DNA of 63,805 bases from Lachnospiraceae bacterium (GTDB lineage: Bacteria > Bacillota > Clostridia > Lachnospirales > Lachnospiraceae). A model generated the notes under the pieces. It was not told the DNA's origin and did no database searches. It saw only the letters and a list, made by a program, of their open reading frames with translations. Below are positions 1 through 63,805 of the stretch, in pieces (position 1 is the first letter of the stretch; the number at the start of each line of letters is the position of its first letter). The stretch lies in the NCBI GenBank assembly GCA_015057435.1, contig SVEJ01000013.1, positions 1 through 63,805 of the forward strand. The letters run 5' to 3'. A program made the translations under genes and the position numbers.

Positions 1-212
1 CATGTTGTAGCAGCAGAAGTAATTGTAATACCTCTTTCCTGCTCCTGTGCCATCCAGTCCATGGTAGCATTACCGTCATGAGTATCACCAATCTTATAGT
101 TAACACCGGTATAGTATAAGATACGCTCTGTAAGAGTTGTCTTACCAGCATCAATATGTGCCATAATACCGATATTTCTAGTTCTCTCTAATGGATATTC
201 TCTTCCAGCCAA
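1..212 (-). CDS. fusA: Elongation factor G, N-terminal part (gene runs off the left edge)
   Basis: Translational GTPase that drives ribosome translocation. The minus strand translates to the start of EF-G, with the G1 loop seen as AHIDAGKTT and the following switch region ([20 protein letters not shown]). The start is inferred to be a TTG at 212, because GGAGG lies 8 nt upstream (221-225) and no ATG is better placed. Only about 70 codons are inside the window. It follows rpsL and rpsG in the usual str-operon order, so it is probably co-transcribed with them. The identification is secure; only the TTG start is inference. Confidence 0.95.
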
Positions 213-257
213 GATTTTTTCCTCCTTGATTTAGTCTAACTAGTTATGCAAATTCGA

Positions 258-728
258 TTAGAATCTGTAATGAGCAAAAGCCTTGTTTGCTTCTGCCATC
301 TTGTGCATATCTTCTTTCTTCTTTACTGATGCGCCTGTGTTATTCATAGCATCAAGTAACTCTTTAGCCAATCTCTCTTCCATAGTCTTCTCAGATCTGT
401 TACGAGAGTATGTTGTTAACCAACGAAGAGCTAAAGCCTGTCTTCTATCAGGTCTTACATCGATAGGTACCTGATATGTTGCACCACCGATACGTCTTGC
501 CTTAACCTCAAGAACTGGCATGATATTGTTAAGAGCCTCTTCGAATACTTCTAAAGCAGGCTTGCCTGTCTCTTCAGCAACACGCTCGAATGCGCCATAA
601 ACGATCTTCTGGGCTACACCCTTCTTACCATCTAACATAATGTTGTTGATAAGCTTTGTAACCACTTTGCTATTATAAATTGGATCCGCTAATACGTCTC
701 TCTTCTGAATATGTCCTTTACGTGGCAC
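258..728 (-). CDS. rpsG: 30S ribosomal protein S7
   Basis: A 156-residue protein of the usual S7 length, starting [20 protein letters not shown] and ending AFAHYRF, both typical of bacterial S7. S7 binds the 3' domain of 16S rRNA, nucleates assembly of the small-subunit head, and in many bacteria represses its own operon. It is the middle gene of the rpsL-rpsG-fusA cluster, 204 bp downstream of rpsL and 45 bp upstream of the fusA start. The rather long rpsL-rpsG gap could hold an S7 autoregulatory structure, but I did not resolve one. Confidence 0.98.
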
Positions 729-932
729 GGTACTTCCCTCCTATTAATATTTTTTGATAAAACCGATATCCAATCGATTTAAAGGTACTCATGTTCCGCT
801 TGGTAATCCGTAATGGATTCGCTTGGGGAACCTGTTCGTGCAGGTTTTGCATATCTTTTCTATTGTAATCAATGAAAACATAGCCATTACCAGCACTATT
901 AATGTTTGTTTGACTTACTGTTTCCTAGAATC

Positions 933-1352
933 CTATTTTGCATCCTTAGGTCTCTTAGCGCCGTACTTAGAACGAGCCTGGCGTCTCTTAGCAACACCTG
1001 CTGTATCCAAAGTACCACGGATGATGTGATATCTAGTACCTGGTAAGTCCTTTACTCTACCACCACGGATAAGAACAACGCTATGCTCCTGAAGGTTGTG
1101 ACCTTCACCTGGGATGTAGCTAGTAACCTCGATACCGTTAGATAAACGTACTCTGGCAATCTTTCTAAGAGCTGAGTTAGGTTTCTTAGGTGTAGCTGTC
1201 TTAACTGCTGTACAAACACCTCTCTTCTGTGGAGAAGATGTGTTAGTTGGCTTCTTGTGCAAAGAGTTAAAACCCTTCTGAAGAGCTGGTGCAGTAGACT
1301 TTTTCTCTACAGTCTGTCTTCCTTTTCTAACTAACTGGTTAAATGTTGGCAT
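933..1352 (-). CDS. rpsL: 30S ribosomal protein S12
   Basis: A 139-residue S12, the decoding-centre protein in which streptomycin-resistance changes occur. Conserved stretches visible include [29 protein letters not shown] and [12 protein letters not shown]. The reading frame is open further upstream to 1409, but the start is at 1352 because family members begin MPTFNQL and a GGAGGTG ribosome binding site lies just before it. It is the first gene of the str operon, with a consensus promoter about 65 bp upstream of the start codon. Confidence 0.98.
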
Positions 1353-1417
1353 GTTTTCACCTCCTGTTTGTAATATTTTTGGGCGCACGAATCCTCGAAA
1401 TTCACGCACACCATGTC

Positions 1418-1446
1418 ATTATAGCTAAGGCGGTATTCACTGTCAA
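1418..1446 (-). promoter_or_regulatory. str operon promoter, sigma-A type
   Basis: On the minus strand TTGACA (1441-1446) is followed by an exact 17-bp spacer and TATAAT (1418-1423), a perfect match to the housekeeping consensus. Transcription should begin near 1411, leaving a leader of about 60 nt before rpsL. Such strength fits a ribosomal-protein operon. Confidence 0.9.
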
Positions 1447-1598
1447 GCATTTTCTCAAAAAAAGTTTTCGCAAAAAAACACGCTAGAGCCCTTATGTTTT
1501 CTACACTTTTAGACAATTGCTATGTACTCATTTCTTCTATATAAAATGACCACAAGATGTTGTAGATAAACAGGTAATATACACCCTTGTTTTAGCAT

Positions 1599-1627
1599 TT
1601 GACTTTCTTTTCGATTTCGTCTACATT
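1599..1627 (+). promoter_or_regulatory. Promoter of the dus gene
   Basis: TTGACT (1599-1604), a 17-bp spacer and TACATT (1622-1627) lie upstream of the dus start at 1655, which has AGGAG just before it. This promoter diverges from the str promoter. An intact promoter and ribosome binding site suggest that the interrupted dus gene is still expressed or was disrupted recently. Confidence 0.65.
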
Positions 1628-1654
1628 AAACCTAGAATAAATCATAGGAGAATA

Positions 1655-2593
1655 ATGATGCAATACTACTTAGCCCCAATGCAAAGTTTAACCGGATTTG
1701 TATTCCGCCATGCATATAATAAACATTTTCACAATATTGATAAATACTTCACCCCTTTCTTGTCAGACAGACGGTTAAATCACAAGGAAAAATGTGAAGT
1801 TTTACCGGAACACAATGCGGGTATGTATGTCGTGCCACAGATTATGGCAAATGATGTAGAAGTATTTTTAGAAATCGTGAAACAACTAGAATAATACGGA
1901 TACAACGAGGTCAACTTGAATCTTGGTTGTCCTTCCGGCACAGTAGTACCGAAAAAACGTGGTGCAGGATTACTTGCAGACCTTGCACTGTTAGATTATT
2001 TCTTGGATGGCATCTACGAAAAATGTCCGCTTCCAATCTCCATCAAAACAAGAATCGGTATAGAAAATCCGGAAGAATGGAAGGATATTGAAACGATATA
2101 CAAGCGTTATCCAATTCACGAGTTAATCATTCATCCGCGTTTACAAAAAGACCAATATAAAAACAAGCCTAACATGGAGGTTTTCAAAGAAGCCCTCAAT
2201 AACCTGCATTGTCCCATTTGCTATAACGGTGATTTATATACATCGGAACAGATGAATCAGTTCACGACACAATGGTCACAGGTAGAAACCGTAATGCTCG
2301 GTAGAGGGATTTTAAAGAATCCTGGGCTAATCGGGGAGATAACAGGCAATGCCCCTGTAAGCACAGAAACACTCCTGTCATTCCACAATGATGTACTCGA
2401 AGGATATAAGGAGTACATATCAGGCGACATCAACGTTTTGTATAAAATGAAGGAATGGTGGTGCTACTTAGGGGAACAGCAAAAAGACAACAAAGAATGT
2501 GCAAAACTACTCAAAAAGCTCATGAAATCCGAAACAATAAAAGAGTATGAATCAATCGCAGTACAATTAATCAGTAATCTATTGTTCTGTTAA
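1655..2593 (+). pseudogene. tRNA-dihydrouridine synthase family, interrupted by one in-frame TAA
   Basis: FMN-dependent reductase family that makes dihydrouridine in tRNA D-loops. The first 79 codons (YYLAPMQSLTGFVFRHAYNK) read to a TAA at 1892-1894. The same frame then continues without a gap as YGYNEVNLNLGCPSGTVV and 225 further codons to 2593. The family's catalytic cysteine (NLGCPS) lies just after the stop. No frameshift or deletion is needed: a single-base change of a sense codon such as CAA, GAA or AAA would create the stop. The total of about 312 codons is normal for Dus. It is either a young pseudogene, a sequencing error, or an unusual readthrough case. An internal ATG at 1916 would give a protein lacking the N-terminal FMN-barrel strands. 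Confidence 0.85.
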
Positions 2594-2836
2594 TGTAATT
2601 TGTTCCTTGGTTACGCTTGTTGCATTACTTAGTTCATCATAATACCAAAAGTAATATTTTCCGCCCCTGCTTTCACATTCCACAATTTCATCCGGAGACT
2701 TATCATCTATCGTATCTTTATAATCCTCTTCCTTTATATTCTCTCCATTCACTCTATCCTCGACAGCATCGGAAAATTGTGGCGCAAGATTCAAAACTAC
2801 CCATTTTGTTAAAAACATACAAAAAGCCATACGCAC
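2579..2836 (-). CDS. Small acidic ORF of unknown function, possibly a gene remnant
   Basis: An 85-codon minus-strand frame 26 bp downstream of the macB-like gene, whose last 15 bp overlap the convergent dus 3' end. The predicted protein is rich in Asp and Glu and ends KEQITLTEQ. Its composition looks protein-like, more so than the opposing frame, but I recognise no family and see no convincing ribosome binding site. It may be the C-terminal remnant of a longer gene or a non-coding frame. Low confidence. Confidence 0.3.
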   Translation of the reverse strand: MRMAFCMFLTKWVVLNLAPQFSDAVEDRVNGENIKEEDYKDTIDDKSPDEIVECESRGGKYYFWYYDELSNATSVTKEQITLTEQ

Positions 2837-2862
2837 TGTATGACTTTTTGAATAAGCATCTA

Positions 2863-4101
2863 TTAATTCTGTCTTAACGCCTCAATCGGACTTAACTTCG
2901 CAGCTTTTCTTGCCGGATAGATTCCGAAGAACAATCCAACCGCTGAAGAAAATGCCGAAGCAAGCAGGATTGTACCAAGACTCAACGCCGGTTTAAAGGT
3001 CAGTTCCGGAACCATCATTCCAATAACACTTGCAATCACCGATGCCCCGCCGACACCAAGTAAAATTCCGATAACACCACCAATCAAAGTGATAAATGCA
3101 GACTCTGCAAGGAACTGTACTGTAATAGAACCGGTCTTGGCGCCTAACGCCTTACGAATACCAATCTCTCTTGTTCTTTCTGTAACGGACACCAACATAA
3201 TATTCATAACACCGATACCACCTACCAACAAAGATACCGAAGCTACGAATGCCACAAACGTAGTAATCAGATTAATAACCGAATTCACAGTTTTCATAAC
3301 ATCATCAAAACTCTGATAGAAATATACATCATCTCCGTCACAATAATGTGCCTTACCAAGATACTCGATTACTGCATCACATATTGCTTTTGCATCTGCG
3401 TCATCTTCTTTTAACACATAGAATTCCGTAATCTCTTGCTGAATATCCATACCGGTTGTTTTTGTCAATGATTCCGGCGGAATAATAACTTGTATACTCT
3501 GTGTTTCCGTCAATGCCGCAACCATATTACTGCTATCTTCCGATTTTGCAACACCAATCACAGTAACAGGTATTTCAAACCAGTCAGATATTGTAATCGC
3601 AAATTCCATACCGACCACATTGGTGGAACCATACATTTTCATGGCGTCATCCTCTGTAATTACACAGTACGCCTTACCTGTATCTGCTTCTTTTTCTGTA
3701 TATGCTCTTCCTTTTGCGAAGTCATATTCCAAGATATTGAAACCATCCGCATTAATCGCTACCAAATTCACTTTGAAGTCATCTTTTCTTGTAGACGTTG
3801 AGCCCTCAAAAAATGTCTGGGTTGCAACAGCCTTTACACCATCTAACGCACGAATGTATTCTATATCTTCTTCTGTAACATAATATTTTTCCTGATAATC
3901 TAGTAGCATAAAGCCAATCTGACCTTTTCCAAGACTACCAAGCTCACCACTAATCATCTCTGTTGCTCCATTACCAATAGAGATAATCAGGATAACTGAT
4001 GAAATACCGATAATAATACCAAGCATCGTAAGCAAGGTTCGTACTTTATTGGCCCATATGTTTTTCATGGCCATTTTTACATATTCACCTAATTGTCTCA
4101 T
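2863..4101 (-). CDS. MacB-like ABC transporter permease (FtsX family)
   Basis: A 412-residue membrane component of a MacAB-type exporter. It has an N-terminal transmembrane helix (ANKVRTLLTMLGIIIGISSV), a large extracytoplasmic MacB_PCD-like domain of about 230 residues, then three C-terminal helices typical of FtsX, with the conserved GIMNIMLVSVTERTREIGIR-like stretch (here GVMNIML then TERTREIGIRKALGA). GGAG upstream supports the start at 4101. It is the last gene of the operon, after the ATPase and the adaptor. Homologues export peptides, antibiotics or lipids; the substrate cannot be told from sequence. Confidence 0.93.
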   Translation of the reverse strand: MRQLGEYVKMAMKNIWANKVRTLLTMLGIIIGISSVILIISIGNGATEMISGELGSLGKGQIGFMLLDYQEKYYVTEEDIEYIRALDGVKAVATQTFFEGSTSTRKDDFKVNLVAINADGFNILEYDFAKGRAYTEKEADTGKAYCVITEDDAMKMYGSTNVVGMEFAITISDWFEIPVTVIGVAKSEDSSNMVAALTETQSIQVIIPPESLTKTTGMDIQQEITEFYVLKEDDADAKAICDAVIEYLGKAHYCDGDDVYFYQSFDDVMKTVNSVINLITTFVAFVASVSLLVGGIGVMNIMLVSVTERTREIGIRKALGAKTGSITVQFLAESAFITLIGGVIGILLGVGGASVIASVIGMMVPELTFKPALSLGTILLASAFSSAVGLFFGIYPARKAAKLSPIEALRQN

Positions 4102-4134
4102 GACCGTCTCCTTTCCTGACTATTGCATCATTTT

Positions 4135-5601
4135 TTAATACATAGTCATTCCGGGTGCAGCCACCGGCGCAACATATTCATCTCCCGGTTTCATATCCTT
4201 CGTTACTTCCTTGATAACCTTGTCACCTTTTGCCAAACCTTCTAATACTTCATAGTAATCGCCGGAATACAAACCAAGTGTAATATCCTTACGTTCAATA
4301 ATATTATTATCATTCACGACTAATACATAATCACCATCTACATCTGTACAAAGTGCAGAATAAGGAATCGCCAAGGCTCCGGTAGATTCACCGATAAAAA
4401 TGTATGCTTTCGCAGAAACGCCTACAAAAATATCCTCATCCGGATTATCCAACTCAATTCTACCCTTAATACTTCCGCCTGATGCTGCTGTTCCTAATGC
4501 ATTCGCATCCATGGTTGCAATACGGCTTACAAACACAACCTTGCCTGTATATTCTTTATCTGCAATGACAACACGCGCCTTTTGTCCTTCTGTTACTGCT
4601 GTCAAGTCATCTTTTGATATAGAAAATTCCACACCAATCTTGTCAGCATTAATCACCGTCATCAATGTCTGTGTCTCATTTGCATAAGTACCCTTCAAAA
4701 TCTCAACTGATTCTACAATTCCATCTGCTACCGCAGTAATTCCTGCCTGTGCAGTATCTACCTGTGCCTGTGCCTCATTCACATTCATGTCAGACAACTG
4801 GTTCGAAACACTAATCTGTGTCGCCTCACTGCCTGATACTTTCACATCCTGATTCGATTCTACAATCATCTCCTGTTTTGCAAGTTCTTCCTGCTTTGAA
4901 GCAAGGCTTTTCGTCTTCTTTTCCACCTCGCTTACTGCTTTGTTATATTTTTTAATTTCCTTAGCGCTCAAGCCTGCCATCGGATCATACTCTTCCGGTG
5001 TTTTTCCTTCATTAGCAGCCTTAATCTTTTTCTCATATTCGGAAATTGTTTTGTTCAAATCCTTAATCTCTTTGTTAAGTGCTTTGATATCACTCTTCAA
5101 GTCCTTAATCTCTGCTTTCGCATCCTTTACCTTTCCGGAAGCTTTGTTTGCCGCCTCATATGCTGCATTTCCCGCTGCACGCTCAGATTGCGCCTGTAAC
5201 TGAACCTTCGTAAGATTGTCACCTAAGTCTGTTACATCGTATGTTAATAATACATCGCCTTTTTTTACAATCTGTCCTGTTTCAACAGGAACATCTTCTA
5301 CCTTTGCCGTTACCGGTGATACATAAGCATGCTTTTCTAATCCGATTACCGTTCCTGAAGTTGTAATCTCCTGCTTTACATCAACCGCTTCTACTTCGTA
5401 AAGGCTATCACCTGTCATTTCACCCATTGCTGCTTCCATGCTCTCAGACATCTTGCCAAACGCACTAATCATTGCCACACCACATCCAATCAGCAATACT
5501 ACAGCAATCACAACAATAATTATTACTTTCTTATTCTTATTCTTTTTCTTTCCTTTTTTTGTACCAGTTTCTGTTACATTCATTTCCTTATTCTCTTCCA
5601 C
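4135..5601 (-). CDS. Membrane-fusion (HlyD/MacA-like) adaptor of the efflux pump
   Basis: A protein of about 488 residues with a Lys-rich cytoplasmic start, one N-terminal membrane helix (VIIIVVIAVVLLIGC), a biotinyl-lipoyl-like half-motif (VSPVTAKVEDVPVETGQIVKKGD), a long Lys/Glu coiled-coil hairpin, the second lipoyl half (ADGIVESVEILKGTYANE), then beta-barrel and C-terminal domains. The frame is open from a TTG at 5616, but GGAGG is best spaced (8 nt) for a GTG at 5601, which I take as the start. In Gram-positives such adaptors work with MacB-type permeases without an outer-membrane channel. It sits between the ATPase and permease genes. Confidence 0.9.
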   Translation of the reverse strand: MEENKEMNVTETGTKKGKKKNKNKKVIIIVVIAVVLLIGCGVAMISAFGKMSESMEAAMGEMTGDSLYEVEAVDVKQEITTSGTVIGLEKHAYVSPVTAKVEDVPVETGQIVKKGDVLLTYDVTDLGDNLTKVQLQAQSERAAGNAAYEAANKASGKVKDAKAEIKDLKSDIKALNKEIKDLNKTISEYEKKIKAANEGKTPEEYDPMAGLSAKEIKKYNKAVSEVEKKTKSLASKQEELAKQEMIVESNQDVKVSGSEATQISVSNQLSDMNVNEAQAQVDTAQAGITAVADGIVESVEILKGTYANETQTLMTVINADKIGVEFSISKDDLTAVTEGQKARVVIADKEYTGKVVFVSRIATMDANALGTAASGGSIKGRIELDNPDEDIFVGVSAKAYIFIGESTGALAIPYSALCTDVDGDYVLVVNDNNIIERKDITLGLYSGDYYEVLEGLAKGDKVIKEVTKDMKPGDEYVAPVAAPGMTMY

Positions 5602-5624
5602 TTCTTTGTCCTCCAAGATTCATT

Positions 5625-6401
5625 CTATTCCACTACATTGATTACTCCGGTAACTTCGGTAAAATCAACATCCACATCATCCAAGTCACGCTCGTAAAGA
5701 TCTGCTTCATTCATCAGATGCTTCGTCGTATCCGATTCGATTTTACCATCCATAATACGAACAACTCTCTTTGCATTATCCGCAATTCCATCATCATGCG
5801 TAATCAGCACAATTGTGTTACCCTGTTCATTCAATTCATTCAAAATCGCCATAATATCTTTTGTTGATTTTGAATCTAGGTTACCGGTTGGCTCATCCGC
5901 CAGAATAAGCGGTGGTGCCGCAGCAATCGCTCTTGCAATCGCAACCCTTTGTTGCTGACCACCGGACATCTCAGAAGGCTTATGCTTCATGCGGTTTTCC
6001 AATCCAACTTTTTTCAAAGCTGCTCTTGCTAATTCTCTTCGTTTGCTTTTTTCTACGTTGCGATAGATTAGTGGCAGTTCTACATTTTCTATTGCGTTGA
6101 GATTCGGAATCAGATTGAATCCCTGAAAGATAAATCCGATATCAAGATTTCTGACTTCTGACAACTCATCATCCGTCATACAAGATACATCTCTTCCATT
6201 CAATATATACGTTCCACTTGTTGGCACATCTAAGCAGCCTAACATGTTCATCAGCGTAGATTTGCCTGAACCGGAATGACCAACAATTGCCACAAACTCA
6301 CCCTCGCTGATATTCAAGCTCACACCGTCTAGGGCACGAACTTCATTCTCTCCGGGATTATATATCTTATACATATCCCGAACACTTATTAAAGATTCCA
6401 T
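5625..6401 (-). CDS. ABC transporter ATP-binding protein (MacB/LolD type)
   Basis: ATPase of about 258 residues energising the FtsX-type permease. Seen in order are the Walker A GHSGSGKST (about residue 41), Q-loop (FIFQGFNLIP), signature MSGGQQQRVAIARA, Walker B LILADEPTGNLD and switch His in VLITHD. An ATG at 6401 is preferred to the TTG at 6404 because of spacing to AAAGGAG. It is the first gene of the three-gene efflux operon. The about 30-residue acidic C-terminal tail (LYERDLDDVDVDFTEV) goes beyond the usual core. Confidence 0.95.
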   Translation of the reverse strand: MESLISVRDMYKIYNPGENEVRALDGVSLNISEGEFVAIVGHSGSGKSTLMNMLGCLDVPTSGTYILNGRDVSCMTDDELSEVRNLDIGFIFQGFNLIPNLNAIENVELPLIYRNVEKSKRRELARAALKKVGLENRMKHKPSEMSGGQQQRVAIARAIAAAPPLILADEPTGNLDSKSTKDIMAILNELNEQGNTIVLITHDDGIADNAKRVVRIMDGKIESDTTKHLMNEADLYERDLDDVDVDFTEVTGVINVVE

Positions 6402-6492
6402 CAATTTCTCCTTTCGAAATCTAATTATCTATTGCAAACAATCGTGCAGACACAACTGTTATCTTCCCATTTCAAAACTTCGAGTGTGCATA

Positions 6493-6526
6493 GTGTATAT
6501 ATACACCTAAACACACTCATTGTCAA
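6493..6526 (-). promoter_or_regulatory. Efflux-operon promoter with an overlapping perfect palindrome
   Basis: On the minus strand TTGACA (6521-6526), a 17-bp spacer and TATATA (6498-6503) form a near-consensus promoter. The -10 box lies inside the perfect 14-bp palindrome GTGTATATATACAC (6493-6506), a likely repressor operator. The leader to the ATPase start at 6401 is about 90 nt. The regulator is not adjacent. Confidence 0.75.
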
Positions 6527-6652
6527 CTATTAATTCAAAATTATTATCATTGCGCTATCGCAATAATACAGCAACACATATTCACTTGCAATATTTTATC
6601 AATTATTTTTTCTTAAGAATTTATGAAGATAACAATTCGGACACCTTATAAT

Positions 6653-7258
6653 TTATATAAGCAAAAACGCAGCACAAAGTCCTGAAAACAAGTTAGAAAT
6701 AGCATGCACAATCCAACTTGGAATAATTGAACCACCAGATATCTTTTCATTAATATATCCCATAAACCACGCAATTACAGTAGTAAATGCCACGGCCAAA
6801 ATAGCTTTAACTAGTCCCACTAGTGCAAAAAACATTGCTCCATGTAGCAGGCCAAACAACAATGCCTGTATTACATTTGCCGTATTAAAGCCAAACTTGT
6901 TCGACATTCTTTTCAGCAAAAAACCTCTAAACAAAAGTTCTTCAGGAAGAGCTGTATTGAAAGCTGCATAAATTATAATTGCAGGAACAGCTTTCATTCC
7001 AAGCCCCTTAAATTCAGAAGTCGCAGTTTCTACACCACTTATTATATAAAGAATAAAAACTCCCAAAAATAGAAATGCAACAGATACAATAATTATCGAG
7101 GTTAGAGTTTTCTTACCTCCTTCCATCTTTTTGAGTCCTATCCACTCTATAAATTTCCGTTGTTTCCTTGCAGTTATCAACCACCAGACAAATGGAATAA
7201 TTGCAAATATGACAATTTGAAATATACTACTTACAATCTTATCAACGAAGAGACTCAT
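6653..7258 (-). CDS. CPBP-family intramembrane glutamic protease
   Basis: A 201-residue multi-helix membrane protein of the CAAX-protease/bacteriocin-processing (Abi) family. The motifs are EELLFR (Glu106, Glu107, Arg111), a histidine in FGLLHG (His139) and HAISN near the C terminus (His185, Asn189). All key residues are present, so it is probably active. It begins inside the end of the XRE regulator gene (17-bp overlap), behind AAGGAGG, suggesting translational coupling. Substrate unknown; family members include immunity and peptide-processing proteins. Confidence 0.88.
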   Translation of the reverse strand: MSLFVDKIVSSIFQIVIFAIIPFVWWLITARKQRKFIEWIGLKKMEGGKKTLTSIIIVSVAFLFLGVFILYIISGVETATSEFKGLGMKAVPAIIIYAAFNTALPEELLFRGFLLKRMSNKFGFNTANVIQALLFGLLHGAMFFALVGLVKAILAVAFTTVIAWFMGYINEKISGGSIIPSWIVHAISNLFSGLCAAFLLI

Positions 7259-7505
7259 AAGACACCTCCTTATTCAAACCCGTCTGTTCACTCTTAGCAT
7301 CTTTATCATATTCAAGAATGTCACCCGGCTGACAATCTAACGTTTCGCAAATTGCCTCTAACGTTGAAAACCGAATCGCACTAATCTTTCCTGTCTTCAT
7401 CTTCGACAAATTCACATTCGATACACCAACCTTTTCTGACAATTCATTCAGACTCATCTTGCGGTCAGCCATCACTCTGTCTAATCGTAATATTATCTTT
7501 CCCAT
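7242..7505 (-). CDS. YozG-like XRE-family DNA-binding protein
   Basis: An 87-residue regulator almost entirely made of a helix-turn-helix (LNELSEKVGVSNVNLSKMK, about residues 19-37) followed by FSTLEAICETLDCQPGDILEY, typical of the short Cro/C1 type. A consensus AGGAG precedes the start. Genes of this type commonly sit beside DUF2975 membrane proteins, as here. The tandem TTATCGT repeats over the operon's transcription start are the obvious candidate binding site. Confidence 0.9.
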   Translation of the reverse strand: MGKIILRLDRVMADRKMSLNELSEKVGVSNVNLSKMKTGKISAIRFSTLEAICETLDCQPGDILEYDKDAKSEQTGLNKEVSYESLR

Positions 7506-7564
7506 ATATCTACTCCTATTCTATTCAACTTATGTCAATATCTGTATTACAATATCTTTTTAAA

Positions 7565-8266
7565 TTATAATGTCTCATCGGATTCCTGCTGTAACATCGC
7601 ACCATACTTGAAAATATGTACCATCATAAAGACAACTAGAACAATCATAATCACGCCAAGATCAACCGTAAGATTCACAGATACTCTGTTCTGCAACAAA
7701 CTATTTGCAACAGAATTGGTGATACTTGAAAATACCGCCCAAGGTATCAAAGAAAATGCTAAGTTGCGCATCTTCTTTACTACATTCTCTTCAAACGGAG
7801 ATTCACAATCACGAAATGCTTTGCAAAGTGATGATATAAAGCAAAGTGTTACCATAATCATCGTTACATTTAACGCTAAAACAAGCATCACCCACGCCAA
7901 ATCTCTGAGTGTAAAGGAATATGTCGGAACACTACTCACGGTTTCTAACTTATCCTCTGTTACAAGAACTTCTTCCAAATGCACCTCTTCTTTCTCCATT
8001 TCAGCTTCAACAGACTCCTCAAAATCCTTCCGCATTGCTTCCACATCTTCTTCTGTTACTTTTTCTCCAAACGTATCCAAATTCAAAGTAAAACCTACTT
8101 TTTCATCAATTGTAATTGTTGCCAGATCCTTTGGCATAAAAAAGCAGACAATTGCCGATACCAGCAACAATACCATACTCATTCCTATTACAATCTTACC
8201 AATCAGGGCAAACACACTACTCACTTTACCAATCTTGTTAATCTTCTTAATCGCTTCTTCTTTCAT
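7565..8266 (-). CDS. DUF2975-like integral membrane protein
   Basis: A protein of about 233 residues with four predicted membrane helices (near residues 20, 140, 185 and 210) and a roughly 75-residue acidic extracytoplasmic segment between helices 1 and 2. Placement in DUF2975 is by topology, the KAFRDCESPFEENVVKKMRNLA-like loop region (CESPFEENVVKKMRNL) and the following XRE gene, not by a search. The frame is open to 8347, but a GAGGG ribosome binding site fits an ATG at 8266 best. It is the first gene of a three-gene operon and may sense or anchor a signal for the regulator. Confidence 0.75.
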   Translation of the reverse strand: MKEEAIKKINKIGKVSSVFALIGKIVIGMSMVLLLVSAIVCFFMPKDLATITIDEKVGFTLNLDTFGEKVTEEDVEAMRKDFEESVEAEMEKEEVHLEEVLVTEDKLETVSSVPTYSFTLRDLAWVMLVLALNVTMIMVTLCFISSLCKAFRDCESPFEENVVKKMRNLAFSLIPWAVFSSITNSVANSLLQNRVSVNLTVDLGVIMIVLVVFMMVHIFKYGAMLQQESDETL

Positions 8267-8404
8267 ATTCATTCCCTCTTCTTTCTTCTGCATTCGGCAC
8301 ATTTCAAATCCCTCATTATAAAGCCGAATCCACATCTTTTCATTCATATTTGTTAATGGTTTCTAATCACTCTTGCAAGAAAGCGAACGGCAAACGTTAA
8401 TCAT

Positions 8405-8454
8405 TTATCGTTTATCGTTAAATGTAATATAACACCTAATTTTATATCTGTCAA
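8405..8454 (-). promoter_or_regulatory. Promoter and tandem-repeat operator of the DUF2975-like/XRE/CPBP operon
   Basis: On the minus strand TTGACA (8449-8454), a 17-bp spacer and TATATT (8426-8431) form the promoter. Directly downstream, over the predicted start of transcription, are two head-to-tail copies of TTATCGT as read on the plus strand (8405-8411 and 8412-8418). A further TTATCG occurs at 8462-8467, just upstream of the -35. This arrangement fits repression by the XRE protein encoded in the operon. Confidence 0.7.
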
Positions 8455-8497
8455 CAACTTTTTATCGAAAAACATTAAAAAGTTGTCATTGAATAAT

Positions 8498-8540
8498 AAA
8501 AACACCGTCATTACTATATAATATCTAAGTAATGACGGTG
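8498..8540 (-). terminator. Rho-independent terminator after the anti-sigma gene
   Basis: Perfect 12-bp inverted repeat (8503-8514 with 8529-8540, CACCGTCATTAC arm) with a 14-nt loop. Read on the minus strand it is followed by TTTTTATT. It ends the operon that finishes at 8574 and insulates the next promoter. Confidence 0.85.
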
Positions 8541-8573
8541 CGCATACTATCATAACATACAAGTTTATACTGC

Positions 8574-9659
8574 TTATTCTTTTTTAGATGAATTTCCTTT
8601 TTCGACCTTTTTCTCCTTCGAAGAATTCCCTTTCACCTTCTGTGTCGTTTTTTCTTTTGTAGAATTTTCATTCGCTTTTTTATTCTTTTTTTCCTTCGTG
8701 GAATTTTCATTCGGTCCCTTATTTTTCTTTTCCTTTGTGGAATTCTCATTCGGGCCCTTGTTCTTCTTTTCCTTTTCTATCTTTTCCTCAGTCAGATTCT
8801 CTTTGTACTGAGTTGTCTGTTCTTCTAATCGTTCGGCTGTTGTTGCTTGCTTTTCTTGCGTTGTCAACTGCGTGGTCTTCTGTGTCGCGCTCTCGGTAGT
8901 TGATAGTATATCATCTTTCTTTTCGTTCTTTTCTTCCGCCTGATTCGTTACAATTTTTTCCTCAAAATGTGTATTACATGCCCCGACAAGCTCTTTGATG
9001 GACATGTCTTTACAGACTTCATCAGAAAGTGAAGCATCTTCTTTCAGTCTCTTTTCTAACAGCTTACGTCCGGACTGTCTATTATCTCGATCTGTTTGCA
9101 AAAAAGCTACCTTTGTATTATACAATTGACGATTTTCAAAAGCAGCCAAAAATCCCGTTTCCACCCGTTTTCTTAACTTCTCATACTTTTCATCATCACT
9201 TTGTGTAATTGTCACCAACATCATATCATCATCCGTTAGCACACCATCCTCACAAAGCTGATCGACAATCTGCATCTCAACTTCTTCAAGCTTAGCATAT
9301 CGTTTCCATTCTAACTTCTTCACAAATGCTTTACCGTCATCATTCAATCCCTGCACACTTTCTATCTCAGTGGCTTCATTTACTTCTATGCAGATGCTCG
9401 GATTCACATCTAGCACCACATATACTGTATCATCATTTGCCATTTGTATTCCAAAATATCCAAAACATACAAGACATAGGCAGGCAAATGCAACCGCCAT
9501 TCTCTGAAACCTTCTCACCATTCCAAATGTTCTCTTATCCTGTACGTTTTCTTCCATAATCGAAACTGTTAGTGGTGCCTCCATAACCTGGTCAAACACA
9601 TCCGGAGCAAGCTCAAGAAAGGTTTCATTTATTCTATTTTTCAAATCCTTCTTATTCAT
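8574..9659 (-). CDS. RsgI-like transmembrane anti-sigma factor
   Basis: A 361-residue protein with a cytoplasmic N terminus of about 50 residues (presumed sigma-binding), one membrane helix (about 53-71), and an extracytoplasmic domain beginning YVVLDVNPSICIEVN, the hallmark of the RsgI family. The Asn86-Pro87 pair is the site at which clostridial RsgI proteins are reported to self-cleave. The C-terminal 115 residues are low-complexity Thr/Glu/Lys, with three 13-residue repeats (KGPNENSTKEKKN). Carbohydrate-binding modules found at the end of some clostridial RsgI proteins are absent. It follows the ECF sigma gene by 5 bp, so the two are probably a sigma/anti-sigma pair. Confidence 0.85.
   Translation of the reverse strand: MNKKDLKNRINETFLELAPDVFDQVMEAPLTVSIMEENVQDKRTFGMVRRFQRMAVAFACLCLVCFGYFGIQMANDDTVYVVLDVNPSICIEVNEATEIESVQGLNDDGKAFVKKLEWKRYAKLEEVEMQIVDQLCEDGVLTDDDMMLVTITQSDDEKYEKLRKRVETGFLAAFENRQLYNTKVAFLQTDRDNRQSGRKLLEKRLKEDASLSDEVCKDMSIKELVGACNTHFEEKIVTNQAEEKNEKKDDILSTTESATQKTTQLTTQEKQATTAERLEEQTTQYKENLTEEKIEKEKKNKGPNENSTKEKKNKGPNENSTKEKKNKKANENSTKEKTTQKVKGNSSKEKKVEKGNSSKKE
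8643..8759 (-). repeat. Three 39-bp tandem repeats within the anti-sigma gene
   Basis: In-frame units encoding KGPNENSTKEKKN, the same again, and a diverged KKANENSTKEKTT (residues 301-339). Two further half-copies (GNSSKEKK, GNSSKK) follow. Unit length is a multiple of three, so copy-number change would lengthen or shorten the tail without a frameshift. Confidence 0.85.
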
Positions 9660-9664
9660 ACCTG

Positions 9665-10213
9665 CTACCTCTCACCAAATTCTTTCTGAAGCTTTTTCAT
9701 ACCACGATTGTATTTCGCCAAAACTGTACCTAACGGTTTATCTATCAGTGTTGCGATCTCTCTGTGCTTTAATCCCGTCACATCTCTCATAATAATAATG
9801 TCTCGCTCTTCCCGGGAAAGAACCGAAAACATCTTTTCAAGCAAAAGACGTTTTTCAACATTTTCAATGTCATTGACGCCTAATGCATATTCCGTCTCAT
9901 CATAAGTAACATGAGTATATCTTTGTTCCCGCCTGTATTTCATCAGAAACAAGTTTCTTCCAATCGTCATCATCCATGCCATAGGGTTTCCTTTTTTCTT
10001 ATACAGATGACAACTACATCTAACTTGTATAAATGTATCCTGTAATAAGTCCTTCGCATCTTCTGAATTTTGGGTAAGCGAAAGCAGGAATGCATATAAA
10101 GGACGGTATGAAAGTTCATATAGTTCTCTAAACGCATCCTGCTCTCCCTGAAGAATTCTTTCAAACAATCCCTCATCAATATAGACTTTATTCTCCGAGA
10201 ACCCTAATTTCAT
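9665..10213 (-). CDS. ECF-type RNA polymerase sigma factor
   Basis: A 182-residue group 4 sigma factor. Region 2 (about residues 20-90) contains DAKDLLQDTFIQVRCSCHLY and region 4 (about 127-176) contains LSREERDIIIMRDVTGLKHR followed by the DNA-binding helix. No region 3 is present. It is followed 5 bp later by the RsgI-like gene, so it should be held at the membrane until a surface signal releases it. An AGGA site supports the start at 10213. The secreted-protein gene upstream (10262-10981) is a likely operon partner or target. Confidence 0.93.
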   Translation of the reverse strand: MKLGFSENKVYIDEGLFERILQGEQDAFRELYELSYRPLYAFLLSLTQNSEDAKDLLQDTFIQVRCSCHLYKKKGNPMAWMMTIGRNLFLMKYRREQRYTHVTYDETEYALGVNDIENVEKRLLLEKMFSVLSREERDIIIMRDVTGLKHREIATLIDKPLGTVLAKYNRGMKKLQKEFGER

Positions 10214-10261
10214 CTCGGTTCCTCCTTCATCTATATTTCTTACCAGGATAATCCAAATGGA

Positions 10262-10981
10262 TTATTTTGCAGTAAATGTTTTGGTTATAGAAGAAAAGTT
10301 CTTTTCCTTCTTCGTCTTAACACCTGTGATTGTAACAGTATACTTCTCACCCTTCTTAAGACCTGTAACCTGTACCTTGATATTGCCTTTTGCCTTTTTG
10401 ACAATCTTTGCTTCTAACTCATTGCCTGCCGCATCTGTTACCTTTACAGTTGCGTCCTTATAATAGGCTTTAGACTTCATCTTAATTGTAACAAATTTTT
10501 TCTTAGCAACAGTTACTTTCGAAGCTTTACATGCCGTCTTCATTCCTTTTGCCGTAAACTTCTTAGTAATAGTGGCAGGTTCATTCGTGTTTTTAGCAAT
10601 TACACCTTCAATTGTCAAGGTATATTCCTGACCTTTCACCAAACCTGATACAGAAATCTGCATAGAAGCCTTATTCTTTTTACGAATCTTACAGTCAACC
10701 TCGTTACCCTCAGCATCAGTAATTGTGGCTTTTATGGTATCTGAATATTTCACCTTTCCTTTGAATGAAACATTCAATTTTCCTGATGCTGTACATGTAA
10801 CTTTTGCCACCTTCTGACTAACAGGTTTTACTGTTTCCGTCTCAGTTGCAGCCTCAGTTGTTGTTTCCTTATTCGGCTTCTTCTCCTTGTTATCCTGCTT
10901 TGCAAAAGATATTGTACTCATACCAAGTAACATTGTTAGTGCTAATGCACCCACCACCATTTTCTTAATTGTTTTTTTCAT
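10262..10981 (-). CDS. Secreted protein with two Ig-like beta modules
   Basis: A 239-residue protein with a clear signal peptide (KKTIKKMVVGALALTMLLGM, cleavage after about residue 27), a short Thr/Glu linker, and two similar beta-rich modules of about 85 residues. Each has a GLVKGQEYTLTIEGV or GLKKGEKYTVTITGV segment and ends in FTAK, pointing to a tandem fibronectin/Ig-like fold. The frame is open to 11023, but AGGAGG selects the ATG at 10981. It is 48 bp upstream of the sigma factor gene on the same strand. No cell-wall anchor is visible. Confidence 0.8.
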   Translation of the reverse strand: MKKTIKKMVVGALALTMLLGMSTISFAKQDNKEKKPNKETTTEAATETETVKPVSQKVAKVTCTASGKLNVSFKGKVKYSDTIKATITDAEGNEVDCKIRKKNKASMQISVSGLVKGQEYTLTIEGVIAKNTNEPATITKKFTAKGMKTACKASKVTVAKKKFVTIKMKSKAYYKDATVKVTDAAGNELEAKIVKKAKGNIKVQVTGLKKGEKYTVTITGVKTKKEKNFSSITKTFTAK

Positions 10982-11119
10982 AACAAAAACCTCCTTTGTT
11001 TTTCTTATATCAAGATAATGCACACAAAAGAGGTTTTATTGCATTTATTATAAAAAATTTTCAACAAATTCGCGAATCGAATTTATCAAAGTAATTTCCG
11101 GTAATCTTTTCCTTTGATT

Positions 11120-12016
11120 CTACGGACGAATCTCATCTAACATATTCGGATTAAACACACCAGACCGAATCATTGCAATCTCATGCGCATATGGTTCATA
11201 CGACTTCTTCGCATCCTCTAAATCCTTAACAAAAGGTGATTCCAAAATCTTAGGCACATGCATAAAGTCCGGATGATTCATGATATACATCATCGCATCA
11301 AATCCAATATGACCAAATCCAAAATTCTCATGACGGTCCTTTCCGGCACCTTTTTCATTCTTACTGTCATTCATATGAAAGACAGCAATCTGATCCTTGC
11401 CAATCAATCTGTCAAATTGTTCCATCACACCATCAAAATCATGCACAATATCATATCCTGCATCATTGACATGACATGTATCAAAGCAGACGCGTAACTT
11501 ATCCTGATAAACAACCTTATCATAGATCATCGCAAGCTCCTCAAATGAACGGCCGATTTCGCTACCTTTACCGGCCATTGTTTCAAGTGCAACCGTAACC
11601 TTCATATCCTTTGTTAATACCTGATTAAGCCCTTTTGCAATCTGATTCACACCGGCTTCGACACCTTCTCCTACATGAGACCCGGGATGTAACACCAATA
11701 CACTTGAGCCCATCGCCTGCGTTCTTTGCAATTCCACTTCCAAAAACTGTACAGCTATATCAAATGTCTCTTGTTTCACACAATTGGCGAGATTAATAAT
11801 ATATGGTGCATGTACAACAAAGTCTTCTATTCCGTGTTCCTTCATCAACGCTCTTGCTTCTTCAATGCGCAATTCCGATACATCTTTACGTTTCGTATTC
11901 TGCGGAGCACCCGTATATAGCATAAATGTATTCGCTCCGACACGGATTGCATCCTTCACAGAGCCCAACATCATCTCTTTTCCACTCATCCCTACATGAC
12001 AACCAATCTTCAACAT
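11120..12016 (-). CDS. nfo: Deoxyribonuclease IV (AP endonuclease, xylose-isomerase fold)
   Basis: A protein of about 298 residues for base-excision repair, cleaving at abasic sites. It starts [15 protein letters not shown] and carries the three-zinc-site signatures [23 protein letters not shown] and [18 protein letters not shown]-type segments ([20 protein letters not shown]), all with intact His, Asp and Glu ligands. A start at 12016 is chosen over the upstream TTG because the family begins at this Met and AGGAAG lies 7 nt away. It stands alone between secreted-protein genes. Confidence 0.95.
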
Positions 12017-12080
12017 ATAGTTACTTCCTTTCAAACCTTTTTCATTGATATCTTATTCATTCTCACATCGCACATAATGC

Positions 12081-12114
12081 AATAGAGCCATCCGGAATTC
12101 CGAATGACTCTATT
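12081..12114 (-). terminator. Possible terminator hairpin after the giant surface-protein gene
   Basis: A 34-nt inverted repeat centred on GGAATTCC, with arms starting AATAGAG and ending CTCTATT and two wobble positions. It lies 26 bp past the stop at 12140 but has no clear T-run on the minus strand; the plus strand has a short TTTT nearby. The terminator role is therefore tentative. Confidence 0.45.
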
Positions 12115-12139
12115 ATAGCATTTTCTCACAATGATTACA

Positions 12140-15100
12140 TTATTTAATTTTGACAGTTTTTGCCTGTCCTTTCTTCTTAAACAGCCTCTTGTAACTCTTT
12201 ACCTTGCTGTTTGGCACGTCAATCACTGCCTTCTTATTAATACCCTTCAACGCTTTCTTGCCGACTTTCTTTAGCTTCTTGCTGCTAATCTTAATCGACT
12301 TCAATTTCTTACAACCGCTGAATGCATATTTTCCAATTGTTGTAACATTCTTAGGAATTGTAATCTTCGTAACCTTCTTGTTATTCTTACATGCCTTATC
12401 CGCAATTGTCACAACCTTAAATGTTACCGCATTCTTTTTAACCGTGTTCGGAATCTTAATCTTCTTAGCACTCTTAGACTTCACGCCAAGCCATGCTACA
12501 GTTCCTGTCTTACCCTTAATAGATAGCACTTTATATTTGTTATTGCTCTTTGTAAACTTAGAATTCTTTCCAAATGTTGTATTACCTGTTGACGTTCCAG
12601 GGTTTGGATTCACGGTTGTTCCAGGATTTGGCTTCACGGTCGTATCCGTTGTTCCAGGATTTGGTGCCGGTGTCACGTTCTGTACAGGGTCTTTTTCTGA
12701 ATCTGTGCCCGGCGTCTGACCCGGATTCGGATCGACAATCGGATCATCGCCTTCTCCTGAATTGCCGCCTGATTCTCCTCCGGAAGTGCCACCATTACCA
12801 CCCGGATTTTCTTCCTGTGTAAAGTCTTTCCACTCAATCTTTTCAGGTGCAGTTACTTCCACAGACGGATACATATCCTTAAGGCCATCTTGCATATTCG
12901 TTACAAGTTCATTAACATCCACTGCCTCAATTGCTTCTTTTGATATTTCTTCCTCTAACCAATAATAGATAGAATAATAATATACCAAATAATCCTCTAT
13001 CTGGTTATCCGTAGGAGATTTCGAAAGAACCTGCATGTTTCTAAGAACCTCTAACCATGTAGCGTATTTTGTATCAGTCGCTGCACGCTCAGCAACCACA
13101 TCTTCATAATTGGCAATACTCAAACCATTGGTCATACAAGCTTCCAGAACAGTCTTATTAGAAACCAATGTTGTTAACAACAAGTTTGTCAATTGGTCAT
13201 TATTACGCGTTGTCGTAACTGTCATATACGGAGCTTCTTCGTTGGTAAAATATACCGGACCAACACATATATCATAGGCATCCTTATGCGCCCTAAATTC
13301 ACTGTCATGCAATAGATAATTCGCATCTGCAAAGAATCCAAAACAATTGTCATAATAGTCAATTGCTCCGTATGCATCCCAATTGAAATCATCAGGATCA
13401 ACTGCTTCCGCAAGATACAACTGTCTCATAAGAGAAAGATACGGCACTGCTTTTTCCTCTAAAGATAAAGTGTTATCCTTAACCCAGGACGATGTTCTTC
13501 CGCCAAACAACGGATACTCCAGGTCAAGATTCGACAACATATAGTATTCTTTCTCTCTCATCTGTTTTGCCGATGCAATAAATGTTGCCCAGTCCTTTAC
13601 CTTCTCCTGTACCTTAGCCGGTTCATCCGTTCCGAAGACTTCCTTCGCAATCGCTTTGTTGTATACAAAGCATCCAGGGTTCACACCGTTGGTCACAGCA
13701 TATAGCTTATCACCGGCCATTCCGTTCCCCTTCACATAGGCAAATGCCTTATCATATGATGATGCTTCAAACCCAATCTGATCAAGTGATACATACTGCG
13801 CAGTTTGTGCATATGTCGCCGCATAATCTTCCGGCCACAATACGATGTCCGGTGGATTCTCACCTTCCATTGCTTCTTCAATCATACCTGCATAGACATC
13901 CCAGAAAACATATTCTTCTTCGTTCATCTCTTCTTCCGGATCAAGTTCTACATATTCAATCTGACCTGCAAGTTCCTCGTACATCGCCTCAAAGACACTT
14001 ACCATCTTATCAAAGCCACATCCGGCCCATCCGTAGACATAGATTGTCTCTTCCCCTATTTCTGACACATCCACCGGTTCAATGATTTCTATTTCATATA
14101 CAAATGTATAATCCTGTTCACCGATTGTATAAGTAGCTTTCACCGTTGTCTTGGCACCAACTTCCGCAGATTCAGCTGCTGTCACAACACCATCTTCTAC
14201 CGTTACTATCTCATCTCCCGTTACCTCATAGACAACCTCTACATCTTCCGGCAAATCTGCTTCTTCTACGCCCCAATTATCTTCTCCGAAAACATTTTGC
14301 TTGCAAGACAATGTTTTCGTCTTATCCTTCGGCAACAACACAACCGGATTACCGGAAAGTCTCGGATATGCAGTAACATATCCACTAACCGTAGTTTCCT
14401 TCGTTGTTTCTTCTCCGTTAGCATTCGTGGTTTGTCTCACAACCGTACACTGAATCAAGATTGTCATTTCCTTATCAACCTTCGTTCCGATTGTAAGTTC
14501 ACCCGTATTGGAAATATGCGCATAATCTACGCCACTGCCAACAACTTTCCAATCCTTGATTGTGGCATCAGGAAAGACAGCATCAAGATAATCAGAATCA
14601 TTTTCTGTCTCTACCGTCACATCTAATTGTTTCAAATCTCCCGCGATTGCAACACCGCTCTCATCTTCTGTCACAATATCAAATGCAACATATTCACCTT
14701 TTAATTCCTTATACACATATCCATACTCTGCACAATATTCCTCTAATGTACGAATACTCTCTTCCCCTGTTTCCGGATCTTCCACAATCCACTCAATACC
14801 CGGATAAGCATAGATTGTAAGCTGACCTTCCTCAGGAACACTCTCACCGCCGACAATCGGTCCATCTAATTCCATATCCTCACTTCTGCATATGATTGTT
14901 TTTAAATTCGGACAATCGTTACACATATAAGAGATAAGCGTTGCCTGACCCATGTCAATCTCTTCTAATGTATCCAATCCGTCAAACGCATTCGTTTCAA
15001 CTTCGTATATATCAAAATCGTCTCCATCATTAATGTATTCAGGAATCTCAACAGATGCATCTTCACCTGTATAAGAAATCAACTTTGCCTCAGCATACGA

Positions 15101-15970
15101 TTCTGAAAGCTGATATGTCCAGTCCCCATCGACAAATAAGTCTTCTGTGGTTTCTGTCTGATAACCATACTCTTCACAATACTCTGTCAATGTGATTTCA
15201 ATTTCATCGTCATCTTCTGTATAATAAGACCAATAAAAATCTGTCGGTGCCATCACGGATAATTCCCCGTCCAATTCACCAAGCACAAGCGGTCCTAATT
15301 CTTCATATATTTCCCAATACTCTTCTTCCCATTTTATCTCTGATAACTTCGGACAATTGACAAACGTTCCTGTTGCACCCGGAACACACCAACCAAAATC
15401 TACACTCTGCAGATTCTCTCTGTTATAAAATGTTCCGCCTAATATGTCATAGACACAATAAACAGCTATGTAGTCGTCATCAGCTTCTTCCTTATCCGCA
15501 TCCAGATATTCCGGTATTGTAACATTTTCCGCATCACCGGTATAAGATAAGATGTATACACTATATTCCTCATTTTCTTCATCCCAGACACCAAGGAATT
15601 TCCAATCACCGTATGTATCAACTTCACCAATCATCTCTTCATCCACACTGTATGTCAGCGAAGAATCTTCTGACGCATAGTCCCCGATTCCTGTAATCGT
15701 TACATCATAATAAACCCAACCATCATCCACTTCTTCAACAGACAACGTATAATCCTCACCTTCTTCTAATAACGTTGTTCCGTCAACGATCATCGCATGC
15801 GGAACAGGAGTCTCATCACCCTTCGTCAAATAAACCTGCGCCACCGTAATGCTACTGTCAGTCAGACTTTTGACAGTCTCTGCATTCGTTTCTCCGGTTG
15901 CATGTACAGGCATACACATACTCATCACAAGTACACACACCATCAGATAAGCTAACACTTTCTTCTTCAT
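12140..15970 (-). CDS. Giant secreted protein: LRR / Ig-like / solute-binding-protein domain / LRR
   Basis: About 1276 residues. Order (approximate): signal peptide to residue 27; BspA-like leucine-rich segments 120-420 (SYTGDAENVTIPEYL, NLKTIICRS); Ig-like beta modules 430-635; a region 640-1055 resembling family 1 extracellular solute-binding proteins (PPDIVLWPEDYAATYAQ, GDKLYAVTNGVNPGCFVYNK); a Gly/Pro linker with PNPGT repeats 1056-1132; and a Lys-rich C-terminal LRR_5 segment (ITIPKNVTTIGKYAFSGCKK). No permease or ATPase gene is adjacent. It is the last gene of the MoxR/DUF58/transglutaminase operon, 18 bp after the transglutaminase. The start at 15970 is set by ribosome-binding-site spacing; 15979 is the alternative. 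Confidence 0.85.
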   Translation of the reverse strand: MKKKVLAYLMVCVLVMSMCMPVHATGETNAETVKSLTDSSITVAQVYLTKGDETPVPHAMIVDGTTLLEEGEDYTLSVEEVDDGWVYYDVTITGIGDYASEDSSLTYSVDEEMIGEVDTYGDWKFLGVWDEENEEYSVYILSYTGDAENVTIPEYLDADKEEADDDYIAVYCVYDILGGTFYNRENLQSVDFGWCVPGATGTFVNCPKLSEIKWEEEYWEIYEELGPLVLGELDGELSVMAPTDFYWSYYTEDDDEIEITLTEYCEEYGYQTETTEDLFVDGDWTYQLSESYAEAKLISYTGEDASVEIPEYINDGDDFDIYEVETNAFDGLDTLEEIDMGQATLISYMCNDCPNLKTIICRSEDMELDGPIVGGESVPEEGQLTIYAYPGIEWIVEDPETGEESIRTLEEYCAEYGYVYKELKGEYVAFDIVTEDESGVAIAGDLKQLDVTVETENDSDYLDAVFPDATIKDWKVVGSGVDYAHISNTGELTIGTKVDKEMTILIQCTVVRQTTNANGEETTKETTVSGYVTAYPRLSGNPVVLLPKDKTKTLSCKQNVFGEDNWGVEEADLPEDVEVVYEVTGDEIVTVEDGVVTAAESAEVGAKTTVKATYTIGEQDYTFVYEIEIIEPVDVSEIGEETIYVYGWAGCGFDKMVSVFEAMYEELAGQIEYVELDPEEEMNEEEYVFWDVYAGMIEEAMEGENPPDIVLWPEDYAATYAQTAQYVSLDQIGFEASSYDKAFAYVKGNGMAGDKLYAVTNGVNPGCFVYNKAIAKEVFGTDEPAKVQEKVKDWATFIASAKQMREKEYYMLSNLDLEYPLFGGRTSSWVKDNTLSLEEKAVPYLSLMRQLYLAEAVDPDDFNWDAYGAIDYYDNCFGFFADANYLLHDSEFRAHKDAYDICVGPVYFTNEEAPYMTVTTTRNNDQLTNLLLTTLVSNKTVLEACMTNGLSIANYEDVVAERAATDTKYATWLEVLRNMQVLSKSPTDNQIEDYLVYYYSIYYWLEEEISKEAIEAVDVNELVTNMQDGLKDMYPSVEVTAPEKIEWKDFTQEENPGGNGGTSGGESGGNSGEGDDPIVDPNPGQTPGTDSEKDPVQNVTPAPNPGTTDTTVKPNPGTTVNPNPGTSTGNTTFGKNSKFTKSNNKYKVLSIKGKTGTVAWLGVKSKSAKKIKIPNTVKKNAVTFKVVTIADKACKNNKKVTKITIPKNVTTIGKYAFSGCKKLKSIKISSKKLKKVGKKALKGINKKAVIDVPNSKVKSYKRLFKKKGQAKTVKIK

Positions 15971-15988
15971 TCTTTTCATTCTCCTTTC

Positions 15989-18151
15989 TTAGATCAATGC
16001 CCATATATATTTCATCAAAAGCTTTCTTTTTCGATTCTGATTCTCAAAGAGATTTTTCTGTAATCCCAGTGCATATTGTTTTAATATTTCACAGTCTTCA
16101 TCTGAGATACCTTTTTCAAAAAATCGGTATTTTCTCAAAATCATAATAACATCTTCTCTCAGACTCTCTTCTGTCATCTCGCCAAACAAAAGCAATTGTC
16201 GCATAAAACGAATCACCGTTTTTAGCTTCACTTCACACTTCGCATCCAAGCGTTCTTTTCTAATCCAACAAATGATTGCTCTTCTGACAAGGATTCCCAC
16301 GAGAATTCCCACAATCATCAACATGAAAATAATTACAATTTCTTTTGTAACATTCTTATATCGAATCTCTTTCTTCTTATCTCGCTCCTCCTCTTCCTCT
16401 TCATTTTGTTGTTGCTGTTGTTCTATTACCGTCTGCTGTTTCAATTCGAGATCTGAATAAAAGCCCGGCGTCACTTCAACAGGAATCCACCCGATTCCAT
16501 CTTTGTAAATCTCCACCCATGCATGTACATCCACACCTGTTAATGCTTTCTCGTACATTCCATCTTTTTCATCCACATCGCGCAAATCAGCAATATAACC
16601 TTCTACGTATCTAGACGGAATACCGTAATAGCGATACAGCAACGTTGCCGCCGAAGCATAAAAACAGGAATTCCCCTGTCTTGTATGATCCATGAAATAG
16701 ACAAGGTAATCTGTTGTCTTTTGTTTCTTGTTCAAATGCTCCGTATTCTCTAACCACTTACGAATGTACGTTGTGACCGCTGCATATCCGGAAAGCTTTT
16801 CATTCGGTAACACTTTCTCAAAATAGGCTTTATATTCCGGTTCCATGTCAAGATAGCTGTCATATACAAACGAGCGATATTCTACCTGCGCATCTCTAAA
16901 ATCCACATATTCTTCTACTGCCGTATGCGAATTCATCCAGATAGGATTCTCTAACGAAAATGCCGTCGCCGTATCATAGTAATCAACCATAAATGTTGCC
17001 GTCTTCGAATTATCCGATGCATACACATTCATGTCTTTATTCACACCGTCTAACGATTGTACATCCTCAATGTGTAATCCATAAGGAGTATAGAAATATT
17101 TTTCATTCGCCCCAATATTCGAAACCGTAATCGCTGTTTCCGAAAACCAGGACGGCATCGCTGCCAATCGAAGAAATGCACTATTTTGAGAAAATGGGTG
17201 AAAGTTTTTCTTTTTCATCCACGCAAACATTCCTTCATAATCTCCGGCGTAATGCGACAATTCAATATCTTCCCATATATTAGAATGATAAGAACCTCCT
17301 ACAAATCCTTTCAGATAAAACACATCTGCCTTAGAAGCTTTTACCATCAATCTTCGTTCTTTATCACCCGCATACGATGCTGCAAGTGCCAGATCCCCTT
17401 GCGGAGCATCCTGTTTTCCATACCGAACACTCTCTGCTTGTTTTACAACAGAGGCCTTCATCTTAGCTGCGGTTAAATTCGATTGATACGAGCCGCCGAC
17501 CATATAGATGCCACTTGCTAACAAGCCTATCACAAACATACCCGCGCTAAGGACAAGCATTTTCTTCGACTGTTGTACTTTATCAAGCATAATCGCCAAA
17601 GGAATCGCAAGTAGCGAGCATATGCAAAATATTGCTGCTTGTTCATTTTTGAATAACAGCACAAGAAGAATAACCAAAACATTCAGCACAACAAATGCAG
17701 TAATGCGTTTTCTCTTCAACAAATCATAAAGCAGCATATAAAACAGTACTGTTATCGTATACACGAATAATGCAAATGATGCTTTGCTTCCTTCTTGTTC
17801 TACCACATAATAATACACTTCATTACCGGTCAGATAGTTATAGAGTGCAATTACATTATTGGCAAATTGCAACACGCCACTTCTAAACACCGTACCAAAA
17901 ACCGTAAGATAACAAAGCAATGCAACGCCAAGCCCGCCATATAACACACTTGCAACTTTTCCGGATGCAAATGTTAAGACTACCATAACCAACAAGACAA
18001 GCAGCACATAGACCCAGGATATCGTCTCAACGAAAGTAGACAAGATACCGCCTAATACGCTGACAGCCGCCAACAGTGACACAACTGTGCATCCCCATCT
18101 TTCATCTATATTCTGTTGTTTTTCGATTACCAAAAAACCACTTTGATCCAT
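15989..18151 (-). CDS. Membrane transglutaminase-like protein (TgpA/YebA type)
   Basis: About 720 residues: an N-terminal block of six or seven membrane helices (to about residue 220), a large extracytoplasmic part, a transglutaminase core, a Gln/Glu-rich stretch, a final helix (about 608-625) and a cytoplasmic tail. The core has Cys (GNSCFYASAATLLYR, about residue 496) and His (VDVHAWVEIY, about 543); the third position is VEVTPG, with Glu where many relatives have Asp. GGAG selects the ATG at 18151, 11 bp after the DUF58 stop. The MoxR-DUF58-transglutaminase order is widespread and linked to envelope functions, but the chemistry is not established. Confidence 0.92.
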   Translation of the reverse strand: MDQSGFLVIEKQQNIDERWGCTVVSLLAAVSVLGGILSTFVETISWVYVLLVLLVMVVLTFASGKVASVLYGGLGVALLCYLTVFGTVFRSGVLQFANNVIALYNYLTGNEVYYYVVEQEGSKASFALFVYTITVLFYMLLYDLLKRKRITAFVVLNVLVILLVLLFKNEQAAIFCICSLLAIPLAIMLDKVQQSKKMLVLSAGMFVIGLLASGIYMVGGSYQSNLTAAKMKASVVKQAESVRYGKQDAPQGDLALAASYAGDKERRLMVKASKADVFYLKGFVGGSYHSNIWEDIELSHYAGDYEGMFAWMKKKNFHPFSQNSAFLRLAAMPSWFSETAITVSNIGANEKYFYTPYGLHIEDVQSLDGVNKDMNVYASDNSKTATFMVDYYDTATAFSLENPIWMNSHTAVEEYVDFRDAQVEYRSFVYDSYLDMEPEYKAYFEKVLPNEKLSGYAAVTTYIRKWLENTEHLNKKQKTTDYLVYFMDHTRQGNSCFYASAATLLYRYYGIPSRYVEGYIADLRDVDEKDGMYEKALTGVDVHAWVEIYKDGIGWIPVEVTPGFYSDLELKQQTVIEQQQQQNEEEEEERDKKKEIRYKNVTKEIVIIFMLMIVGILVGILVRRAIICWIRKERLDAKCEVKLKTVIRFMRQLLLFGEMTEESLREDVIMILRKYRFFEKGISDEDCEILKQYALGLQKNLFENQNRKRKLLMKYIWALI

Positions 18152-18162
18152 TCTAACTCCTA

Positions 18163-19209
18163 TCAAGTCGCTACAATATATTCCACCGCTTCTCCAAATA
18201 CATCATCTGACGGCCTTTCGTTCAGAACATAAAAAACGGTAGCATATCGATTCGTATAATCTTTTCTTGTCAGATACGCATCCATATCCGATTTTTCAAG
18301 TGACAACTGCCCGTCTAACACTCTTTTTTCTAACCATACATACGTATCTTCACTCTCTACTGTATACATCCGAATCAGGTTACCGTTTCGATCAAGCAAA
18401 ATCACATCATGGTGCATGTCCATCATCAATAAATTCTTACTAAACGAAAGGCTGTATTCCACAATCCGACAGATCGCTTCTTCTGTTACATCTCCTTGTA
18501 AAGCGAACACCAGCAAGATGTCCTGATTAGAAGGCATATCAAGTTCTTTGACTACCTTCATCCCCAGTTTGTGGGACAACTTCCAATGAATCATTTTCAC
18601 ATTATCACCGCGCTGATACTCACGAATATCCAATATCTCAGTCGGATCATTTCCCTTACGGTTCAGATAGGTTTCGAGTGTATTGTTATGAATCACTGCA
18701 TGTTTATCAATCTCTGCCGCAAGCTCTCTTGCTGCCGGATAACAATAATAATGTCCCTTCCGTTTTGCTTTGCATGCAAATGACGACAAACCAAAACAAT
18801 CTACCACATGTACCGCCAGGCGATTCATCTCTATCTTACCGCAAAACAAACTGCTAAACGCAATTGTCTCCTCTTTTTTTTCAAAGGGAAGCAGGATATA
18901 ACTTCTTTTTATATCTACCTGCGACTCCGTCAACATGTTAAGCAAGGAAATGTCTACATCAACACGGAACACCGGAAACACAGAACGATTATGCAATTGT
19001 AACTGCAACGCACCATTGGTTTCTCCTTTGGATGATTTCATCGTACATGTAACTTGTAACATGTTCTTAGCCACAAAATTACCAAGAAGTGCCAGCAGCA
19101 CGAAAACAACCATACCGACAAGCATTAGAAATGATAATTTTTCATTGGTCCAAATATAAATCCCCAAAAACAAGAAAAACAACAGCACACACATGATTTT
19201 CTGTTTCAT
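18163..19209 (-). CDS. DUF58 family protein
   Basis: A 348-residue protein with two short N-terminal membrane helices (residues about 5-45), a beta-rich middle, and the diagnostic DUF58 core DIREYQRGDNVKMIHWKLSH (about residues 195-215) leading into a von Willebrand A-like fold (ILLVFALQG). DUF58 proteins are partners of MoxR AAA ATPases. It lies 34 bp after moxR and 11 bp before the transglutaminase. Its GAGG site and start at 19209 are good. Biochemical function of the family is unknown. Confidence 0.9.
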   Translation of the reverse strand: MKQKIMCVLLFFLFLGIYIWTNEKLSFLMLVGMVVFVLLALLGNFVAKNMLQVTCTMKSSKGETNGALQLQLHNRSVFPVFRVDVDISLLNMLTESQVDIKRSYILLPFEKKEETIAFSSLFCGKIEMNRLAVHVVDCFGLSSFACKAKRKGHYYCYPAARELAAEIDKHAVIHNNTLETYLNRKGNDPTEILDIREYQRGDNVKMIHWKLSHKLGMKVVKELDMPSNQDILLVFALQGDVTEEAICRIVEYSLSFSKNLLMMDMHHDVILLDRNGNLIRMYTVESEDTYVWLEKRVLDGQLSLEKSDMDAYLTRKDYTNRYATVFYVLNERPSDDVFGEAVEYIVAT

Positions 19210-19243
19210 AGTATCCTCACAAAATCAAAACACGTAAAGTATT

Positions 19244-20191
19244 TTATCTTTCTTTTAACAATTCAGGTTTTGCAACCTGTTCCATAATCTGGCACAAGAC
19301 ACCTTCGCCTGTAACACCATCTCGTTTTGCTCTTCCGGACAAGAATAAACGATGTGCACAGCTATCTATAAAAACAGCCTGCAAGTCTTCAGGAATCACG
19401 TAATCTCTGTCATCCAAAAACGCCTTAGCTTTTGCCATTTTCATAAATGCAATCATTCCTCGCGGACTGATGCCAAGCACAACATCTTCCATATTTCTTG
19501 TCTTTTCACAAAGTGCAATCAGATATTGTAATAACTCATCGCTAATATAAATGTCATCCACCTTTTTGCGAATAGCAATCAAATCATCCGCCTGCATAAT
19601 CTGACGCACCTGTTTCGTCTGTGCATTACCGCATGCATTTTTTAACATTTCAAGCTGTGCATGCTCGTCCGGATACCCCATCGACAACTTAATCATAAAA
19701 CGATCAAGCTGTGAATCCGGTAGCGGCTGCGTACCACTACTTGTAATCGGATTCTGCGTTGCAATTACAATGAACGGATCCGGCAAGGCATGTCTCACAC
19801 CATCCACTGTCACTTTTCCTTCTGCCATTGCCTCTAACAACGCAGATTGTGTCTTCGCAGAAGTACGGTTAATCTCATCACCAAGCAAAAGATTACACAT
19901 TACCGCACCCGGCATATATTGAAAACTATTCGTACTCTCATCATAATATGTATTACCCGTAATATCACTCGGCATCGTGTCAGGAGTGAACTGAATTCGC
20001 TTGCTTTCAAGTCCAAGCGTACCTGCAAATGCCATTGCAAGGGTCGTCTTTCCAAGTCCCGGTACATCCTCCAACAAAATGTGGCCGGATGCCAGTATCG
20101 CCATAATCACTTTTTCTATTACTTCATCTTTTCCTTTAATTACTTTCGTTATCTCATTGGTGAGTTCCTGTATTGTCGCATTCTTTACCAT
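19244..20191 (-). CDS. MoxR-family AAA+ ATPase
   Basis: About 315 residues, close to the family norm. Walker A is VPGLGKTT (about residues 43-50), Walker B LLLGDEINR (about 105), sensor 1 VIATQNP, and the arginine-finger region PDSQLDRF. MoxR ATPases act as chaperones that remodel or metallate partner proteins, often VWA/DUF58 ones. The frame is open to 20227, but the preferred ATG at 20191 overlaps nothing: the upstream stop and this start read TGATATG. This tight spacing implies coupling with the secreted Ig-like gene upstream. Confidence 0.94.
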   Translation of the reverse strand: MVKNATIQELTNEITKVIKGKDEVIEKVIMAILASGHILLEDVPGLGKTTLAMAFAGTLGLESKRIQFTPDTMPSDITGNTYYDESTNSFQYMPGAVMCNLLLGDEINRTSAKTQSALLEAMAEGKVTVDGVRHALPDPFIVIATQNPITSSGTQPLPDSQLDRFMIKLSMGYPDEHAQLEMLKNACGNAQTKQVRQIMQADDLIAIRKKVDDIYISDELLQYLIALCEKTRNMEDVVLGISPRGMIAFMKMAKAKAFLDDRDYVIPEDLQAVFIDSCAHRLFLSGRAKRDGVTGEGVLCQIMEQVAKPELLKER

Positions 20192-20192
20192 A

Positions 20193-21710
20193 TCACTTTG
20201 TTTCCTTCCATATTTTTTGTATTGCAATCCTAAGTCTGTCTATCTTCGCATTTCTTTTAAATCTTTGCTTTATGTTACTCTGCGTTCCGGTTTGCGTCGA
20301 TTGCTCCTCGGTTGTAGATTCCTCCGTAGAAGCTTCTTCTGTCGTTTCTTCCTCTGTCGATTCTTCCTCCGGCACCTCTTCATATTTCAGATATAGATAG
20401 TAGTTATGCCATTGCATACTGCTTCGATTGATGCGAAATCCTTTCCGCACGGTATAGGTTCTTGGATATTTCAATTTCTCTTTGCATTTTGAATCCGTAT
20501 ATACACCTACCAGACGATAGGTTTTTCCGTCTTTTTTCGAAACGTATGTCTCTGCAACAGGCAAATCTGACCTGCTTGTAATGGTCAAATCCTCTGTAAA
20601 GAAGATTGTCTGTACTGCATCCTGTTCGTCACCCAAATCAATTTGCAAGATGTCATAATATACTTTATAAGGAATATGCAATTGCACTTCCTCATATTGC
20701 AATGTAAGCGTAAAATCTCCATCCTTTTTTGTGGAATAACCAAGTATGTCATATTCTCCAACAGACAACTGTCGCTTCTCACCATCTGCCATCGTTACCG
20801 TCACAGTCTGCCCCTCTGCAAGTTCCCCGAATGAGACATCACCACGCACAACAAATCTCTCAATGGTAGAGTTCAATGCAACAGCATAATTATGAACCTG
20901 ATAACTTTCCGTAATCGTAAAATCTTTGTACTTAATCTGACAGCTGTTAGTTCCAAGCTTCTTCATGTCTACACCTTCCACATCATAATCCGATGCAGAA
21001 ATCTGCTCGATTGTTCCGTCTGCCATCTTGGCACAAACAGTCAAATCCGATTTTGCAAAATCATCTCCATATCGATAATTATTTCTCTTATCCCACGCAG
21101 CACAGTAAATGCTAAGCTCATAATTCAAAATTGTGTATGCCGCATCTACTGATACGCCGTAATAACTAATCTTACACGCTCCCGCACCAAGTTTTTTTGA
21201 ATCAAATCCCTCTATCGTACAATTTTCAATCGAAACACTTTCCTTGTCACCATTATCAAAAACTCCGGTTACATAGATATTGTTTCGATTCAATTCCTTG
21301 CCGTACAAAAGAGAATGTGCGTCAGCCCAAGTATATTCCAGACGTACCAGCGTCTTTGTCGTAGGAACCTCTTCACCATCACCATTTTCAGTTTCTTCTC
21401 CGGTGTTCTCACTTTCTTTCCCCTTATCCTTGCTCGGCTTTTTCTTTTTTCCGCCTTTGCTTGGCTCTTTTTTCGTTTCCGTGGTCGGTTGCGGTTCCTT
21501 CGGTTCTTCCGTCGTAAACTCTGTATTTGGTTGTATAATTTCTTCTTCATTATCAGCAACTATTGTTTCCTCTGTCGGTTTTTCATACTGCATCTCATTG
21601 TTTGCAGTGTAAAGCTTCCCTTGCCTCTGCCCTTGCGCAAGCGCATAGGCAACATTGCCCATAAACAAACAAAGGATAATTGCTATGATGACGATACGAT
21701 ATCTATTCAT
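20193..21710 (-). CDS. Secreted or membrane-anchored protein with tandem Ig-like modules
   Basis: About 505 residues. An N-terminal hydrophobic segment (VIIAIILCLFMGNVAYALA) is a signal peptide or anchor, followed by a Glu/Thr/Lys-rich linker of about 100 residues. Three related modules follow, each with a YDVEGVDMKKLGTNSCQIKY-type pattern (also FDSKKLGAGACKISYYG), typical of bacterial Ig-like domains. A Thr/Glu-rich stretch and a basic tail (RFKRNAKIDRLRIAIQKIW) end the protein. It opens the five-gene operon and could be the extracellular client or sensor of the MoxR-DUF58-transglutaminase machine; that is inference. Confidence 0.8.
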   Translation of the reverse strand: MNRYRIVIIAIILCLFMGNVAYALAQGQRQGKLYTANNEMQYEKPTEETIVADNEEEIIQPNTEFTTEEPKEPQPTTETKKEPSKGGKKKKPSKDKGKESENTGEETENGDGEEVPTTKTLVRLEYTWADAHSLLYGKELNRNNIYVTGVFDNGDKESVSIENCTIEGFDSKKLGAGACKISYYGVSVDAAYTILNYELSIYCAAWDKRNNYRYGDDFAKSDLTVCAKMADGTIEQISASDYDVEGVDMKKLGTNSCQIKYKDFTITESYQVHNYAVALNSTIERFVVRGDVSFGELAEGQTVTVTMADGEKRQLSVGEYDILGYSTKKDGDFTLTLQYEEVQLHIPYKVYYDILQIDLGDEQDAVQTIFFTEDLTITSRSDLPVAETYVSKKDGKTYRLVGVYTDSKCKEKLKYPRTYTVRKGFRINRSSMQWHNYYLYLKYEEVPEEESTEEETTEEASTEESTTEEQSTQTGTQSNIKQRFKRNAKIDRLRIAIQKIWKETK

Positions 21711-21800
21711 ATTAACCACCCATTCTCAAAAATAATATACCACTATAATAATATCGAAATTTTCCCTATTTTGCCATAGCTTTGTGTATTTTTATAGAAA

Positions 21801-21846
21801 AAAACGGACATTTTCGTGATTTTCTTTTCACAAAAATGTCCGTTTT
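21801..21846 (-). terminator. Rho-independent terminator after the cellulase gene
   Basis: A 19-bp stem with one wobble (21801-21819 with 21828-21846) and an 8-nt loop. On the minus strand it is followed by a run of eight T residues. It separates the cellulase gene from the envelope operon. Confidence 0.9.
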
Positions 21847-21881
21847 ATAATTTTATTCTGAAAAACGCATATGTTGTATAT

Positions 21882-24194
21882 TTATTTTTGTGCAGCCGTC
21901 AATAGATAAATCAATGGCGAGTTCCAATAAATGGTAACTTCATTCACCGAAAAACTCTGTGGATTATCTGCATAACATTTTGCCACAGGTGTCTTGGTAA
22001 ATACTGCTTTTGCATATGGATCTTCCAAGTTTGAGTTCGGTCCGCCGACCAACATACCCGGTACACATTTTTCTAACACTTCACACACTCTGTGGTGTGG
22101 ACGTTGCGGATATAATGTACCAACTCCTGTTATGAAGCAATAGCCCGTTGCATTCACACCATACAGATAATCAAGATGATGATTGGCATATGTTACATAT
22201 TCTTCATTCGGCTTGATATCATTGGCCATATAAAGCAACATTCCGGTATTCGCTGCTGACAGGTTAGAACCCCATTCATAAACTTCTTTTTTGTTAACCA
22301 TATAAGCATTCTTCTTACTTGTTGCTATTGCCTCATCGACAACAGCAAAGAAATTCTTTTCAATCTCCGCATAAAATGCTCCGTCATCATTTTTCAAATT
22401 CTCACTGGTTAATGCTGCATATGAACCGTATGCTGCAATGTCCATCCAACCTAATCCGTCATACACTTCTACTTTTTCATATGCTTCCTTGGCACCTTCC
22501 AAGTACGAAGTATCACCGGTCGCCTTATAAAGTTCCATACCTGCCCAGAAGTATTCATCCTTGCTGTTTCCATCCGGATATTCACCGGTAACAATATCTG
22601 TCGGATTCTTAAATCCACGTACATCTTTGTTCTCTAATGCATATGCCCATGCCTTCTTAGCTGCTTCCAAGCAAGTAGCGCCAAATGCCGCATACGCGCC
22701 TTCACCATTCTCACTGTACACTCTTCCTGCCATCGCCATAACCGCAGCAAAATCTGCAGTTGCCGTCTTCGAAAGTGGAGAAACAATCAACTCATCTGTC
22801 TCATCCTGCGGCAAAACAGTCTCAGGGAACACTGCACATGTAACCTTATGGTATACACCACCTGTTGCAGGATCCTGCATCTTAAGCATCCAGTCAAGTT
22901 CATATTTCGCTTCCTGCAAGGCATCATTTACACCGTCACCACTTTCTAGAATTCCGCAGTCATCACCAAATGCATCCGGATTCTTCTCATAAGCCATCAA
23001 CAAGTCAGCTACAGTCTTGGCACCCGGCACAACATATCTTCCGTAGTCACCCGCATCATGCCATCCACCACTCACATCAACCTTCGTCGTTGTTCCATAG
23101 ATGGTAGCCTCTGTATTATGACAAATCGGATGCGCAAAATCGCCTGCCAGGTCACTTGTAAGCTCACAACCGCAACGCTGTAAATATAACATTCTTACAA
23201 CATCCTTAAAGCTGTCTTTATAAACATCGTCACCAATCGTAAACTCATAAGATTCTTCGCCCTTACTTGTTACAATCTTATATGTACCGGCTGTTGTTAC
23301 AGATGAAAAATCACCATTGCTGTTCATCTCATCAGCCGATGTATTACGAACCGGTTCTGAAATATCTCCTTCTAGCACAGCTTCTCCTGATGCGACATCG
23401 ATTACTGTAAATTTCTTATCATCCTCTGCAAGGTCACTAAACACCACTGTTTTTGTTGCATCCTTCGCATATCCCACCTGGTTCACTTTCACCTTCGGAA
23501 TCACAATCTCTACAGAATCATCAATAATTCCGTCTGCATCTATCAACTCCAACGAAACATTGTCAATCCATATCGTATGCTCACCGATACTATCCGGCGC
23601 AATACCGGCATCAGCCATAGCTTTTACATATCCCAGATTAAAACAAAGTCTTGGTGCCGGGTCAGATGCTTCCTCCATCTTAAACTGTGCTGTAACATGT
23701 TGCATTTCCTCTGTTACATGAACCGTCTCTGTCTTGTATGCGTGATAATCACCACCATTCAACTGAATTCTCCAGTCAAAATCGCGTTCCATCGTACCAC
23801 GTACATCAAATGAGAATTCATACATCGCTCCATATTTCAATTCGAAACCATCATGAAAAAGTTGCACGCCATGCTCTACATCGCCTATTGCGAAAACTTT
23901 GACTTGAAGTTCTCCGTTGCTGACAGATTCCTCGCAGCCGCCACCGTTTAAGTAAGAATCCCATTTGTTCATACCGTCAGAAAAATCTCCATTCACAATG
24001 AGATTGCCCATCGCTTCTAAGTCTACTTCCTCTGTTGTTGCCTCTTTAGTAACCTCCGCTGTTGTAGCTTCCGCTGTCGTAACTTCTGTTGCGTTCTCTG
24101 TTGTCGCATCCCCTTTGGTACCGCCACAACCTATCAGACTCATAATGAGCACTGCAGCCAACAACGCACTTGTTAATCTCTTCCCTCTACGCAT
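21882..24194 (-). CDS. Lipoprotein glycoside hydrolase family 9 cellulase
   Basis: About 770 residues. A lipoprotein signal with lipobox LIGC, a Thr-rich linker, a CBM4/9-type carbohydrate module (about 45-205, NLIVNGDFSDGMNKWDSYL), an Ig-like CelD_N domain (KVNQVGYAKDATKTVVFSDL), then the GH9 catalytic domain. The base-activating Asp motif DAGDYGRYVVPG, the active-site PHHR with PGMLVGGPNSN, and the C-terminal NEVTIYWNSPL with its acid Glu are present. It should cut beta-1,4-glucan at the cell surface. AGGAGG selects the start at 24194. deoC ends 24 bp upstream, so the two may share a transcript. Confidence 0.93.
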   Translation of the reverse strand: MRRGKRLTSALLAAVLIMSLIGCGGTKGDATTENATEVTTAEATTAEVTKEATTEEVDLEAMGNLIVNGDFSDGMNKWDSYLNGGGCEESVSNGELQVKVFAIGDVEHGVQLFHDGFELKYGAMYEFSFDVRGTMERDFDWRIQLNGGDYHAYKTETVHVTEEMQHVTAQFKMEEASDPAPRLCFNLGYVKAMADAGIAPDSIGEHTIWIDNVSLELIDADGIIDDSVEIVIPKVKVNQVGYAKDATKTVVFSDLAEDDKKFTVIDVASGEAVLEGDISEPVRNTSADEMNSNGDFSSVTTAGTYKIVTSKGEESYEFTIGDDVYKDSFKDVVRMLYLQRCGCELTSDLAGDFAHPICHNTEATIYGTTTKVDVSGGWHDAGDYGRYVVPGAKTVADLLMAYEKNPDAFGDDCGILESGDGVNDALQEAKYELDWMLKMQDPATGGVYHKVTCAVFPETVLPQDETDELIVSPLSKTATADFAAVMAMAGRVYSENGEGAYAAFGATCLEAAKKAWAYALENKDVRGFKNPTDIVTGEYPDGNSKDEYFWAGMELYKATGDTSYLEGAKEAYEKVEVYDGLGWMDIAAYGSYAALTSENLKNDDGAFYAEIEKNFFAVVDEAIATSKKNAYMVNKKEVYEWGSNLSAANTGMLLYMANDIKPNEEYVTYANHHLDYLYGVNATGYCFITGVGTLYPQRPHHRVCEVLEKCVPGMLVGGPNSNLEDPYAKAVFTKTPVAKCYADNPQSFSVNEVTIYWNSPLIYLLTAAQK

Positions 24195-24217
24195 CTTTTC
24201 TCCTCCTCTATTCATAA

Positions 24218-24922
24218 TTACAAAGCTGTAACAATATCTACTGTCGCAGATGTTCCCAATCTGTCAGCACCCGCTTCTATCATCGCTTTTGCCGTCTCAA
24301 GATTTCGAATTCCGCCCGACGCTTTGACAAGCACTCTGTTTCTCGTCACACCTGTTTCTTTTTCCATCGCCATCGTCTTCGCATCAACAGTTTTTCTCAT
24401 CAATGCAACATCCTCTACCGTTGCACCACCTGTAGAAAATCCGGTCGATGTCTTTACAAAATCAGCACCTGCTTCCACGCTCACTTCACAGGCCTGAATC
24501 TTTTCGTCTTCTGTCAAAAGACACGTTTCGATAATTACCTTCAAGATAACCTCTCGTCCCATCGTGTTATTCACACATACTTCCTTGACTTCCGCAATAT
24601 CTTTCTTTACAAAATCCCAATCGCCATCTTTTACAGCACCGACATTGATTACCATATCGATTTCTGTCGCCCCGTCTTCAATTGCGGTAAGCGTCTCCAG
24701 CTTCTTCGCCATCGTGCTCATTGCACCTAACGGGAATCCGATTACCGTACATACATCAATATCTGTATCCAGCAAAAGATTTGCCACCTGTTTTGTTCTG
24801 CAGCTATTCACACATACGGATGCAAACTGATACTTAATTGCCTCCAAACAGATTGCATTCACATCCTCCTCGCTAGCATCCGCCTTCAAAATCGTATGAT
24901 CAAAATACTTACTAAATTCCAT
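24218..24922 (-). CDS. deoC: Deoxyribose-phosphate aldolase
   Basis: A 234-residue class I aldolase that splits 2-deoxyribose 5-phosphate into glyceraldehyde 3-phosphate and acetaldehyde in deoxynucleoside catabolism. Seen are the Schiff-base Lys157 ([16 protein letters not shown]), the proton-relay Lys190 ([11 protein letters not shown]) and Asp89 ([11 protein letters not shown]). The start at 24922 has an AAGG site. No other deo genes are beside it; instead the cellulase gene follows closely, an unusual neighbour. The palindromic element at 24972-25111 lies just upstream. Confidence 0.96.
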
Positions 24923-24971
24923 TTTCCCTTATCCTTTCTTTTTGAGTCTTATATTATCCAAAACATAGCTT

Positions 24972-25111
24972 TGATTATCCGGAATTAATAAATACCATAA
25001 GCAGGTGCTGACAATCCGTCGGTACTTAGTGAGATACCTTCGAACTTAGTACCGCTACGCATTGTCGCAAGTGCGAACGTCCTGCGTTGGTTTATTAATT
25101 CCGGATAATCA
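24972..25111. repeat. 140-bp nested palindromic element (MITE-like or structured RNA candidate)
   Basis: Perfect 21-bp terminal inverted repeats (24972-24992 and 25091-25111, arm core TTATCCGGAATTAATAAA) enclose 98 bp. Inside, further complementary pairs nest in order: GCAGG/CCTGC, GACAAT/ATTGTC and GGTACTTAG/CTTAGTACC, the last with one mismatch and centred on TTCGAA-like sequence. The whole can fold as one long interrupted hairpin. It fills the gap between rnhA and deoC. No second copy or clear target-site duplication was seen in this window. The local GC content of the core is higher than in the flanks. Confidence 0.75.
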
Positions 25112-25130
25112 TTCTTAAATTAAGATAATA

Positions 25131-25781
25131 TTATTCAATTCCTAATGCTTCTTTCGCAAGCCCATCCGCCATCTCGTTATACTTCACACCGGTATGTGCA
25201 ATAACCTTTTCAAAACAAATCTCTATCTCTTTGCGTTTCTCATCGATAAATGCCTGATAGCGTTGCGTTCCCGTCTTATTCGCCTTCCACAAATGATTTG
25301 CCCATTTTTCAATTCCTTCGTAGTCGTAATAGATGGTAACCTTCTTATAGCCATGCTCAATCGCCCATAGCACAGCCTTCTCACTTCCCAAAATCTCGCC
25401 GGCAACATTGCGCATAGACACATATTCCTCATCGTTATCGCTGCCACTTAGTGTAACTTCTTCATCCGGCAAGACCATAACACAGCCGTATGCATATCGT
25501 AACTGACTATGGTCGTAACTTCCATCCACATATGCAACCAAACCATCTACTGATTCAACCGGCTTTTCTTCCATCCAATCTAGCGCTTGTTGTTCATCAG
25601 GTTGCCGTTCTTCCTCATATCGACCGGTAGCACTTTCAATAAATTCCTGTGCCTCAACAACAGTTGGAAAACTCTTATACTTCGCACCGGGAAAGCCATC
25701 CACCTGCACTTTGCAATCATCCCATGTAAAGTAGATTCCGGGGGTTTTCCCTCTCGCCACCGCGTAATATTTTTTTGCCAT
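25131..25781 (-). CDS. Ribonuclease H with N-terminal viroplasmin-like domain
   Basis: About 216 residues. The N-terminal domain YYAVARGKTPGIYFTWDDC with PGAKYKSF is the caulimovirus viroplasmin/RNase H1 hybrid-binding type. A short linker leads to the RNase H fold: VAYVDGSYDH (first Asp), NVAGEILGSEKAVLWAI (Glu), IYYDYEGIEKWA (Asp) and YNEMADGLAKEAL (last Asp), a full catalytic set. It degrades RNA in RNA-DNA hybrids. The start at 25781 is taken from the GGAGAGG site and from family alignment; the frame is open to 25802. Confidence 0.93.
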   Translation of the reverse strand: MAKKYYAVARGKTPGIYFTWDDCKVQVDGFPGAKYKSFPTVVEAQEFIESATGRYEEERQPDEQQALDWMEEKPVESVDGLVAYVDGSYDHSQLRYAYGCVMVLPDEEVTLSGSDNDEEYVSMRNVAGEILGSEKAVLWAIEHGYKKVTIYYDYEGIEKWANHLWKANKTGTQRYQAFIDEKRKEIEICFEKVIAHTGVKYNEMADGLAKEALGIE

Positions 25782-25910
25782 ATTCCTCTCCATATCTATC
25801 ATTTATTAACATGTTTTTTTCCACACAATCTTTTTTAAGTTTACCAACAAACATCCCTTTTGTAAACAAAAAACCACCATTCTCGCATTTATAAATATTC
25901 TCCATTTCCA

Positions 25911-25939
25911 TTGCCTTTTTTACTTGTTTCCATTATAAT
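25911..25939 (+). promoter_or_regulatory. Promoter of the AraC-family gene
   Basis: TTGCCT (25911-25916), a 17-bp spacer and a consensus TATAAT (25934-25939) precede AAAGGAG and the ATG at 25973. Confidence 0.75.
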
Positions 25940-25972
25940 CATATAACAATTCTATGAGAAAGGAGTCACTCG

Positions 25973-26908
25973 ATGCCAAAGCGAACCTTATGTCTCAATG
26001 ACAATCTATCAGAGATTTTAGAATACAATTCACCGACAACGCCAATCAAAGCAACCAATGCGTTACTTTCTAATTTTACGAACGGAATTGTCCCTGCACA
26101 TTGGCACAAAGAACTCGAATGTATTGTTGTACTATCCGGTTCTTTCACATACCACGTCAACCACCAGTCGTATACATTACAAAAAGGGAATGGTATCATT
26201 GTTAATTCCAACAGACTCCACCTTTGTACACCTGTGTGTCCGCCTGATTGCGAACACCTTGAGCACTTTGCAATTGACGAGACCAATGATGCTTCTTACA
26301 TTGTATTATTACTACATCCCGACACGCTACGATTTAATAATAAGATGGAATCCAAATACATCAATCCGCTTCTTTACGACAGCCATAGTGATGTCTTCTT
26401 CTTAGAGCAAACCATTCCTTGGCAACAAGAAGCAATCCATACCATTATGGATATTCATCGTTGTGTTGTTGAACGCGATGTATGTTTTGAATTATATGCC
26501 CAGAGCCAGTTTTTCAAGCTTTGGAGCCTGCTTTATCAAAATACCATTGAAAAAAACGGATGCGACCTAACCGAAACTGATCCAATGAGTCCGTTAAAAA
26601 CCATGATTTCTTATATACAAGCGAACTATCAGAATAAGATCACATTAAAAGACGTAGCAGAAGCAGGTGCCATGTGTCAGTCCAAATGTTGCCAACATTT
26701 CAGAGAAACATTAAAGCAATCTCCGATAGAGTATCTTCAACATTACCGAATCGGCAAAGCGGCTTACCTGCTTGAACACACCAACGCAAACATCACCGAA
26801 ATCGCCATGGAATGCGGATTCCACGGTGCAAGTTATTTCACAGAAACATTTAGAAAAATTAATGGTATCACACCAAAAGAATACAGAAAACAACAAGGCA
26901 AGGGCTAA
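25973..26908 (+). CDS. AraC-family transcriptional regulator with cupin sensor domain
   Basis: A 311-residue activator. An N-terminal cupin-like ligand domain (about 30-110, VPAHWHKELECIVVLSGSF) is followed by a C-terminal double helix-turn-helix (about 210-310) with ITLKDVAEAGAMCQSKCCQH and the AraC signature around ITEIAMECGFHGASYFTETF. One of few plus-strand genes here, with its own promoter. The ligand is probably a sugar, judging only by the family. No divergent transport genes are adjacent. The stop at 26906-26908 lies in the loop of a terminator shared with the convergent gene. Confidence 0.93.
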   Translation: MPKRTLCLNDNLSEILEYNSPTTPIKATNALLSNFTNGIVPAHWHKELECIVVLSGSFTYHVNHQSYTLQKGNGIIVNSNRLHLCTPVCPPDCEHLEHFAIDETNDASYIVLLLHPDTLRFNNKMESKYINPLLYDSHSDVFFLEQTIPWQQEAIHTIMDIHRCVVERDVCFELYAQSQFFKLWSLLYQNTIEKNGCDLTETDPMSPLKTMISYIQANYQNKITLKDVAEAGAMCQSKCCQHFRETLKQSPIEYLQHYRIGKAAYLLEHTNANITEIAMECGFHGASYFTETFRKINGITPKEYRKQQGKG

Positions 26909-26925
26909 TATTTCGCCCTTGCCTT
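26895..26925. terminator. Bidirectional terminator containing both stop codons in its loop
   Basis: An 11-bp perfect stem (AAGGCAAGGGC 26895-26905 with 26915-26925) and a 9-nt loop. The loop holds the TAA of the plus-strand AraC gene, and the TAG of the minus-strand gene (26905-26907) sits at the loop edge. Plus-strand read ends in TTTT. Confidence 0.8.
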
Positions 26926-27246
26926 TTCCCATTCATCAAATCGTTCTTCATACTGTTCATTGAGCCACGCAATCAGCTGCTCTTTTCCATCCATATCAAA
27001 AGGAAATGTTTTCGTCACCTTCGCTTCTTCTTCTGTTTCCTCAAAGCAAAAAGGTTCCGGCCAAATTGTCACTTCAAAGGATGCTCCCTGTTTTTCTTCC
27101 GGCGCTTTCAAAGAGACGTCCTCCATTGGATTTCTTGCTATTCGAAAACGCATTCCCCTGTGACTTCCAAGATATGGTTGAGCATGCTCATACCACGTAA
27201 TACCATAAGAATCCTTACTCTCTATCTTAACTATCTTCTTTTCCAT
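26905..27246 (-). CDS. Conserved-type small protein of unknown function
   Basis: A 113-residue protein that I do not recognise. It is soluble, acidic in the middle (FCFEETEEEAKVTKTFPFD) and ends in a helix-like tail (YEERFDEWEKARAKY). No signal peptide, membrane helix or known motif was seen. AGGTGA precedes the ATG at 27246. It is the downstream neighbour of the HAD hydrolase gene (26 bp gap, same strand) and ends 4 bp inside the convergent AraC gene. Composition and ribosome binding site support a real gene. Confidence 0.7.
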   Translation of the reverse strand: MEKKIVKIESKDSYGITWYEHAQPYLGSHRGMRFRIARNPMEDVSLKAPEEKQGASFEVTIWPEPFCFEETEEEAKVTKTFPFDMDGKEQLIAWLNEQYEERFDEWEKARAKY

Positions 27247-27272
27247 ATATTTCACCTTACTTTATCCAAACA

Positions 27273-27938
27273 TCACAGCGCAAACTGCTCTTTCACATAT
27301 TCCATCGCCTCAAACAATGATGGCACAATCACTTCTGAAAGTTTTTCCATCTCATCTGTTGGTTCCGCCAAATCGGGCACCATTATCGGTCGCAATCCAC
27401 CTGTATGTGCTGCACGAATTCCATTATAGGAATCTTCAATTGCAAATGCTTCACCCGGTTTTACACCAAGCAATTCACACGCTTTCAAAAAAATCTCCGG
27501 GTCCGGCTTACTGTGTGTCACCATATCACCGCATACAATCTCGTCGAAGAAATCAAGAATTCCTGCGTAAGAAAGTTCCCATTTTACAACCTGTTCTCGG
27601 GTTGAAGATGCAAGTGCGACGCAAACATTTCTCTCCCGCAAAAAAGTCAATATCGCAACAACACCCGGTTTCATAACAAGTGCACCTTCTCTTGCACGCT
27701 TATGATACAGGTCCGACATTTCCTGTTTATAGGTGTCGTAAGGAAAATCTTTGCCATAATGCTCCAAAAAAATATCTCTTGTCGCAACCCTGTTAAGACC
27801 AAGACATTTTTTACATAGCATTTCTATATCAGGGATTCCATACTTGTCGGCCGTTTCGACCCAACATTCCACAACAAGCTTTTCAGAATCAAATATAACA
27901 CCATCCATATCAAAGACAACTGCTTTTTTCTCTGTCAT
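27273..27938 (-). CDS. HAD-superfamily phosphatase (beta-phosphoglucomutase/phosphatase-like)
   Basis: A 221-residue HAD subfamily I protein. Motif I is VFDMDGVIFDSE (nucleophile Asp and acid Asp), motif II ALASSTREQV, motif III Lys in THSKPDPEIF, and motif IV AIEDSYNGIRAA. The helical cap between motifs I and II is the type seen in sugar-phosphate phosphatases and beta-phosphoglucomutase; substrate cannot be assigned. It lies 15 bp downstream of the patatin gene and may share its transcript. Confidence 0.9.
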   Translation of the reverse strand: MTEKKAVVFDMDGVIFDSEKLVVECWVETADKYGIPDIEMLCKKCLGLNRVATRDIFLEHYGKDFPYDTYKQEMSDLYHKRAREGALVMKPGVVAILTFLRERNVCVALASSTREQVVKWELSYAGILDFFDEIVCGDMVTHSKPDPEIFLKACELLGVKPGEAFAIEDSYNGIRAAHTGGLRPIMVPDLAEPTDEMEKLSEVIVPSLFEAMEYVKEQFAL

Positions 27939-27953
27939 AATCTATCCTCATTC

Positions 27954-28802
27954 TTATTCCGTTCCAAGATATGCCTTAAGTTCATTGATGCATGCAGTGC
28001 AATCCGCAACACCAAGATCATACATCTCCTGCAACTTATTCTCATCACGTTCAATTCGGTCAATCGCTACCGTTCTTGACGGACGAATCACAAAAATTTC
28101 TTTCTTGTTCTCCATATCAATAATCTTTTCTACCGTCGCATTATAATTCTTATGACGATTCATCACCGTATCAACAAAAGCCTTATACTTACGATATACA
28201 AACTTATATAATCCCGCATGGGAAGCCGGTTTTTTCCGATAATCTAACGGTCTGGTCAATACAACTATAATTTTATCATATCCCATTTTCATCATCTGCT
28301 CTATCGGAATGCTGTCTGAAACACCGCCATCAAGATACTTCTTACCGTCAATCTCGACAATCTTAGAAACAAGTGGCATTGCCGATGTTGCACGTAACAC
28401 TTCCATCTCATCAAAGAGATTATGAAGCTTTACATATTCAGGTTTACCCGTTTCCACATTTGTAAGTGTTGCATAGAAATCTACGCCTGACTGTTCAAAT
28501 GTTGCCTGGTCGAATACATCTAACTTCTGTGGCACAGTATAATACGCAAAATCCTTATTAATAATATTACCTGTCTTAAAAAATGACGACCATCCCATAT
28601 ATCGTTTGTCATTTGCAAAGCGCTTATTATAGCGAATCACACGTCCTTTTTGCTTAGACGGATAATTCACACCGAACAACACGCCCGCAGAAACACCAAT
28701 AATTCCGTCTACTGCGATTTCTTCATCTAAAAACACATCCAGCACGCCGCCTGTGTACATACCACGCATAGCGCCGCCTTCTAACACCAAACCTACTCGC
28801 AT
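27954..28802 (-). CDS. Patatin-like phospholipase
   Basis: A 282-residue serine acyl hydrolase of the bacterial YjjU-like group. Seen are the oxyanion-hole loop LEGGAMRGMYTGG, the nucleophile elbow GVSAG (Ser38) and the catalytic Asp in YLDGGVSDSIPI (Asp158), forming the usual Ser-Asp dyad. No signal peptide is present, so it is probably cytoplasmic and acts on membrane lipid. It lies 52 bp downstream of the four-gene conserved-unknown locus and upstream of the HAD gene. Confidence 0.92.
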   Translation of the reverse strand: MRVGLVLEGGAMRGMYTGGVLDVFLDEEIAVDGIIGVSAGVLFGVNYPSKQKGRVIRYNKRFANDKRYMGWSSFFKTGNIINKDFAYYTVPQKLDVFDQATFEQSGVDFYATLTNVETGKPEYVKLHNLFDEMEVLRATSAMPLVSKIVEIDGKKYLDGGVSDSIPIEQMMKMGYDKIIVVLTRPLDYRKKPASHAGLYKFVYRKYKAFVDTVMNRHKNYNATVEKIIDMENKKEIFVIRPSRTVAIDRIERDENKLQEMYDLGVADCTACINELKAYLGTE

Positions 28803-28854
28803 CTTCTAATCATCCTCTATTATTTATTAAAAATCATCACTTTGCAAACTTCTA

Positions 28855-30036
28855 TCATTGCAAATTAATATGATATAATTCTAATTCCCGCTTCACCTGA
28901 TTGCGCAACGACGGATCTGCTTTCAACATTTCCTTAATATCCTTAAGACCTGAAAGACGCAAATCTTCATTATACGCAATCAATTCTCGTAGCTTTTGCC
29001 TTCTAACATTCAAAGAATGTTTTACCTCTACCATCTCTCTGGCATCAATCAAAGCCAAAGACTGTTTCGCCCAGATATCCGGGTCTTTCACACCGTACGA
29101 GAATAATAGTTTCGTAAGTGCATCCGAAAATTCACGAAGATCTCCTGTCGTTCTCTGATACTTGCGTACTTCATCAACCATAATCAAATATTGTTCATAC
29201 AGATATTCAAGTTCACGCAAACTCTTTATCTTATATTTCCCATAAAGATACTCCAACGTCGATGTGTTGTTAATGTACTTAATCTTCACCTTATTAAGGA
29301 GATTGATTGCACGATTCTCCCTGATTTCAGACATCTTGAACTCATATGATAGCTTGCGATAATTGACCACCACCAATGCAGTCATAGACAAGACAACAAG
29401 TAACATCAAAAGAATCGGAATTAACAACGTATTCTTTGTAAGCCATCCGACAACTGCAAGCGTCAAAACAAGTAATGCTGAAACCGTTCCAAAAACAATT
29501 AAAAACAGACGCAATTTGCTCTGCTGTTCCTCAATCGAAGCCTGAATATATTCCTGAGAATTCTTCTCACCTTCTAGATGTTTCATGTCGCGTTTAATCT
29601 TCATATCCATATCTTCGAGATCCTTCAGCTGTAAAAAAACCTCACTGAGTTCTTTTTCCATCCCCTGAATCATACGGAAATTCTCATCACTAATTCTGTC
29701 ATCCGAATGCAGAAACTGTGTTGTTTCATTCTCTAAGAATGCAATCTTTTTTGCAATATCAAGCACTTCTTTTCTCACAGCATCCGGAAGCTCTTCAATT
29801 GTCTGTATGTCAGTAAAATACGATGTAACCATCTCATATTCCACGCGCAACTCTTCCATCTGATACGTTGCTTCGACAATCTGGTCACATTTGAAAACCA
29901 CATCATCACCCGGAGCATTCTCCTGCATTTTCTTTTCCTGTTTCGCTAAGAAGCTGTCAATACTCTCATATTCAAATGTCTCTTCGGTAACTTCTGTCTT
30001 TGTAAAAAGCTCCTTTACCGTATCTAATAATTTCAT
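28855..30036 (-). CDS. Membrane-embedded coiled-coil protein of unknown function
   Basis: A 393-residue protein with long charged helical stretches on both sides of two closely spaced membrane helices (about residues 180-200 and 205-227: FGTVSALLVLTLAVVGWL and LIPILLMLLVVLSMTALVVV). This gives a hairpin membrane anchor with both coiled-coil arms on the same, presumably cytoplasmic, side. No enzyme motif is seen. GGAG and spacing support the start. It is the fourth gene of the locus that begins at 35788 and may dock the other products at the membrane. Confidence 0.75.
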   Translation of the reverse strand: MKLLDTVKELFTKTEVTEETFEYESIDSFLAKQEKKMQENAPGDDVVFKCDQIVEATYQMEELRVEYEMVTSYFTDIQTIEELPDAVRKEVLDIAKKIAFLENETTQFLHSDDRISDENFRMIQGMEKELSEVFLQLKDLEDMDMKIKRDMKHLEGEKNSQEYIQASIEEQQSKLRLFLIVFGTVSALLVLTLAVVGWLTKNTLLIPILLMLLVVLSMTALVVVNYRKLSYEFKMSEIRENRAINLLNKVKIKYINNTSTLEYLYGKYKIKSLRELEYLYEQYLIMVDEVRKYQRTTGDLREFSDALTKLLFSYGVKDPDIWAKQSLALIDAREMVEVKHSLNVRRQKLRELIAYNEDLRLSGLKDIKEMLKADPSLRNQVKRELELYHINLQ

Positions 30037-30064
30037 ATCGTTGCTCCTTAATCGTATCCTCTTT

Positions 30065-30898
30065 CTATACTATCTGCTCCCGGAATTCCTTCTTCAGCTT
30101 TTCAACCACTGTATCCATACGTTTATTAAAATCCGTCAGATTATTCTTCTCGTAATGGAACATCGCCTTTTCCATTCGATGATAAAGCGGTGATCCTTTC
30201 ACATCCTGTGTTGCATCATCAATCGCATCATAGATGCCATCAAGAAATTCCAAAACTTCGTATTGTTTTGCTGCAGTCTCTACTTCCGCACGGGATTTCA
30301 TCGTTGCCATCAACAACAGATATTGGTAGATGGAATCTTTGTTACCCGTCAGCATATATGCTTTTTTATAAGACTTCATCGCTTCTTCTAATTCAAAATA
30401 ATTCGCCAACGCAACTGCTCTGTTATGATAAATAGCACCTAAAAAAGACGCATCATTCATATCAGGATACTGATCAATTATCTCGTCATATACGCTGCAA
30501 GCTTTCACATACTTGCGATAGCGAAGGAAACCATCTGCTTGTTTCTTCCGAAAACGTGGTGCACTCAATCCTTTCATTCTTTCTATCTGCAAAATGAATT
30601 CTTTTACTTCCGGTATTGTATAAAAATCCTTGTGTGTCAAAATTGTAGTAAGAAGATCCGTTAGGTCTGTCGTCTCCTTTTCTTTTACTACACGAAGCTT
30701 CAACGCAAGATCTTCCATTCCTAATTCTTTCTCAATCCAGTCAAACATCTTTTTTCCAACATATTCTTCTGAAATCAGAGCGATATTATTATAGACATAA
30801 TAACAAAGTTCCTCATAAGAAAATACTTCAATCTTGGTGTTCGGAAAAATGTATGAAGTTGTTGCCGGCTTTGTATCACAAAGTATTACTCTTGCCAT
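30065..30898 (-). CDS. TPR-like helical protein of unknown function
   Basis: A 277-residue soluble helical protein. The middle has a pattern of paired helices reminiscent of tetratricopeptide repeats (AIYHNRAVALANYFELEEAM and SYKKAYMLTGNKDSIYQYLL). The N terminus begins ARVILCDTKPATTSY. No catalytic motif is present. AGGAG supports the ATG at 30898. It lies between the Hsp70-fold gene (32 bp upstream) and the membrane coiled-coil gene (28 bp downstream), so it probably acts as an adaptor in the same complex; this is inference. Confidence 0.75.
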   Translation of the reverse strand: MARVILCDTKPATTSYIFPNTKIEVFSYEELCYYVYNNIALISEEYVGKKMFDWIEKELGMEDLALKLRVVKEKETTDLTDLLTTILTHKDFYTIPEVKEFILQIERMKGLSAPRFRKKQADGFLRYRKYVKACSVYDEIIDQYPDMNDASFLGAIYHNRAVALANYFELEEAMKSYKKAYMLTGNKDSIYQYLLLMATMKSRAEVETAAKQYEVLEFLDGIYDAIDDATQDVKGSPLYHRMEKAMFHYEKNNLTDFNKRMDTVVEKLKKEFREQIV

Positions 30899-30930
30899 AG
30901 TATCTCCTCTTTCTTATCCCTCGTATTCTC

Positions 30931-32190
30931 TCAAGAACCAATCGAAAAATCTTTTCTGTATATCTTATTCGTTGTCGGATAAATGCTACCAAAACCCATA
31001 TCTCGAATAATAATCGCACCCATTTTCTCATCATACAATTCGACAGACAACGATAGCTTAGTCGTCTTAGGTGGTCTCTTTGGCAACCCGTGTATTTCAA
31101 TGACTTCCTTAATTACATCTTTGGAAATCTTGTCCTTGTAAATCATCTCAACACGGTTCGTGTCATCTAAGAACAAGGTGACCGTTCCGTTCATGTTGTA
31201 CCATTCTTTTCCACCGATTGCAATCGGGCAAAAACGATTACGGCCGTCCACTTCTCCCACACTTACACCAATATCAAACGGTATGCTGCCGGCAGATAAG
31301 AAGATACAATCTTTTCCTTCTTCATATGCGCCAAATCTTGCATGATAGCAGGCGCCTTTCGTATATATATTCTGCCCCATGAACACTCTTCGTCCCTCGC
31401 ACAAAACCTTGGTTGCTTCTTCAATCCATTGGTCGTTAAATCCCGGACCCGTAAGATAAACAGTCGAAATATATGTTTCTTTCATACGCGTTCTTGCCAG
31501 TTCAGCAAAATGCTTATCCAACCATTCCACGTCTTCAAACAACATCTTGTACGACATATCTTCTCTCATGTTCTCATGACTGATAGAGTAAATCTGTGTT
31601 TTCCCTTGATAACGCTTATCAATGCGATAATAATCCATTCCTTCTGTTCCATACTCAAACATCGAGACACTGTTCGTACGAAGCTTGTCATCCTGTCGCA
31701 TCACATATTGATAAAATGCATTCTCATGGCTCATCACATGAAACGAATCACGTGACAGGTGCAGTTCTTTTCTAAGCTGCCCTAATGTCTTATACACAAT
31801 CGGATGATACTTTTCTAGCGTAATTGTAATTCCTTTCAAGAGATATTCCTGTGAACGCGAAAGAAAATCCTCAATATGTGTCTTTAACATAATAAGCAAC
31901 AACACCTCATACGTATAAGATGCACCGTCAATCACTACATGATTGGCTGAATCAATGTTAGCAAGAACATCTTCCACAATTGTGCCTTCTTTTTGAAAAC
32001 GCACAGCACTTACATTATTACCCACATACCATTTCTTTTCCGTCGGAGCATAGAACATAACATTAGGAAGCTGATATGTTTCCGAATTATGCAATTGATA
32101 AATCGATTCCGGTTCCTTCTTATCTTCTCTGAAAAAACTTAACTGTATGTTTTTTTTGCAAAGATCCAAACCAATATAAATATCTTTCAC
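30931..32190 (-). CDS. Hsp70/actin-fold protein, DUF5716-like
   Basis: About 419 residues. Several spots match the actin/Hsp70 ATPase outline: DIYIGLDLCKKNIQLSF at the start (phosphate-1), SMFEYGTEGMDYYRI in the middle (phosphate-2 position, but lacking the usual DxGGGT), and TVYLTGPGFNDQW with NIYTKGACYHA (adenosine motif and its follow-on helix). The phosphate-2 change suggests weakened or altered ATP use. The assignment to DUF5716 is from recall of the family and the neighbouring DUF5717-like gene, not a search. AGAGGAG fits a GTG start at 32190 better than the ATG at 32214. Confidence 0.75.
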   Translation of the reverse strand: MKDIYIGLDLCKKNIQLSFFREDKKEPESIYQLHNSETYQLPNVMFYAPTEKKWYVGNNVSAVRFQKEGTIVEDVLANIDSANHVVIDGASYTYEVLLLIMLKTHIEDFLSRSQEYLLKGITITLEKYHPIVYKTLGQLRKELHLSRDSFHVMSHENAFYQYVMRQDDKLRTNSVSMFEYGTEGMDYYRIDKRYQGKTQIYSISHENMREDMSYKMLFEDVEWLDKHFAELARTRMKETYISTVYLTGPGFNDQWIEEATKVLCEGRRVFMGQNIYTKGACYHARFGAYEEGKDCIFLSAGSIPFDIGVSVGEVDGRNRFCPIAIGGKEWYNMNGTVTLFLDDTNRVEMIYKDKISKDVIKEVIEIHGLPKRPPKTTKLSLSVELYDEKMGAIIIRDMGFGSIYPTTNKIYRKDFSIGS

Positions 32191-32215
32191 GTTCCATTCT
32201 CCTCTTTCGTTCATT

Positions 32216-35200
32216 CTAATCCATCAGACTCAAGTTCTCTTCAACAATCGCGGACAACTTAAGATAGTGATCAATCTTATTAATCAGCATCTGATTCTCA
32301 CCAATTTCCTGATTAACAAGCATCGAATTGAGCATTTCAAAACGGTTTTCATATGCTTCCGTTTCTCCCTTTGCCTTCATTCCTTCACTTTCATATATTT
32401 TCGTTACCTGTTCCATTCCATCCGGCATCCGGTACAGAAGATTCTCACCATGGAACAGTACAAACTCTTTCATGTAATACCCCGGTAAAACTTCTATCAT
32501 TCTCGCTTTCTTGGTATATTCCGGTTTTTCCACACCGGACTGAATACCATATTCGAACGTAATGTGCATACCTGCTTTTCCCTTTGTCACAACGTATGTC
32601 ATAAGGAATAAGTCTTTCGGTAACTTGATGTATTTTTTGAAGCCTCTAAAGAACGGCAACATAATACCGCGTTTCAAAAAACTTTCTACTTGTTGCTTAA
32701 TCCATGTAAGCTCCTCTTCCTCAAGCTTCACTTTTCTACTCAAGAACAAAAGCAATGCAGCATAGCACATGTCATCATCCCAATCACCGGAAAGCATCTG
32801 CGCGTACAACGTTACAAAGAAATCTTCCGGAATTTCCTTTTCTTCTACAAGATACGCAAATGATGCACGTTTCAAAAATGCTTTCATAACCATTCCGTGC
32901 TTTCTCTTTTTCGCATACGTTGCAAAAACCTTGAATATGTCGCTGTGCCATTTTTCTGTGTACAGCGTTTCGCACAGAATATTCTCTTCTAACATCTCAA
33001 GTCGTGTCAATCTGCTATTCGCACGTTTCCACAACTTAATCATATCTTTAATGCAGCTTTGGTAGTGATCCACCAGATAGCTTAGCACAACCGCCGAATC
33101 CTGACCCAATCGATACAAATGTGCCGCAATAGAAATCAACATTTCTTCATTCTCGTACTGCGGAACTTCCTTTACTTTTTCTACTAACTTCACGAGATGT
33201 TCCGGAGCAACACCCTGGTAACCATATCGTTTGATTGCATCATATGCTTTATCATACAACTTACATTGTATGAGATAATTCATATACTCTACGCCACGCT
33301 TAGAAGACACATATTGCATATCTACACGATCAAGGTAACTTCGTAAAATCTCAGTATCCTGTTGTTCGTGATAATATCGTACAATGCCATAGATTGCCTG
33401 TTGCTTTGTCTCTACGCTGATTTCTTCGAACGCAAGTAAATCTCTTGCAATATTCACTTCTTTGGCTTTTGTAGCTTCATACGCACGAAGCGCTCCATAC
33501 TGATAAAGTACATAGCGATAATCATCGTTGGCATATTGCCCGAGAATCTCCATATATTCTTCTTCATCCACAAGCTTTTCCAACTTGTACGGAATCGTAC
33601 TCACATAGCGGTTCTTGTCCTCATCTACAAGCGAAATCACTGCAGATTCCGTAATCATATCTACGTATGCCACATGATTCACAACCGGAACAATCTCTTC
33701 TTTTTCCAATTCCTTATGTGCAACCACAACTGCGACAATCTTATCATTAGAAACTGTGAGTTTGCGTTTAAAAATCACATTAACTATACTTGCAGCAAAA
33801 TGAGGTGTCACCGTCTGAGGTGTCAAAAACTCACTGTACAACACCGACAGATCGTCACTCATATTGCCTTTTACAATCTGTCCTTCCATAAATGCCGTCA
33901 TATTCGGAAGGTAGTCTTCATACTGACCAAGATACTGTCTCTGATTAGAAACAACATTCGCATACAAGTATGCATATTCTTTGTCTGTCAACGTACTCTT
34001 ATAATTAAAGTATCGAAGTACCGAATCCGGAATCAGATCATAGTAGTTCTTGTCCATACTGCGCAGATAATTTTCCTGAATCCCAACAATCTTATAACCA
34101 CACTTAATACCTTCAAGATAATACGGATGATAGATCTTTTCAATCTTGCCCCCTTTTATCAGGAGACTACAGATTATCTGTATAATCTCAGGCTTTTTAT
34201 GTACATCATAAAGCATTGCAAGCAACGAAAATACACGCTTTGAAAATGTCTTCTCACGCGCTGCCAACTGCAAAAATTCCGTCTCTGCTTCTTTGCTTAG
34301 ATAATGATTCTTAAGGCCAAATTTGACCGCAGCTAATTCCACCGGCGTCAACTTCTTCAAAAGCATCGGATCTCTATTAATAAGATCGCAGACCTCTATT
34401 GCAAGAATCGGGCTCTCATAACCACCCATATACAATCCTTCAATCTGCGTAAACAACCATTGTTTGTCTTTTTGATATCTTTCATCAAGATGAATGAGTA
34501 ACCAAAAGTAGAAAAGTTTCTCATCTTCTTTTTCCAATGCCTTTTCTATTTCCTGACATGCTTTCACAATCAATCTTACATCTTTTGACAGCAAGGCTTT
34601 CAGGTACATGGAATAACATCTCTGCTCCTGTCCCTTCATCGCCGGATCCATATCCACTTCCATACGGCGAATCTCCTGGCGTGCGTTGTCTTCCTGTCCT
34701 GCAAGAATACTCATATGAATCATGCCCAACTTATAAATTCCGACACTTGGATCGATGCTGATTAACTTCTGTAAAGAGTCCCTTGTATTCTCAACAAAAG
34801 ACATTAATGAAACCAAGCCTACTCTATAATCCAGGTAATTGTGCAAAAGCGCAGCAATCTCCATCTTACGAACCTTATGGTCATGATTACGATGAACAAG
34901 AATCCGATTCGCCTCTTCAGGTTTCTTAATCGCAATCTGAACCATAATCTGCTGGTATGTATTCTCCAAAACAATGGTACCACTCGTTGTCTCGTTCTCA
35001 TCCAGGTATTCAGGGTCCAACGTATAAGTAAGCTGATACGTATCTCCCAGAAAATCCATACTGCATATTCTGTCCTTAGAAAGCGTAATAAACTTCGCAT
35101 CTGTATGTACATTCAGATTACCGTATCCCCATGTGCTCTTTTTCAAAGTTAAAATGTGTTCTTCGCGCATCTTTGGGAAATTATATTGAAAACGATCATG

Positions 35201-35788
35201 TTCCACTTGTATTGTAAGCGCGCGTTTTTTGTGTATATATACCAAAAACTCCTCTAATGCCAGATTCTTATCAAGGGATACACGTAGACTTCTGTACGCT
35301 TGCAAGTATTCTTCATTGCCTTGTAACAATGTATTTGCAAATTCATCAGAACAAAAAATCTGTAATGCTTTCTCCCAATCTTCTTCCGCGAGTGCAGAGA
35401 ATTTCATAAGGTCTTCTAAAGCAAATCCGTTGACATCAATAAATGGTGCAACAATCTCTATGTTATAAGGAATTTCTTTCTCTAAACCGTTCCCGATCAA
35501 ATGCAATTTGCCTTCATAAATCGTACCACGCTTTTTATTGCCTGCGTCAAATGAAAATGTAATCTCACATTTTTTACCAATGATACTGTGGTCATTCAGG
35601 CACAACAAATAAGCATCATCATACACCATCATCTTCACCGGCACATCATTATCTGATGTCACTTCGATACTTCCCGTGTACATGCTACCTGCTTCAATCT
35701 TTAATTGCAAATAATTCTTCGATAGGGACACACTTGGATAATCAACAAAAAAGTCTCCCTTTGCATATTGTTCTACCTTACTCTTCAT
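32216..35788 (-). CDS. Giant cytoplasmic Ig-like plus helical-repeat protein, DUF5717-like
   Basis: About 1190 residues with no signal peptide or membrane helix. The N-terminal about 320 residues look like two beta-sandwich modules around a helical insert (IEAGSMYTGSIEVTSDNDVP and TSGTIVLENTYQQIMVQIAI). The rest is almost all helical and resembles degenerate TPR or HEAT arrays. It opens the locus and is followed, 25 bp after its stop, by the Hsp70-fold gene. GGAG selects the ATG at 35788. The DUF5717 label rests on length, layout and neighbour. Function is unknown; the design suggests a large scaffold or client-binding partner. Confidence 0.75.
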   Translation of the reverse strand: MKSKVEQYAKGDFFVDYPSVSLSKNYLQLKIEAGSMYTGSIEVTSDNDVPVKMMVYDDAYLLCLNDHSIIGKKCEITFSFDAGNKKRGTIYEGKLHLIGNGLEKEIPYNIEIVAPFIDVNGFALEDLMKFSALAEEDWEKALQIFCSDEFANTLLQGNEEYLQAYRSLRVSLDKNLALEEFLVYIHKKRALTIQVEHDRFQYNFPKMREEHILTLKKSTWGYGNLNVHTDAKFITLSKDRICSMDFLGDTYQLTYTLDPEYLDENETTSGTIVLENTYQQIMVQIAIKKPEEANRILVHRNHDHKVRKMEIAALLHNYLDYRVGLVSLMSFVENTRDSLQKLISIDPSVGIYKLGMIHMSILAGQEDNARQEIRRMEVDMDPAMKGQEQRCYSMYLKALLSKDVRLIVKACQEIEKALEKEDEKLFYFWLLIHLDERYQKDKQWLFTQIEGLYMGGYESPILAIEVCDLINRDPMLLKKLTPVELAAVKFGLKNHYLSKEAETEFLQLAAREKTFSKRVFSLLAMLYDVHKKPEIIQIICSLLIKGGKIEKIYHPYYLEGIKCGYKIVGIQENYLRSMDKNYYDLIPDSVLRYFNYKSTLTDKEYAYLYANVVSNQRQYLGQYEDYLPNMTAFMEGQIVKGNMSDDLSVLYSEFLTPQTVTPHFAASIVNVIFKRKLTVSNDKIVAVVVAHKELEKEEIVPVVNHVAYVDMITESAVISLVDEDKNRYVSTIPYKLEKLVDEEEYMEILGQYANDDYRYVLYQYGALRAYEATKAKEVNIARDLLAFEEISVETKQQAIYGIVRYYHEQQDTEILRSYLDRVDMQYVSSKRGVEYMNYLIQCKLYDKAYDAIKRYGYQGVAPEHLVKLVEKVKEVPQYENEEMLISIAAHLYRLGQDSAVVLSYLVDHYQSCIKDMIKLWKRANSRLTRLEMLEENILCETLYTEKWHSDIFKVFATYAKKRKHGMVMKAFLKRASFAYLVEEKEIPEDFFVTLYAQMLSGDWDDDMCYAALLLFLSRKVKLEEEELTWIKQQVESFLKRGIMLPFFRGFKKYIKLPKDLFLMTYVVTKGKAGMHITFEYGIQSGVEKPEYTKKARMIEVLPGYYMKEFVLFHGENLLYRMPDGMEQVTKIYESEGMKAKGETEAYENRFEMLNSMLVNQEIGENQMLINKIDHYLKLSAIVEENLSLMD

Positions 35789-35979
35789 CGTAACTCCACA
35801 CATACCTTTCGTATGTTATTCTTATTCTTCTTGATGTTTTATTACAGAAAGTGTTATAATTACCGTATTAGTTATTCAAAGTGAATATTTCACGACACTA
35901 TAACTCTTTGATTATATCAAATTTTGATTCACAATGAAAGAACAAATAGCAATTACACTATAGAAAGAAGGGTAATTTT

Positions 35980-37071
35980 ATGGGGAATGTACAAAATGTA
36001 TTTCACGGAAGTGACATTGAAGCAATTGCAGAACGTTATCACATGGATAAACATTCCATTATTCCATACGCTTCGAATGTTAATCCATTAGGATTTTCAC
36101 CAAAGGCACGTGAAGCTTTGCTCGAGAATGTAGATGCAATCAGTTCTTATCCGGATAGGGATTATGTTTCGCTACGTCAGTCTATTTCAAAATATTGCGG
36201 TTGTCTTCCTGATCAACTAATTCTAGGAAACGGCACATCCGACTTAATTCGTCTGACATTCGAAACAATTTCTCCGAAAAAGACGTTGATTGTTGGTCCG
36301 ACTTACGCAGAATACGAGAGAACTGCCAAGATTTTTAACAGCGAAGTAGATACCTATATGTTAAAGAATCTTGACGATTTCGAAATGGATGTTGACATGT
36401 TTTTGAAAGCACTCAATGAAACCATAGAGATGCTGATTATCTGCAATCCTAATAATCCAACCGGCAAAGCGTTAACAAGAGACCAGATGGATACCATTTT
36501 GAAACGTTGTATGGAATTAGAAATTTTTGTCATGGTAGACGAGACATATGTAGAGTTTGTCAAAGATGTAGATAAGATTTCTTCGATTGCTCTCACAAGA
36601 AAGTATGATAATCTGATTGTACTAAGAGGTGTATCTAAGTTCTTCGCCGCACCGGGACTTCGTCTTGGCTATGCAATCACTGGCAATGAGGATTTCTTAG
36701 AAGCAACAGCGAACAACAAAGTTCCTTGGAATATTAATTCCTATGCTTCAGTAGCCGGCGTCATGTTTGAAGACGAGAAATACATTAATCTTTCAAAGAG
36801 CTTAATACATACAGAACGCAACCTCATTTTCTCTGCATTAAGCAGTAGAAAAACGATTAAAGTATTCAAACCGGAAGCCAACTTCGTTCTGATCAAGCTA
36901 TTAAAAGAAGGACAGACTGCAGGAGAAGTTTTTGATTATTGTATTCAGAAGGGATTAATGATTCGAGACTGTACAGATTATGAAGGCCTCGGTGAACAAT
37001 ATGTTCGTTTCTGTTTCTTAAAACCGGAACAGAACGACTTCATGGTAAACACAATCTTAGAGATTGTATAG
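35980..37071 (+). CDS. PLP-dependent aminotransferase, histidinol-phosphate aminotransferase/CobD-like
   Basis: A 363-residue fold-type I enzyme. Seen are GNGTSDLIRL (cofactor phosphate region), CNPNNPTGK, VDETYVEF (Asp that pairs with the pyridine) and the Schiff-base Lys in GVSKFFAAPGLRLGY. The motif set fits HisC and threonine-phosphate decarboxylase relatives. Neither histidine nor cobalamin genes are beside it, so the substrate is open. The start has a GAAGGG site. It is on the plus strand, divergent from the DUF5717-like gene and convergent with the phosphosugar mutase gene. Confidence 0.88.
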   Translation: MGNVQNVFHGSDIEAIAERYHMDKHSIIPYASNVNPLGFSPKAREALLENVDAISSYPDRDYVSLRQSISKYCGCLPDQLILGNGTSDLIRLTFETISPKKTLIVGPTYAEYERTAKIFNSEVDTYMLKNLDDFEMDVDMFLKALNETIEMLIICNPNNPTGKALTRDQMDTILKRCMELEIFVMVDETYVEFVKDVDKISSIALTRKYDNLIVLRGVSKFFAAPGLRLGYAITGNEDFLEATANNKVPWNINSYASVAGVMFEDEKYINLSKSLIHTERNLIFSALSSRKTIKVFKPEANFVLIKLLKEGQTAGEVFDYCIQKGLMIRDCTDYEGLGEQYVRFCFLKPEQNDFMVNTILEIV

Positions 37072-37099
37072 TCGTATCGATAATAATGAAGCAAAACAA

Positions 37100-37126
37100 A
37101 AGCGAAAGCCACAACGGCTTTCGCTT
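37100..37126. terminator. Bidirectional rho-independent terminator
   Basis: An 11-bp stem (37100-37110 with 37116-37126, core GCGAAAGCC) and a 5-nt loop. A T-run follows on the plus strand and an A-run precedes it, giving TTTTGTTTT on the minus strand. It serves the convergent aminotransferase and phosphosugar mutase genes. Confidence 0.9.
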
Positions 37127-37152
37127 TTTCTTATGACAATTCTTACAATTGC

Positions 37153-38889
37153 TTATAACATCTTATTAATCATAGCGAGTACATCCTCGCCCAATTCCTT
37201 TGAAAGCTTCTGCGCTTCCTCTAAGGAAGTACCCTTTACTCCGTAATAGAACTTTACCTTAGGCTCAGTACCGGATGGTCTTACACATAACCATGCTGAC
37301 TCACTCATATCGTAATAGATTACATTCGAGCTTGGAAGACCTGTCGGAGTTACTTCTCCTGTAGCAAGATTCTTGATTGTGTCTGCCTTGTAATCTCTTG
37401 CTGACAACACATCATACTTACCAATCTTAGCCGGTGTATTGTTACGAAGTGTCTCCATAATCTCTGAAATCTTAGCAAGACCTTCAATTCCCTTCAAGGA
37501 AACAGACTGGATTGCATCGATGCAGTATCCGTACTTATCATACATATCTACCATTGCATCCCATAGTGTCTTACCCTGACTCTTGAAATATGCAGCAGCT
37601 TCACAAAGTGCCATTGTTGCAACAATCGCATCTTTATCTCTTGCGTGTGTTCCGATCAGACATCCGTAACTTTCTTCAAATCCGAATAAGTATGTACCTT
37701 TGCCGGTTGTCTCAAAGTTCAAAATCTGCTGACCTATGTATTTGAATCCTGTAAGTACTTCGATCAACTGAACATTATGTCCCTTCGCAATCTCATCTGC
37801 CAGATTCGATGTAACGATTGTCTTAATCAATGCACCGTCTTCAGGAAGAGAACCATTCATCTCCTTCATCTGGCTGATTTCATAATCTGCCAACAGACAT
37901 CCTGACATATTACCTGTTAATGTAATATATTCGCCTGTCTTGCTATCTTTTACGTATACACCAAGTCTGTCCGCATCCGGATCTGTAGCAAGTACCAAGT
38001 CTGCATCCTTTTCCTTCGCAAGCTTAAGTGCAAGTGTAAATGCTTCCTCTGCCTCAGGGTTCGGATAACTAACTGTCGGAAATTCACCATCCGGCAATTC
38101 CTGCTCCGGTACAACATATACATTCTCAAAACCGATTTCTTTCAATACTCTTCTTGCAGGAATGTTACCCGTACCATGTAATGGTGTATATACAATCTTA
38201 ATATCTTTTCCGTATTTCTCAATACAGTCTTTGCGAATTACTAACTTCTTTAACTCTTCAATATAGACATCATCTACTTCTTTTCCGATTGTAACGTAAA
38301 GACCTTGACGAATCGCATCTTCTTTATCCATTGTCTTACATGTAGAAAGGTCTGCAATTGCCTTTACCTCGCCCATGATTCCACTATCATGCGGTGGTGT
38401 AATCTGCGCACCATCTTCCCAATATACCTTATATCCGTTATATTCCGGTGGGTTATGACTGGCTGTTACATTGATACCGGCAATACAACCAAGATGACGA
38501 ACTGCAAATGATAACTCCGGTGTCGGACGAAGTGATTCAAAACGATAAGCTTTGATTCCGTTCGCCGCAAGACAAAGTGCTGCCTCTTCAGAAAACTCAG
38601 GAGACATTCTACGTGAATCGTAAGCAATTACAACTCCCTTTTCTTCTCCACCCTGCTTCTTGATGTAGTTGGCAAGACCTTGTGTTGCACGACGTACAAC
38701 ATAGATATTCATACGGTTAATACCAGCGCCGATAATTCCTCTCAAGCCTGCAGTACCAAACTCAAGATCTGCGTAAAAACGTTCTTCAATCTCTTTTTCA
38801 TCACCGGCAATTGCTGCAAGTTCTTTTCTCGTCTCCTCATCAAAATACGGATTATTCATCCACTCTTCGTAAATCTGTTTGTAGTTCAT
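37153..38889 (-). CDS. Phospho-sugar mutase (alpha-phosphoglucomutase/phosphomannomutase family)
   Basis: A 578-residue enzyme of the PgcA type that interconverts hexose 1- and 6-phosphates. The active-site phosphoserine lies in NVTASHNPPEYNGYKVYW, the metal-binding loop in LATDPDADRLGVYV, the sugar-binding loop in FGFEESYGCLIG, and the phosphate-binding loop near RPSGTEPKVKFYY. All are intact. The product supplies glucose 1-phosphate for wall glycolipid and exopolysaccharide. It is 15 bp downstream of the PEGA lipoprotein gene, with a good AAAGGAG. Confidence 0.95.
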   Translation of the reverse strand: MNYKQIYEEWMNNPYFDEETRKELAAIAGDEKEIEERFYADLEFGTAGLRGIIGAGINRMNIYVVRRATQGLANYIKKQGGEEKGVVIAYDSRRMSPEFSEEAALCLAANGIKAYRFESLRPTPELSFAVRHLGCIAGINVTASHNPPEYNGYKVYWEDGAQITPPHDSGIMGEVKAIADLSTCKTMDKEDAIRQGLYVTIGKEVDDVYIEELKKLVIRKDCIEKYGKDIKIVYTPLHGTGNIPARRVLKEIGFENVYVVPEQELPDGEFPTVSYPNPEAEEAFTLALKLAKEKDADLVLATDPDADRLGVYVKDSKTGEYITLTGNMSGCLLADYEISQMKEMNGSLPEDGALIKTIVTSNLADEIAKGHNVQLIEVLTGFKYIGQQILNFETTGKGTYLFGFEESYGCLIGTHARDKDAIVATMALCEAAAYFKSQGKTLWDAMVDMYDKYGYCIDAIQSVSLKGIEGLAKISEIMETLRNNTPAKIGKYDVLSARDYKADTIKNLATGEVTPTGLPSSNVIYYDMSESAWLCVRPSGTEPKVKFYYGVKGTSLEEAQKLSKELGEDVLAMINKML

Positions 38890-38904
38890 AACAAACTCCT
38901 TTCA

Positions 38905-40347
38905 TCACTCTATTAAGCTGGATATTAAAACTAAGTTATCATAGCTTAGTGTTACATCTTTTCCATCGTCTTCAAAGTTTACCGTGTAACTTTTTGACAA
39001 ACAGCCCGTTTGGCTAAACGTTATTATATGACTTCCCGTCACTTTTGTAAAGGAAATCGGCGCAATTCCTAAATATTCTCCATCAAAATACACACTTGCT
39101 CCAATCGGTGCTGTTATAATTACTTTGTTCTTTGTTTTTTCTCCAATTGCAGTAGAGACATCCTTTACATCGGAATCCTTATCCTTTGTGGACTCTTCGG
39201 TTGTCGTTTCCTCTTTTTTGTCTTCTTTTGTTGTTCCGTCATTCGTTGTAGCCTCTGTCGTCTTATCTTTCTTTGTAGTACTTTCCGCCTTGGTCGTCGA
39301 ATCCTCTTTCTTGTCATCCTTTTCGTCCGACTTTTTCAGTTCATATTCCCGAATCTTATAAGCTGCATTCACAGTAAATGTTGCACTATAACTTTCATAC
39401 CCTTCAGCCATAATATGAATGACATGTTTGCCATACGTCAAATCAATCGAGCCCTCTGTGTTCACGCGCTTGCGATCAATATATACCTTCGCATTCGCAG
39501 GTGAAACATCAAACATAACCGAACCAATCTGTTTCGGCTCAATTGCAATATCCGCTAACGAAACATCTATCTCTTGATTCTTAACAACTTCCACTTTCTT
39601 TGTTCCGACATACTCATCCTTCGTAATACGCAGTTCATATGTTCCTTCACGAACCGTAAGAAGCATCTCCTCTGTAACCGGAACAATCACATCATAACCA
39701 ACCTCGACCATACCGCCAATATAGCCTGCATAATCGTGTAATCGAAGATATCCATGTCCCAACTCCACATAGATAGAACATATCCGATCACGATACATCC
39801 ACATAGTTAATTGGTCTTCCGAACAGATTTCATTCAAAGCAATCTCAACATTATCAGAAAATACCCGAACATCATCACTCATCTGATATGTCGTTCCGTT
39901 GATACGAACCTTATGTTCTACATAATCAAAAATGGCTCCGGACACATCATCCACTCTTGCAACACCTTCATCATCTGTCAGATAAAGCGATATCAATTTG
40001 TCCCGATTCGCGTCATACGTCACATCGACAACACTACCCAGCTTCACATCCGACATCAGAATCAGATCTCCGTATTGATTACGTACATCTGCACCGACCG
40101 AAAATGACAACTGATATTCCACTTCTCTTCCCAGTGTATAGATGCAAATTTCTCCATTCACCTCATCCAAATGAGAAACCACACCGAACAATTTCTCTTC
40201 TTGCTCCGGTTCAATCTCATCATCATAGGTAGGCGCAACCACCGGCTCATTACATCCGGTAACACCTATCATAAAAATACACATGACAAAAAGTAGAACA
40301 TGCTGCAATCGATTTATCTGTTTTTGCAATGTCTTTTGTATCTTCAT
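38905..40347 (-). CDS. PEGA-domain lipoprotein
   Basis: A 480-residue surface lipoprotein. The signal ends in lipobox VTGC (about residue 32). The first half is beta-rich and unassigned. It is followed by one PEGA domain (about 270-340, GSVMFDVSPANAKVYIDRKR), a Thr/Lys/Glu-rich linker of about 70 residues, and a second PEGA domain near the C terminus (VIITAPIGASVYFDGEYLG). PEGA repeats occur in many surface proteins and are thought to mediate envelope contacts. Co-transcription with the phosphosugar mutase is likely from the 15-bp gap. A TATAAT-like -10 box lies at 40406-40411. Confidence 0.88.
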   Translation of the reverse strand: MKIQKTLQKQINRLQHVLLFVMCIFMIGVTGCNEPVVAPTYDDEIEPEQEEKLFGVVSHLDEVNGEICIYTLGREVEYQLSFSVGADVRNQYGDLILMSDVKLGSVVDVTYDANRDKLISLYLTDDEGVARVDDVSGAIFDYVEHKVRINGTTYQMSDDVRVFSDNVEIALNEICSEDQLTMWMYRDRICSIYVELGHGYLRLHDYAGYIGGMVEVGYDVIVPVTEEMLLTVREGTYELRITKDEYVGTKKVEVVKNQEIDVSLADIAIEPKQIGSVMFDVSPANAKVYIDRKRVNTEGSIDLTYGKHVIHIMAEGYESYSATFTVNAAYKIREYELKKSDEKDDKKEDSTTKAESTTKKDKTTEATTNDGTTKEDKKEETTTEESTKDKDSDVKDVSTAIGEKTKNKVIITAPIGASVYFDGEYLGIAPISFTKVTGSHIITFSQTGCLSKSYTVNFEDDGKDVTLSYDNLVLISSLIE

Positions 40348-40418
40348 AATTCATCCTCTAATCATATATCTTCTAACGACGCCAATATCGCCGTATCACT
40401 TTTGAATTATACCGAACT

Positions 40419-41636
40419 TCAGCACAAATGAAAAGCATAATATTGTTCTAACATTTCATTTTTTTCCTTTTCCTGTTCAATTAACATGAGAAGTTTTTCC
40501 AAGTATTTCGGAGATAAAAATGCTTTATTACTATTGTAATATCCATTCGCAATCTTCCAAAACTTTTCCGGATACGAAAACAGAATATACATGTAGCGAT
40601 AGTCGTTTTTATCAAGCGCAATCTTTTTACTATATGCACCTAATATCAACTCAAGCATCTCATAGTCAAAATGATTCTTTTCCATCGCCTTTCTCGTAAA
40701 CTGATATAGGTCATCCAATTGATTGCCTCTTGTAAACTTTTCAAAATGAACGACCGAAACCTGTTTACCATCCATAAGCACATTGTGCTGATTGTAGTTA
40801 CCGTGACATACGCCATAATGTAAAGGCATTTCACTTTTCCCGGAATGGTCCTGTGTATTTTTCTCATCAAGGAGTGTTTTTTCGCAATTGAGTCCCATCT
40901 CATAATAATCATCAAACGTCTTTAAAAACAACTCTTCGAATTGATTCTTACGTTTTACTTTCTTTACATACTTTTTGATCTTCCCAAGCTCTCTGTTCTT
41001 CCTATACAAGTTTTTTCTCATTCTGTCCATTTCGTTCTCACATGCAATCACTTCCTGTTTGGCAGCTGTTCCTCTTTCTTCCTTACAATCCATACACTCC
41101 GGTGTTTCCATTTCTTTTATGAATTCTTTGATTCCTGCCGGCGTCATTGCATATATTCGAGCAAGATTATCAAGTTCGGTCCCTTCTCGTAATGCTTCTT
41201 TTATCTCCTTATATTGATTCTGTCTCTTTTCGTTCTTGGTTCGTTCCCATTCTGCATCAAAGACACTTGACACACGTTGCCCTGCAAGATGCAAGTCCGC
41301 CAGCTTTTCCACTGCCAAGATCATATCAGCGAGATTATGCATATCACATTCTTCTCCTGCAAAATATTTTTTCAACACAAAAGGTTGATGATATCTGTCA
41401 TATGTAAGCAAGTCTCCTTCTTTATTGAGAAGGAGCATATCAATATCACCAAAACCTTCCTGCTCAAAAAGTGTTTTTAATACGTATTCCGCTTCCAAGC
41501 GTCCAATACTACCCCTGAACGGTTCCACTATAAAAACTCCCTCTTTTGCATCGATAATAGTAGCACCTCTCCCCCTTTTTGTAGCAAGCACTTCTATATC
41601 ATATTTTTCATACACATCAGCCATCTTGTCAGCCAT
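40419..41636 (-). CDS. CotS-like spore-coat/aminoglycoside-phosphotransferase-fold protein, probable pseudokinase
   Basis: A 405-residue protein whose start (VLATKRGRGATIIDAKEGVF) and C-terminal lobe match the CotS/YutH-type kinase fold. The catalytic-loop equivalent reads CHGNYNQHNVL, with Asn where active kinases have the catalytic Asp. The metal-binding DFD/DFE site reads VVHFEKF, with His for Asp. Both acidic residues are therefore lost, arguing for a structural role, as in spore-coat assembly. A long charged coiled-coil insert (about residues 130-260) precedes the catalytic lobe. GAGGGG supports the start. Confidence 0.8.
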   Translation of the reverse strand: MADKMADVYEKYDIEVLATKRGRGATIIDAKEGVFIVEPFRGSIGRLEAEYVLKTLFEQEGFGDIDMLLLNKEGDLLTYDRYHQPFVLKKYFAGEECDMHNLADMILAVEKLADLHLAGQRVSSVFDAEWERTKNEKRQNQYKEIKEALREGTELDNLARIYAMTPAGIKEFIKEMETPECMDCKEERGTAAKQEVIACENEMDRMRKNLYRKNRELGKIKKYVKKVKRKNQFEELFLKTFDDYYEMGLNCEKTLLDEKNTQDHSGKSEMPLHYGVCHGNYNQHNVLMDGKQVSVVHFEKFTRGNQLDDLYQFTRKAMEKNHFDYEMLELILGAYSKKIALDKNDYRYMYILFSYPEKFWKIANGYYNSNKAFLSPKYLEKLLMLIEQEKEKNEMLEQYYAFHLC

Positions 41637-41716
41637 AAAAATACCCCTCTTTCACACGATTCCAAATCGACTGCATCAGCAGTCACCTTCTTCATAGTAT
41701 GACAGAGGGGATACAT

Positions 41717-43051
41717 TTATGATATTTTTCCTTTTACAATTTCGCTTAAGGTTTCCACTGTATTCAAGCCCGGTTCATCCAAAACCGCCTCTAAGAGATA
41801 TTGCAGCATCTCACCCATATCCTTTCCGGGCTTCATACCAAGTGCAATCAAGTCTTTGCCATCAATCGCTAAGTCTTTTACAGAAAGACATTGCTGCTTA
41901 CTTATTATCTCTTCATAATATCCTTGCAACACCGCAAGACTTTCTAACTTTTCTCCTCTCATATAATCACTTTGTGCGAGTGTATCCGCCCTCTTAAGCG
42001 ACATATAATCATCAAACAGGTCCGCACCCATCTTACTAAGCGATTTTCTGAAGGAACGAAGGGATGGCGTCTCACCGATTCCGTAATCGTGCCACTGCAC
42101 AAGCTTCTTTATCTTTGCAATCGTTACGTTATCGAACTTCAACCGTCGCAGAATCTGATTAGCCATGTCCATACCAACAACATTGTGTCGGTAAAAATGA
42201 TCCCCCGTTTCGTCCGTTGTCTTCGTAACCGGCTTGGCCACATCATGCAAAAGTGCAGCCCAACGAAGTGCCTCTGTTGACGGAACTACTTGAACTACTC
42301 TGAGGGTATGCTCTCCCACATTGTACATGTGATGCTTGTTATTCTGTTCTGTCTCCATCATGGCATCGAATTCTGGCAATACAATCTTTGTCACCCCAAG
42401 CTCATACGCTGTACGTAGCCGTTCTGGATGTCTGGATGTCAACAGCTTGGTTAATTCTACGTGGATTCTTTCTGCACTGATATCCTTTAAGAATACTGCC
42501 TGATTACGAATGGCTTCTTGAGTCTTTTCATCAATGGAAAAATCCAGCTGTGCTGAAAAACGAAGGGCACGAAGGATTCGTAACGCATCCTCATCGAAAC
42601 GTTCCTTTGGCTCTCCCACGCAACGAATCACTTTCTTTTCCAAATCTTCCATTCCGCCAAAATGGTCGATGACTCCTTCTGTCTCATTGTAAGCCATCGC
42701 ATTGATAGTAAAATCCCTGCGTTTCATATCTTCTATCAGACTTGCAGTAAATGTTACCGAGGTCGGTCTTCTGTGATCCTCATACTTCCCATCCACACGG
42801 TAGGTTGTCACCTCGTATCCTTCCTTATCGAACATCACCGTTACCGTTCCATGCTCAATTCCTGTATCAATGGTTCTGCGAAACAATGCTTTCACTTCTT
42901 CCGGTTTGGCAGATGTAGTAATATCCCAATCACCCGGAACTCTTCCAAGAATGGCATCACGAACACAGCCGCCTACAATATAAGCTTCGTAGCCTGCATC
43001 TTGCAATGTATGGATAATCCGATTCGCATTTTCCGGCATAACAATCTTCAT
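41717..43051 (-). CDS. CCA tRNA nucleotidyltransferase with HD domain
   Basis: About 444 residues. The class II nucleotidyltransferase core starts AYIVGGCVRDAILG and has the DWDITTSAKPEEV metal-binding motif, with RRDFTINAMAYN downstream. An RNA-binding helical region (RFDEDALRILRALRFSAQL) is followed by an HD phosphohydrolase domain (AALLHDVAKP). It adds or repairs the 3' CCA of tRNAs. GGGAG selects the start at 43051 rather than 43075. A TATAAT box lies at 43132-43137 just upstream, so it probably has its own promoter. Confidence 0.95.
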   Translation of the reverse strand: MKIVMPENANRIIHTLQDAGYEAYIVGGCVRDAILGRVPGDWDITTSAKPEEVKALFRRTIDTGIEHGTVTVMFDKEGYEVTTYRVDGKYEDHRRPTSVTFTASLIEDMKRRDFTINAMAYNETEGVIDHFGGMEDLEKKVIRCVGEPKERFDEDALRILRALRFSAQLDFSIDEKTQEAIRNQAVFLKDISAERIHVELTKLLTSRHPERLRTAYELGVTKIVLPEFDAMMETEQNNKHHMYNVGEHTLRVVQVVPSTEALRWAALLHDVAKPVTKTTDETGDHFYRHNVVGMDMANQILRRLKFDNVTIAKIKKLVQWHDYGIGETPSLRSFRKSLSKMGADLFDDYMSLKRADTLAQSDYMRGEKLESLAVLQGYYEEIISKQQCLSVKDLAIDGKDLIALGMKPGKDMGEMLQYLLEAVLDEPGLNTVETLSEIVKGKIS

Positions 43052-43154
43052 ATATATCAACTCCCTTTCGCACATAGATGAAATCTTATCTGCGATTGTT
43101 CTTCATAATAATCTTTACGTTTCCATCGGTCATTATACCACGAGAAAAAAGAAA

Positions 43155-43186
43155 AAGGCAATGCTACCAATGGTTTACATTGCCTT
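43155..43186 (-). terminator. Rho-independent terminator after the ABC membrane-protein genes
   Basis: A 9-bp stem (AAGGCAATG, 43155-43163 with 43178-43186). On the minus strand it is followed by a T-rich tract. It lies just past the stop at 43193. Confidence 0.85.
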
Positions 43187-43192
43187 CCACCT

Positions 43193-43852
43193 TTAGGACT
43201 GCTCCATACGAAGCTTCGCTCCCATTGCCCACCTCGACATACTCTTTCGATAGAGAATTCTTCGAATCACATGTCCTAGCACAATTCCCATTGCAACTTC
43301 TGCAAGGAATACAATAACCGCAAATGCTGTTTTACCGGCAAGCACCCCGTCACAGGCTGCCGTAAATGCGCCCCCTGCAATATTCATCACAGAGAAAAAG
43401 GACACAAGGAAAATTAACATTCCAACCCACATCATCTTAAAGGACATACACATATAGCAGTACAAAATGATGACCATCCAACCACCAATCACCAGATTCG
43501 TCTCCATGGAAGGTCCCTCTTGCGACAGGTTTCTAGTCAAAAATGCCGTAATAATTGTAGCTGCAGACGCAATAATTCCACCCATCACATTTAAAATATC
43601 AATATAGCGAAGTTCTACTTTTCTACGCTTTGGTGACGCTCCTACAAAATCTGAATAAAGGGCCATATACATCGATTGTATAACAAACAATATAGCCAGG
43701 AAGAAATATACCACACTAAAAGCAAATGCTTCATGACCGATTAACGAAAAGGCAACCCCCAGCAAGAAAAAAAACACCGCACAGACGATATTCGTCTTAA
43801 TCTGATATCCATATTTCAGCAATTTAAAGCAATTTTTTATATCCTTCATCAT
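43193..43852 (-). CDS. Membrane protein of an ABC transporter locus
   Basis: A 219-residue protein with about six predicted membrane helices (for example FFFLLGVAFSLIGHEAFAF and VVYFFLAILFVIQSMYMAL). I recognise no specific family, but size, topology and position after an ABC ATPase gene and another membrane gene mark it as a permease-like subunit. It overlaps the upstream gene by 29 bp, implying coupling. Methionine codons at 43852 and 43849 are both possible starts behind GAGGG. Confidence 0.75.
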   Translation of the reverse strand: MMKDIKNCFKLLKYGYQIKTNIVCAVFFFLLGVAFSLIGHEAFAFSVVYFFLAILFVIQSMYMALYSDFVGASPKRRKVELRYIDILNVMGGIIASAATIITAFLTRNLSQEGPSMETNLVIGGWMVIILYCYMCMSFKMMWVGMLIFLVSFFSVMNIAGGAFTAACDGVLAGKTAFAVIVFLAEVAMGIVLGHVIRRILYRKSMSRWAMGAKLRMEQS

Positions 43853-44534
43853 AGAAGCTCTCCCTCACTTTCTTTACCAACACTTTACGACTAATCACCA
43901 TAATGATAGCCAATAGGATTCCAGTCACGCCTACAGAAACAGCAGATGCGAATTCCATTATCGCCATAGCCAAGATACAAGCTATTGCAGACATTAGATA
44001 TAGTATTAACAAGTTCACCAAAATATTTTTCGATCTGCGGGTAATCAACATTCCAACTTCCACAGATAATATGACAATCACGCCACTCTGCACATAAATC
44101 CATGCCGAAGGGTGACTTACAACCTGCCCATTGATTTCAAGAATGGTTTCACCTGCATCCTTTTCACAGGCCATTTTCGTAATCCAATACAAACTTGCCA
44201 TAATCACACTTGTTGTAAATAATCTTCTTATCCCATCAAAAAGCAACGCCTGCTGTAACAAATGAACACCTCTGCCGGAAGACTTCACATACTCTAACGC
44301 CTTATAATCCTTTGCACCGACACCGTGGAACATATAGGTATCTAGCAAATATTCTACGGTAACAATACCTGATGCGCTAAGCATCAGATTCATCATCATC
44401 CCCGTAAGCAATGTCATTTTTGAAAGCCACGCACATAGAACTATCATGATAACCGGATACAAAATATAAGTAAACAACATCCAAAATTTCCGTGGAAAGA
44501 ACACGTTATACATTCGAATGGTACGGATCATATC
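43824..44534 (-). CDS. ABC transporter permease-like membrane protein
   Basis: About 236 residues with about six hydrophobic segments (MLFTYILYPVIMIVLCAWLS near the start, SVGVTGILLAIIMVISRKVL near the end). No signature motif is visible, and function is inferred from the adjoining ATPase gene. GGAGG 7 nt upstream marks the start at 44534, just after the ATPase stop at 44546; the longer open frame to 44597 overlaps the ATPase gene and is not favoured. Confidence 0.78.
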   Translation of the reverse strand, partial: DMIRTIRMYNVFFPRKFWMLFTYILYPVIMIVLCAWLSKMTLLTGMMMNLMLSASGIVTVEYLLDTYMFHGVGAKDYKALEYVKSSGRGVHLLQQALLFDGIRRLFTTSVIMASLYWITKMACEKDAGETILEINGQVVSHPSAWIYVQSGVIVILSVEVGMLITRRSKNILVNLLILYLMSAIACILAMAIMEFASAVSVGVTGILLAIIMVISRKVLVKKVRESFYDEGYKKLL

Positions 44535-44545
44535 TTTCACCTCCA

Positions 44546-45433
44546 CTATTTTTGTGATTTCTTTAATTTCGAATACTGCTTCATCACTGCCACACAAATC
44601 TGGGATAAGTTTGGTGTTTCCGTAAGCACATCAAATCCAGCCAATTGATCCAATTTTTCAGAAAGACACAAACCCTCACAGCCATAGGAATTTTTTTGAA
44701 ATCCTATTAGGATACTTTGTAACTTGTCTGCATCTTCCTTTTCACCTTTCACAAGAATGTATTTCTCCTTTAAGTCCTCCACAAAACCCTGTTCTACAAT
44801 TTGCCCGTGCTCCATAATCATGGCATAGTCTGTAACATTTTCCATGTCCGATACGTTATGAGTAGAGAAGAACACGGTCTTATCTCCATTGCCCTCATCA
44901 ATATAATTACGAATCATGGCGCAAAGCTCATCACGCATTAATGGATCAAGTGGGGATGCCGGCTCATCTAACAATAACAAATTGGTCTCTCTTGCAAACA
45001 CACCAGCAAGCATGGTCTTCATCTTCATACCATCAGAAAGCTTGCTAATACTTTTATTCTTGCTCTCCCAGATGCCCAAGTCTTTGCAAAGCATCTCATA
45101 TTTTTCCTTATCAAAATGTTCAAATAACAGCTCATTTAATTCAGCAACTGCTTCCATGGTCCAGTGTGGCAAAAAATAATTGCTTGCCGACACATAACCA
45201 TTACGCTCTCTCACCTCTTCATCTGAAAAAGAACCGTCATAATAGGTAATGTCACCCTTATAATCCAATCTTACTCCTGCAAGAATATTCATTAATGTAC
45301 TCTTACCTGCACCATTTTCACCGATCAGAGCTGTTGCGAACCCTTCCGGAATCTGCAGTTCCGGAAGATTTAATTCAAACCCCTTAAAACGTTTTTTCAC
45401 ATCTTTCATTGTAACAACTGATTGTGTTTCCAT
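44546..45433 (-). CDS. ABC transporter ATP-binding protein (YtrB-like)
   Basis: About 295 residues. Walker A is GENGAGKST (about residue 38), the signature is the weak form ISKLSDGMKMKTMLA rather than LSGGQ, and Walker B is LLLLDEPASPLDP with the switch His in FSTHNVSD. The C-terminal extension (about 80 residues) is common in YtrB-type exporters. It follows a GntR regulator gene, the same order as the Bacillus ytr operon. Its start, ATG 45433, is behind AGGAAATGCGT, the last member of an unusual repeat array. Confidence 0.9.
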   Translation of the reverse strand: METQSVVTMKDVKKRFKGFELNLPELQIPEGFATALIGENGAGKSTLMNILAGVRLDYKGDITYYDGSFSDEEVRERNGYVSASNYFLPHWTMEAVAELNELLFEHFDKEKYEMLCKDLGIWESKNKSISKLSDGMKMKTMLAGVFARETNLLLLDEPASPLDPLMRDELCAMIRNYIDEGNGDKTVFFSTHNVSDMENVTDYAMIMEHGQIVEQGFVEDLKEKYILVKGEKEDADKLQSILIGFQKNSYGCEGLCLSEKLDQLAGFDVLTETPNLSQICVAVMKQYSKLKKSQK

Positions 45434-45454
45434 ACGCATTTCCTTTCTTATCTT

Positions 45455-45549
45455 AACTTTCCTATTTCAACTTCCCTATTCCAACTTTTCCTAATTCCAA
45501 CTTTTCCTATTGCAACATTTCCTATTACAACTTCTCTACCAACATTTCC
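45455..45549 (-). repeat. Degenerate 12-16 bp tandem repeats between regulator and ATPase genes
   Basis: Six or seven units starting at 45455, 45469, 45483, 45499, 45514, 45529 and 45541 follow the pattern AACTTTTCCTATTNC (plus strand), with drift in length (14, 14, 16, 15, 15, 12). Read on the minus strand most units contain a Shine-Dalgarno-like AGGAAA, often followed by ATG or TTG. The array fills the gap from the GntR stop to just before the real ribosome binding site of the ABC gene. Confidence 0.85.
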
Positions 45550-45927
45550 TTACATTTGTTCCTGTGCATCTAGCAATATCTGCAAGGTGCCTACCAGCTC
45601 ACTGTCTGACACACCGGCAATTCTTGCCGCAGATATGGCATTGGTCAGATGCTCCTCCATCTTTCGCATGTGTTGTTCTTTTAACATCTCGCTATCCTGC
45701 GCATTGACGTAATATCCCTTTCCCTGCACTGCCGTAACAAGCCCCTGCTGTTCCAATTCTTCATAGGCCTTCATCGTGGTAATCACGCTAATTCGCAAGT
45801 CTTTTGCCAGTCCTCGAATAGACGGAAGATATTCTCCCTGTTTCATCTTGCCGGCCAAGATATCTGCCTTAAACTGTTCTGCTATCTGTTGGTAAATGGG
45901 CATTCCTGAATTCTGTAATATTTTCAT
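45550..45927 (-). CDS. GntR-family regulator, YtrA type
   Basis: A 125-residue short GntR protein: a winged helix-turn-helix (residues about 10-75, PIYQQIAEQFKADILAGKMK then LPSIRGLAKDLRISVITTMK and VQGKGYYV) plus a short helical dimerisation tail. The absence of a large effector domain is the YtrA hallmark; these usually repress adjacent ABC transporter operons. It sits 26 bp downstream of the DUF4003-like gene and upstream of the ABC genes, suggesting autoregulation of the operon from the promoter near 47035. Confidence 0.92.
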   Translation of the reverse strand: MKILQNSGMPIYQQIAEQFKADILAGKMKQGEYLPSIRGLAKDLRISVITTMKAYEELEQQGLVTAVQGKGYYVNAQDSEMLKEQHMRKMEEHLTNAISAARIAGVSDSELVGTLQILLDAQEQM

Positions 45928-45953
45928 TCTTTCACCTACCTATTGTACTCTCA

Positions 45954-46937
45954 TCAATTGCTGCTTGTGGTTGTGACAAGCATCACAACCGTTAACGTTG
46001 TAAGCATTGCTGTATACTCTGCGATAATTGTCGCAATAGCGTTGTTCAACATCGTCATCTGCACATTACTGTCATCCTGTTCATATTGATTCATAACCAA
46101 CATCGTTGCATACATCAATCTCTGATGTGAATCTACACCAAAGACTCCAAAGCCCTTTTGTTGTTTCAAATAGTCATCCACTTCAATAATGTTTGCCAAC
46201 CACGCTTCTTTTTCAATTCCCATCATATACATACTGCCGTACATAACAATTCCATTGTTGTCAAAACGCTTTTTCTTTTCTTTAAATGCTGCATCTAATT
46301 CCAAAATGGCGTCACATTTTTTTGCTGTTTCTTCTCTATCCATCGCTAAGACATGACTCAAAGTCTGCAATCCATCTGTCGCACCGAATTTCTTCTTCAA
46401 CATTTCGTAACAAGCTTCCATCTCTTTTAGCAACCACTCTTCCGGCAGTTCTGACATGGCCATCAAAACTGCAAAGGACATATCTTCTTCTCCTGTTAAA
46501 AACGGATGATTCTTTTTCATCTGTGTATAGATTCTCTGCGCACTTGCCAATACCTGTTCCCAGCGAAGTACATCCACATGGTCAACCAACAACATTGATG
46601 CCAATGCTGCAAATGCGGAACCCGACATTTTGTACTTCTTGAGCATGTCATATGCCCGGACAGTCTTCTCAAGATAATCTGACGCATCATCAGACATTGC
46701 CATCTTCGTAATCAGCACCAGTTCTCCATAACTTCTCAAACTCGAAAAGGCCCCTACCTTTCCCTTCAAAAGTTTTCTGCATTCTTTCATCTTCTGGGTA
46801 TCCACTTTCTGATCGTTTTGCGCATATATCATTGCACACACCGGCATAATAATTGCACTATCCCACGCAAAATCCTTATCTAACTTATTCTTGTTCTCCA
46901 CAAACAACTGACATTTCTCTTGTAACTTCTGATCCAT
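45954..46937 (-). CDS. DUF4003-like soluble protein
   Basis: A 327-residue mainly helical protein (KCQLFVENKNKLDKDFAWDS, then SFAVLMAMSELPEEWLLKEM). The layout matches DUF4003 proteins as I recall them, many of which adjoin ABC or regulatory genes; I could not verify this by search. No enzyme motif or signal is seen. It ends with a hydrophobic Thr/Val stretch (LTTLTVVMLVTTTSS). It is the first gene of the transcript starting near 47028, followed by the GntR gene. Confidence 0.75.
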   Translation of the reverse strand: MDQKLQEKCQLFVENKNKLDKDFAWDSAIIMPVCAMIYAQNDQKVDTQKMKECRKLLKGKVGAFSSLRSYGELVLITKMAMSDDASDYLEKTVRAYDMLKKYKMSGSAFAALASMLLVDHVDVLRWEQVLASAQRIYTQMKKNHPFLTGEEDMSFAVLMAMSELPEEWLLKEMEACYEMLKKKFGATDGLQTLSHVLAMDREETAKKCDAILELDAAFKEKKKRFDNNGIVMYGSMYMMGIEKEAWLANIIEVDDYLKQQKGFGVFGVDSHQRLMYATMLVMNQYEQDDSNVQMTMLNNAIATIIAEYTAMLTTLTVVMLVTTTSSN

Positions 46938-47034
46938 ATCTTCTTCCTCTCTTCCTTCCTGAATATATCTGTTTGCATTTGTTTACCAAATCATAAACCT
47001 TGAATATAACAGCGCTCCAACTGTTTATATGTTA

Positions 47035-47063
47035 TATATACAGCAATAACAGTTAAATGTCAA
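47035..47063 (-). promoter_or_regulatory. Promoter of the DUF4003-like/GntR/ABC operon
   Basis: On the minus strand TTGACA (47058-47063), a 17-bp spacer and TATATA (47035-47040). The -10 lies in TGTATATATAACA, similar to the palindrome at 6493-6506. The leader to the start at 46937 is about 90 nt. Confidence 0.75.
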
Positions 47064-47083
47064 TAGAAAAATTCAAAAAAATA

Positions 47084-47101
47084 AGACAGCTTACGCTGTC
47101 T
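47084..47101 (-). terminator. Rho-independent terminator after the EF-hand-like gene
   Basis: A 7-bp stem (AGACAGC 47084-47090, loop TTAC, 47095-47101). On the minus strand it is followed by TTATTTTTTT. It separates the upstream gene from the next promoter. Confidence 0.75.
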
Positions 47102-47116
47102 CTTTTCATACAACCG

Positions 47117-47179
47117 CTACCTATATATGTGCAGTGTTTTCGCCCATGCAATAACGAAAACACTGCACTGATATGGTAG
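47117..47179. other. Extended hairpin without a T-run in the 46938-47256 intergenic region
   Basis: A perfect 12-bp stem (GCAGTGTTTTCG 47131-47142 with 47155-47166) and a 12-nt loop. The pairing continues outward imperfectly to 47117 and 47179 (CTAC/GTAG ends). No T-run follows on either strand, so it is not a simple terminator. The 319-bp gap also holds a promoter (47035-47063) and a terminator (47084-47101); 47180-47256 shows nothing clear. Confidence 0.6.
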
Positions 47180-47256
47180 TCCTTCTGTTACTATGTCAAG
47201 GGGTTCATCTACCCTTGCAATTCAATTTTTCACGGTAAAAACCTTCACCTTATGCC

Positions 47257-48492
47257 CTATACCGCCAGATCCACATGCTGTACAGTACCAACCGTTCCGC
47301 TTTCTCTTAAGAATACACCGGTCTTTTGTACAACCGCATTGGTCTTATTACTCGCATCATTGAGATGAAATTGGGTATTGGCATTTCCAAGATAGATTGC
47401 GCCGACATCTGCTTTTTTCAAATCCACTAAGCTGTCATTGCCCTCTGCATCTTTTGTCCAAACCTTTAATCTCTCAAATATTGTGTCGTTCTCATCAATC
47501 CAGCCATTGCCGTCTTCGTCATATCGCGCAAGGTCGGCAAATCCGTCACCGGACTTCGTTCCGAACAACTCCGAACCGTCATTGATGGTTCCGTCTCCAT
47601 TCTTATCATAGGCCAAGAATCCACTGCCTCGCCCTAATGAAGATATCTCTTCCTTGTCTCCGTCTGCGTCCAAATCAAAGAAGAATTTCTGATCAGAAAC
47701 GGATGCACTCCCCGCTTCTAAGTTAATAACTAACGGATCCGTCAACACGACATTCTCCACAGAAGATTCCAAAAAGGAACCTACAAAGCCTCTGGACATT
47801 TCCATCTCCACACCAAAGTCAATTTCTCTTCCATCCGCTGTTTTCACAATTCCTGTAGCAGAAAATGATACACTTTCTTGCTCCATTACGAAACCACTTT
47901 TCTCCGTGTGTCTCACCCAAGCCGTCGCTCCGCCACCTGACGATGCACCTGTTCTACTTAAGACACCTTCTGATAAAGAGATAGCACCCGCACTCCGAAG
48001 ATCTATGACATTCACATTCTGCGAAAGTGCGAAGGTCTGACCCGCTCTTTTAACACTCGCTCCAAAATGTCTGTCTTCCTCGCAGATATCCTCGACCTTC
48101 ATACTACGAATTCTTCCGGCATAGAATCCACCTTCACCACTTCGCATAGCCTTAAGCATTTGCAAAATACGACGCAAGGTTTTCAACATGCCATCCTCCT
48201 CCGTACTCACGTTAGAAGCAACCGGCGGCGTTTCCTCGGACTTTTGCAGCATATGTGCCATCGCTGCCTGATCTCCTCGGTCTTTACGTTGCTGTTTCTC
48301 TTGCTCTTTCAATTGTTCCAATAGTGATTGGGATTCTTTGGAGATTGATACATCAGCAGGCTGATTTTCCAGGGATTCCTGAAGTTCCTTCCACTTAGAC
48401 GCAGACATGGTAACGGACTCCACCCTAGTCTCCTGATACTTGCTATAGTGTCGATTGCCCGACAACGCTACAGCACTCTCGTTGATTTTCAT
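47257..48492 (-). CDS. EF-hand-like calcium-binding protein without signal peptide
   Basis: About 411 residues. Near residues 275-345 are three Asp-rich loops typical of EF-hand/dockerin calcium sites: DLDADGDKEE, DKNGDGTINDGSELFG and DEDGNGWIDENDTIFE. Ahead of them is a Glu/Lys-rich helical part and a Gly-rich beta region. No signal peptide or anchor is visible, yet such loops usually bind calcium outside the cell. Start 48492 (MKINESAVALSG) has AAAGGAG about 11 nt upstream; the open frame to 48624 has no such site. Function unknown. Confidence 0.8.
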   Translation of the reverse strand: MKINESAVALSGNRHYSKYQETRVESVTMSASKWKELQESLENQPADVSISKESQSLLEQLKEQEKQQRKDRGDQAAMAHMLQKSEETPPVASNVSTEEDGMLKTLRRILQMLKAMRSGEGGFYAGRIRSMKVEDICEEDRHFGASVKRAGQTFALSQNVNVIDLRSAGAISLSEGVLSRTGASSGGGATAWVRHTEKSGFVMEQESVSFSATGIVKTADGREIDFGVEMEMSRGFVGSFLESSVENVVLTDPLVINLEAGSASVSDQKFFFDLDADGDKEEISSLGRGSGFLAYDKNGDGTINDGSELFGTKSGDGFADLARYDEDGNGWIDENDTIFERLKVWTKDAEGNDSLVDLKKADVGAIYLGNANTQFHLNDASNKTNAVVQKTGVFLRESGTVGTVQHVDLAV

Positions 48493-48596
48493 GGTACTCA
48501 ACTCCTTTCTTTTCCATGAAACACATAGATTCTTGAAAGGGTATAAGCTGTTGCATATCCTTATGCCAACAGACGTCTTATAAAAACAAAAAAGCA

Positions 48597-48616
48597 GCAG
48601 AGCATCCATGTTCTGC
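48597..48616 (-). terminator. Terminator after the ybaK-type gene
   Basis: A short stem (GCAGA/TCTGC plus a few inner pairs, 48597-48616) that on the minus strand is followed after GCTGC by TTTTTTG. It lies between the deacylase gene and the EF-hand-like gene. Confidence 0.65.
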
Positions 48617-48706
48617 CACTTCACCCTTTCATATTGTATATCGGAAACACCTTACAAAAAGTTAATATATATTTTGCTATTTTCTTAACAAATTATGTTA
48701 TATCAT

Positions 48707-49201
48707 TTATTCTTCCGAAATCGATACAATTACATTGGCAAATCGCCCATTTACGACCTTGGCCAAATCCAACGGATTCATAATAATCTGTACACCAAGC
48801 TTCCCGCCGCTGATAATAATCTCATCAAAATTTTGCGCACTTTCTTCAATTACTGTTGGATATAACTTCTTCATTCCAAGCGGTGTACACCCGCCGCGAA
48901 TATATCCTGTTACTGCATTGATATCCTTCACATGAATCATTTCTACCGACTTCTCACCCACAATCTTGGCAGCCTTTTTGAAATCAATCTCCTTGTCAAC
49001 AGGAATCGCAAATACGTAATACCCTCCGCTTTTCCCGACTGTGACCAAGGTTTTGAATGATTGCTCATAAGCCTGTCCGTTCTTATCAGCAATCTGCATA
49101 CCGTCTATGAATTCATCGCATTCGTAATTGTTAACCTGATAGTTCACTTTGTTTCTATCTAAGATTCGCATCGCATTGGTTTTATTTTCCTTCTTCGCCA
49201 T
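48707..49201 (-). CDS. ybaK: Cys-tRNA(Pro)/Cys-tRNA(Cys) deacylase family (YbaK/EbsC)
   Basis: A 164-residue trans-editing enzyme that hydrolyses Cys mischarged to tRNA(Pro). The family core is seen in SFKTLVTVGKSGGYYVFAIP, the Lys-containing DKEIDFKKAAKIVGEKSVEM, and YIRGGCTPLGMKKLYP with the conserved Gly-Gly-x-x-Pro. Length is typical. It lies downstream of an aminotransferase gene on the same strand but separated by a terminator. The symbol follows the E. coli homologue. Confidence 0.92.
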   Translation of the reverse strand: MAKKENKTNAMRILDRNKVNYQVNNYECDEFIDGMQIADKNGQAYEQSFKTLVTVGKSGGYYVFAIPVDKEIDFKKAAKIVGEKSVEMIHVKDINAVTGYIRGGCTPLGMKKLYPTVIEESAQNFDEIIISGGKLGVQIIMNPLDLAKVVNGRFANVIVSISEE

Positions 49202-49270
49202 CTAGAATCTCCTCTCTATAATAATGCAATCTCATCCTCTTCCTAATGGCATCCTTTTTCTAATTGAAAA

Positions 49271-49295
49271 GTGAGCAAGCCAAACACTTGCTCAC
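49271..49295 (-). terminator. Rho-independent terminator after the aminotransferase gene
   Basis: A perfect 9-bp stem (GTGAGCAAG 49271-49279 with 49287-49295) and a 7-nt loop. On the minus strand it is followed by TTTTC. It follows the stop at 49338. Confidence 0.75.
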
Positions 49296-49337
49296 CAAAT
49301 CATCTATATCACTCAATTCTTTCAAATCATGTATGGA

Positions 49338-50624
49338 TTACATAGTTTCCAAAAGCTTCTCTACACTGACAAGTTTTACACAAAGTGCAAATAACTTCGC
49401 TGCTTCGTGCATCTCCTCCGGTGTTGGGAAAGATGGAGCTATACGAATGTTGCTATCCTTTGGATCCTTTCCGTATGGATAAGTAGCACCTGCACCTGTC
49501 ATAATCACACCTGCATCCTTACACTTAGCAACAATCTCCTTCGCGCAACCTTCCATCGCATCAAAAGAAATGAAGTAACCGCCTCTTGGTTCAATCCATG
49601 TACCAATTTCAAGACCTGCTAATTCTTCATTCAACACATCAAGCACAGCCTCAAACTTCGGGCGCATAAGCTGCGCATGTTTCTTCATATGTTCCTTCAA
49701 TCCATCAACGTTCTTGAAAAAGTGTGCATGACGAAGCTGATTAATCTTATCATGTCCAATCGTCTGAATTGTCATCTGGCTCATAATAAACTTGACATTT
49801 TCCAAAGACGATGCAATCGCAGATACACCGGAACCCGGAAAACTAATCTTAGAAGTCGATGCAAAAATGTATACCATATTCGGATTGCCTGCCTTCTCAC
49901 ACTCTTCTAAAATATTCAATATTTCATCTTGCTTATCCTCATATAAATGATGAATACAATATGCGTTATCCCAATAAATACGGAAATCTTCTGCAGCAGG
50001 TTTCAAGTTTGCAAAACGTTTCACAACCTCATCAGAATAAGAAATTCCTGTTGGATTGGAATACTTTGGCACACACCAGATTCCCTTCACTGCATCATCA
50101 TTGTTCACATACTGCTCTACCATATCCATATCCGGACCATCCTCATATAGAGGAACCGGAATCATTTCAATTCCAAAATATTCTGTAATTGCAAAATGTC
50201 TGTCATATCCCGGAACAGGGCATAGGAATTTCACCTTGTCTAGCTTACACCATGGCGTAGAACCATTCACACCCTTCACCATAGAACGAGAAACTGTATC
50301 ATACATGATGTTCAGACTGGAATTACCACATACAATCACATTATCTTTTTGCACCGACATCATATCAGCCATCAATCTTCTGCATTCACCGATACCATCT
50401 AAATCACCATAGTTACGTGTATCATTACCTAACATTGTATGCATATCAGAAGAACTGTTAATCACATCCAACATTGGCATTGCAAGCTCTAACTGAGATA
50501 CACCAGGCTTACCTCTGGCCATATTAAGCTGTAATCCCTTCGCCTGTGCATCTTTATATTCCTGTGTCAGTTCCTCTTTCATCACTAACAACTCGGCTTT
50601 GGTTAATTCTTTTAACGGTTTCAT
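49338..50624 (-). CDS. PLP-dependent aminotransferase, aspartate aminotransferase subgroup (MocR-like domain)
   Basis: A 428-residue aminotransferase of the Asp-type subclass 1c. Seen are CGNSSLNIMYDTV, VPKYSNPTGISYS, YWDNAYCIHHLY (cofactor-pyridine Asp) and the Schiff-base Lys in FASTSKISFPGSGVSAI. It starts with a helical lead KELTKAELLVMKEELTQEY characteristic of the group and begins its core LNMARGKPGV. It probably converts aspartate and 2-oxoglutarate; exact substrate is not proven. The ribosome binding site is a GGAGG sequence close to the start. Confidence 0.9.
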   Translation of the reverse strand: MKPLKELTKAELLVMKEELTQEYKDAQAKGLQLNMARGKPGVSQLELAMPMLDVINSSSDMHTMLGNDTRNYGDLDGIGECRRLMADMMSVQKDNVIVCGNSSLNIMYDTVSRSMVKGVNGSTPWCKLDKVKFLCPVPGYDRHFAITEYFGIEMIPVPLYEDGPDMDMVEQYVNNDDAVKGIWCVPKYSNPTGISYSDEVVKRFANLKPAAEDFRIYWDNAYCIHHLYEDKQDEILNILEECEKAGNPNMVYIFASTSKISFPGSGVSAIASSLENVKFIMSQMTIQTIGHDKINQLRHAHFFKNVDGLKEHMKKHAQLMRPKFEAVLDVLNEELAGLEIGTWIEPRGGYFISFDAMEGCAKEIVAKCKDAGVIMTGAGATYPYGKDPKDSNIRIAPSFPTPEEMHEAAKLFALCVKLVSVEKLLETM

Positions 50625-50795
50625 CTATGGACCTCCTTCACTTTACAAAGTGCTTCTATATCTTTAAAAAAAATAATAATCTTATGTATAATATCACAAA
50701 AACCTGCCTAATGGAAGTTTTTTGTTCTCCTTTTTACATTTCATGTCATCATCATAACATTTCCATTAAAAAAAGCAAACTTATCACATTCTCTC

Positions 50796-50824
50796 TTGTA
50801 TTTCTTGCCAAACTAGAATATAAT
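50796..50824 (+). promoter_or_regulatory. Candidate promoter of the small plus-strand ORF
   Basis: TTGTAT, a 17-bp spacer and a consensus TATAAT (about 50819-50824) lie 36 bp upstream of the ATG at 50860. In the 50625-50859 gap nothing else was seen. Confidence 0.5.
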
Positions 50825-50859
50825 AACTAAAATCAAAGTTTTTTAAAAGGTGGCTAATT

Positions 50860-51021
50860 ATGTATATGATCAAACACTTCATTCAATCCATCAATTTGTA
50901 TATCAAAAAGCAAACAACGCAGTCTGTTCACGTCATCGGATTTGCCGAAGAATGGCAAGTCTTATCAGACGCTGCAATAGATTCAATTCGCATGCAGATT
51001 GATGCACTATCCGCATCATAA
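50860..51021 (+). CDS. Small protein of 53 residues, unknown
   Basis: A plus-strand frame starting MYMIKHFIQSINLYIKK and ending IDALSAS. An AAAGGTGG ribosome binding site lies at 6 nt, and a TATAAT promoter lies upstream. No membrane helix; the middle has VHVIGFAEEWQVLSDAAID. It is alone on the plus strand between two minus-strand operons. I recognise no family. Support is from signals and not from homology. Confidence 0.55.
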   Translation: MYMIKHFIQSINLYIKKQTTQSVHVIGFAEEWQVLSDAAIDSIRMQIDALSAS

Positions 51022-51031
51022 CAACAAACAA

Positions 51032-51667
51032 TTATCCTTGTTTTTTTCCTGTCAGATAATATACTGCTAACGCTGTACGATGTGATAGGTTTTCCTTCGC
51101 AAGAATAGATGTAATATAATTCTTGACTGTACCTTCCGTAATGAAAAGCTTGTTGGCAATCTCTTTGTTAGATAAACCGTCTGCTACAGCTTTGATAATA
51201 TCCATCTCACGGGCAGTATAACCGTCTTCGCAAAATCCGCTTGCTTTCATATCCGTACTCTTTGCAAGATTTTCTAATATAGCATCCTCCATAACACCCG
51301 TACCGTTATATACAGATTTGATCATCTGTTTCAGATGCTCCGGTGTATGATTCTTAATCAGATATCCTTTCGCTCCGTTTTTCAATGCCTGTTGCACCAA
51401 CTCATCATCATCAAACGTGGTGAGAATCAACACTTTCCCCAATTCATGCTCCACAATATACTTCGTCGCTTCAATTCCATCCATCTCCGGCATCTGAATA
51501 TCCATAAGAAAAATGTCCGGCGCATGCTCGTTGGCAAGTGCAATCGCCTCTTTGCCATTTTTCGCACAACCAAGCACTTCAAAATCATCATCCACATCCA
51601 GAATAATCCGCATTCCATCTCTGACAAAATCACTGTCATCTGCAATAATTACCTTTATCTTGTCCAT
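51032..51667 (-). CDS. NarL/LuxR-family response regulator
   Basis: A 211-residue regulator. The receiver domain (1-120) has IIADDSDFVRDGMR, the phospho-acceptor Asp in DIFLMDIQMPEMDGIEA and the Lys in KGYLIKN. The C-terminal LuxR helix-turn-helix starts YTAREMDIIKAVADGLSNKE. It pairs with the histidine kinase gene 14 bp upstream on the same strand. It probably activates the ABC operon at 52823-55920, of which these are the last two genes. Confidence 0.95.
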   Translation of the reverse strand: MDKIKVIIADDSDFVRDGMRIILDVDDDFEVLGCAKNGKEAIALANEHAPDIFLMDIQMPEMDGIEATKYIVEHELGKVLILTTFDDDELVQQALKNGAKGYLIKNHTPEHLKQMIKSVYNGTGVMEDAILENLAKSTDMKASGFCEDGYTAREMDIIKAVADGLSNKEIANKLFITEGTVKNYITSILAKENLSHRTALAVYYLTGKKQG

Positions 51668-51681
51668 ACAGCCACACCTTC

Positions 51682-52809
51682 CTATAACGGTAACAACATA
51701 TTAATTGTAAACCCTGCTTCTGATTCAAAATCTAAAATTCCATTCACTTCTCTTACTCGTTTTCTCATTCCGGAAATACCCATTCCGTCAACAATTTCTT
51801 CACATCCGATACCGTTGTCAGATATACTGCAGCGTATCATTTGATTCAGTACATGGATGCTGATTCTTATCTTGCTGCATTTCGCATATTTCATAGAATT
51901 GGATACCGCTTCGTACGCATTATCCAAAACAACTTCCAGATATTTTTCAGGAATATCCTTCAATTCACCCTCTACAGTCAGCTCAGCCTCTACGCCTTTT
52001 GCCCGACAATCTTCACACAGCTTTTCTAACTGTAATACGGCAAGCTTATATTTTTTCGGACGTTCTTTCCTAAGAATCAACCGAATCTCATCCATCCCGC
52101 TGCGCAACTGATCAATTACAGCCTGTATCATTTTCTTAGAAGCTTCCGGTTCTTTTTCCATCAACACCTTCACCGCTTCTAACTGATATACCGAACCGTT
52201 AATATTATGTCCCAACTTATCATGCAATGTCTGAGACAATTCTGCACGCTCTTCTAACATCTGATTCTCTGCCATCAGATAGCTCTTCCGAACCTCTTCC
52301 TGCATTTCATGCTCTATGCGGTTCATGTTATGCTTCAACGTTTGTTCTGCAATCGTATCTTCTTTGGTTTGTTTCCGATAGGTTTCCACAACAAAATCAT
52401 GTTGCCAATAAATGATTCCAATCATAATTGCAATCATAAAAGAAACAAAATCCTCTGTGTTCCCGGGTATAAAAGCAAACCCCAACGGGACACAATAGAA
52501 AAACATCCGTGGTTTCCAATAAGAAACCATCTCATAACCCAGATACACACCAAGCAATGAAAATGCTGTGTTCACATTCAAGAGAATAAAAATCCACAAG
52601 ACGCAAGCTATTCCCAGAAAAATGAGTTGGTATCGACGTCCCACCAATTCCTTACCGGCAATTGCGCCGATAAATAACGCAAGAAGCAGGAGCACCCCTG
52701 CAGATGCCCCTGTCAATACTGACTGAGATAAAATAATATATCCTTCTAATAACAACAATAATGCAATTCGTAGTAAGAGGAAATAGTGTTCCCTAAATCG
52801 CTCTCCCAT
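51682..52809 (-). CDS. Sensor histidine kinase (HisKA_3 type)
   Basis: A 375-residue kinase with six N-terminal membrane helices and little extracytoplasmic sequence, as in intramembrane-sensing kinases. The phospho-acceptor His lies in RAELSQTLHDKLGHNINGSV, and the ATP-binding N box and G1 region follow as LDNAYEAVSNSMKYA and SDNGIGCEEIVDGMGI. It partners the response regulator just downstream. Its context in an ABC-permease-permease operon suggests it detects an envelope-active antibiotic or peptide. Confidence 0.93.
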   Translation of the reverse strand: MGERFREHYFLLLRIALLLLLEGYIILSQSVLTGASAGVLLLLALFIGAIAGKELVGRRYQLIFLGIACVLWIFILLNVNTAFSLLGVYLGYEMVSYWKPRMFFYCVPLGFAFIPGNTEDFVSFMIAIMIGIIYWQHDFVVETYRKQTKEDTIAEQTLKHNMNRIEHEMQEEVRKSYLMAENQMLEERAELSQTLHDKLGHNINGSVYQLEAVKVLMEKEPEASKKMIQAVIDQLRSGMDEIRLILRKERPKKYKLAVLQLEKLCEDCRAKGVEAELTVEGELKDIPEKYLEVVLDNAYEAVSNSMKYAKCSKIRISIHVLNQMIRCSISDNGIGCEEIVDGMGISGMRKRVREVNGILDFESEAGFTINMLLPL

Positions 52810-52822
52810 AGATACATCCTTT

Positions 52823-54076
52823 CTATTCGTATCGCTTAATTTTCAGTCCTACGCTACCTACACTGATAATAACAATCAAGTAAGCTACTGTAACACATAA
52901 TATCATAGAGTAGGCACTTTTGTCCCCCACTATTAATAATTTTGACGCATCCATGAACCATTTTTGCGGCATGAGATATGAAAGCGTCTTCAACGCCTTC
53001 GTCGTATCTTCCAATGGGAAGTACAGACCTGCCAATAATGCAGATATACTCCAGATAGCAAATGCTGCATAGTTAGAACTCATAACATCTCCAAGAATCA
53101 CGCCAAGTAAAAGACTCATCGTACTAAATATCAAACCAAGCATAAACATGATGAAAAGGAATGTAATCATACTCATACCGACATCTAATCCCGGAACACA
53201 GGATAAACAAACCGCCAACACAAACGTCTGCATTAGACTGATCATGAACGCCATCACAAATTTTGCTATGAAGTAATCTCTGCTACTTACCGGTGTTAAC
53301 ATGACTCTTGTAAATACCTTGTTATTCTGTTCTTCAATCACTGAATGGGCGATACACACACCACAGAACAAGAAACCAAGGGTAATAAATGCGAACGCAT
53401 AACCAATCTGTGTATGTTGATTAATCTGTTTTTGTGTTAACTCCACGGATTTCTTACTAGAAAAATTAGTAACGCCTTTTTCAGGCAACATTTCCTGCAT
53501 CTTATGAAGTGCATCTAATATCGCTGTTGCATCATCACCTGTAATCGATTGCACCTTCTTAATTCTGACAAACAAATCCGTAAGCTCTGTTGTGAATATG
53601 TCTTTTCGCTCATCATCTGATACATCATACAACTTAATTCCGTCTGCCCATGTTCCTTTTAACACGGCTTCATCAAAATCCTCTTTCAGATAAAGCAACA
53701 TTCCGACTCTGTCATTAAATGCATCCTTTTTTGCTGCTTCATCAACTTCTTTTTCTGTCAATTCGCTCACATCAGCACGACATATCGAAAACATACCCGT
53801 TCCTGCCATTTGCTTTAACACATATTCTGATAATTCCGTATCTGAAGCATCATATACCTTTATAATGCATGCCGTTGTGTCACCTTTATAAACCGCTTTG
53901 TCGGTATAGTCATCCAACTCTAAAATCATGTTTTTATCGGAATCTTCATTATACGCGGTATAATCCATTTTTATACTTAAAACAACTGTTGATAAAACCG
54001 GAGTTGCGATCAAAAAAAACAAAAACGCTTTGTTTCTCAACAGCACTTTCAAACTCATTTTCATTAATGCAATCAT
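52823..54076 (-). CDS. ABC-2 type permease, second subunit
   Basis: About 417 residues with one N-terminal helix, a large extracytoplasmic domain of about 170 residues, and a C-terminal block of five helices (FLFCGVCIAHSVIEEQNNKV loop) typical of the ABC-2/YhgE-like family. The start ATG 54076 overlaps the TGA of the upstream permease (ATGA), implying translational coupling. Together with the other permease and ATPase it resembles the LnrLMN exporter layout. Confidence 0.88.
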   Translation of the reverse strand: MIALMKMSLKVLLRNKAFLFFLIATPVLSTVVLSIKMDYTAYNEDSDKNMILELDDYTDKAVYKGDTTACIIKVYDASDTELSEYVLKQMAGTGMFSICRADVSELTEKEVDEAAKKDAFNDRVGMLLYLKEDFDEAVLKGTWADGIKLYDVSDDERKDIFTTELTDLFVRIKKVQSITGDDATAILDALHKMQEMLPEKGVTNFSSKKSVELTQKQINQHTQIGYAFAFITLGFLFCGVCIAHSVIEEQNNKVFTRVMLTPVSSRDYFIAKFVMAFMISLMQTFVLAVCLSCVPGLDVGMSMITFLFIMFMLGLIFSTMSLLLGVILGDVMSSNYAAFAIWSISALLAGLYFPLEDTTKALKTLSYLMPQKWFMDASKLLIVGDKSAYSMILCVTVAYLIVIISVGSVGLKIKRYE

Positions 54077-55146
54077 GCTTTCCCTCTCTTTCTGATATAA
54101 CCGGCCAATATAGCTACTACAGAACAAACAGCTGTAATTGCCAGAGAATATAACACTGCACTTGTCACATAACTACTCTCACCCATACAAGAAAGCTCTA
54201 CCAATGCACGATTCCCGTGGTAAATCGGCGACATATGCTTTAACTTATCAGGTATCGTTGAAAACATATAGGTTTCAAAACTTCCTCCAAAGAATCCCAA
54301 AAACCACACAATTGTAAATTGCAAAATAATCGTAATCACCAGACTATCCGAAAGATTATAAAGCATCATTCCTAATGCGGTCGCTGCTACAATCATTAAA
54401 AATACGATACCTGCAGACAGAAGTGGTGTTCCCCAATGTATGTCATAAAGTAAAACCGTAATTCCTGTAACAATTGCCATACCGCCTGACACAGTCAAGA
54501 CAATCGGAATTGCTTTTCCAAAGAAATTTTTCAACTCAGATACATTAGACACTTGGAATCTTCTTACAATTCCATACTTCTTTTCATTACTCAAAACACC
54601 GGTTGCACATATGATGCCGCACCAGCAAAAATATACAATATAGATAATTCCGTAATAGTCTACCGAATCGATTGCCGGCATATATTCCAATTGTTCAACA
54701 GGCAACACAATATCCTCTTGTCCCTGCAACGGCAACGCTGCATCTATACCGGCCGTCATCACTTTTCCCATAAAGTATTCCAGTATATTACCCTCTGCCC
54801 CGTAGTCTTCGCTCTTATATACCATGTATTCATCTTTCGAAAAGCTTATGAAACCTGCAAGTTCATTCTTTTCCATAACATCCTGTATCTCACCTTGCGG
54901 ATATTCAGCAAAGACAATACCTGCTTCCTCACCGGCAGTTTTCAACGATTCAAGTGTCTTAACATCTACATCTTCTACTCTGTAACCTACTGAAAAATCA
55001 TCTACACTTTCGTAAGACTTCATTAATTCCGCAAATGCACTCGACAATATTGCGATAACCAATATAGGACCCAATAACATAACTGAAATGCTCCATGTAT
55101 TACGAAACATGAGTTTAAAATTGTTTTTAATCAAATAACGAATCAT
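54073..55146 (-). CDS. ABC-2 type permease, first subunit
   Basis: A 357-residue permease: N-terminal helix (STWSISVMLLGPILVIAILS region), a large extracytoplasmic domain (about residues 40-165), then six C-terminal helices, including the conserved loop GVLSNEKKYGIVRRFQVSNV. It follows the ATPase by 12 bp. Paralogous to its partner subunit but not similar in detail. The pair would form a heterodimeric exporter. Confidence 0.88.
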   Translation of the reverse strand: MIRYLIKNNFKLMFRNTWSISVMLLGPILVIAILSSAFAELMKSYESVDDFSVGYRVEDVDVKTLESLKTAGEEAGIVFAEYPQGEIQDVMEKNELAGFISFSKDEYMVYKSEDYGAEGNILEYFMGKVMTAGIDAALPLQGQEDIVLPVEQLEYMPAIDSVDYYGIIYIVYFCWCGIICATGVLSNEKKYGIVRRFQVSNVSELKNFFGKAIPIVLTVSGGMAIVTGITVLLYDIHWGTPLLSAGIVFLMIVAATALGMMLYNLSDSLVITIILQFTIVWFLGFFGGSFETYMFSTIPDKLKHMSPIYHGNRALVELSCMGESSYVTSAVLYSLAITAVCSVVAILAGYIRKRGKA

Positions 55147-55158
55147 CTCTATCCCCCA

Positions 55159-55920
55159 CTATTCCGCATAATCTCTTAATTTCTTACCAGTTAGTGTCAA
55201 AAACACTTCTTCTAACGTAATGTTATCATCTCCGCTGTTTACAAGCTTTTTCAATTCCTGACTTGTTCCGCAAGCAATAATCTTTCCGTTATCCATAATT
55301 GCAATTCTTGTACAAATCGCTTCTACTTCTTCCATGTAATGACTTGTGTATATAACAGTAGCGCCTTTGGCATTTGACTCTTTAATCTTATCCAGAATAA
55401 AGTTTCTTGACTGCGGATCAATACCTACTGTCGGTTCATCAAAAATCAACAATTCCGGATTGTGTCCAATAGCACATGCTATATTCAGTCTTCTCTTCAT
55501 ACCTCCGGAAAAATTCTTGGCAAATTCCTGTTTACGTTCAAGGAGACCAACATATTCCAAAGAATCATCCACTGTCTTTTTCAACTCTTTTCCTTTGATT
55601 CCATAAAGAGAAGTGAAGAGTTCTACATTTTCCCAAGCTTTGAGATTGCCGTGAATTGCAAGCTCTTGCGGAATATATCCGATTTTATGAATCACTTCCT
55701 TTTTCTCCTTCCAAGGATTTTTATCAAGCAATTCAATTTCACCTGCTGTAGGACGTACAATCGAACAGATCATATTCATCGTTGTACTTTTTCCTGCACC
55801 ATTTGGTCCCAACAATCCGAAGATTTCACCTTTTCGAATCTCAATATTCAAATTATCTACCACTACCTTATTATTGTACTTCTTTGTCAAATTAACTGTT
55901 TTTAAAATAATATCTTCCAT
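55159..55920 (-). CDS. ABC transporter ATP-binding protein (LnrL/NatA-like)
   Basis: A 253-residue ATPase. Walker A GPNGAGKST (about residue 39), Q-loop YIPQELAIHG, signature FSGGMKRRLNIACAI, Walker B LLIFDEPTVGIDP and switch His in IYTSHYMEEVE are complete. It is the first gene of the ABC-permease-permease-kinase-regulator operon. The candidate operator at 56011-56024 is about 90 bp upstream. Homologues in Bacillus give resistance to linearmycin-like polyenes; the ligand here is unknown. Confidence 0.94.
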   Translation of the reverse strand: MEDIILKTVNLTKKYNNKVVVDNLNIEIRKGEIFGLLGPNGAGKSTTMNMICSIVRPTAGEIELLDKNPWKEKKEVIHKIGYIPQELAIHGNLKAWENVELFTSLYGIKGKELKKTVDDSLEYVGLLERKQEFAKNFSGGMKRRLNIACAIGHNPELLIFDEPTVGIDPQSRNFILDKIKESNAKGATVIYTSHYMEEVEAICTRIAIMDNGKIIACGTSQELKKLVNSGDDNITLEEVFLTLTGKKLRDYAE

Positions 55921-55958
55921 AACAATCTCCTTTGTTAACCATTTCTTACTACACTGAC

Positions 55959-56058
55959 ATCATAACAAGTATTAAAAATTGGCGGTAGTGAAAAAAGATA
56001 TATTTTGAATATGACTTTTGTCATGTTTCTTGATTCTTCCAACGATAGATAGTAAAAT
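55959..56058. promoter_or_regulatory. Divergent promoter region with a palindromic operator candidate
   Basis: Minus strand: TATGAT -10 (55959-55964) without a good -35, as expected for an activated promoter. Plus strand: TTGATT (56030-56035), 17 bp, TAAAAT (56053-56058). Between them is the inverted repeat ATGACTTTTGTCAT (56011-56024), a candidate response-regulator site. A second inverted repeat, ATAGTAAAA (56049-56057) with TTTTACTAT (56075-56083), overlaps the plus-strand -10. Confidence 0.55.
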
Positions 56059-56110
56059 ATCTGTATTGGTAATTTTTTACTATTACCTAGAGCAAAAGGG
56101 AGGATGAAAC

Positions 56111-58132
56111 ATGAAAAGAACAAAAAAATGGGGTGCGTGGTTACTCGTGCTAACACTGGTACTTAGCCTAATTGTAGTACCTAGCGACATGCGCACCGTA
56201 CAAGCAGCAAAGAAACTAACAGCTTCTGCACCAAAAACATTGGCTATCAATTGCAGTACAACTATTAAGACCAATATGAAGGCTACCTTCAAATCTTCCA
56301 ACAAGAAGATTGCAACTGTCAGCAAAAAAGGTGTAGTCAAAGCAAAAAAGGCGGGAAAAGTTAAAATCACTGTAACTGCCAAGAGCAATAAAAAACTTAA
56401 AAAAGTACTTAAAATCACTGTTAAAAACCAATTCGTGGTAACTGCTCCTAAGAAGACAAAACAGACATTAGAAGTAGGAACTACAACAAAAATCAAGACC
56501 AACCTCAAAGCAACCTTTAAATCTTCTGACAAAACAATTGCCACTGTTAACTCGTCAGGTAAGGTGACTGCAAAAAAACCGGGTACAGCAAAGATTACTG
56601 CCACATCAAAAAAGAACAAAAAGTGGAAGAAAAAAATCACAATCACTGTAGTAGAAAAGAAAACCGAAGAATCTTCAACTGAGGATACAACAGAAAAACC
56701 TACAACAGAAGAGCCAACGAAACCGGAAGAGCCGGAAAAATCTAAGGATTTGGAAACCTTAAAAGCTTTTGTTACCACGCTAAATAATGCTGGTGCTACT
56801 ATTCCAACGGACTATACAGATGAATTCTATTACAAATGGGATAAAGACGGATATTTAACATGGGTATATTGGTATAACCAAAATCTTCCCGGCGATATTG
56901 TATTTCCGGAATTCTCGAGATTAAGTTTTCTTATGTGCGGCGGTAAAACTGTTACAGGATTAGATGTATCAAAGTGTACAGCAATAGAAACATTGAGATG
57001 TTCCTTTGCTTCTATGAAGAATATCGACCTTTCTGCTAATACGAATTTAAAAGAATTCGTGTGTATGCATTCTGCCTTAGAAACATTGGATTTATCAAAG
57101 AATACCCTCATCCAAAAATTGAACTGTGATGGTGCTACTTCTTTGGCTAATATCACATTCCCGACTAATAATGTGATTACCGATTTCGAATTTATGAATA
57201 CACCGTGGACTTCAATACCTACAGATAAATTACCGAAACTAAAAAACTTAGCTTGTTATAGTTCCAGTCTGACCAGTTTAGATTTGTCGGTTTGTAAAAA
57301 TATCGAAACAGTAGATGTTACTAAAAATCAGTTAACTACATTAAATGTAACAGGTTGTACAAATTTAATCACATTAGACGCGTCAATCAACAATATTTCA
57401 TCCATTGATGTTAGTGATAGCACCAAACTGAAAGACCTCAATCTTTCTAGCAACAAAATAAGCAGTATCGATGTGACAAAGAATACTTTACTGGAAGAAC
57501 TACATATAGATAATAATCAGTTATCTGTATTGGACTTTTCTAAAAATACAAATTTAGAAGAACTTGGCTGTAGCGAAAATCAGATTTCAAGTATCGATCT
57601 AAGCACCTGTCCTGATTTGACCTATCTTTCAGTAGGTAATAACGATATTAGAACATTAGATGTAACTACGCTGCCGAACCTTACAACTTTGTTGTGCGGT
57701 GAATGCGGATTAACCGAATTAAATATCACACAAAACACAAAGCTATCAACAATCTGCTGTGCAGACAATGCGCTTACCACGTTAGATTTCTCCAAAAATC
57801 CAGACTTGCACACTGTCGATTGTTACAATCTCGGACTAAAAACTTTGGACTTATCAAATCATAAAAAGTTAGTATATTTTTATTGTGATCCTTTTGTAAT
57901 TCCGAATAATCCACAACCGGCATATACCAGTCTCAACTTATCCGGTTGTTCTTCATTAATCAGGGTGGATTGTCAATATACCAACCTAGAAAACATCAAC
58001 TTGTCCGGTTGCAGTTCATTAACATCGTTAACGTGTTTCAGTAACAACTTGACACAAATTGATATTTCTGATTGTCCGAAACTATCAGATTTTACACATG
58101 ACCCGGATGTAACAATTATTGGCGAACAATAA
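56111..58132 (+). CDS. Secreted Ig-like/leucine-rich-repeat protein (internalin-like)
   Basis: A 673-residue secreted protein. A signal peptide (VLTLVLSLIVVPSDM, cleaved near residue 33) is followed by two Big_2-like Ig modules (about 35-115 and 115-190, KKIATVSKKGVVKAKKAGK and KTIATVNSSGKVTAKKPG), a Thr/Glu/Pro linker, and about 15 leucine-rich repeats of about 21 residues (for example TLNVTGCTNLITLDASINN). No LPXTG or other wall anchor is visible; the strongly basic Ig modules could bind the wall. It has its own promoter and GGGAGG ribosome binding site on the plus strand, divergent from the ABC operon. Confidence 0.88.
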   Translation: MKRTKKWGAWLLVLTLVLSLIVVPSDMRTVQAAKKLTASAPKTLAINCSTTIKTNMKATFKSSNKKIATVSKKGVVKAKKAGKVKITVTAKSNKKLKKVLKITVKNQFVVTAPKKTKQTLEVGTTTKIKTNLKATFKSSDKTIATVNSSGKVTAKKPGTAKITATSKKNKKWKKKITITVVEKKTEESSTEDTTEKPTTEEPTKPEEPEKSKDLETLKAFVTTLNNAGATIPTDYTDEFYYKWDKDGYLTWVYWYNQNLPGDIVFPEFSRLSFLMCGGKTVTGLDVSKCTAIETLRCSFASMKNIDLSANTNLKEFVCMHSALETLDLSKNTLIQKLNCDGATSLANITFPTNNVITDFEFMNTPWTSIPTDKLPKLKNLACYSSSLTSLDLSVCKNIETVDVTKNQLTTLNVTGCTNLITLDASINNISSIDVSDSTKLKDLNLSSNKISSIDVTKNTLLEELHIDNNQLSVLDFSKNTNLEELGCSENQISSIDLSTCPDLTYLSVGNNDIRTLDVTTLPNLTTLLCGECGLTELNITQNTKLSTICCADNALTTLDFSKNPDLHTVDCYNLGLKTLDLSNHKKLVYFYCDPFVIPNNPQPAYTSLNLSGCSSLIRVDCQYTNLENINLSGCSSLTSLTCFSNNLTQIDISDCPKLSDFTHDPDVTIIGEQ

Positions 58133-58149
58133 ATGAGAATCAAAAAACG

Positions 58150-58175
58150 AAAAGGCACCTATCAAGGTGCCTTTT
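58150..58175 (+). terminator. Rho-independent terminator after the Ig/LRR gene
   Basis: A perfect 10-bp stem (AAAAGGCACC 58150-58159 with 58166-58175), 6-nt loop, ending in TTTT. The preceding A-run allows weaker use in reverse. Confidence 0.88.
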
Positions 58176-58245
58176 GTATGTTATACCTTCAACTCAATTA
58201 CATTATACGATATCTAATTCATGTCAACTCTTCATCAAACTGCAA

Positions 58246-59208
58246 TTATTCAACACAATTCAATAATTCTTGAACCTTCTCTCGATATTCCCAGTTATAA
58301 TCTAACCATATTGCTGTATGTTCACTGTCCGTTACCGTCCAAATCATTTTAGTATCTTCATTTTGTATTGAATCATATATGTCTTGTCCCATAAACTGTG
58401 GCGTTAACATATCAGCTTCACTGTTTATTATCAATACAGGAATTTCTATATCTGAGATTGCATCACATACATTTGCATCGTCATAACAGAATCCTAACTC
58501 TATTTTGTTGATAACATTTCCACAAAATGTCATGTACGATATAGGCAATCCTATATCCATCTTTCTCATTTCATCTTCTACCATCCATTTCATATCACTA
58601 ACCGGACAGTCCAAAATCAGAAAATCCAATTTGTTCTCTACATCCTTATCCGCCATTGCCAATCCTGTCGTTGCTCCGCCAAATGACGTTCCCCATACTC
58701 CTATTACTTGTTCCGGTGCATAGCTATAGACATAATCAATATAATCCATCAAATCATATTTTTCCCAATATCCAAATGTAGTGTATTGAGCAGTATTTTC
58801 ATTGCTGCTTCTTTGGTCATATGTCAAAACATTATATCCTTTCTGTAAAAACATTTCTGCCACAGGATAATTGGTATAACGATTACCGCCAAGACCATGC
58901 ACCAAAATAACTGTTGGATTATCTTTATTACCATCTGCGCCAGGGGCATATATATAATCCGCCGGTATCATATGTCCATCAAAAGTTGATGCAATCTCAA
59001 CCTTTTCTATGACATATGTATCACAGAAAACATCATAATCCATATTATATTTGTCCCAAAAACTATCTTTCACTTTTGAAGTCTCTTCACAGGTAACCAA
59101 TTGAGTAGAACCCATAAAAACTTGAGTTCCTATAAAATAGGACATTCCCACAAACAAAACCAAAACAACGAGAATCATGATTAAAAATATCTTCGTACGT
59201 TTCTTCAT
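58246..59208 (-). CDS. Membrane-anchored alpha/beta hydrolase
   Basis: About 320 residues: an N-terminal membrane helix (FLIMILVVLVLFVGMSYFIG), then an alpha/beta-hydrolase domain outside the membrane. Seen are the oxyanion loop LVHGLGGNRY, the nucleophile elbow WGTSFGGATT and the late acid/His region VLIINSEADMLTPQF and DSEHTAIW. The full triad is present, so it is probably an active esterase or peptidase-like enzyme; substrate unknown. GGAGG selects the start at 59208 over 59235. Confidence 0.87.
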   Translation of the reverse strand: MKKRTKIFLIMILVVLVLFVGMSYFIGTQVFMGSTQLVTCEETSKVKDSFWDKYNMDYDVFCDTYVIEKVEIASTFDGHMIPADYIYAPGADGNKDNPTVILVHGLGGNRYTNYPVAEMFLQKGYNVLTYDQRSSNENTAQYTTFGYWEKYDLMDYIDYVYSYAPEQVIGVWGTSFGGATTGLAMADKDVENKLDFLILDCPVSDMKWMVEDEMRKMDIGLPISYMTFCGNVINKIELGFCYDDANVCDAISDIEIPVLIINSEADMLTPQFMGQDIYDSIQNEDTKMIWTVTDSEHTAIWLDYNWEYREKVQELLNCVE

Positions 59209-59458
59209 CTTTTCCTCCGTATACTTTAAGTCCAACGCACTTGTAAAATGCTTCCCTTATATTTCGTTATCTCAATTCTATCTGTTTGGGCGGTTGCATA
59301 CAATCAAGTCTGCTTGTAAATGTGTCAACCAGCAGTTGCAAATAGTTCATTTTAACTTTCACATGCATCTAAGCAATCTAATCCCTGGAATAAATATACA
59401 ACCATCAAAAACGATAAAAAATGTCCAAATTATATTCCGTTGTGTCGAACATCATCCT

Positions 59459-60361
59459 CTATAAAAATACATTAATCAATATCCCAGTCAAACATGCATA
59501 TATTATAACAAAAGCCCAGTATAAAAGGAAATGTTTGATTCCAAGCACGATCTTGAGTGCGCCCAGATTGGTTATCTTGGTTGCCGGTCCTGTTATCATA
59601 AATGCCGCAGCACTTCCAAGACTCATGCCACTTGCGAGCCACGTCTTAAGAATCGGTATGGTACCACCTCCACAAACATAAAGCGGAACCCCGACTGTAG
59701 AAGCCATCAGAACCCCCCAAGCTTCATTTCCTCCAAAGAGAAGTGTTACAGTCTCTTGTGGCACATACCTCTGAAAGATTGCCGAGAGAATGATTCCTAT
59801 CAAAAAGTAAAGTCCTGTTGCTTTAAAATTTCTGAACAAATTCTTTAATAGCCGTATAAATACATTGGGATCTGTATCTTTATTCTGGGGTTCTCCAAAT
59901 CCCTCAAATCTAAAGAATTTTTTCTCTTTAAAAAAGAACCGTATAGCAAGTCCCGCTGCAATCCCACATAGAAAACATGTCACGATACGAATCACAAGAA
60001 CCTTCAACCCAAGTGCCGCACTGTATATAATAAGCTGTGGATTCAGCAGGATGGAACTCATCATAAATGAAGCCAGCCATTCATCTCTTATTCCTCCTTT
60101 TGAAAATGAGGCAGCTATCGGAATCGTACCATACATACAAAGCGGAGATGCAACACCCAACATAGAAGCAAATGTAATTCCTATTATACTGCTTCCGTCA
60201 CTTTTCATATTTCTCATAAGATTATGGATCTTGTCCTTAAAGAATACAGAAATGATTGAACCAATCACCATTCCTATGACCCAATATAAAAAGATCTGTC
60301 TGAATTGTACAAGAAAATAGTATCCTAAATATATAAATTCTCTTTTTACTACATCAACCAT
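59459..60361 (-). CDS. Permease of the ArsP/UPF0718 (DUF318) family
   Basis: A 300-residue protein with about eight membrane helices in two related halves. Conserved loops SPLCMYGTIPIAASF and GVPLYVCGGGTIPILKTWLA, each with one Cys and a Gly-Thr-Ile-Pro, match this family, whose ArsP members export trivalent organoarsenicals; other members have unknown substrates. It is the last gene of the TetR-DUF362-permease unit, 18 bp after the DUF362 gene. Confidence 0.88.
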   Translation of the reverse strand: MVDVVKREFIYLGYYFLVQFRQIFLYWVIGMVIGSIISVFFKDKIHNLMRNMKSDGSSIIGITFASMLGVASPLCMYGTIPIAASFSKGGIRDEWLASFMMSSILLNPQLIIYSAALGLKVLVIRIVTCFLCGIAAGLAIRFFFKEKKFFRFEGFGEPQNKDTDPNVFIRLLKNLFRNFKATGLYFLIGIILSAIFQRYVPQETVTLLFGGNEAWGVLMASTVGVPLYVCGGGTIPILKTWLASGMSLGSAAAFMITGPATKITNLGALKIVLGIKHFLLYWAFVIIYACLTGILINVFL

Positions 60362-60379
60362 ATATTAACCGGCCTCCGA

Positions 60380-61522
60380 CTATTCTTTCGCTGACTCTGT
60401 CGCACTATCCGATTCATTTTCAGTAGCACTTTCATTCTCGTCAACATTTATCATCTCATACACTCTGGTACCAAAGCCAATTGCTTCAGCATGTGTTAAT
60501 ATATGAAGTCCATTTTTCTCTAATATTCTATTTTGAAGCGACTGACCATCCTGCGCTCTAAACACAAGATCTATACATGCCTGATCTAACGCAACCGGAT
60601 CAGTAGAGGCAAGAATACCGATATCATGCATATCAACTTCAGTAGGTTTAGAAACACAGTCACAGTCAATGGACATATTATTCATTACGCTTATATATAC
60701 AATATTCTGTCCATTTTCTTCATAATCCGAAACTGACTTTGCAGCCTCTGCCATGGACTCTGTAAATACATCCTGATTCGTAAGCAGACTTCCCAAAGTA
60801 ATCGGAGGCTTTGAAAATACTCCGCCTGTATGTATTCTAGTCTTCCCTTGACTTGATGCAATACCAATCGATATATTCTTGAGTGCTCCACCAAATCCGG
60901 CCATCGGATGTCCCTTGAAGTGCGTAAGAACGAGCACATAATCATAATTAGCCAAATTCTTTCCTACCCAGTTTTCGTCTAAATTAGTACCACCTTCCAC
61001 GGGGATCTTCATATAGCCATCACGGTCCATAATATCTACATCTGCGATTTCAGTGAAACCATGATCCTTTGCAACCTGCATATGCATTTCCGTCTCAATT
61101 CTTTTCGAACCGGAATATGCCGTATTACACTCAACGATTGTTCCATCCACACTTTGAACCAGATTCTTGATAAGCTTTGGATCTAGATGGTTAGGATTAC
61201 CCGCTTCACCTGTTGAGAGCTTAATCGCCACTTTACCTGAAGGAGTCACATCCAATGCCTCATATATCTTATCAAGACCTTCAGGACTAATATCATTGGT
61301 CATATATACAACCGATGACTGGTCATAGCTTCTGCCCTCAGATTGCAAAGTTTCCACATCATAAAATTCATGTGCCTCTATATCATAATGCATATGGTTC
61401 GTGTACCAAACTAAAAATATACCAACAACTACCAGAAATACGCCTAACCCAATGAATAAGCCACGACGTCCTCTTCTGTTTTTCTTTGCTCCTTTGTTAT
61501 TACTTTTAACTTTATCCTTCAT
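60380..61522 (-). CDS. DUF362-family membrane-anchored protein
   Basis: About 380 residues: a basic N terminus, one membrane helix (GLFIGLGVFLVVVGIFLVWY) and an extracytoplasmic DUF362 domain. Typical pieces are VAIKLSTGEAGNPNHLDP, VLVLTHFKGHPMAGFGGAL and LASTDPVALDQACIDLVF. DUF362 often comes with 4Fe-4S ferredoxin domains; here none of the CxxCxxC clusters is present. Start 61522 has GGAG and lies 11 bp inside the 3' end of the TetR gene, so translation is coupled. Function of the family is not settled. Confidence 0.85.
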   Translation of the reverse strand: MKDKVKSNNKGAKKNRRGRRGLFIGLGVFLVVVGIFLVWYTNHMHYDIEAHEFYDVETLQSEGRSYDQSSVVYMTNDISPEGLDKIYEALDVTPSGKVAIKLSTGEAGNPNHLDPKLIKNLVQSVDGTIVECNTAYSGSKRIETEMHMQVAKDHGFTEIADVDIMDRDGYMKIPVEGGTNLDENWVGKNLANYDYVLVLTHFKGHPMAGFGGALKNISIGIASSQGKTRIHTGGVFSKPPITLGSLLTNQDVFTESMAEAAKSVSDYEENGQNIVYISVMNNMSIDCDCVSKPTEVDMHDIGILASTDPVALDQACIDLVFRAQDGQSLQNRILEKNGLHILTHAEAIGFGTRVYEMINVDENESATENESDSATESAKE

Positions 61523-62090
61523 AACGAACTCCAATCCTTTCCTTTATCCCATTTAATCCAAGATAATGATATGAAATAAGCATCTTTAATCTATAACGCA
61601 TTTCATCCTCTTCACTATACTTAATCAGTATGTCTGTCAGTCCCATTATTAAAAGCGACACAATCTGAACCTTAAACTCTTTGTCATCTATCGGACAAGT
61701 TTCAACAAAGAAGCCGGTCATCATTTCTGTGAGGATAGCTCGATCCTTACTTCCAACAGACTTAAGCATTATAAGTATCCCCTCACGATGTTCGCTCATT
61801 ATCCTTGCAAGGACTTTTGATACTTCTTCTATCTTATCTTCAGTACAATTATCGGCATAATCCGAACTACCAAATCTATTGATTGCATCTATCAGACTTC
61901 GCCTAGCCGTTCCCACAAGCGTTTCATAAATCTCTTCCTTAGAACTAAAATATCTGTAAATATTGCTCTTACTAATAAAACACTTATCAGCGACCATACG
62001 TAATGATGTTTCATCATATCCGGCATGTATGAAGAATCCTTTAGAAACATTCAAAATTCGTTGTTTTATTTCATCTTTCTTTATCTGCAT
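61512..62090 (-). CDS. TetR-family transcriptional regulator
   Basis: A 192-residue regulator. The N-terminal helix-turn-helix (about 8-52, GYDETSLRMVADKCFISKSN followed by IYRYFSSKEEIYETL) is typical, with a helical ligand-binding C-terminal domain. It is the first gene of the operon with DUF362 and permease genes, so it probably represses that unit in the absence of its ligand. No clear operator palindrome was found in the 198-bp upstream gap. Confidence 0.92.
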   Translation of the reverse strand: MQIKKDEIKQRILNVSKGFFIHAGYDETSLRMVADKCFISKSNIYRYFSSKEEIYETLVGTARRSLIDAINRFGSSDYADNCTEDKIEEVSKVLARIMSEHREGILIMLKSVGSKDRAILTEMMTGFFVETCPIDDKEFKVQIVSLLIMGLTDILIKYSEEDEMRYRLKMLISYHYLGLNGIKERIGVRYEG

Positions 62091-62288
62091 TTCTTTCCCT
62101 CGACGGTTTCATCATTCAATAGCGACCAAAATGTTGTAATCAAAATATCACACATACAGTTTGATTTCAATATGGCATAGGCAAAAGCGACCATTATACA
62201 ATATCATTCACTTAAAACATAATACATACACTGAACGCACAAAAATCCGCACGGCTATTAAAAATCTTTTTTTACTCAATGCTTAAGC

Positions 62289-62882
62289 TTATTCTTCCCG
62301 CAAAGCCTTCTTAATTCTGCTAAGTGATTCCGGAGCAATCCCCAGATATGTAGCCACATAATGTTGTTTTACCGTTTCACATATCATAGGATACAACTTT
62401 TTAAAATGAATATAACGCTGTGTGGCATTCTCTACAAGAAATCCATTTTCCCTATATATTTTATAGCGTAATGCATTTTCCAAAAGCATTATATAAATAT
62501 CTTTAAGCTGATTATTTTCATAAATAATCTTTTTCATTTCCTGAACATCAAAGAACATCAAAGTTGTTTCTTCTAAGGTTTCCCATGTAACAATGCTTTC
62601 ACTGTAACCAAACAATCCTTCATCCATACAAAGAGTTCCAGGAATCGAAAAACCGCGAGTGATATCATTACCATCACCATCTACATAATAAGCTCTACAA
62701 ATTCCATTCAGTACCAAAGCTGCAGTTTTAGTTTCTTCACCTTGATTTAGCAAAATGCCACCTTTAGCAACCACACGAAAAACGGACTTATTTACAATCA
62801 TTCCAAGAACTTCTGCATCTATCTCCACACCATTTTGTTTCGCTATTTTCATTAATTGGTTAACTAAATATTCTCTATCCAT
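62289..62882 (-). CDS. Crp/Fnr-family regulator
   Basis: A 197-residue protein. A cyclic-nucleotide-binding fold (about 25-120, GGILLNQGEETKTAALVLNG) and a C-terminal helix-turn-helix (QHYVATYLGIAPESLSRIKK) are present. The canonical cAMP-site RxxS pair is not evident, and no iron-sulphur cysteine set is present, so the signal is unknown. It starts 8 bp after the CPBP gene stop, implying one transcript. The overall layout matches regulators that end in the short PESLSRIKKAL helix. Confidence 0.88.
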   Translation of the reverse strand: MDREYLVNQLMKIAKQNGVEIDAEVLGMIVNKSVFRVVAKGGILLNQGEETKTAALVLNGICRAYYVDGDGNDITRGFSIPGTLCMDEGLFGYSESIVTWETLEETTLMFFDVQEMKKIIYENNQLKDIYIMLLENALRYKIYRENGFLVENATQRYIHFKKLYPMICETVKQHYVATYLGIAPESLSRIKKALREE

Positions 62883-62889
62883 GATTCTC

Positions 62890-63579
62890 CTATAAAGTAA
62901 TTATATAAAATACAACCGAAATCAAATTCATTCCACCATGTGCAATCATAGGAACAATAAGATGTTTACTCTTTTTATATCCCCATATCCATAACAACCC
63001 TACAACAAAGGAATGTCCCATATTAAACCAGTCAAGCAAACCAAACATCATATTAAACAGTAGGAGCGCCGTAGTTTCTCCCAAAACACCTGCGCAAAAG
63101 TTTTTTGCAAATCCCCGAAAGAAAATTTCCTTACAGATGCCACTCACAACCCCCAGCGAGATAGCCATCAAAACGATTTCAGCAACAGTCAATCTATCCC
63201 ATCCGGCAAATGCCAAATCAGTTCTCCCTCTCATCACAATAAGAGAAAACAAACTGATTACAGAAGATACACCTGCCAAAACGATTCCAAGAACGATATC
63301 TTTTCTTAGAGTTGACTTATCAAATATTTCTTCCTTCAAACTAATACCACTTTGTTTATACAAAAGGATAGCATTCGGAAGAAGAATAAGATTTGCCAAT
63401 ATAAGAACTAAGCAATACACATTCAGATTTGCATTCGCATAACTTGCAATATCAAGTAAGTTCATTCCTGTTTGATAATTTTGACAAGAGCATAAGACCT
63501 CATATCCTGCTACTATTAATGTTAGTAACGTCGTGATTTTTAATGCTTTTTCCGCATTCTGTAAATTTGTATGATTCAT
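62890..63579 (-). CDS. CPBP-family membrane protein, variant active-site motif
   Basis: A 229-residue membrane protein with about six helices and the CPBP fold. Its first motif reads CKEIFFRG, with Lys for the first Glu of EExxxR; the second Glu and the Arg are present. A His occurs in NMGHSFVVG and the third motif AHGGMN is present. Activity is therefore possible but not certain. The ribosome binding site GGAGG lies in a hairpin immediately upstream. It is followed by the Crp-like gene. Confidence 0.8.
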   Translation of the reverse strand: MNHTNLQNAEKALKITTLLTLIVAGYEVLCSCQNYQTGMNLLDIASYANANLNVYCLVLILANLILLPNAILLYKQSGISLKEEIFDKSTLRKDIVLGIVLAGVSSVISLFSLIVMRGRTDLAFAGWDRLTVAEIVLMAISLGVVSGICKEIFFRGFAKNFCAGVLGETTALLLFNMMFGLLDWFNMGHSFVVGLLWIWGYKKSKHLIVPMIAHGGMNLISVVFYIITL

Positions 63580-63584
63580 ATTTC

Positions 63585-63601
63585 GTCACCTCCAAGGTGA
63601 C
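63585..63601 (-). promoter_or_regulatory. Hairpin that holds the ribosome binding site of the CPBP gene
   Basis: Minus-strand GTCACCT, loop TGG, AGGTGAC (7-bp perfect stem). The Shine-Dalgarno GGAGG (63589-63593 complement) lies in the loop and 3' arm, six bases before the start codon at 63579. Folding would hide it, allowing translational control. Confidence 0.6.
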
Positions 63602-63691
63602 TATATTACATAACCATATTCTTTTCATTGACATATGTTAAGAAAAATCAAATTCATACTTGCTTTCAATCTCTCTGTAAGACTGAAATTT

Positions 63692-63805
63692 TCACGCCTT
63701 TACCATTGCAAGTATTTCTTCTACATAATCATTTGCGTGGTTAATTGAAAACTCTCCGTGATACATTTTTCTCATAACGCGCAAAGAACTACTTTTCAAG
63801 TTTTC
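63692..63805 (-). CDS. 3' end of an unrecognised gene
   Basis: The last 37 codons of a minus-strand gene that enters from the right edge, reading through RVMRKMYHGEFSINHANDYV to a TGA at 63692-63694. It is clearly open to the edge and codon use is unremarkable, but the fragment is too short to assign. The stop lies 113 bp upstream of the CPBP gene start, and no terminator was seen in between. Confidence 0.6.
   Translation of the reverse strand, partial: ENLKSSSLRVMRKMYHGEFSINHANDYVEEILAMVKA

Follow-up and report, generated by a model that had tools for sequence, protein, structure and literature searches.

The DUF5717-DUF5716 locus

The window, by which we mean the whole 63,805-nucleotide stretch of Lachnospiraceae DNA analysed here, contains at 28855..35788 four minus-strand ORFs separated by gaps of 25, 32 and 28 bp, the tight packing that a first-pass annotation had reported. 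Promoter-like sites at the locus are no commoner, and terminator-like sites fewer, than in shuffled sequences. The first gene (32216..35788, 1190 aa, or 1195 aa from an upstream ATG at 35803) encodes a protein devoid of a transmembrane segment that belongs to the Pfam families PF18984 and PF18983 (DUF5717_N, E 3.5e-247; DUF5717 C-terminal, E 1.3e-58), and the second (30931..32190, 419 aa) is a member of DUF5716_C (PF18980, E 2.5e-89); Pfam assigns no function to these families. The open-access PMC literature that we searched contained nothing on the function of DUF5716, DUF5717 or this locus, and DUF5716 is named once in one unrelated paper. The DUF5716 gene begins with GTG, and its relatives in the loci L066 and L067 have their first start codon at the same residue; an alternative ATG at 32214 would give 427 aa.

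The DUF5717 protein consists of an N-terminal beta-rich part of about 305 residues (34874..35788), a TPR-like solenoid and a C-terminal domain. In the other families of the order Lachnospirales (hereafter sister families) it is frequently split into two ORFs, and the N-terminal part (profile positions 1-300) is often a gene of its own, of about 400 aa. In the family profile the TPR matches of the helical-repeat part are weak (E 0.06), and TPR_19 is detected in six of 36 members (best E 0.0022); the solenoid profile of the sister-family proteins matches designed TPR proteins at E 8.4e-9. Of the earlier description as an Ig/helical-repeat protein the helical part is thereby supported. The Ig part is not: the N-terminal part matched no Ig family, gave nothing useful in a profile search of the PDB, and is beta-rich by eye only.

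The third gene (30065..30898, 277 aa) encodes a protein with a weak TPR_2 match (E 0.0037) in the window itself. Its TPR-like nature is confirmed by its homologues, 31 of 36 of which match TPR_2 at E <=1 (best 3.1e-8), and by a profile that matches TPR structures in the PDB; the TPR region, placed by this profile (positions about 113-186) and by Pfam, corresponds to 30347..30547. In five loci (L056-L060) DUF5716 and the TPR gene form a single ORF, which is the best hint of a complex. The fourth gene (28855..30036, 393 aa) encodes a coiled-coil protein with one hydrophobic stretch (residues 173-229; 29350..29520), long enough for two helices and hence in line with the proposed membrane hairpin; a hydropathy scan found no such stretch in the other three window proteins. 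No Pfam family matched this protein above cut-off and a PDB profile search gave nothing useful.

DUF5716 is present in 145 of 150 sampled genera of the family, in a single copy in 143 of these, and DUF5717 is found in three of the remaining five genera. In 150 of 155 family loci the order DUF5717, DUF5716, TPR gene and their common strand are preserved; the homologues thus recur together, as had been anticipated, and are not scattered. A single-protein scan of genome contigs found two loci. Median blastp identities to the window proteins are 24, 25 and 28% for genes 1-3 (alignments covering >70% of length), and conservation of order at about 25% protein identity is more than chance. The non-catalytic parts of the locus evolve fast; dN/dS of the window against L066 and L067 is uninformative, dS being >1 or not computable. 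Gene 4 follows the TPR gene in 71 of 155 family loci, and in all 26 genomes tested that lack it at the locus it is missing genome-wide. As gene 4 is optional, membrane docking cannot be the essential feature of the system. One weak DUF5716 match outside the order (genome G848, E 2.7e-4) was rejected, as the locus concerned, L194, holds a MarR/acetyltransferase-like ORF by eye.

DUF5716 as a degenerate Hsp70

At the level of sequence profiles, the suggested identity of the 419-residue protein as a degenerate Hsp70 is upheld. In hhalign the DUF5716 profile aligns with 15 DnaK/Hsp70 rows at Prob 96.9 and E 1.4e-10 over 386 columns, collinear from the nucleotide-binding domain (NBD) through the substrate-binding beta domain (SBD-beta), and its best eight matches in the PDB are all DnaK (E 1e-6 to 0.15). 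The controls gave Prob 0.1-0.8 for the other three window proteins, 0.2 for reversed columns and at most 1.6 for 30 column shuffles. The SBD-beta counterpart (30985..31215) is aligned up to DnaK residue 468; in the PDB search it is a second match, not significant alone, and its assignment rests on the collinear alignment. The protein stops after this domain and has no C-terminal helical lid. Only one of 66 DUF5716 members matches Pfam HSP70 by itself, at E 0.051; the case for homology therefore comes from profiles and from the HspB proteins described below, which are intermediate.

An MreB-type actin identity was rejected, the MreB alignment (4 rows) scoring Prob 11.4 against 96.9 for DnaK. 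A cytoskeleton- or coat-like assembly, in which an actin-fold subunit would sit with a beta-domain/alpha-solenoid scaffold at the membrane, would accommodate the membership of DUF5716 in the actin/Hsp70 superfamily by homology, the TPR-like solenoid and the membrane hairpin. However, the greater proximity of its profile to DnaK with SBD-beta, on account of which we rank this reading low, and the presence of GrpE in the sister loci make it highly improbable.

Relative to DnaK, DUF5716 retains the NBD and SBD-beta layout but has lost much of the ATP site. These motifs were assessed in 21 DUF5716 rows, picked from the 66 together with the fused ones, and at such sequence distance the motif columns may be misaligned. 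The phosphate-1 loop GTTN is present in 0/21 rows: its threonines are lost and its first Asp-Leu is mostly retained, the counterpart in the window (32140..32175) reading IGLDLCKKNIQL where Hsp70 has IGIDLGTTNSCV. The GGGT of phosphate-2 is likewise found in 0/21, the loop being lost. Lys70 (E. coli numbering), which like Glu171 is a catalytic residue of Hsp70, occurs in 0/21 rows, one of them gapped, with the column alignment uncertain at this distance; at the Glu171 site the EP(T) motif is lost and many rows carry a Glu within a few columns. The most conserved stretch, GRRVF.G.N.Y.KGACY (31345..31395, by alignment columns), falls in the part of the protein that corresponds to the Hsp70 adenosine motif and the GA helix after it. 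These motif losses suggest that DUF5716 quite probably makes no use of ATP; it may instead possess an altered ATP site.

Comparable degeneration has been described in the CnuD protein of CoCoNuT systems, a predicted RNA binder that combines Hsp70-like NBD and SBD with HEAT-like repeats and whose Walker A-like motifs are degenerate (eLife 2024, PMC11090510). The likeness to DUF5716, by description only, extends to the Hsp70 domains, the degraded ATP motifs and the link to an alpha-solenoid, and by analogy DUF5716 might bind RNA or the ribosome rather than unfolded protein. However, CnuD sits in an McrBC-type restriction system with a GTPase and nucleases, whereas none of the four window and ten sister proteins scanned yielded an McrB-type GTPase, a CnuC partner, a nuclease or an RNA-binding domain over the cut-off. 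Together with the retention of SBD-beta in DUF5716, this renders RNA binding distinctly unlikely.

A larger Hsp70-GrpE locus in sister families

In the sister families DUF5717 belongs to a longer gene row: DUF5717-N, DUF5717-C, HspA, GrpE, HspB, HspC, HspD-VWA and TPR, once followed by the membrane coiled-coil gene. The full row was pieced together from the loci L246 and L263. Among 20 sister loci, many cut by contig ends, HspA was found in 17, the GrpE-like gene in 15, HspB in 13, HspC in 12 and HspD, which carries a VWA domain, in seven, in that order wherever present. The GrpE-like label denotes blastp similarity to the L246 protein (44-292 bits in other loci), with Pfam applied to two. The row thus combines four Hsp70 paralogues and differs from a DnaK system in the lack of any DnaJ match in the 20 loci. 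The PF18980 model also picks up HspB and HspC of the sister families. In L263 a homologue of gene 4 lies 3' of the TPR gene (E 1.2e-45), the one case in three downstream stretches.

The GGGT of phosphate-2 separates these paralogues sharply: it is present in HspA (17/17), HspC (10/10) and HspD (2/2) and absent from HspB (0/13), as from DUF5716. The Lys70 column runs in parallel, being kept in the first three and lost in HspB and DUF5716. In phylogenetic trees DUF5716 forms one clade whose sister is HspB of L243 (support 100/99), and DUF5716 and HspB together are separated from all other Hsp70s (100/100). Hsp rows shorter than 440 aa were left out, leaving only two HspD rows, and long branches, several >1, could distort the trees. 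A careful tree from which five long-branch rows had been removed, along with seven HspA and six DnaK rows, gave the same result, with L262 joined to the DUF5716 and L243 branch at only 93/74. On this phylogenetic evidence DUF5716 falls among HspB, and the window locus is consequently most readily understood as a reduced version that has kept the pseudo-Hsp70 and shed the motif-intact paralogues. The earlier view of the locus as a membrane-docked chaperone-type machine accordingly gains support as to chaperone origin, from the motif-intact Hsp70s and GrpE-domain protein of the sister locus, and loses it as to docking being essential.

Parts of the sister-family row resemble the GAP1-N2 GTPase class of systems, which comprises HSP70 and GrpE, a second Hsp70 without the peptide-binding domain, and FNIII-DnaJ or TPR proteins (eLife 2020, PMC7159879). 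This published class with similar HSP70, GrpE, reduced Hsp70, TPR and VWA parts, the VWA domain of HspD and the fast evolution of the non-catalytic parts raise the question of whether an NTP-dependent conflict or defence system has been domesticated here. However, the second Hsp70 of the GAP1-N2 systems lacks the peptide-binding domain, whereas in the present one it is the ATP motifs that are missing and SBD-beta is retained, and the present locus is single-copy in nearly all genera. No effector gene was recognised, and scans of the window proteins and of ten sister proteins revealed no GAP1-N2 or TRAFAC GTPase. Against PADLOC the four window proteins had no match up to E 1 and the ten sister proteins weak ones only, and four scans of IMG/VR with DUF5716 clade subsets of 5-7 sequences found no viral relative. 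A defence role is therefore very improbable.

Probable reduction of the locus

Outside the family, 72 of 174 genomes encode DUF5717, 65 HspC and 63 both (Fisher p 8e-35, a value that ignores kinship); the other DUF5717 genomes, which lack HspC, are mostly poor assemblies or retain HspA and HspD. HspC was found in 0/291 genomes of a class-wide sample that lacked a positive control; the order sample contained one. Within the family, HspC is absent from all 22 genomes tested and HspA and HspD from all 14, and a survey of 156 family loci (blastp E <= 1e-8, in stretches of 5-21 kb plus the 64-kb window) found no gene for DnaK, DnaJ, HspA, HspD or the long GrpE. A second reduction is suggested by genome G931, which retains DUF5717-N/C and HspB and lacks HspA, HspC and HspD, all three of which are present in G957 and G976 of the same family code. 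As no TPR or gene 4 match was found in the 17 kb read, the reduced set of G931 differs from that of the window. The motif-intact Hsp70s were very probably lost rather than gained.

We consider it somewhat better than even, at roughly 55%, that the window locus arose by deletion from an Hsp70 chaperone locus found across the order, and that DUF5716 acts as an ATP-free binding module. The fuller form, which sister families still have, combines a beta-domain/TPR-solenoid scaffold, DUF5717, usually in two genes, with three motif-intact Hsp70s, a GrpE-domain protein, the pseudo-Hsp70 HspB and a TPR protein; a membrane hairpin coiled-coil is present in some cases. In the family of the window the DUF5717 halves make up one gene, HspA, HspC, HspD and the GrpE protein are missing from the locus, and HspB would survive as DUF5716. 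The latter would employ its Hsp70 body (NBD and SBD-beta) as a fixed client- or partner-binding module, seated on the solenoid of DUF5717, the TPR protein serving as adaptor, and gene 4, where present (about half of the loci), would hold the assembly at the cytoplasmic side of the membrane. We infer that the DUF5717, DUF5716 and TPR products probably form one physical complex; docking at the membrane where gene 4 exists has about an even chance, and client holding by DUF5716 is a tentative proposal.

It is also conceivable that the ATPase cycle was relocated, so that the remnant cooperates with the housekeeping DnaK/DnaJ/GrpE; the co-chaperones would then be DUF5717 and the TPR protein, and DUF5716 would be a dummy subunit with a regulatory role. 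The genome of the window does encode DnaK and a second Hsp70 elsewhere, DUF5717 of the sister locus L244 has a DnaK gene no more than about 6 kb away, and the own GrpE-domain protein and motif-intact Hsp70s of the fuller locus imply that an interface for such partners may exist. Nevertheless, the absence of DnaK and DnaJ genes from the 156 family loci leaves relocation unlikely.

Implications

The link between the DUF5716/DUF5717 locus and a larger Hsp70-GrpE locus of sister families, which appears to be new, makes a testable chaperone question of two DUF families. In loci of this kind a pseudo-Hsp70 seems to outlast its active paralogues, a natural case that bears on the use of Hsp70 bodies as ATP-free binding modules. 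In a dominant gut family the locus is near-universal across the genera sampled, and we tentatively propose that a core complex of this main gut bacterial family may be built round an Hsp70 without ATP use, the multi-Hsp70 locus having apparently been reduced twice. If so, this twofold reduction would assign the essential function to the dead Hsp70 and the DUF5717 scaffold and leave the ATP-driven Hsp70s as dispensable helpers.

The DUF5717-DUF5716-TPR locus in the Lachnospiraceae

The locus occupies 35788-28855 on the minus strand of the window, with its four genes, all on that strand, separated by gaps of 25, 32 and 28 bp. Genes 1 and 2 encode proteins of 1190 and 419 aa with strong Pfam matches to DUF5717 and DUF5716, respectively; gene 3 codes for a TPR protein of 277 aa, and gene 4 for a coiled-coil protein of 393 aa with a membrane hairpin. 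The GTG start of gene 2 at 32190 corresponds to the residue that is the first start codon in relatives at loci L066 and L067. None of the four proteins gave an NCBIfam model above cut-off or a PADLOC match, and single-sequence PDB searches with DUF5716 and DUF5717 recovered nothing significant. Directly behind gene 4 lies a patatin-like phospholipase gene with DUF6363 (27954-28802). The window also encodes a PEGA-domain protein (38905-40347; E 5.3e-17), lipoprotein-like by eye, and a product (40419-41636) with weak TCAD9 (E 5.8e-4) and APH (E 0.005) matches, both below cut-offs.

Of 150 genomes from as many genera of the family, the window's genome counted, 145 have a DUF5716 match: 143 have one, G129 has two, and G137 has one in two pieces. 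Three of the five genomes without it have DUF5717 matches; in G029 and G091 (93% and 98% complete) neither was found. Our survey covered 156 loci including the window, or 155 after a spurious one (L194) was dropped, with G129 contributing two. The order DUF5717-DUF5716-TPR on one strand was seen in 150 of the 155, six of them with one gene divided over two ORFs, and no surveyed family locus had mixed strands. DUF5717 was not found in L101, L143 and L171, contig ends cutting the first and last; no TPR match was present at L132, and L186 has DUF5716 alone of the set. L143 carries DUF5716, TPR and gene 4, with no DUF5717 ORF found in the 16 kb covered. In five of the 150 ordered loci (L056, L057, L058, L059 and L060) DUF5716 and the TPR gene form a single ORF of 684-723 aa.

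Median blastp identities to genes 1-4 of the window are 24, 25, 28 and 32% (alignments over more than 70% of length), and two close relatives, Lachnospiraceae MAGs from goat gut, have DUF5716 proteins 81 and 84% identical to the window's. Gene 4 follows the TPR gene in 71 of the 155 loci and was absent (E 0.001) from all 26 tested genomes whose locus is without it; a second match in the window's genome is marginal (E 6.7e-4). Flanking genes differ among the 20 neighbourhoods compared, the 15 flanking ORFs inspected by eye being mostly housekeeping-like, and no DnaK, DnaJ, HspA, HspD or long GrpE gene was detected in the 156 surveyed loci.

DUF5716 as a relative of Hsp70

On profile comparison DUF5716 is a relative of Hsp70. 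A profile of 66 DUF5716 sequences gave nine PDB matches, the best eight all DnaK chains (E 1e-6 to 0.15), and hhalign against 15 DnaK/Hsp70 rows gave Prob 96.9 (E 1.4e-10) over 386 columns that begin at the first NBD strand and extend into SBD-beta. The corresponding probability against MreB (4 rows) was 11.4; against DnaK, DUF5717, gene 4 and the TPR protein scored 0.1, 0.2 and 0.8, reversed DUF5716 0.2, and none of 30 column shuffles exceeded 1.6. Counting against the kinship, only one of the 66 single members matched Pfam HSP70 (E 0.051). In the alignment DUF5716 is devoid of the phosphate-1 threonines, Lys70 and the phosphate-2 residues, while the first Asp-Leu of phosphate-1 is mostly retained; its best-conserved stretch is GRRVF.G.NLYSKGACY.

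The window's genome also has a second Hsp70 beside DnaK, more divergent (L218, G000:C25). By eye, the neighbours of its relatives include TPR-like genes in L216 and L217 and a J-like gene in L227.

A fuller locus in sister families

Every match to PF18984 among 398 genomes sampled from the phylum fell inside the family. The same held for PF18980 in the class sample (391 genomes, with just three other members of the order listed), except for G848 (L194), which we rejected as a spurious DUF5716 occurrence. In the order sample (196 genomes) DUF5717 was present in all 22 family members and in 72 of the 174 remaining genomes, where it is often divided between two ORFs of ~400 aa (N-terminal part) and ~900 aa (C-terminal part).

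We examined 20 sister loci (L243-L262) as far as the contigs and the stretches read extend, labelling genes by best blastp match to L246 proteins. They encode HspA (17 loci), a GrpE-like protein (15), HspB (13), HspC (12) and HspD (7), in that order where present; HspD of L243 is in two pieces, and L254 and L255 have none of the five beside DUF5717. In Pfam, the L246 proteins match HSP70 (HspA, E 1.8e-77), GrpE (1.4e-14), DUF5716_C and HSP70 (HspB, 1.8e-25 and 1.9e-16; HspC, 1.2e-10 and 2.5e-57), and HSP70 with VWA (HspD, 2.5e-95 and 1.3e-10); in L243, HspB matches DUF5716_C at 3.4e-74 and GrpE is found at 5.4e-12. HspD, for example L265:5995-8073, is an Hsp70 that carries its VWA domain at the C-terminus, as seen in the scan of its L246 orthologue, which reached no NCBIfam cut-off.

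Downstream, a homologue of the gene 3 TPR protein occurs in all three stretches examined (L263-L265; E 6e-32 to 3e-38) and one of gene 4 in one of them (E 1.2e-45). The next large genes in L263 are, by eye, valS- and folC-like; the same valS-like cluster occurs in 7 of 20 family neighbourhoods and a folC-like one in 3, which hints that sister and family loci occupy the same chromosomal place. Next to DUF5717-N, 10 of the 20 sister loci have a clustered membrane protein that ends in a long C-terminal tail; the two tails scanned (L251:6196-7644, L260:10828-12150) gave weak ZorA, LmuB and SMC matches. One sister stretch carries a DnaK gene along with DUF5717 (L244:328-2202).

HspB and the probable loss of motif-intact Hsp70s

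The GGGT motif is kept in HspA (17/17), HspC (10/10) and HspD (2/2), and in none of 13 HspB and 21 DUF5716 proteins; GTTN follows the same pattern, bar one HspC with GTTH. DUF5716 forms a single clade in both a quick (78 rows) and a careful tree (60 rows; 100/98), with HspB of L243 as its sister (100/99) and HspB plus DUF5716 separate from every other Hsp70 (100/100); a weaker branch within this group leads to L262 (93/74). Across the ten loci with HspA, HspB and HspC, median pairwise identities reach 65% and 62% in HspA and HspC, against 26% and 30% in HspB and GrpE; the two DUF5717 parts, compared in 8 and 9 of those loci, stand at 27% and 24%. Judged by these identities, the evolution of HspB resembles that of the scaffold and not that of the ATPases.

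HspC (E <= 1e-100) is present in 65 of the 174 genomes of the order that lie outside the family but in none of the 22 family members, and neither HspA nor HspD was found in 14 family genomes tested. Outside the family 63 genomes have DUF5717 and HspC, 9 DUF5717 alone, 2 HspC alone and 100 neither (Fisher p 8e-35, kinship of genomes ignored), the two genes lying on separate contigs in some cases. Among the nine, G978, G1029, G1043 and G1079 have HspA and HspD, G923 has HspA, and G931, G1016, G1062 and G1067 (96%, 79%, 58% and 86% complete) have none of HspA, HspC and HspD, the DUF5717 match of G1016 being weak (E only 5.9e-5). The G931 locus (L249) has DUF5717-N, DUF5717-C and HspB, and the 17 kb read there yielded no match to TPR or gene 4; G957 and G976, of the same family code, have HspA, HspC and HspD. 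Apparently the G931 locus was reduced independently, to DUF5717 and HspB. For the window's family, loss of the Hsp70s would be simpler than gain, because HspB and HspC coexist across the sister families and DUF5716 is nested among HspB.

Functional implications

No paper on the function of DUF5716 or DUF5717, or on this locus, was found in the open-access PMC literature. The closest described systems are a class built on GAP1-N2 GTPases that also contains HSP70, GrpE and a reduced second Hsp70 (PMC7159879), and CoCoNuT CnuD, a degenerate Hsp70-like protein predicted to bind RNA (PMC11090510). By analogy with CnuD, DUF5716 might likewise bind RNA, which we consider unlikely. We favor instead a reduced multi-Hsp70 locus that keeps HspB, as DUF5716, together with DUF5717. 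The products of genes 1-3 probably form one assembly, given the order conserved at ~25% identity and the five DUF5716-TPR fusions. As DUF5716 keeps, by homology, the fold and SBD-beta while the ATP-site residues are gone, we infer that the most likely role of the pseudo-Hsp70 is constitutive binding of a client or partner on a TPR-like solenoid; the gene 4 product, an optional component, may tether the assembly to the membrane. In the sister families, the motif-intact Hsp70s and GrpE would be a drive unit, one that the window's family has given up.
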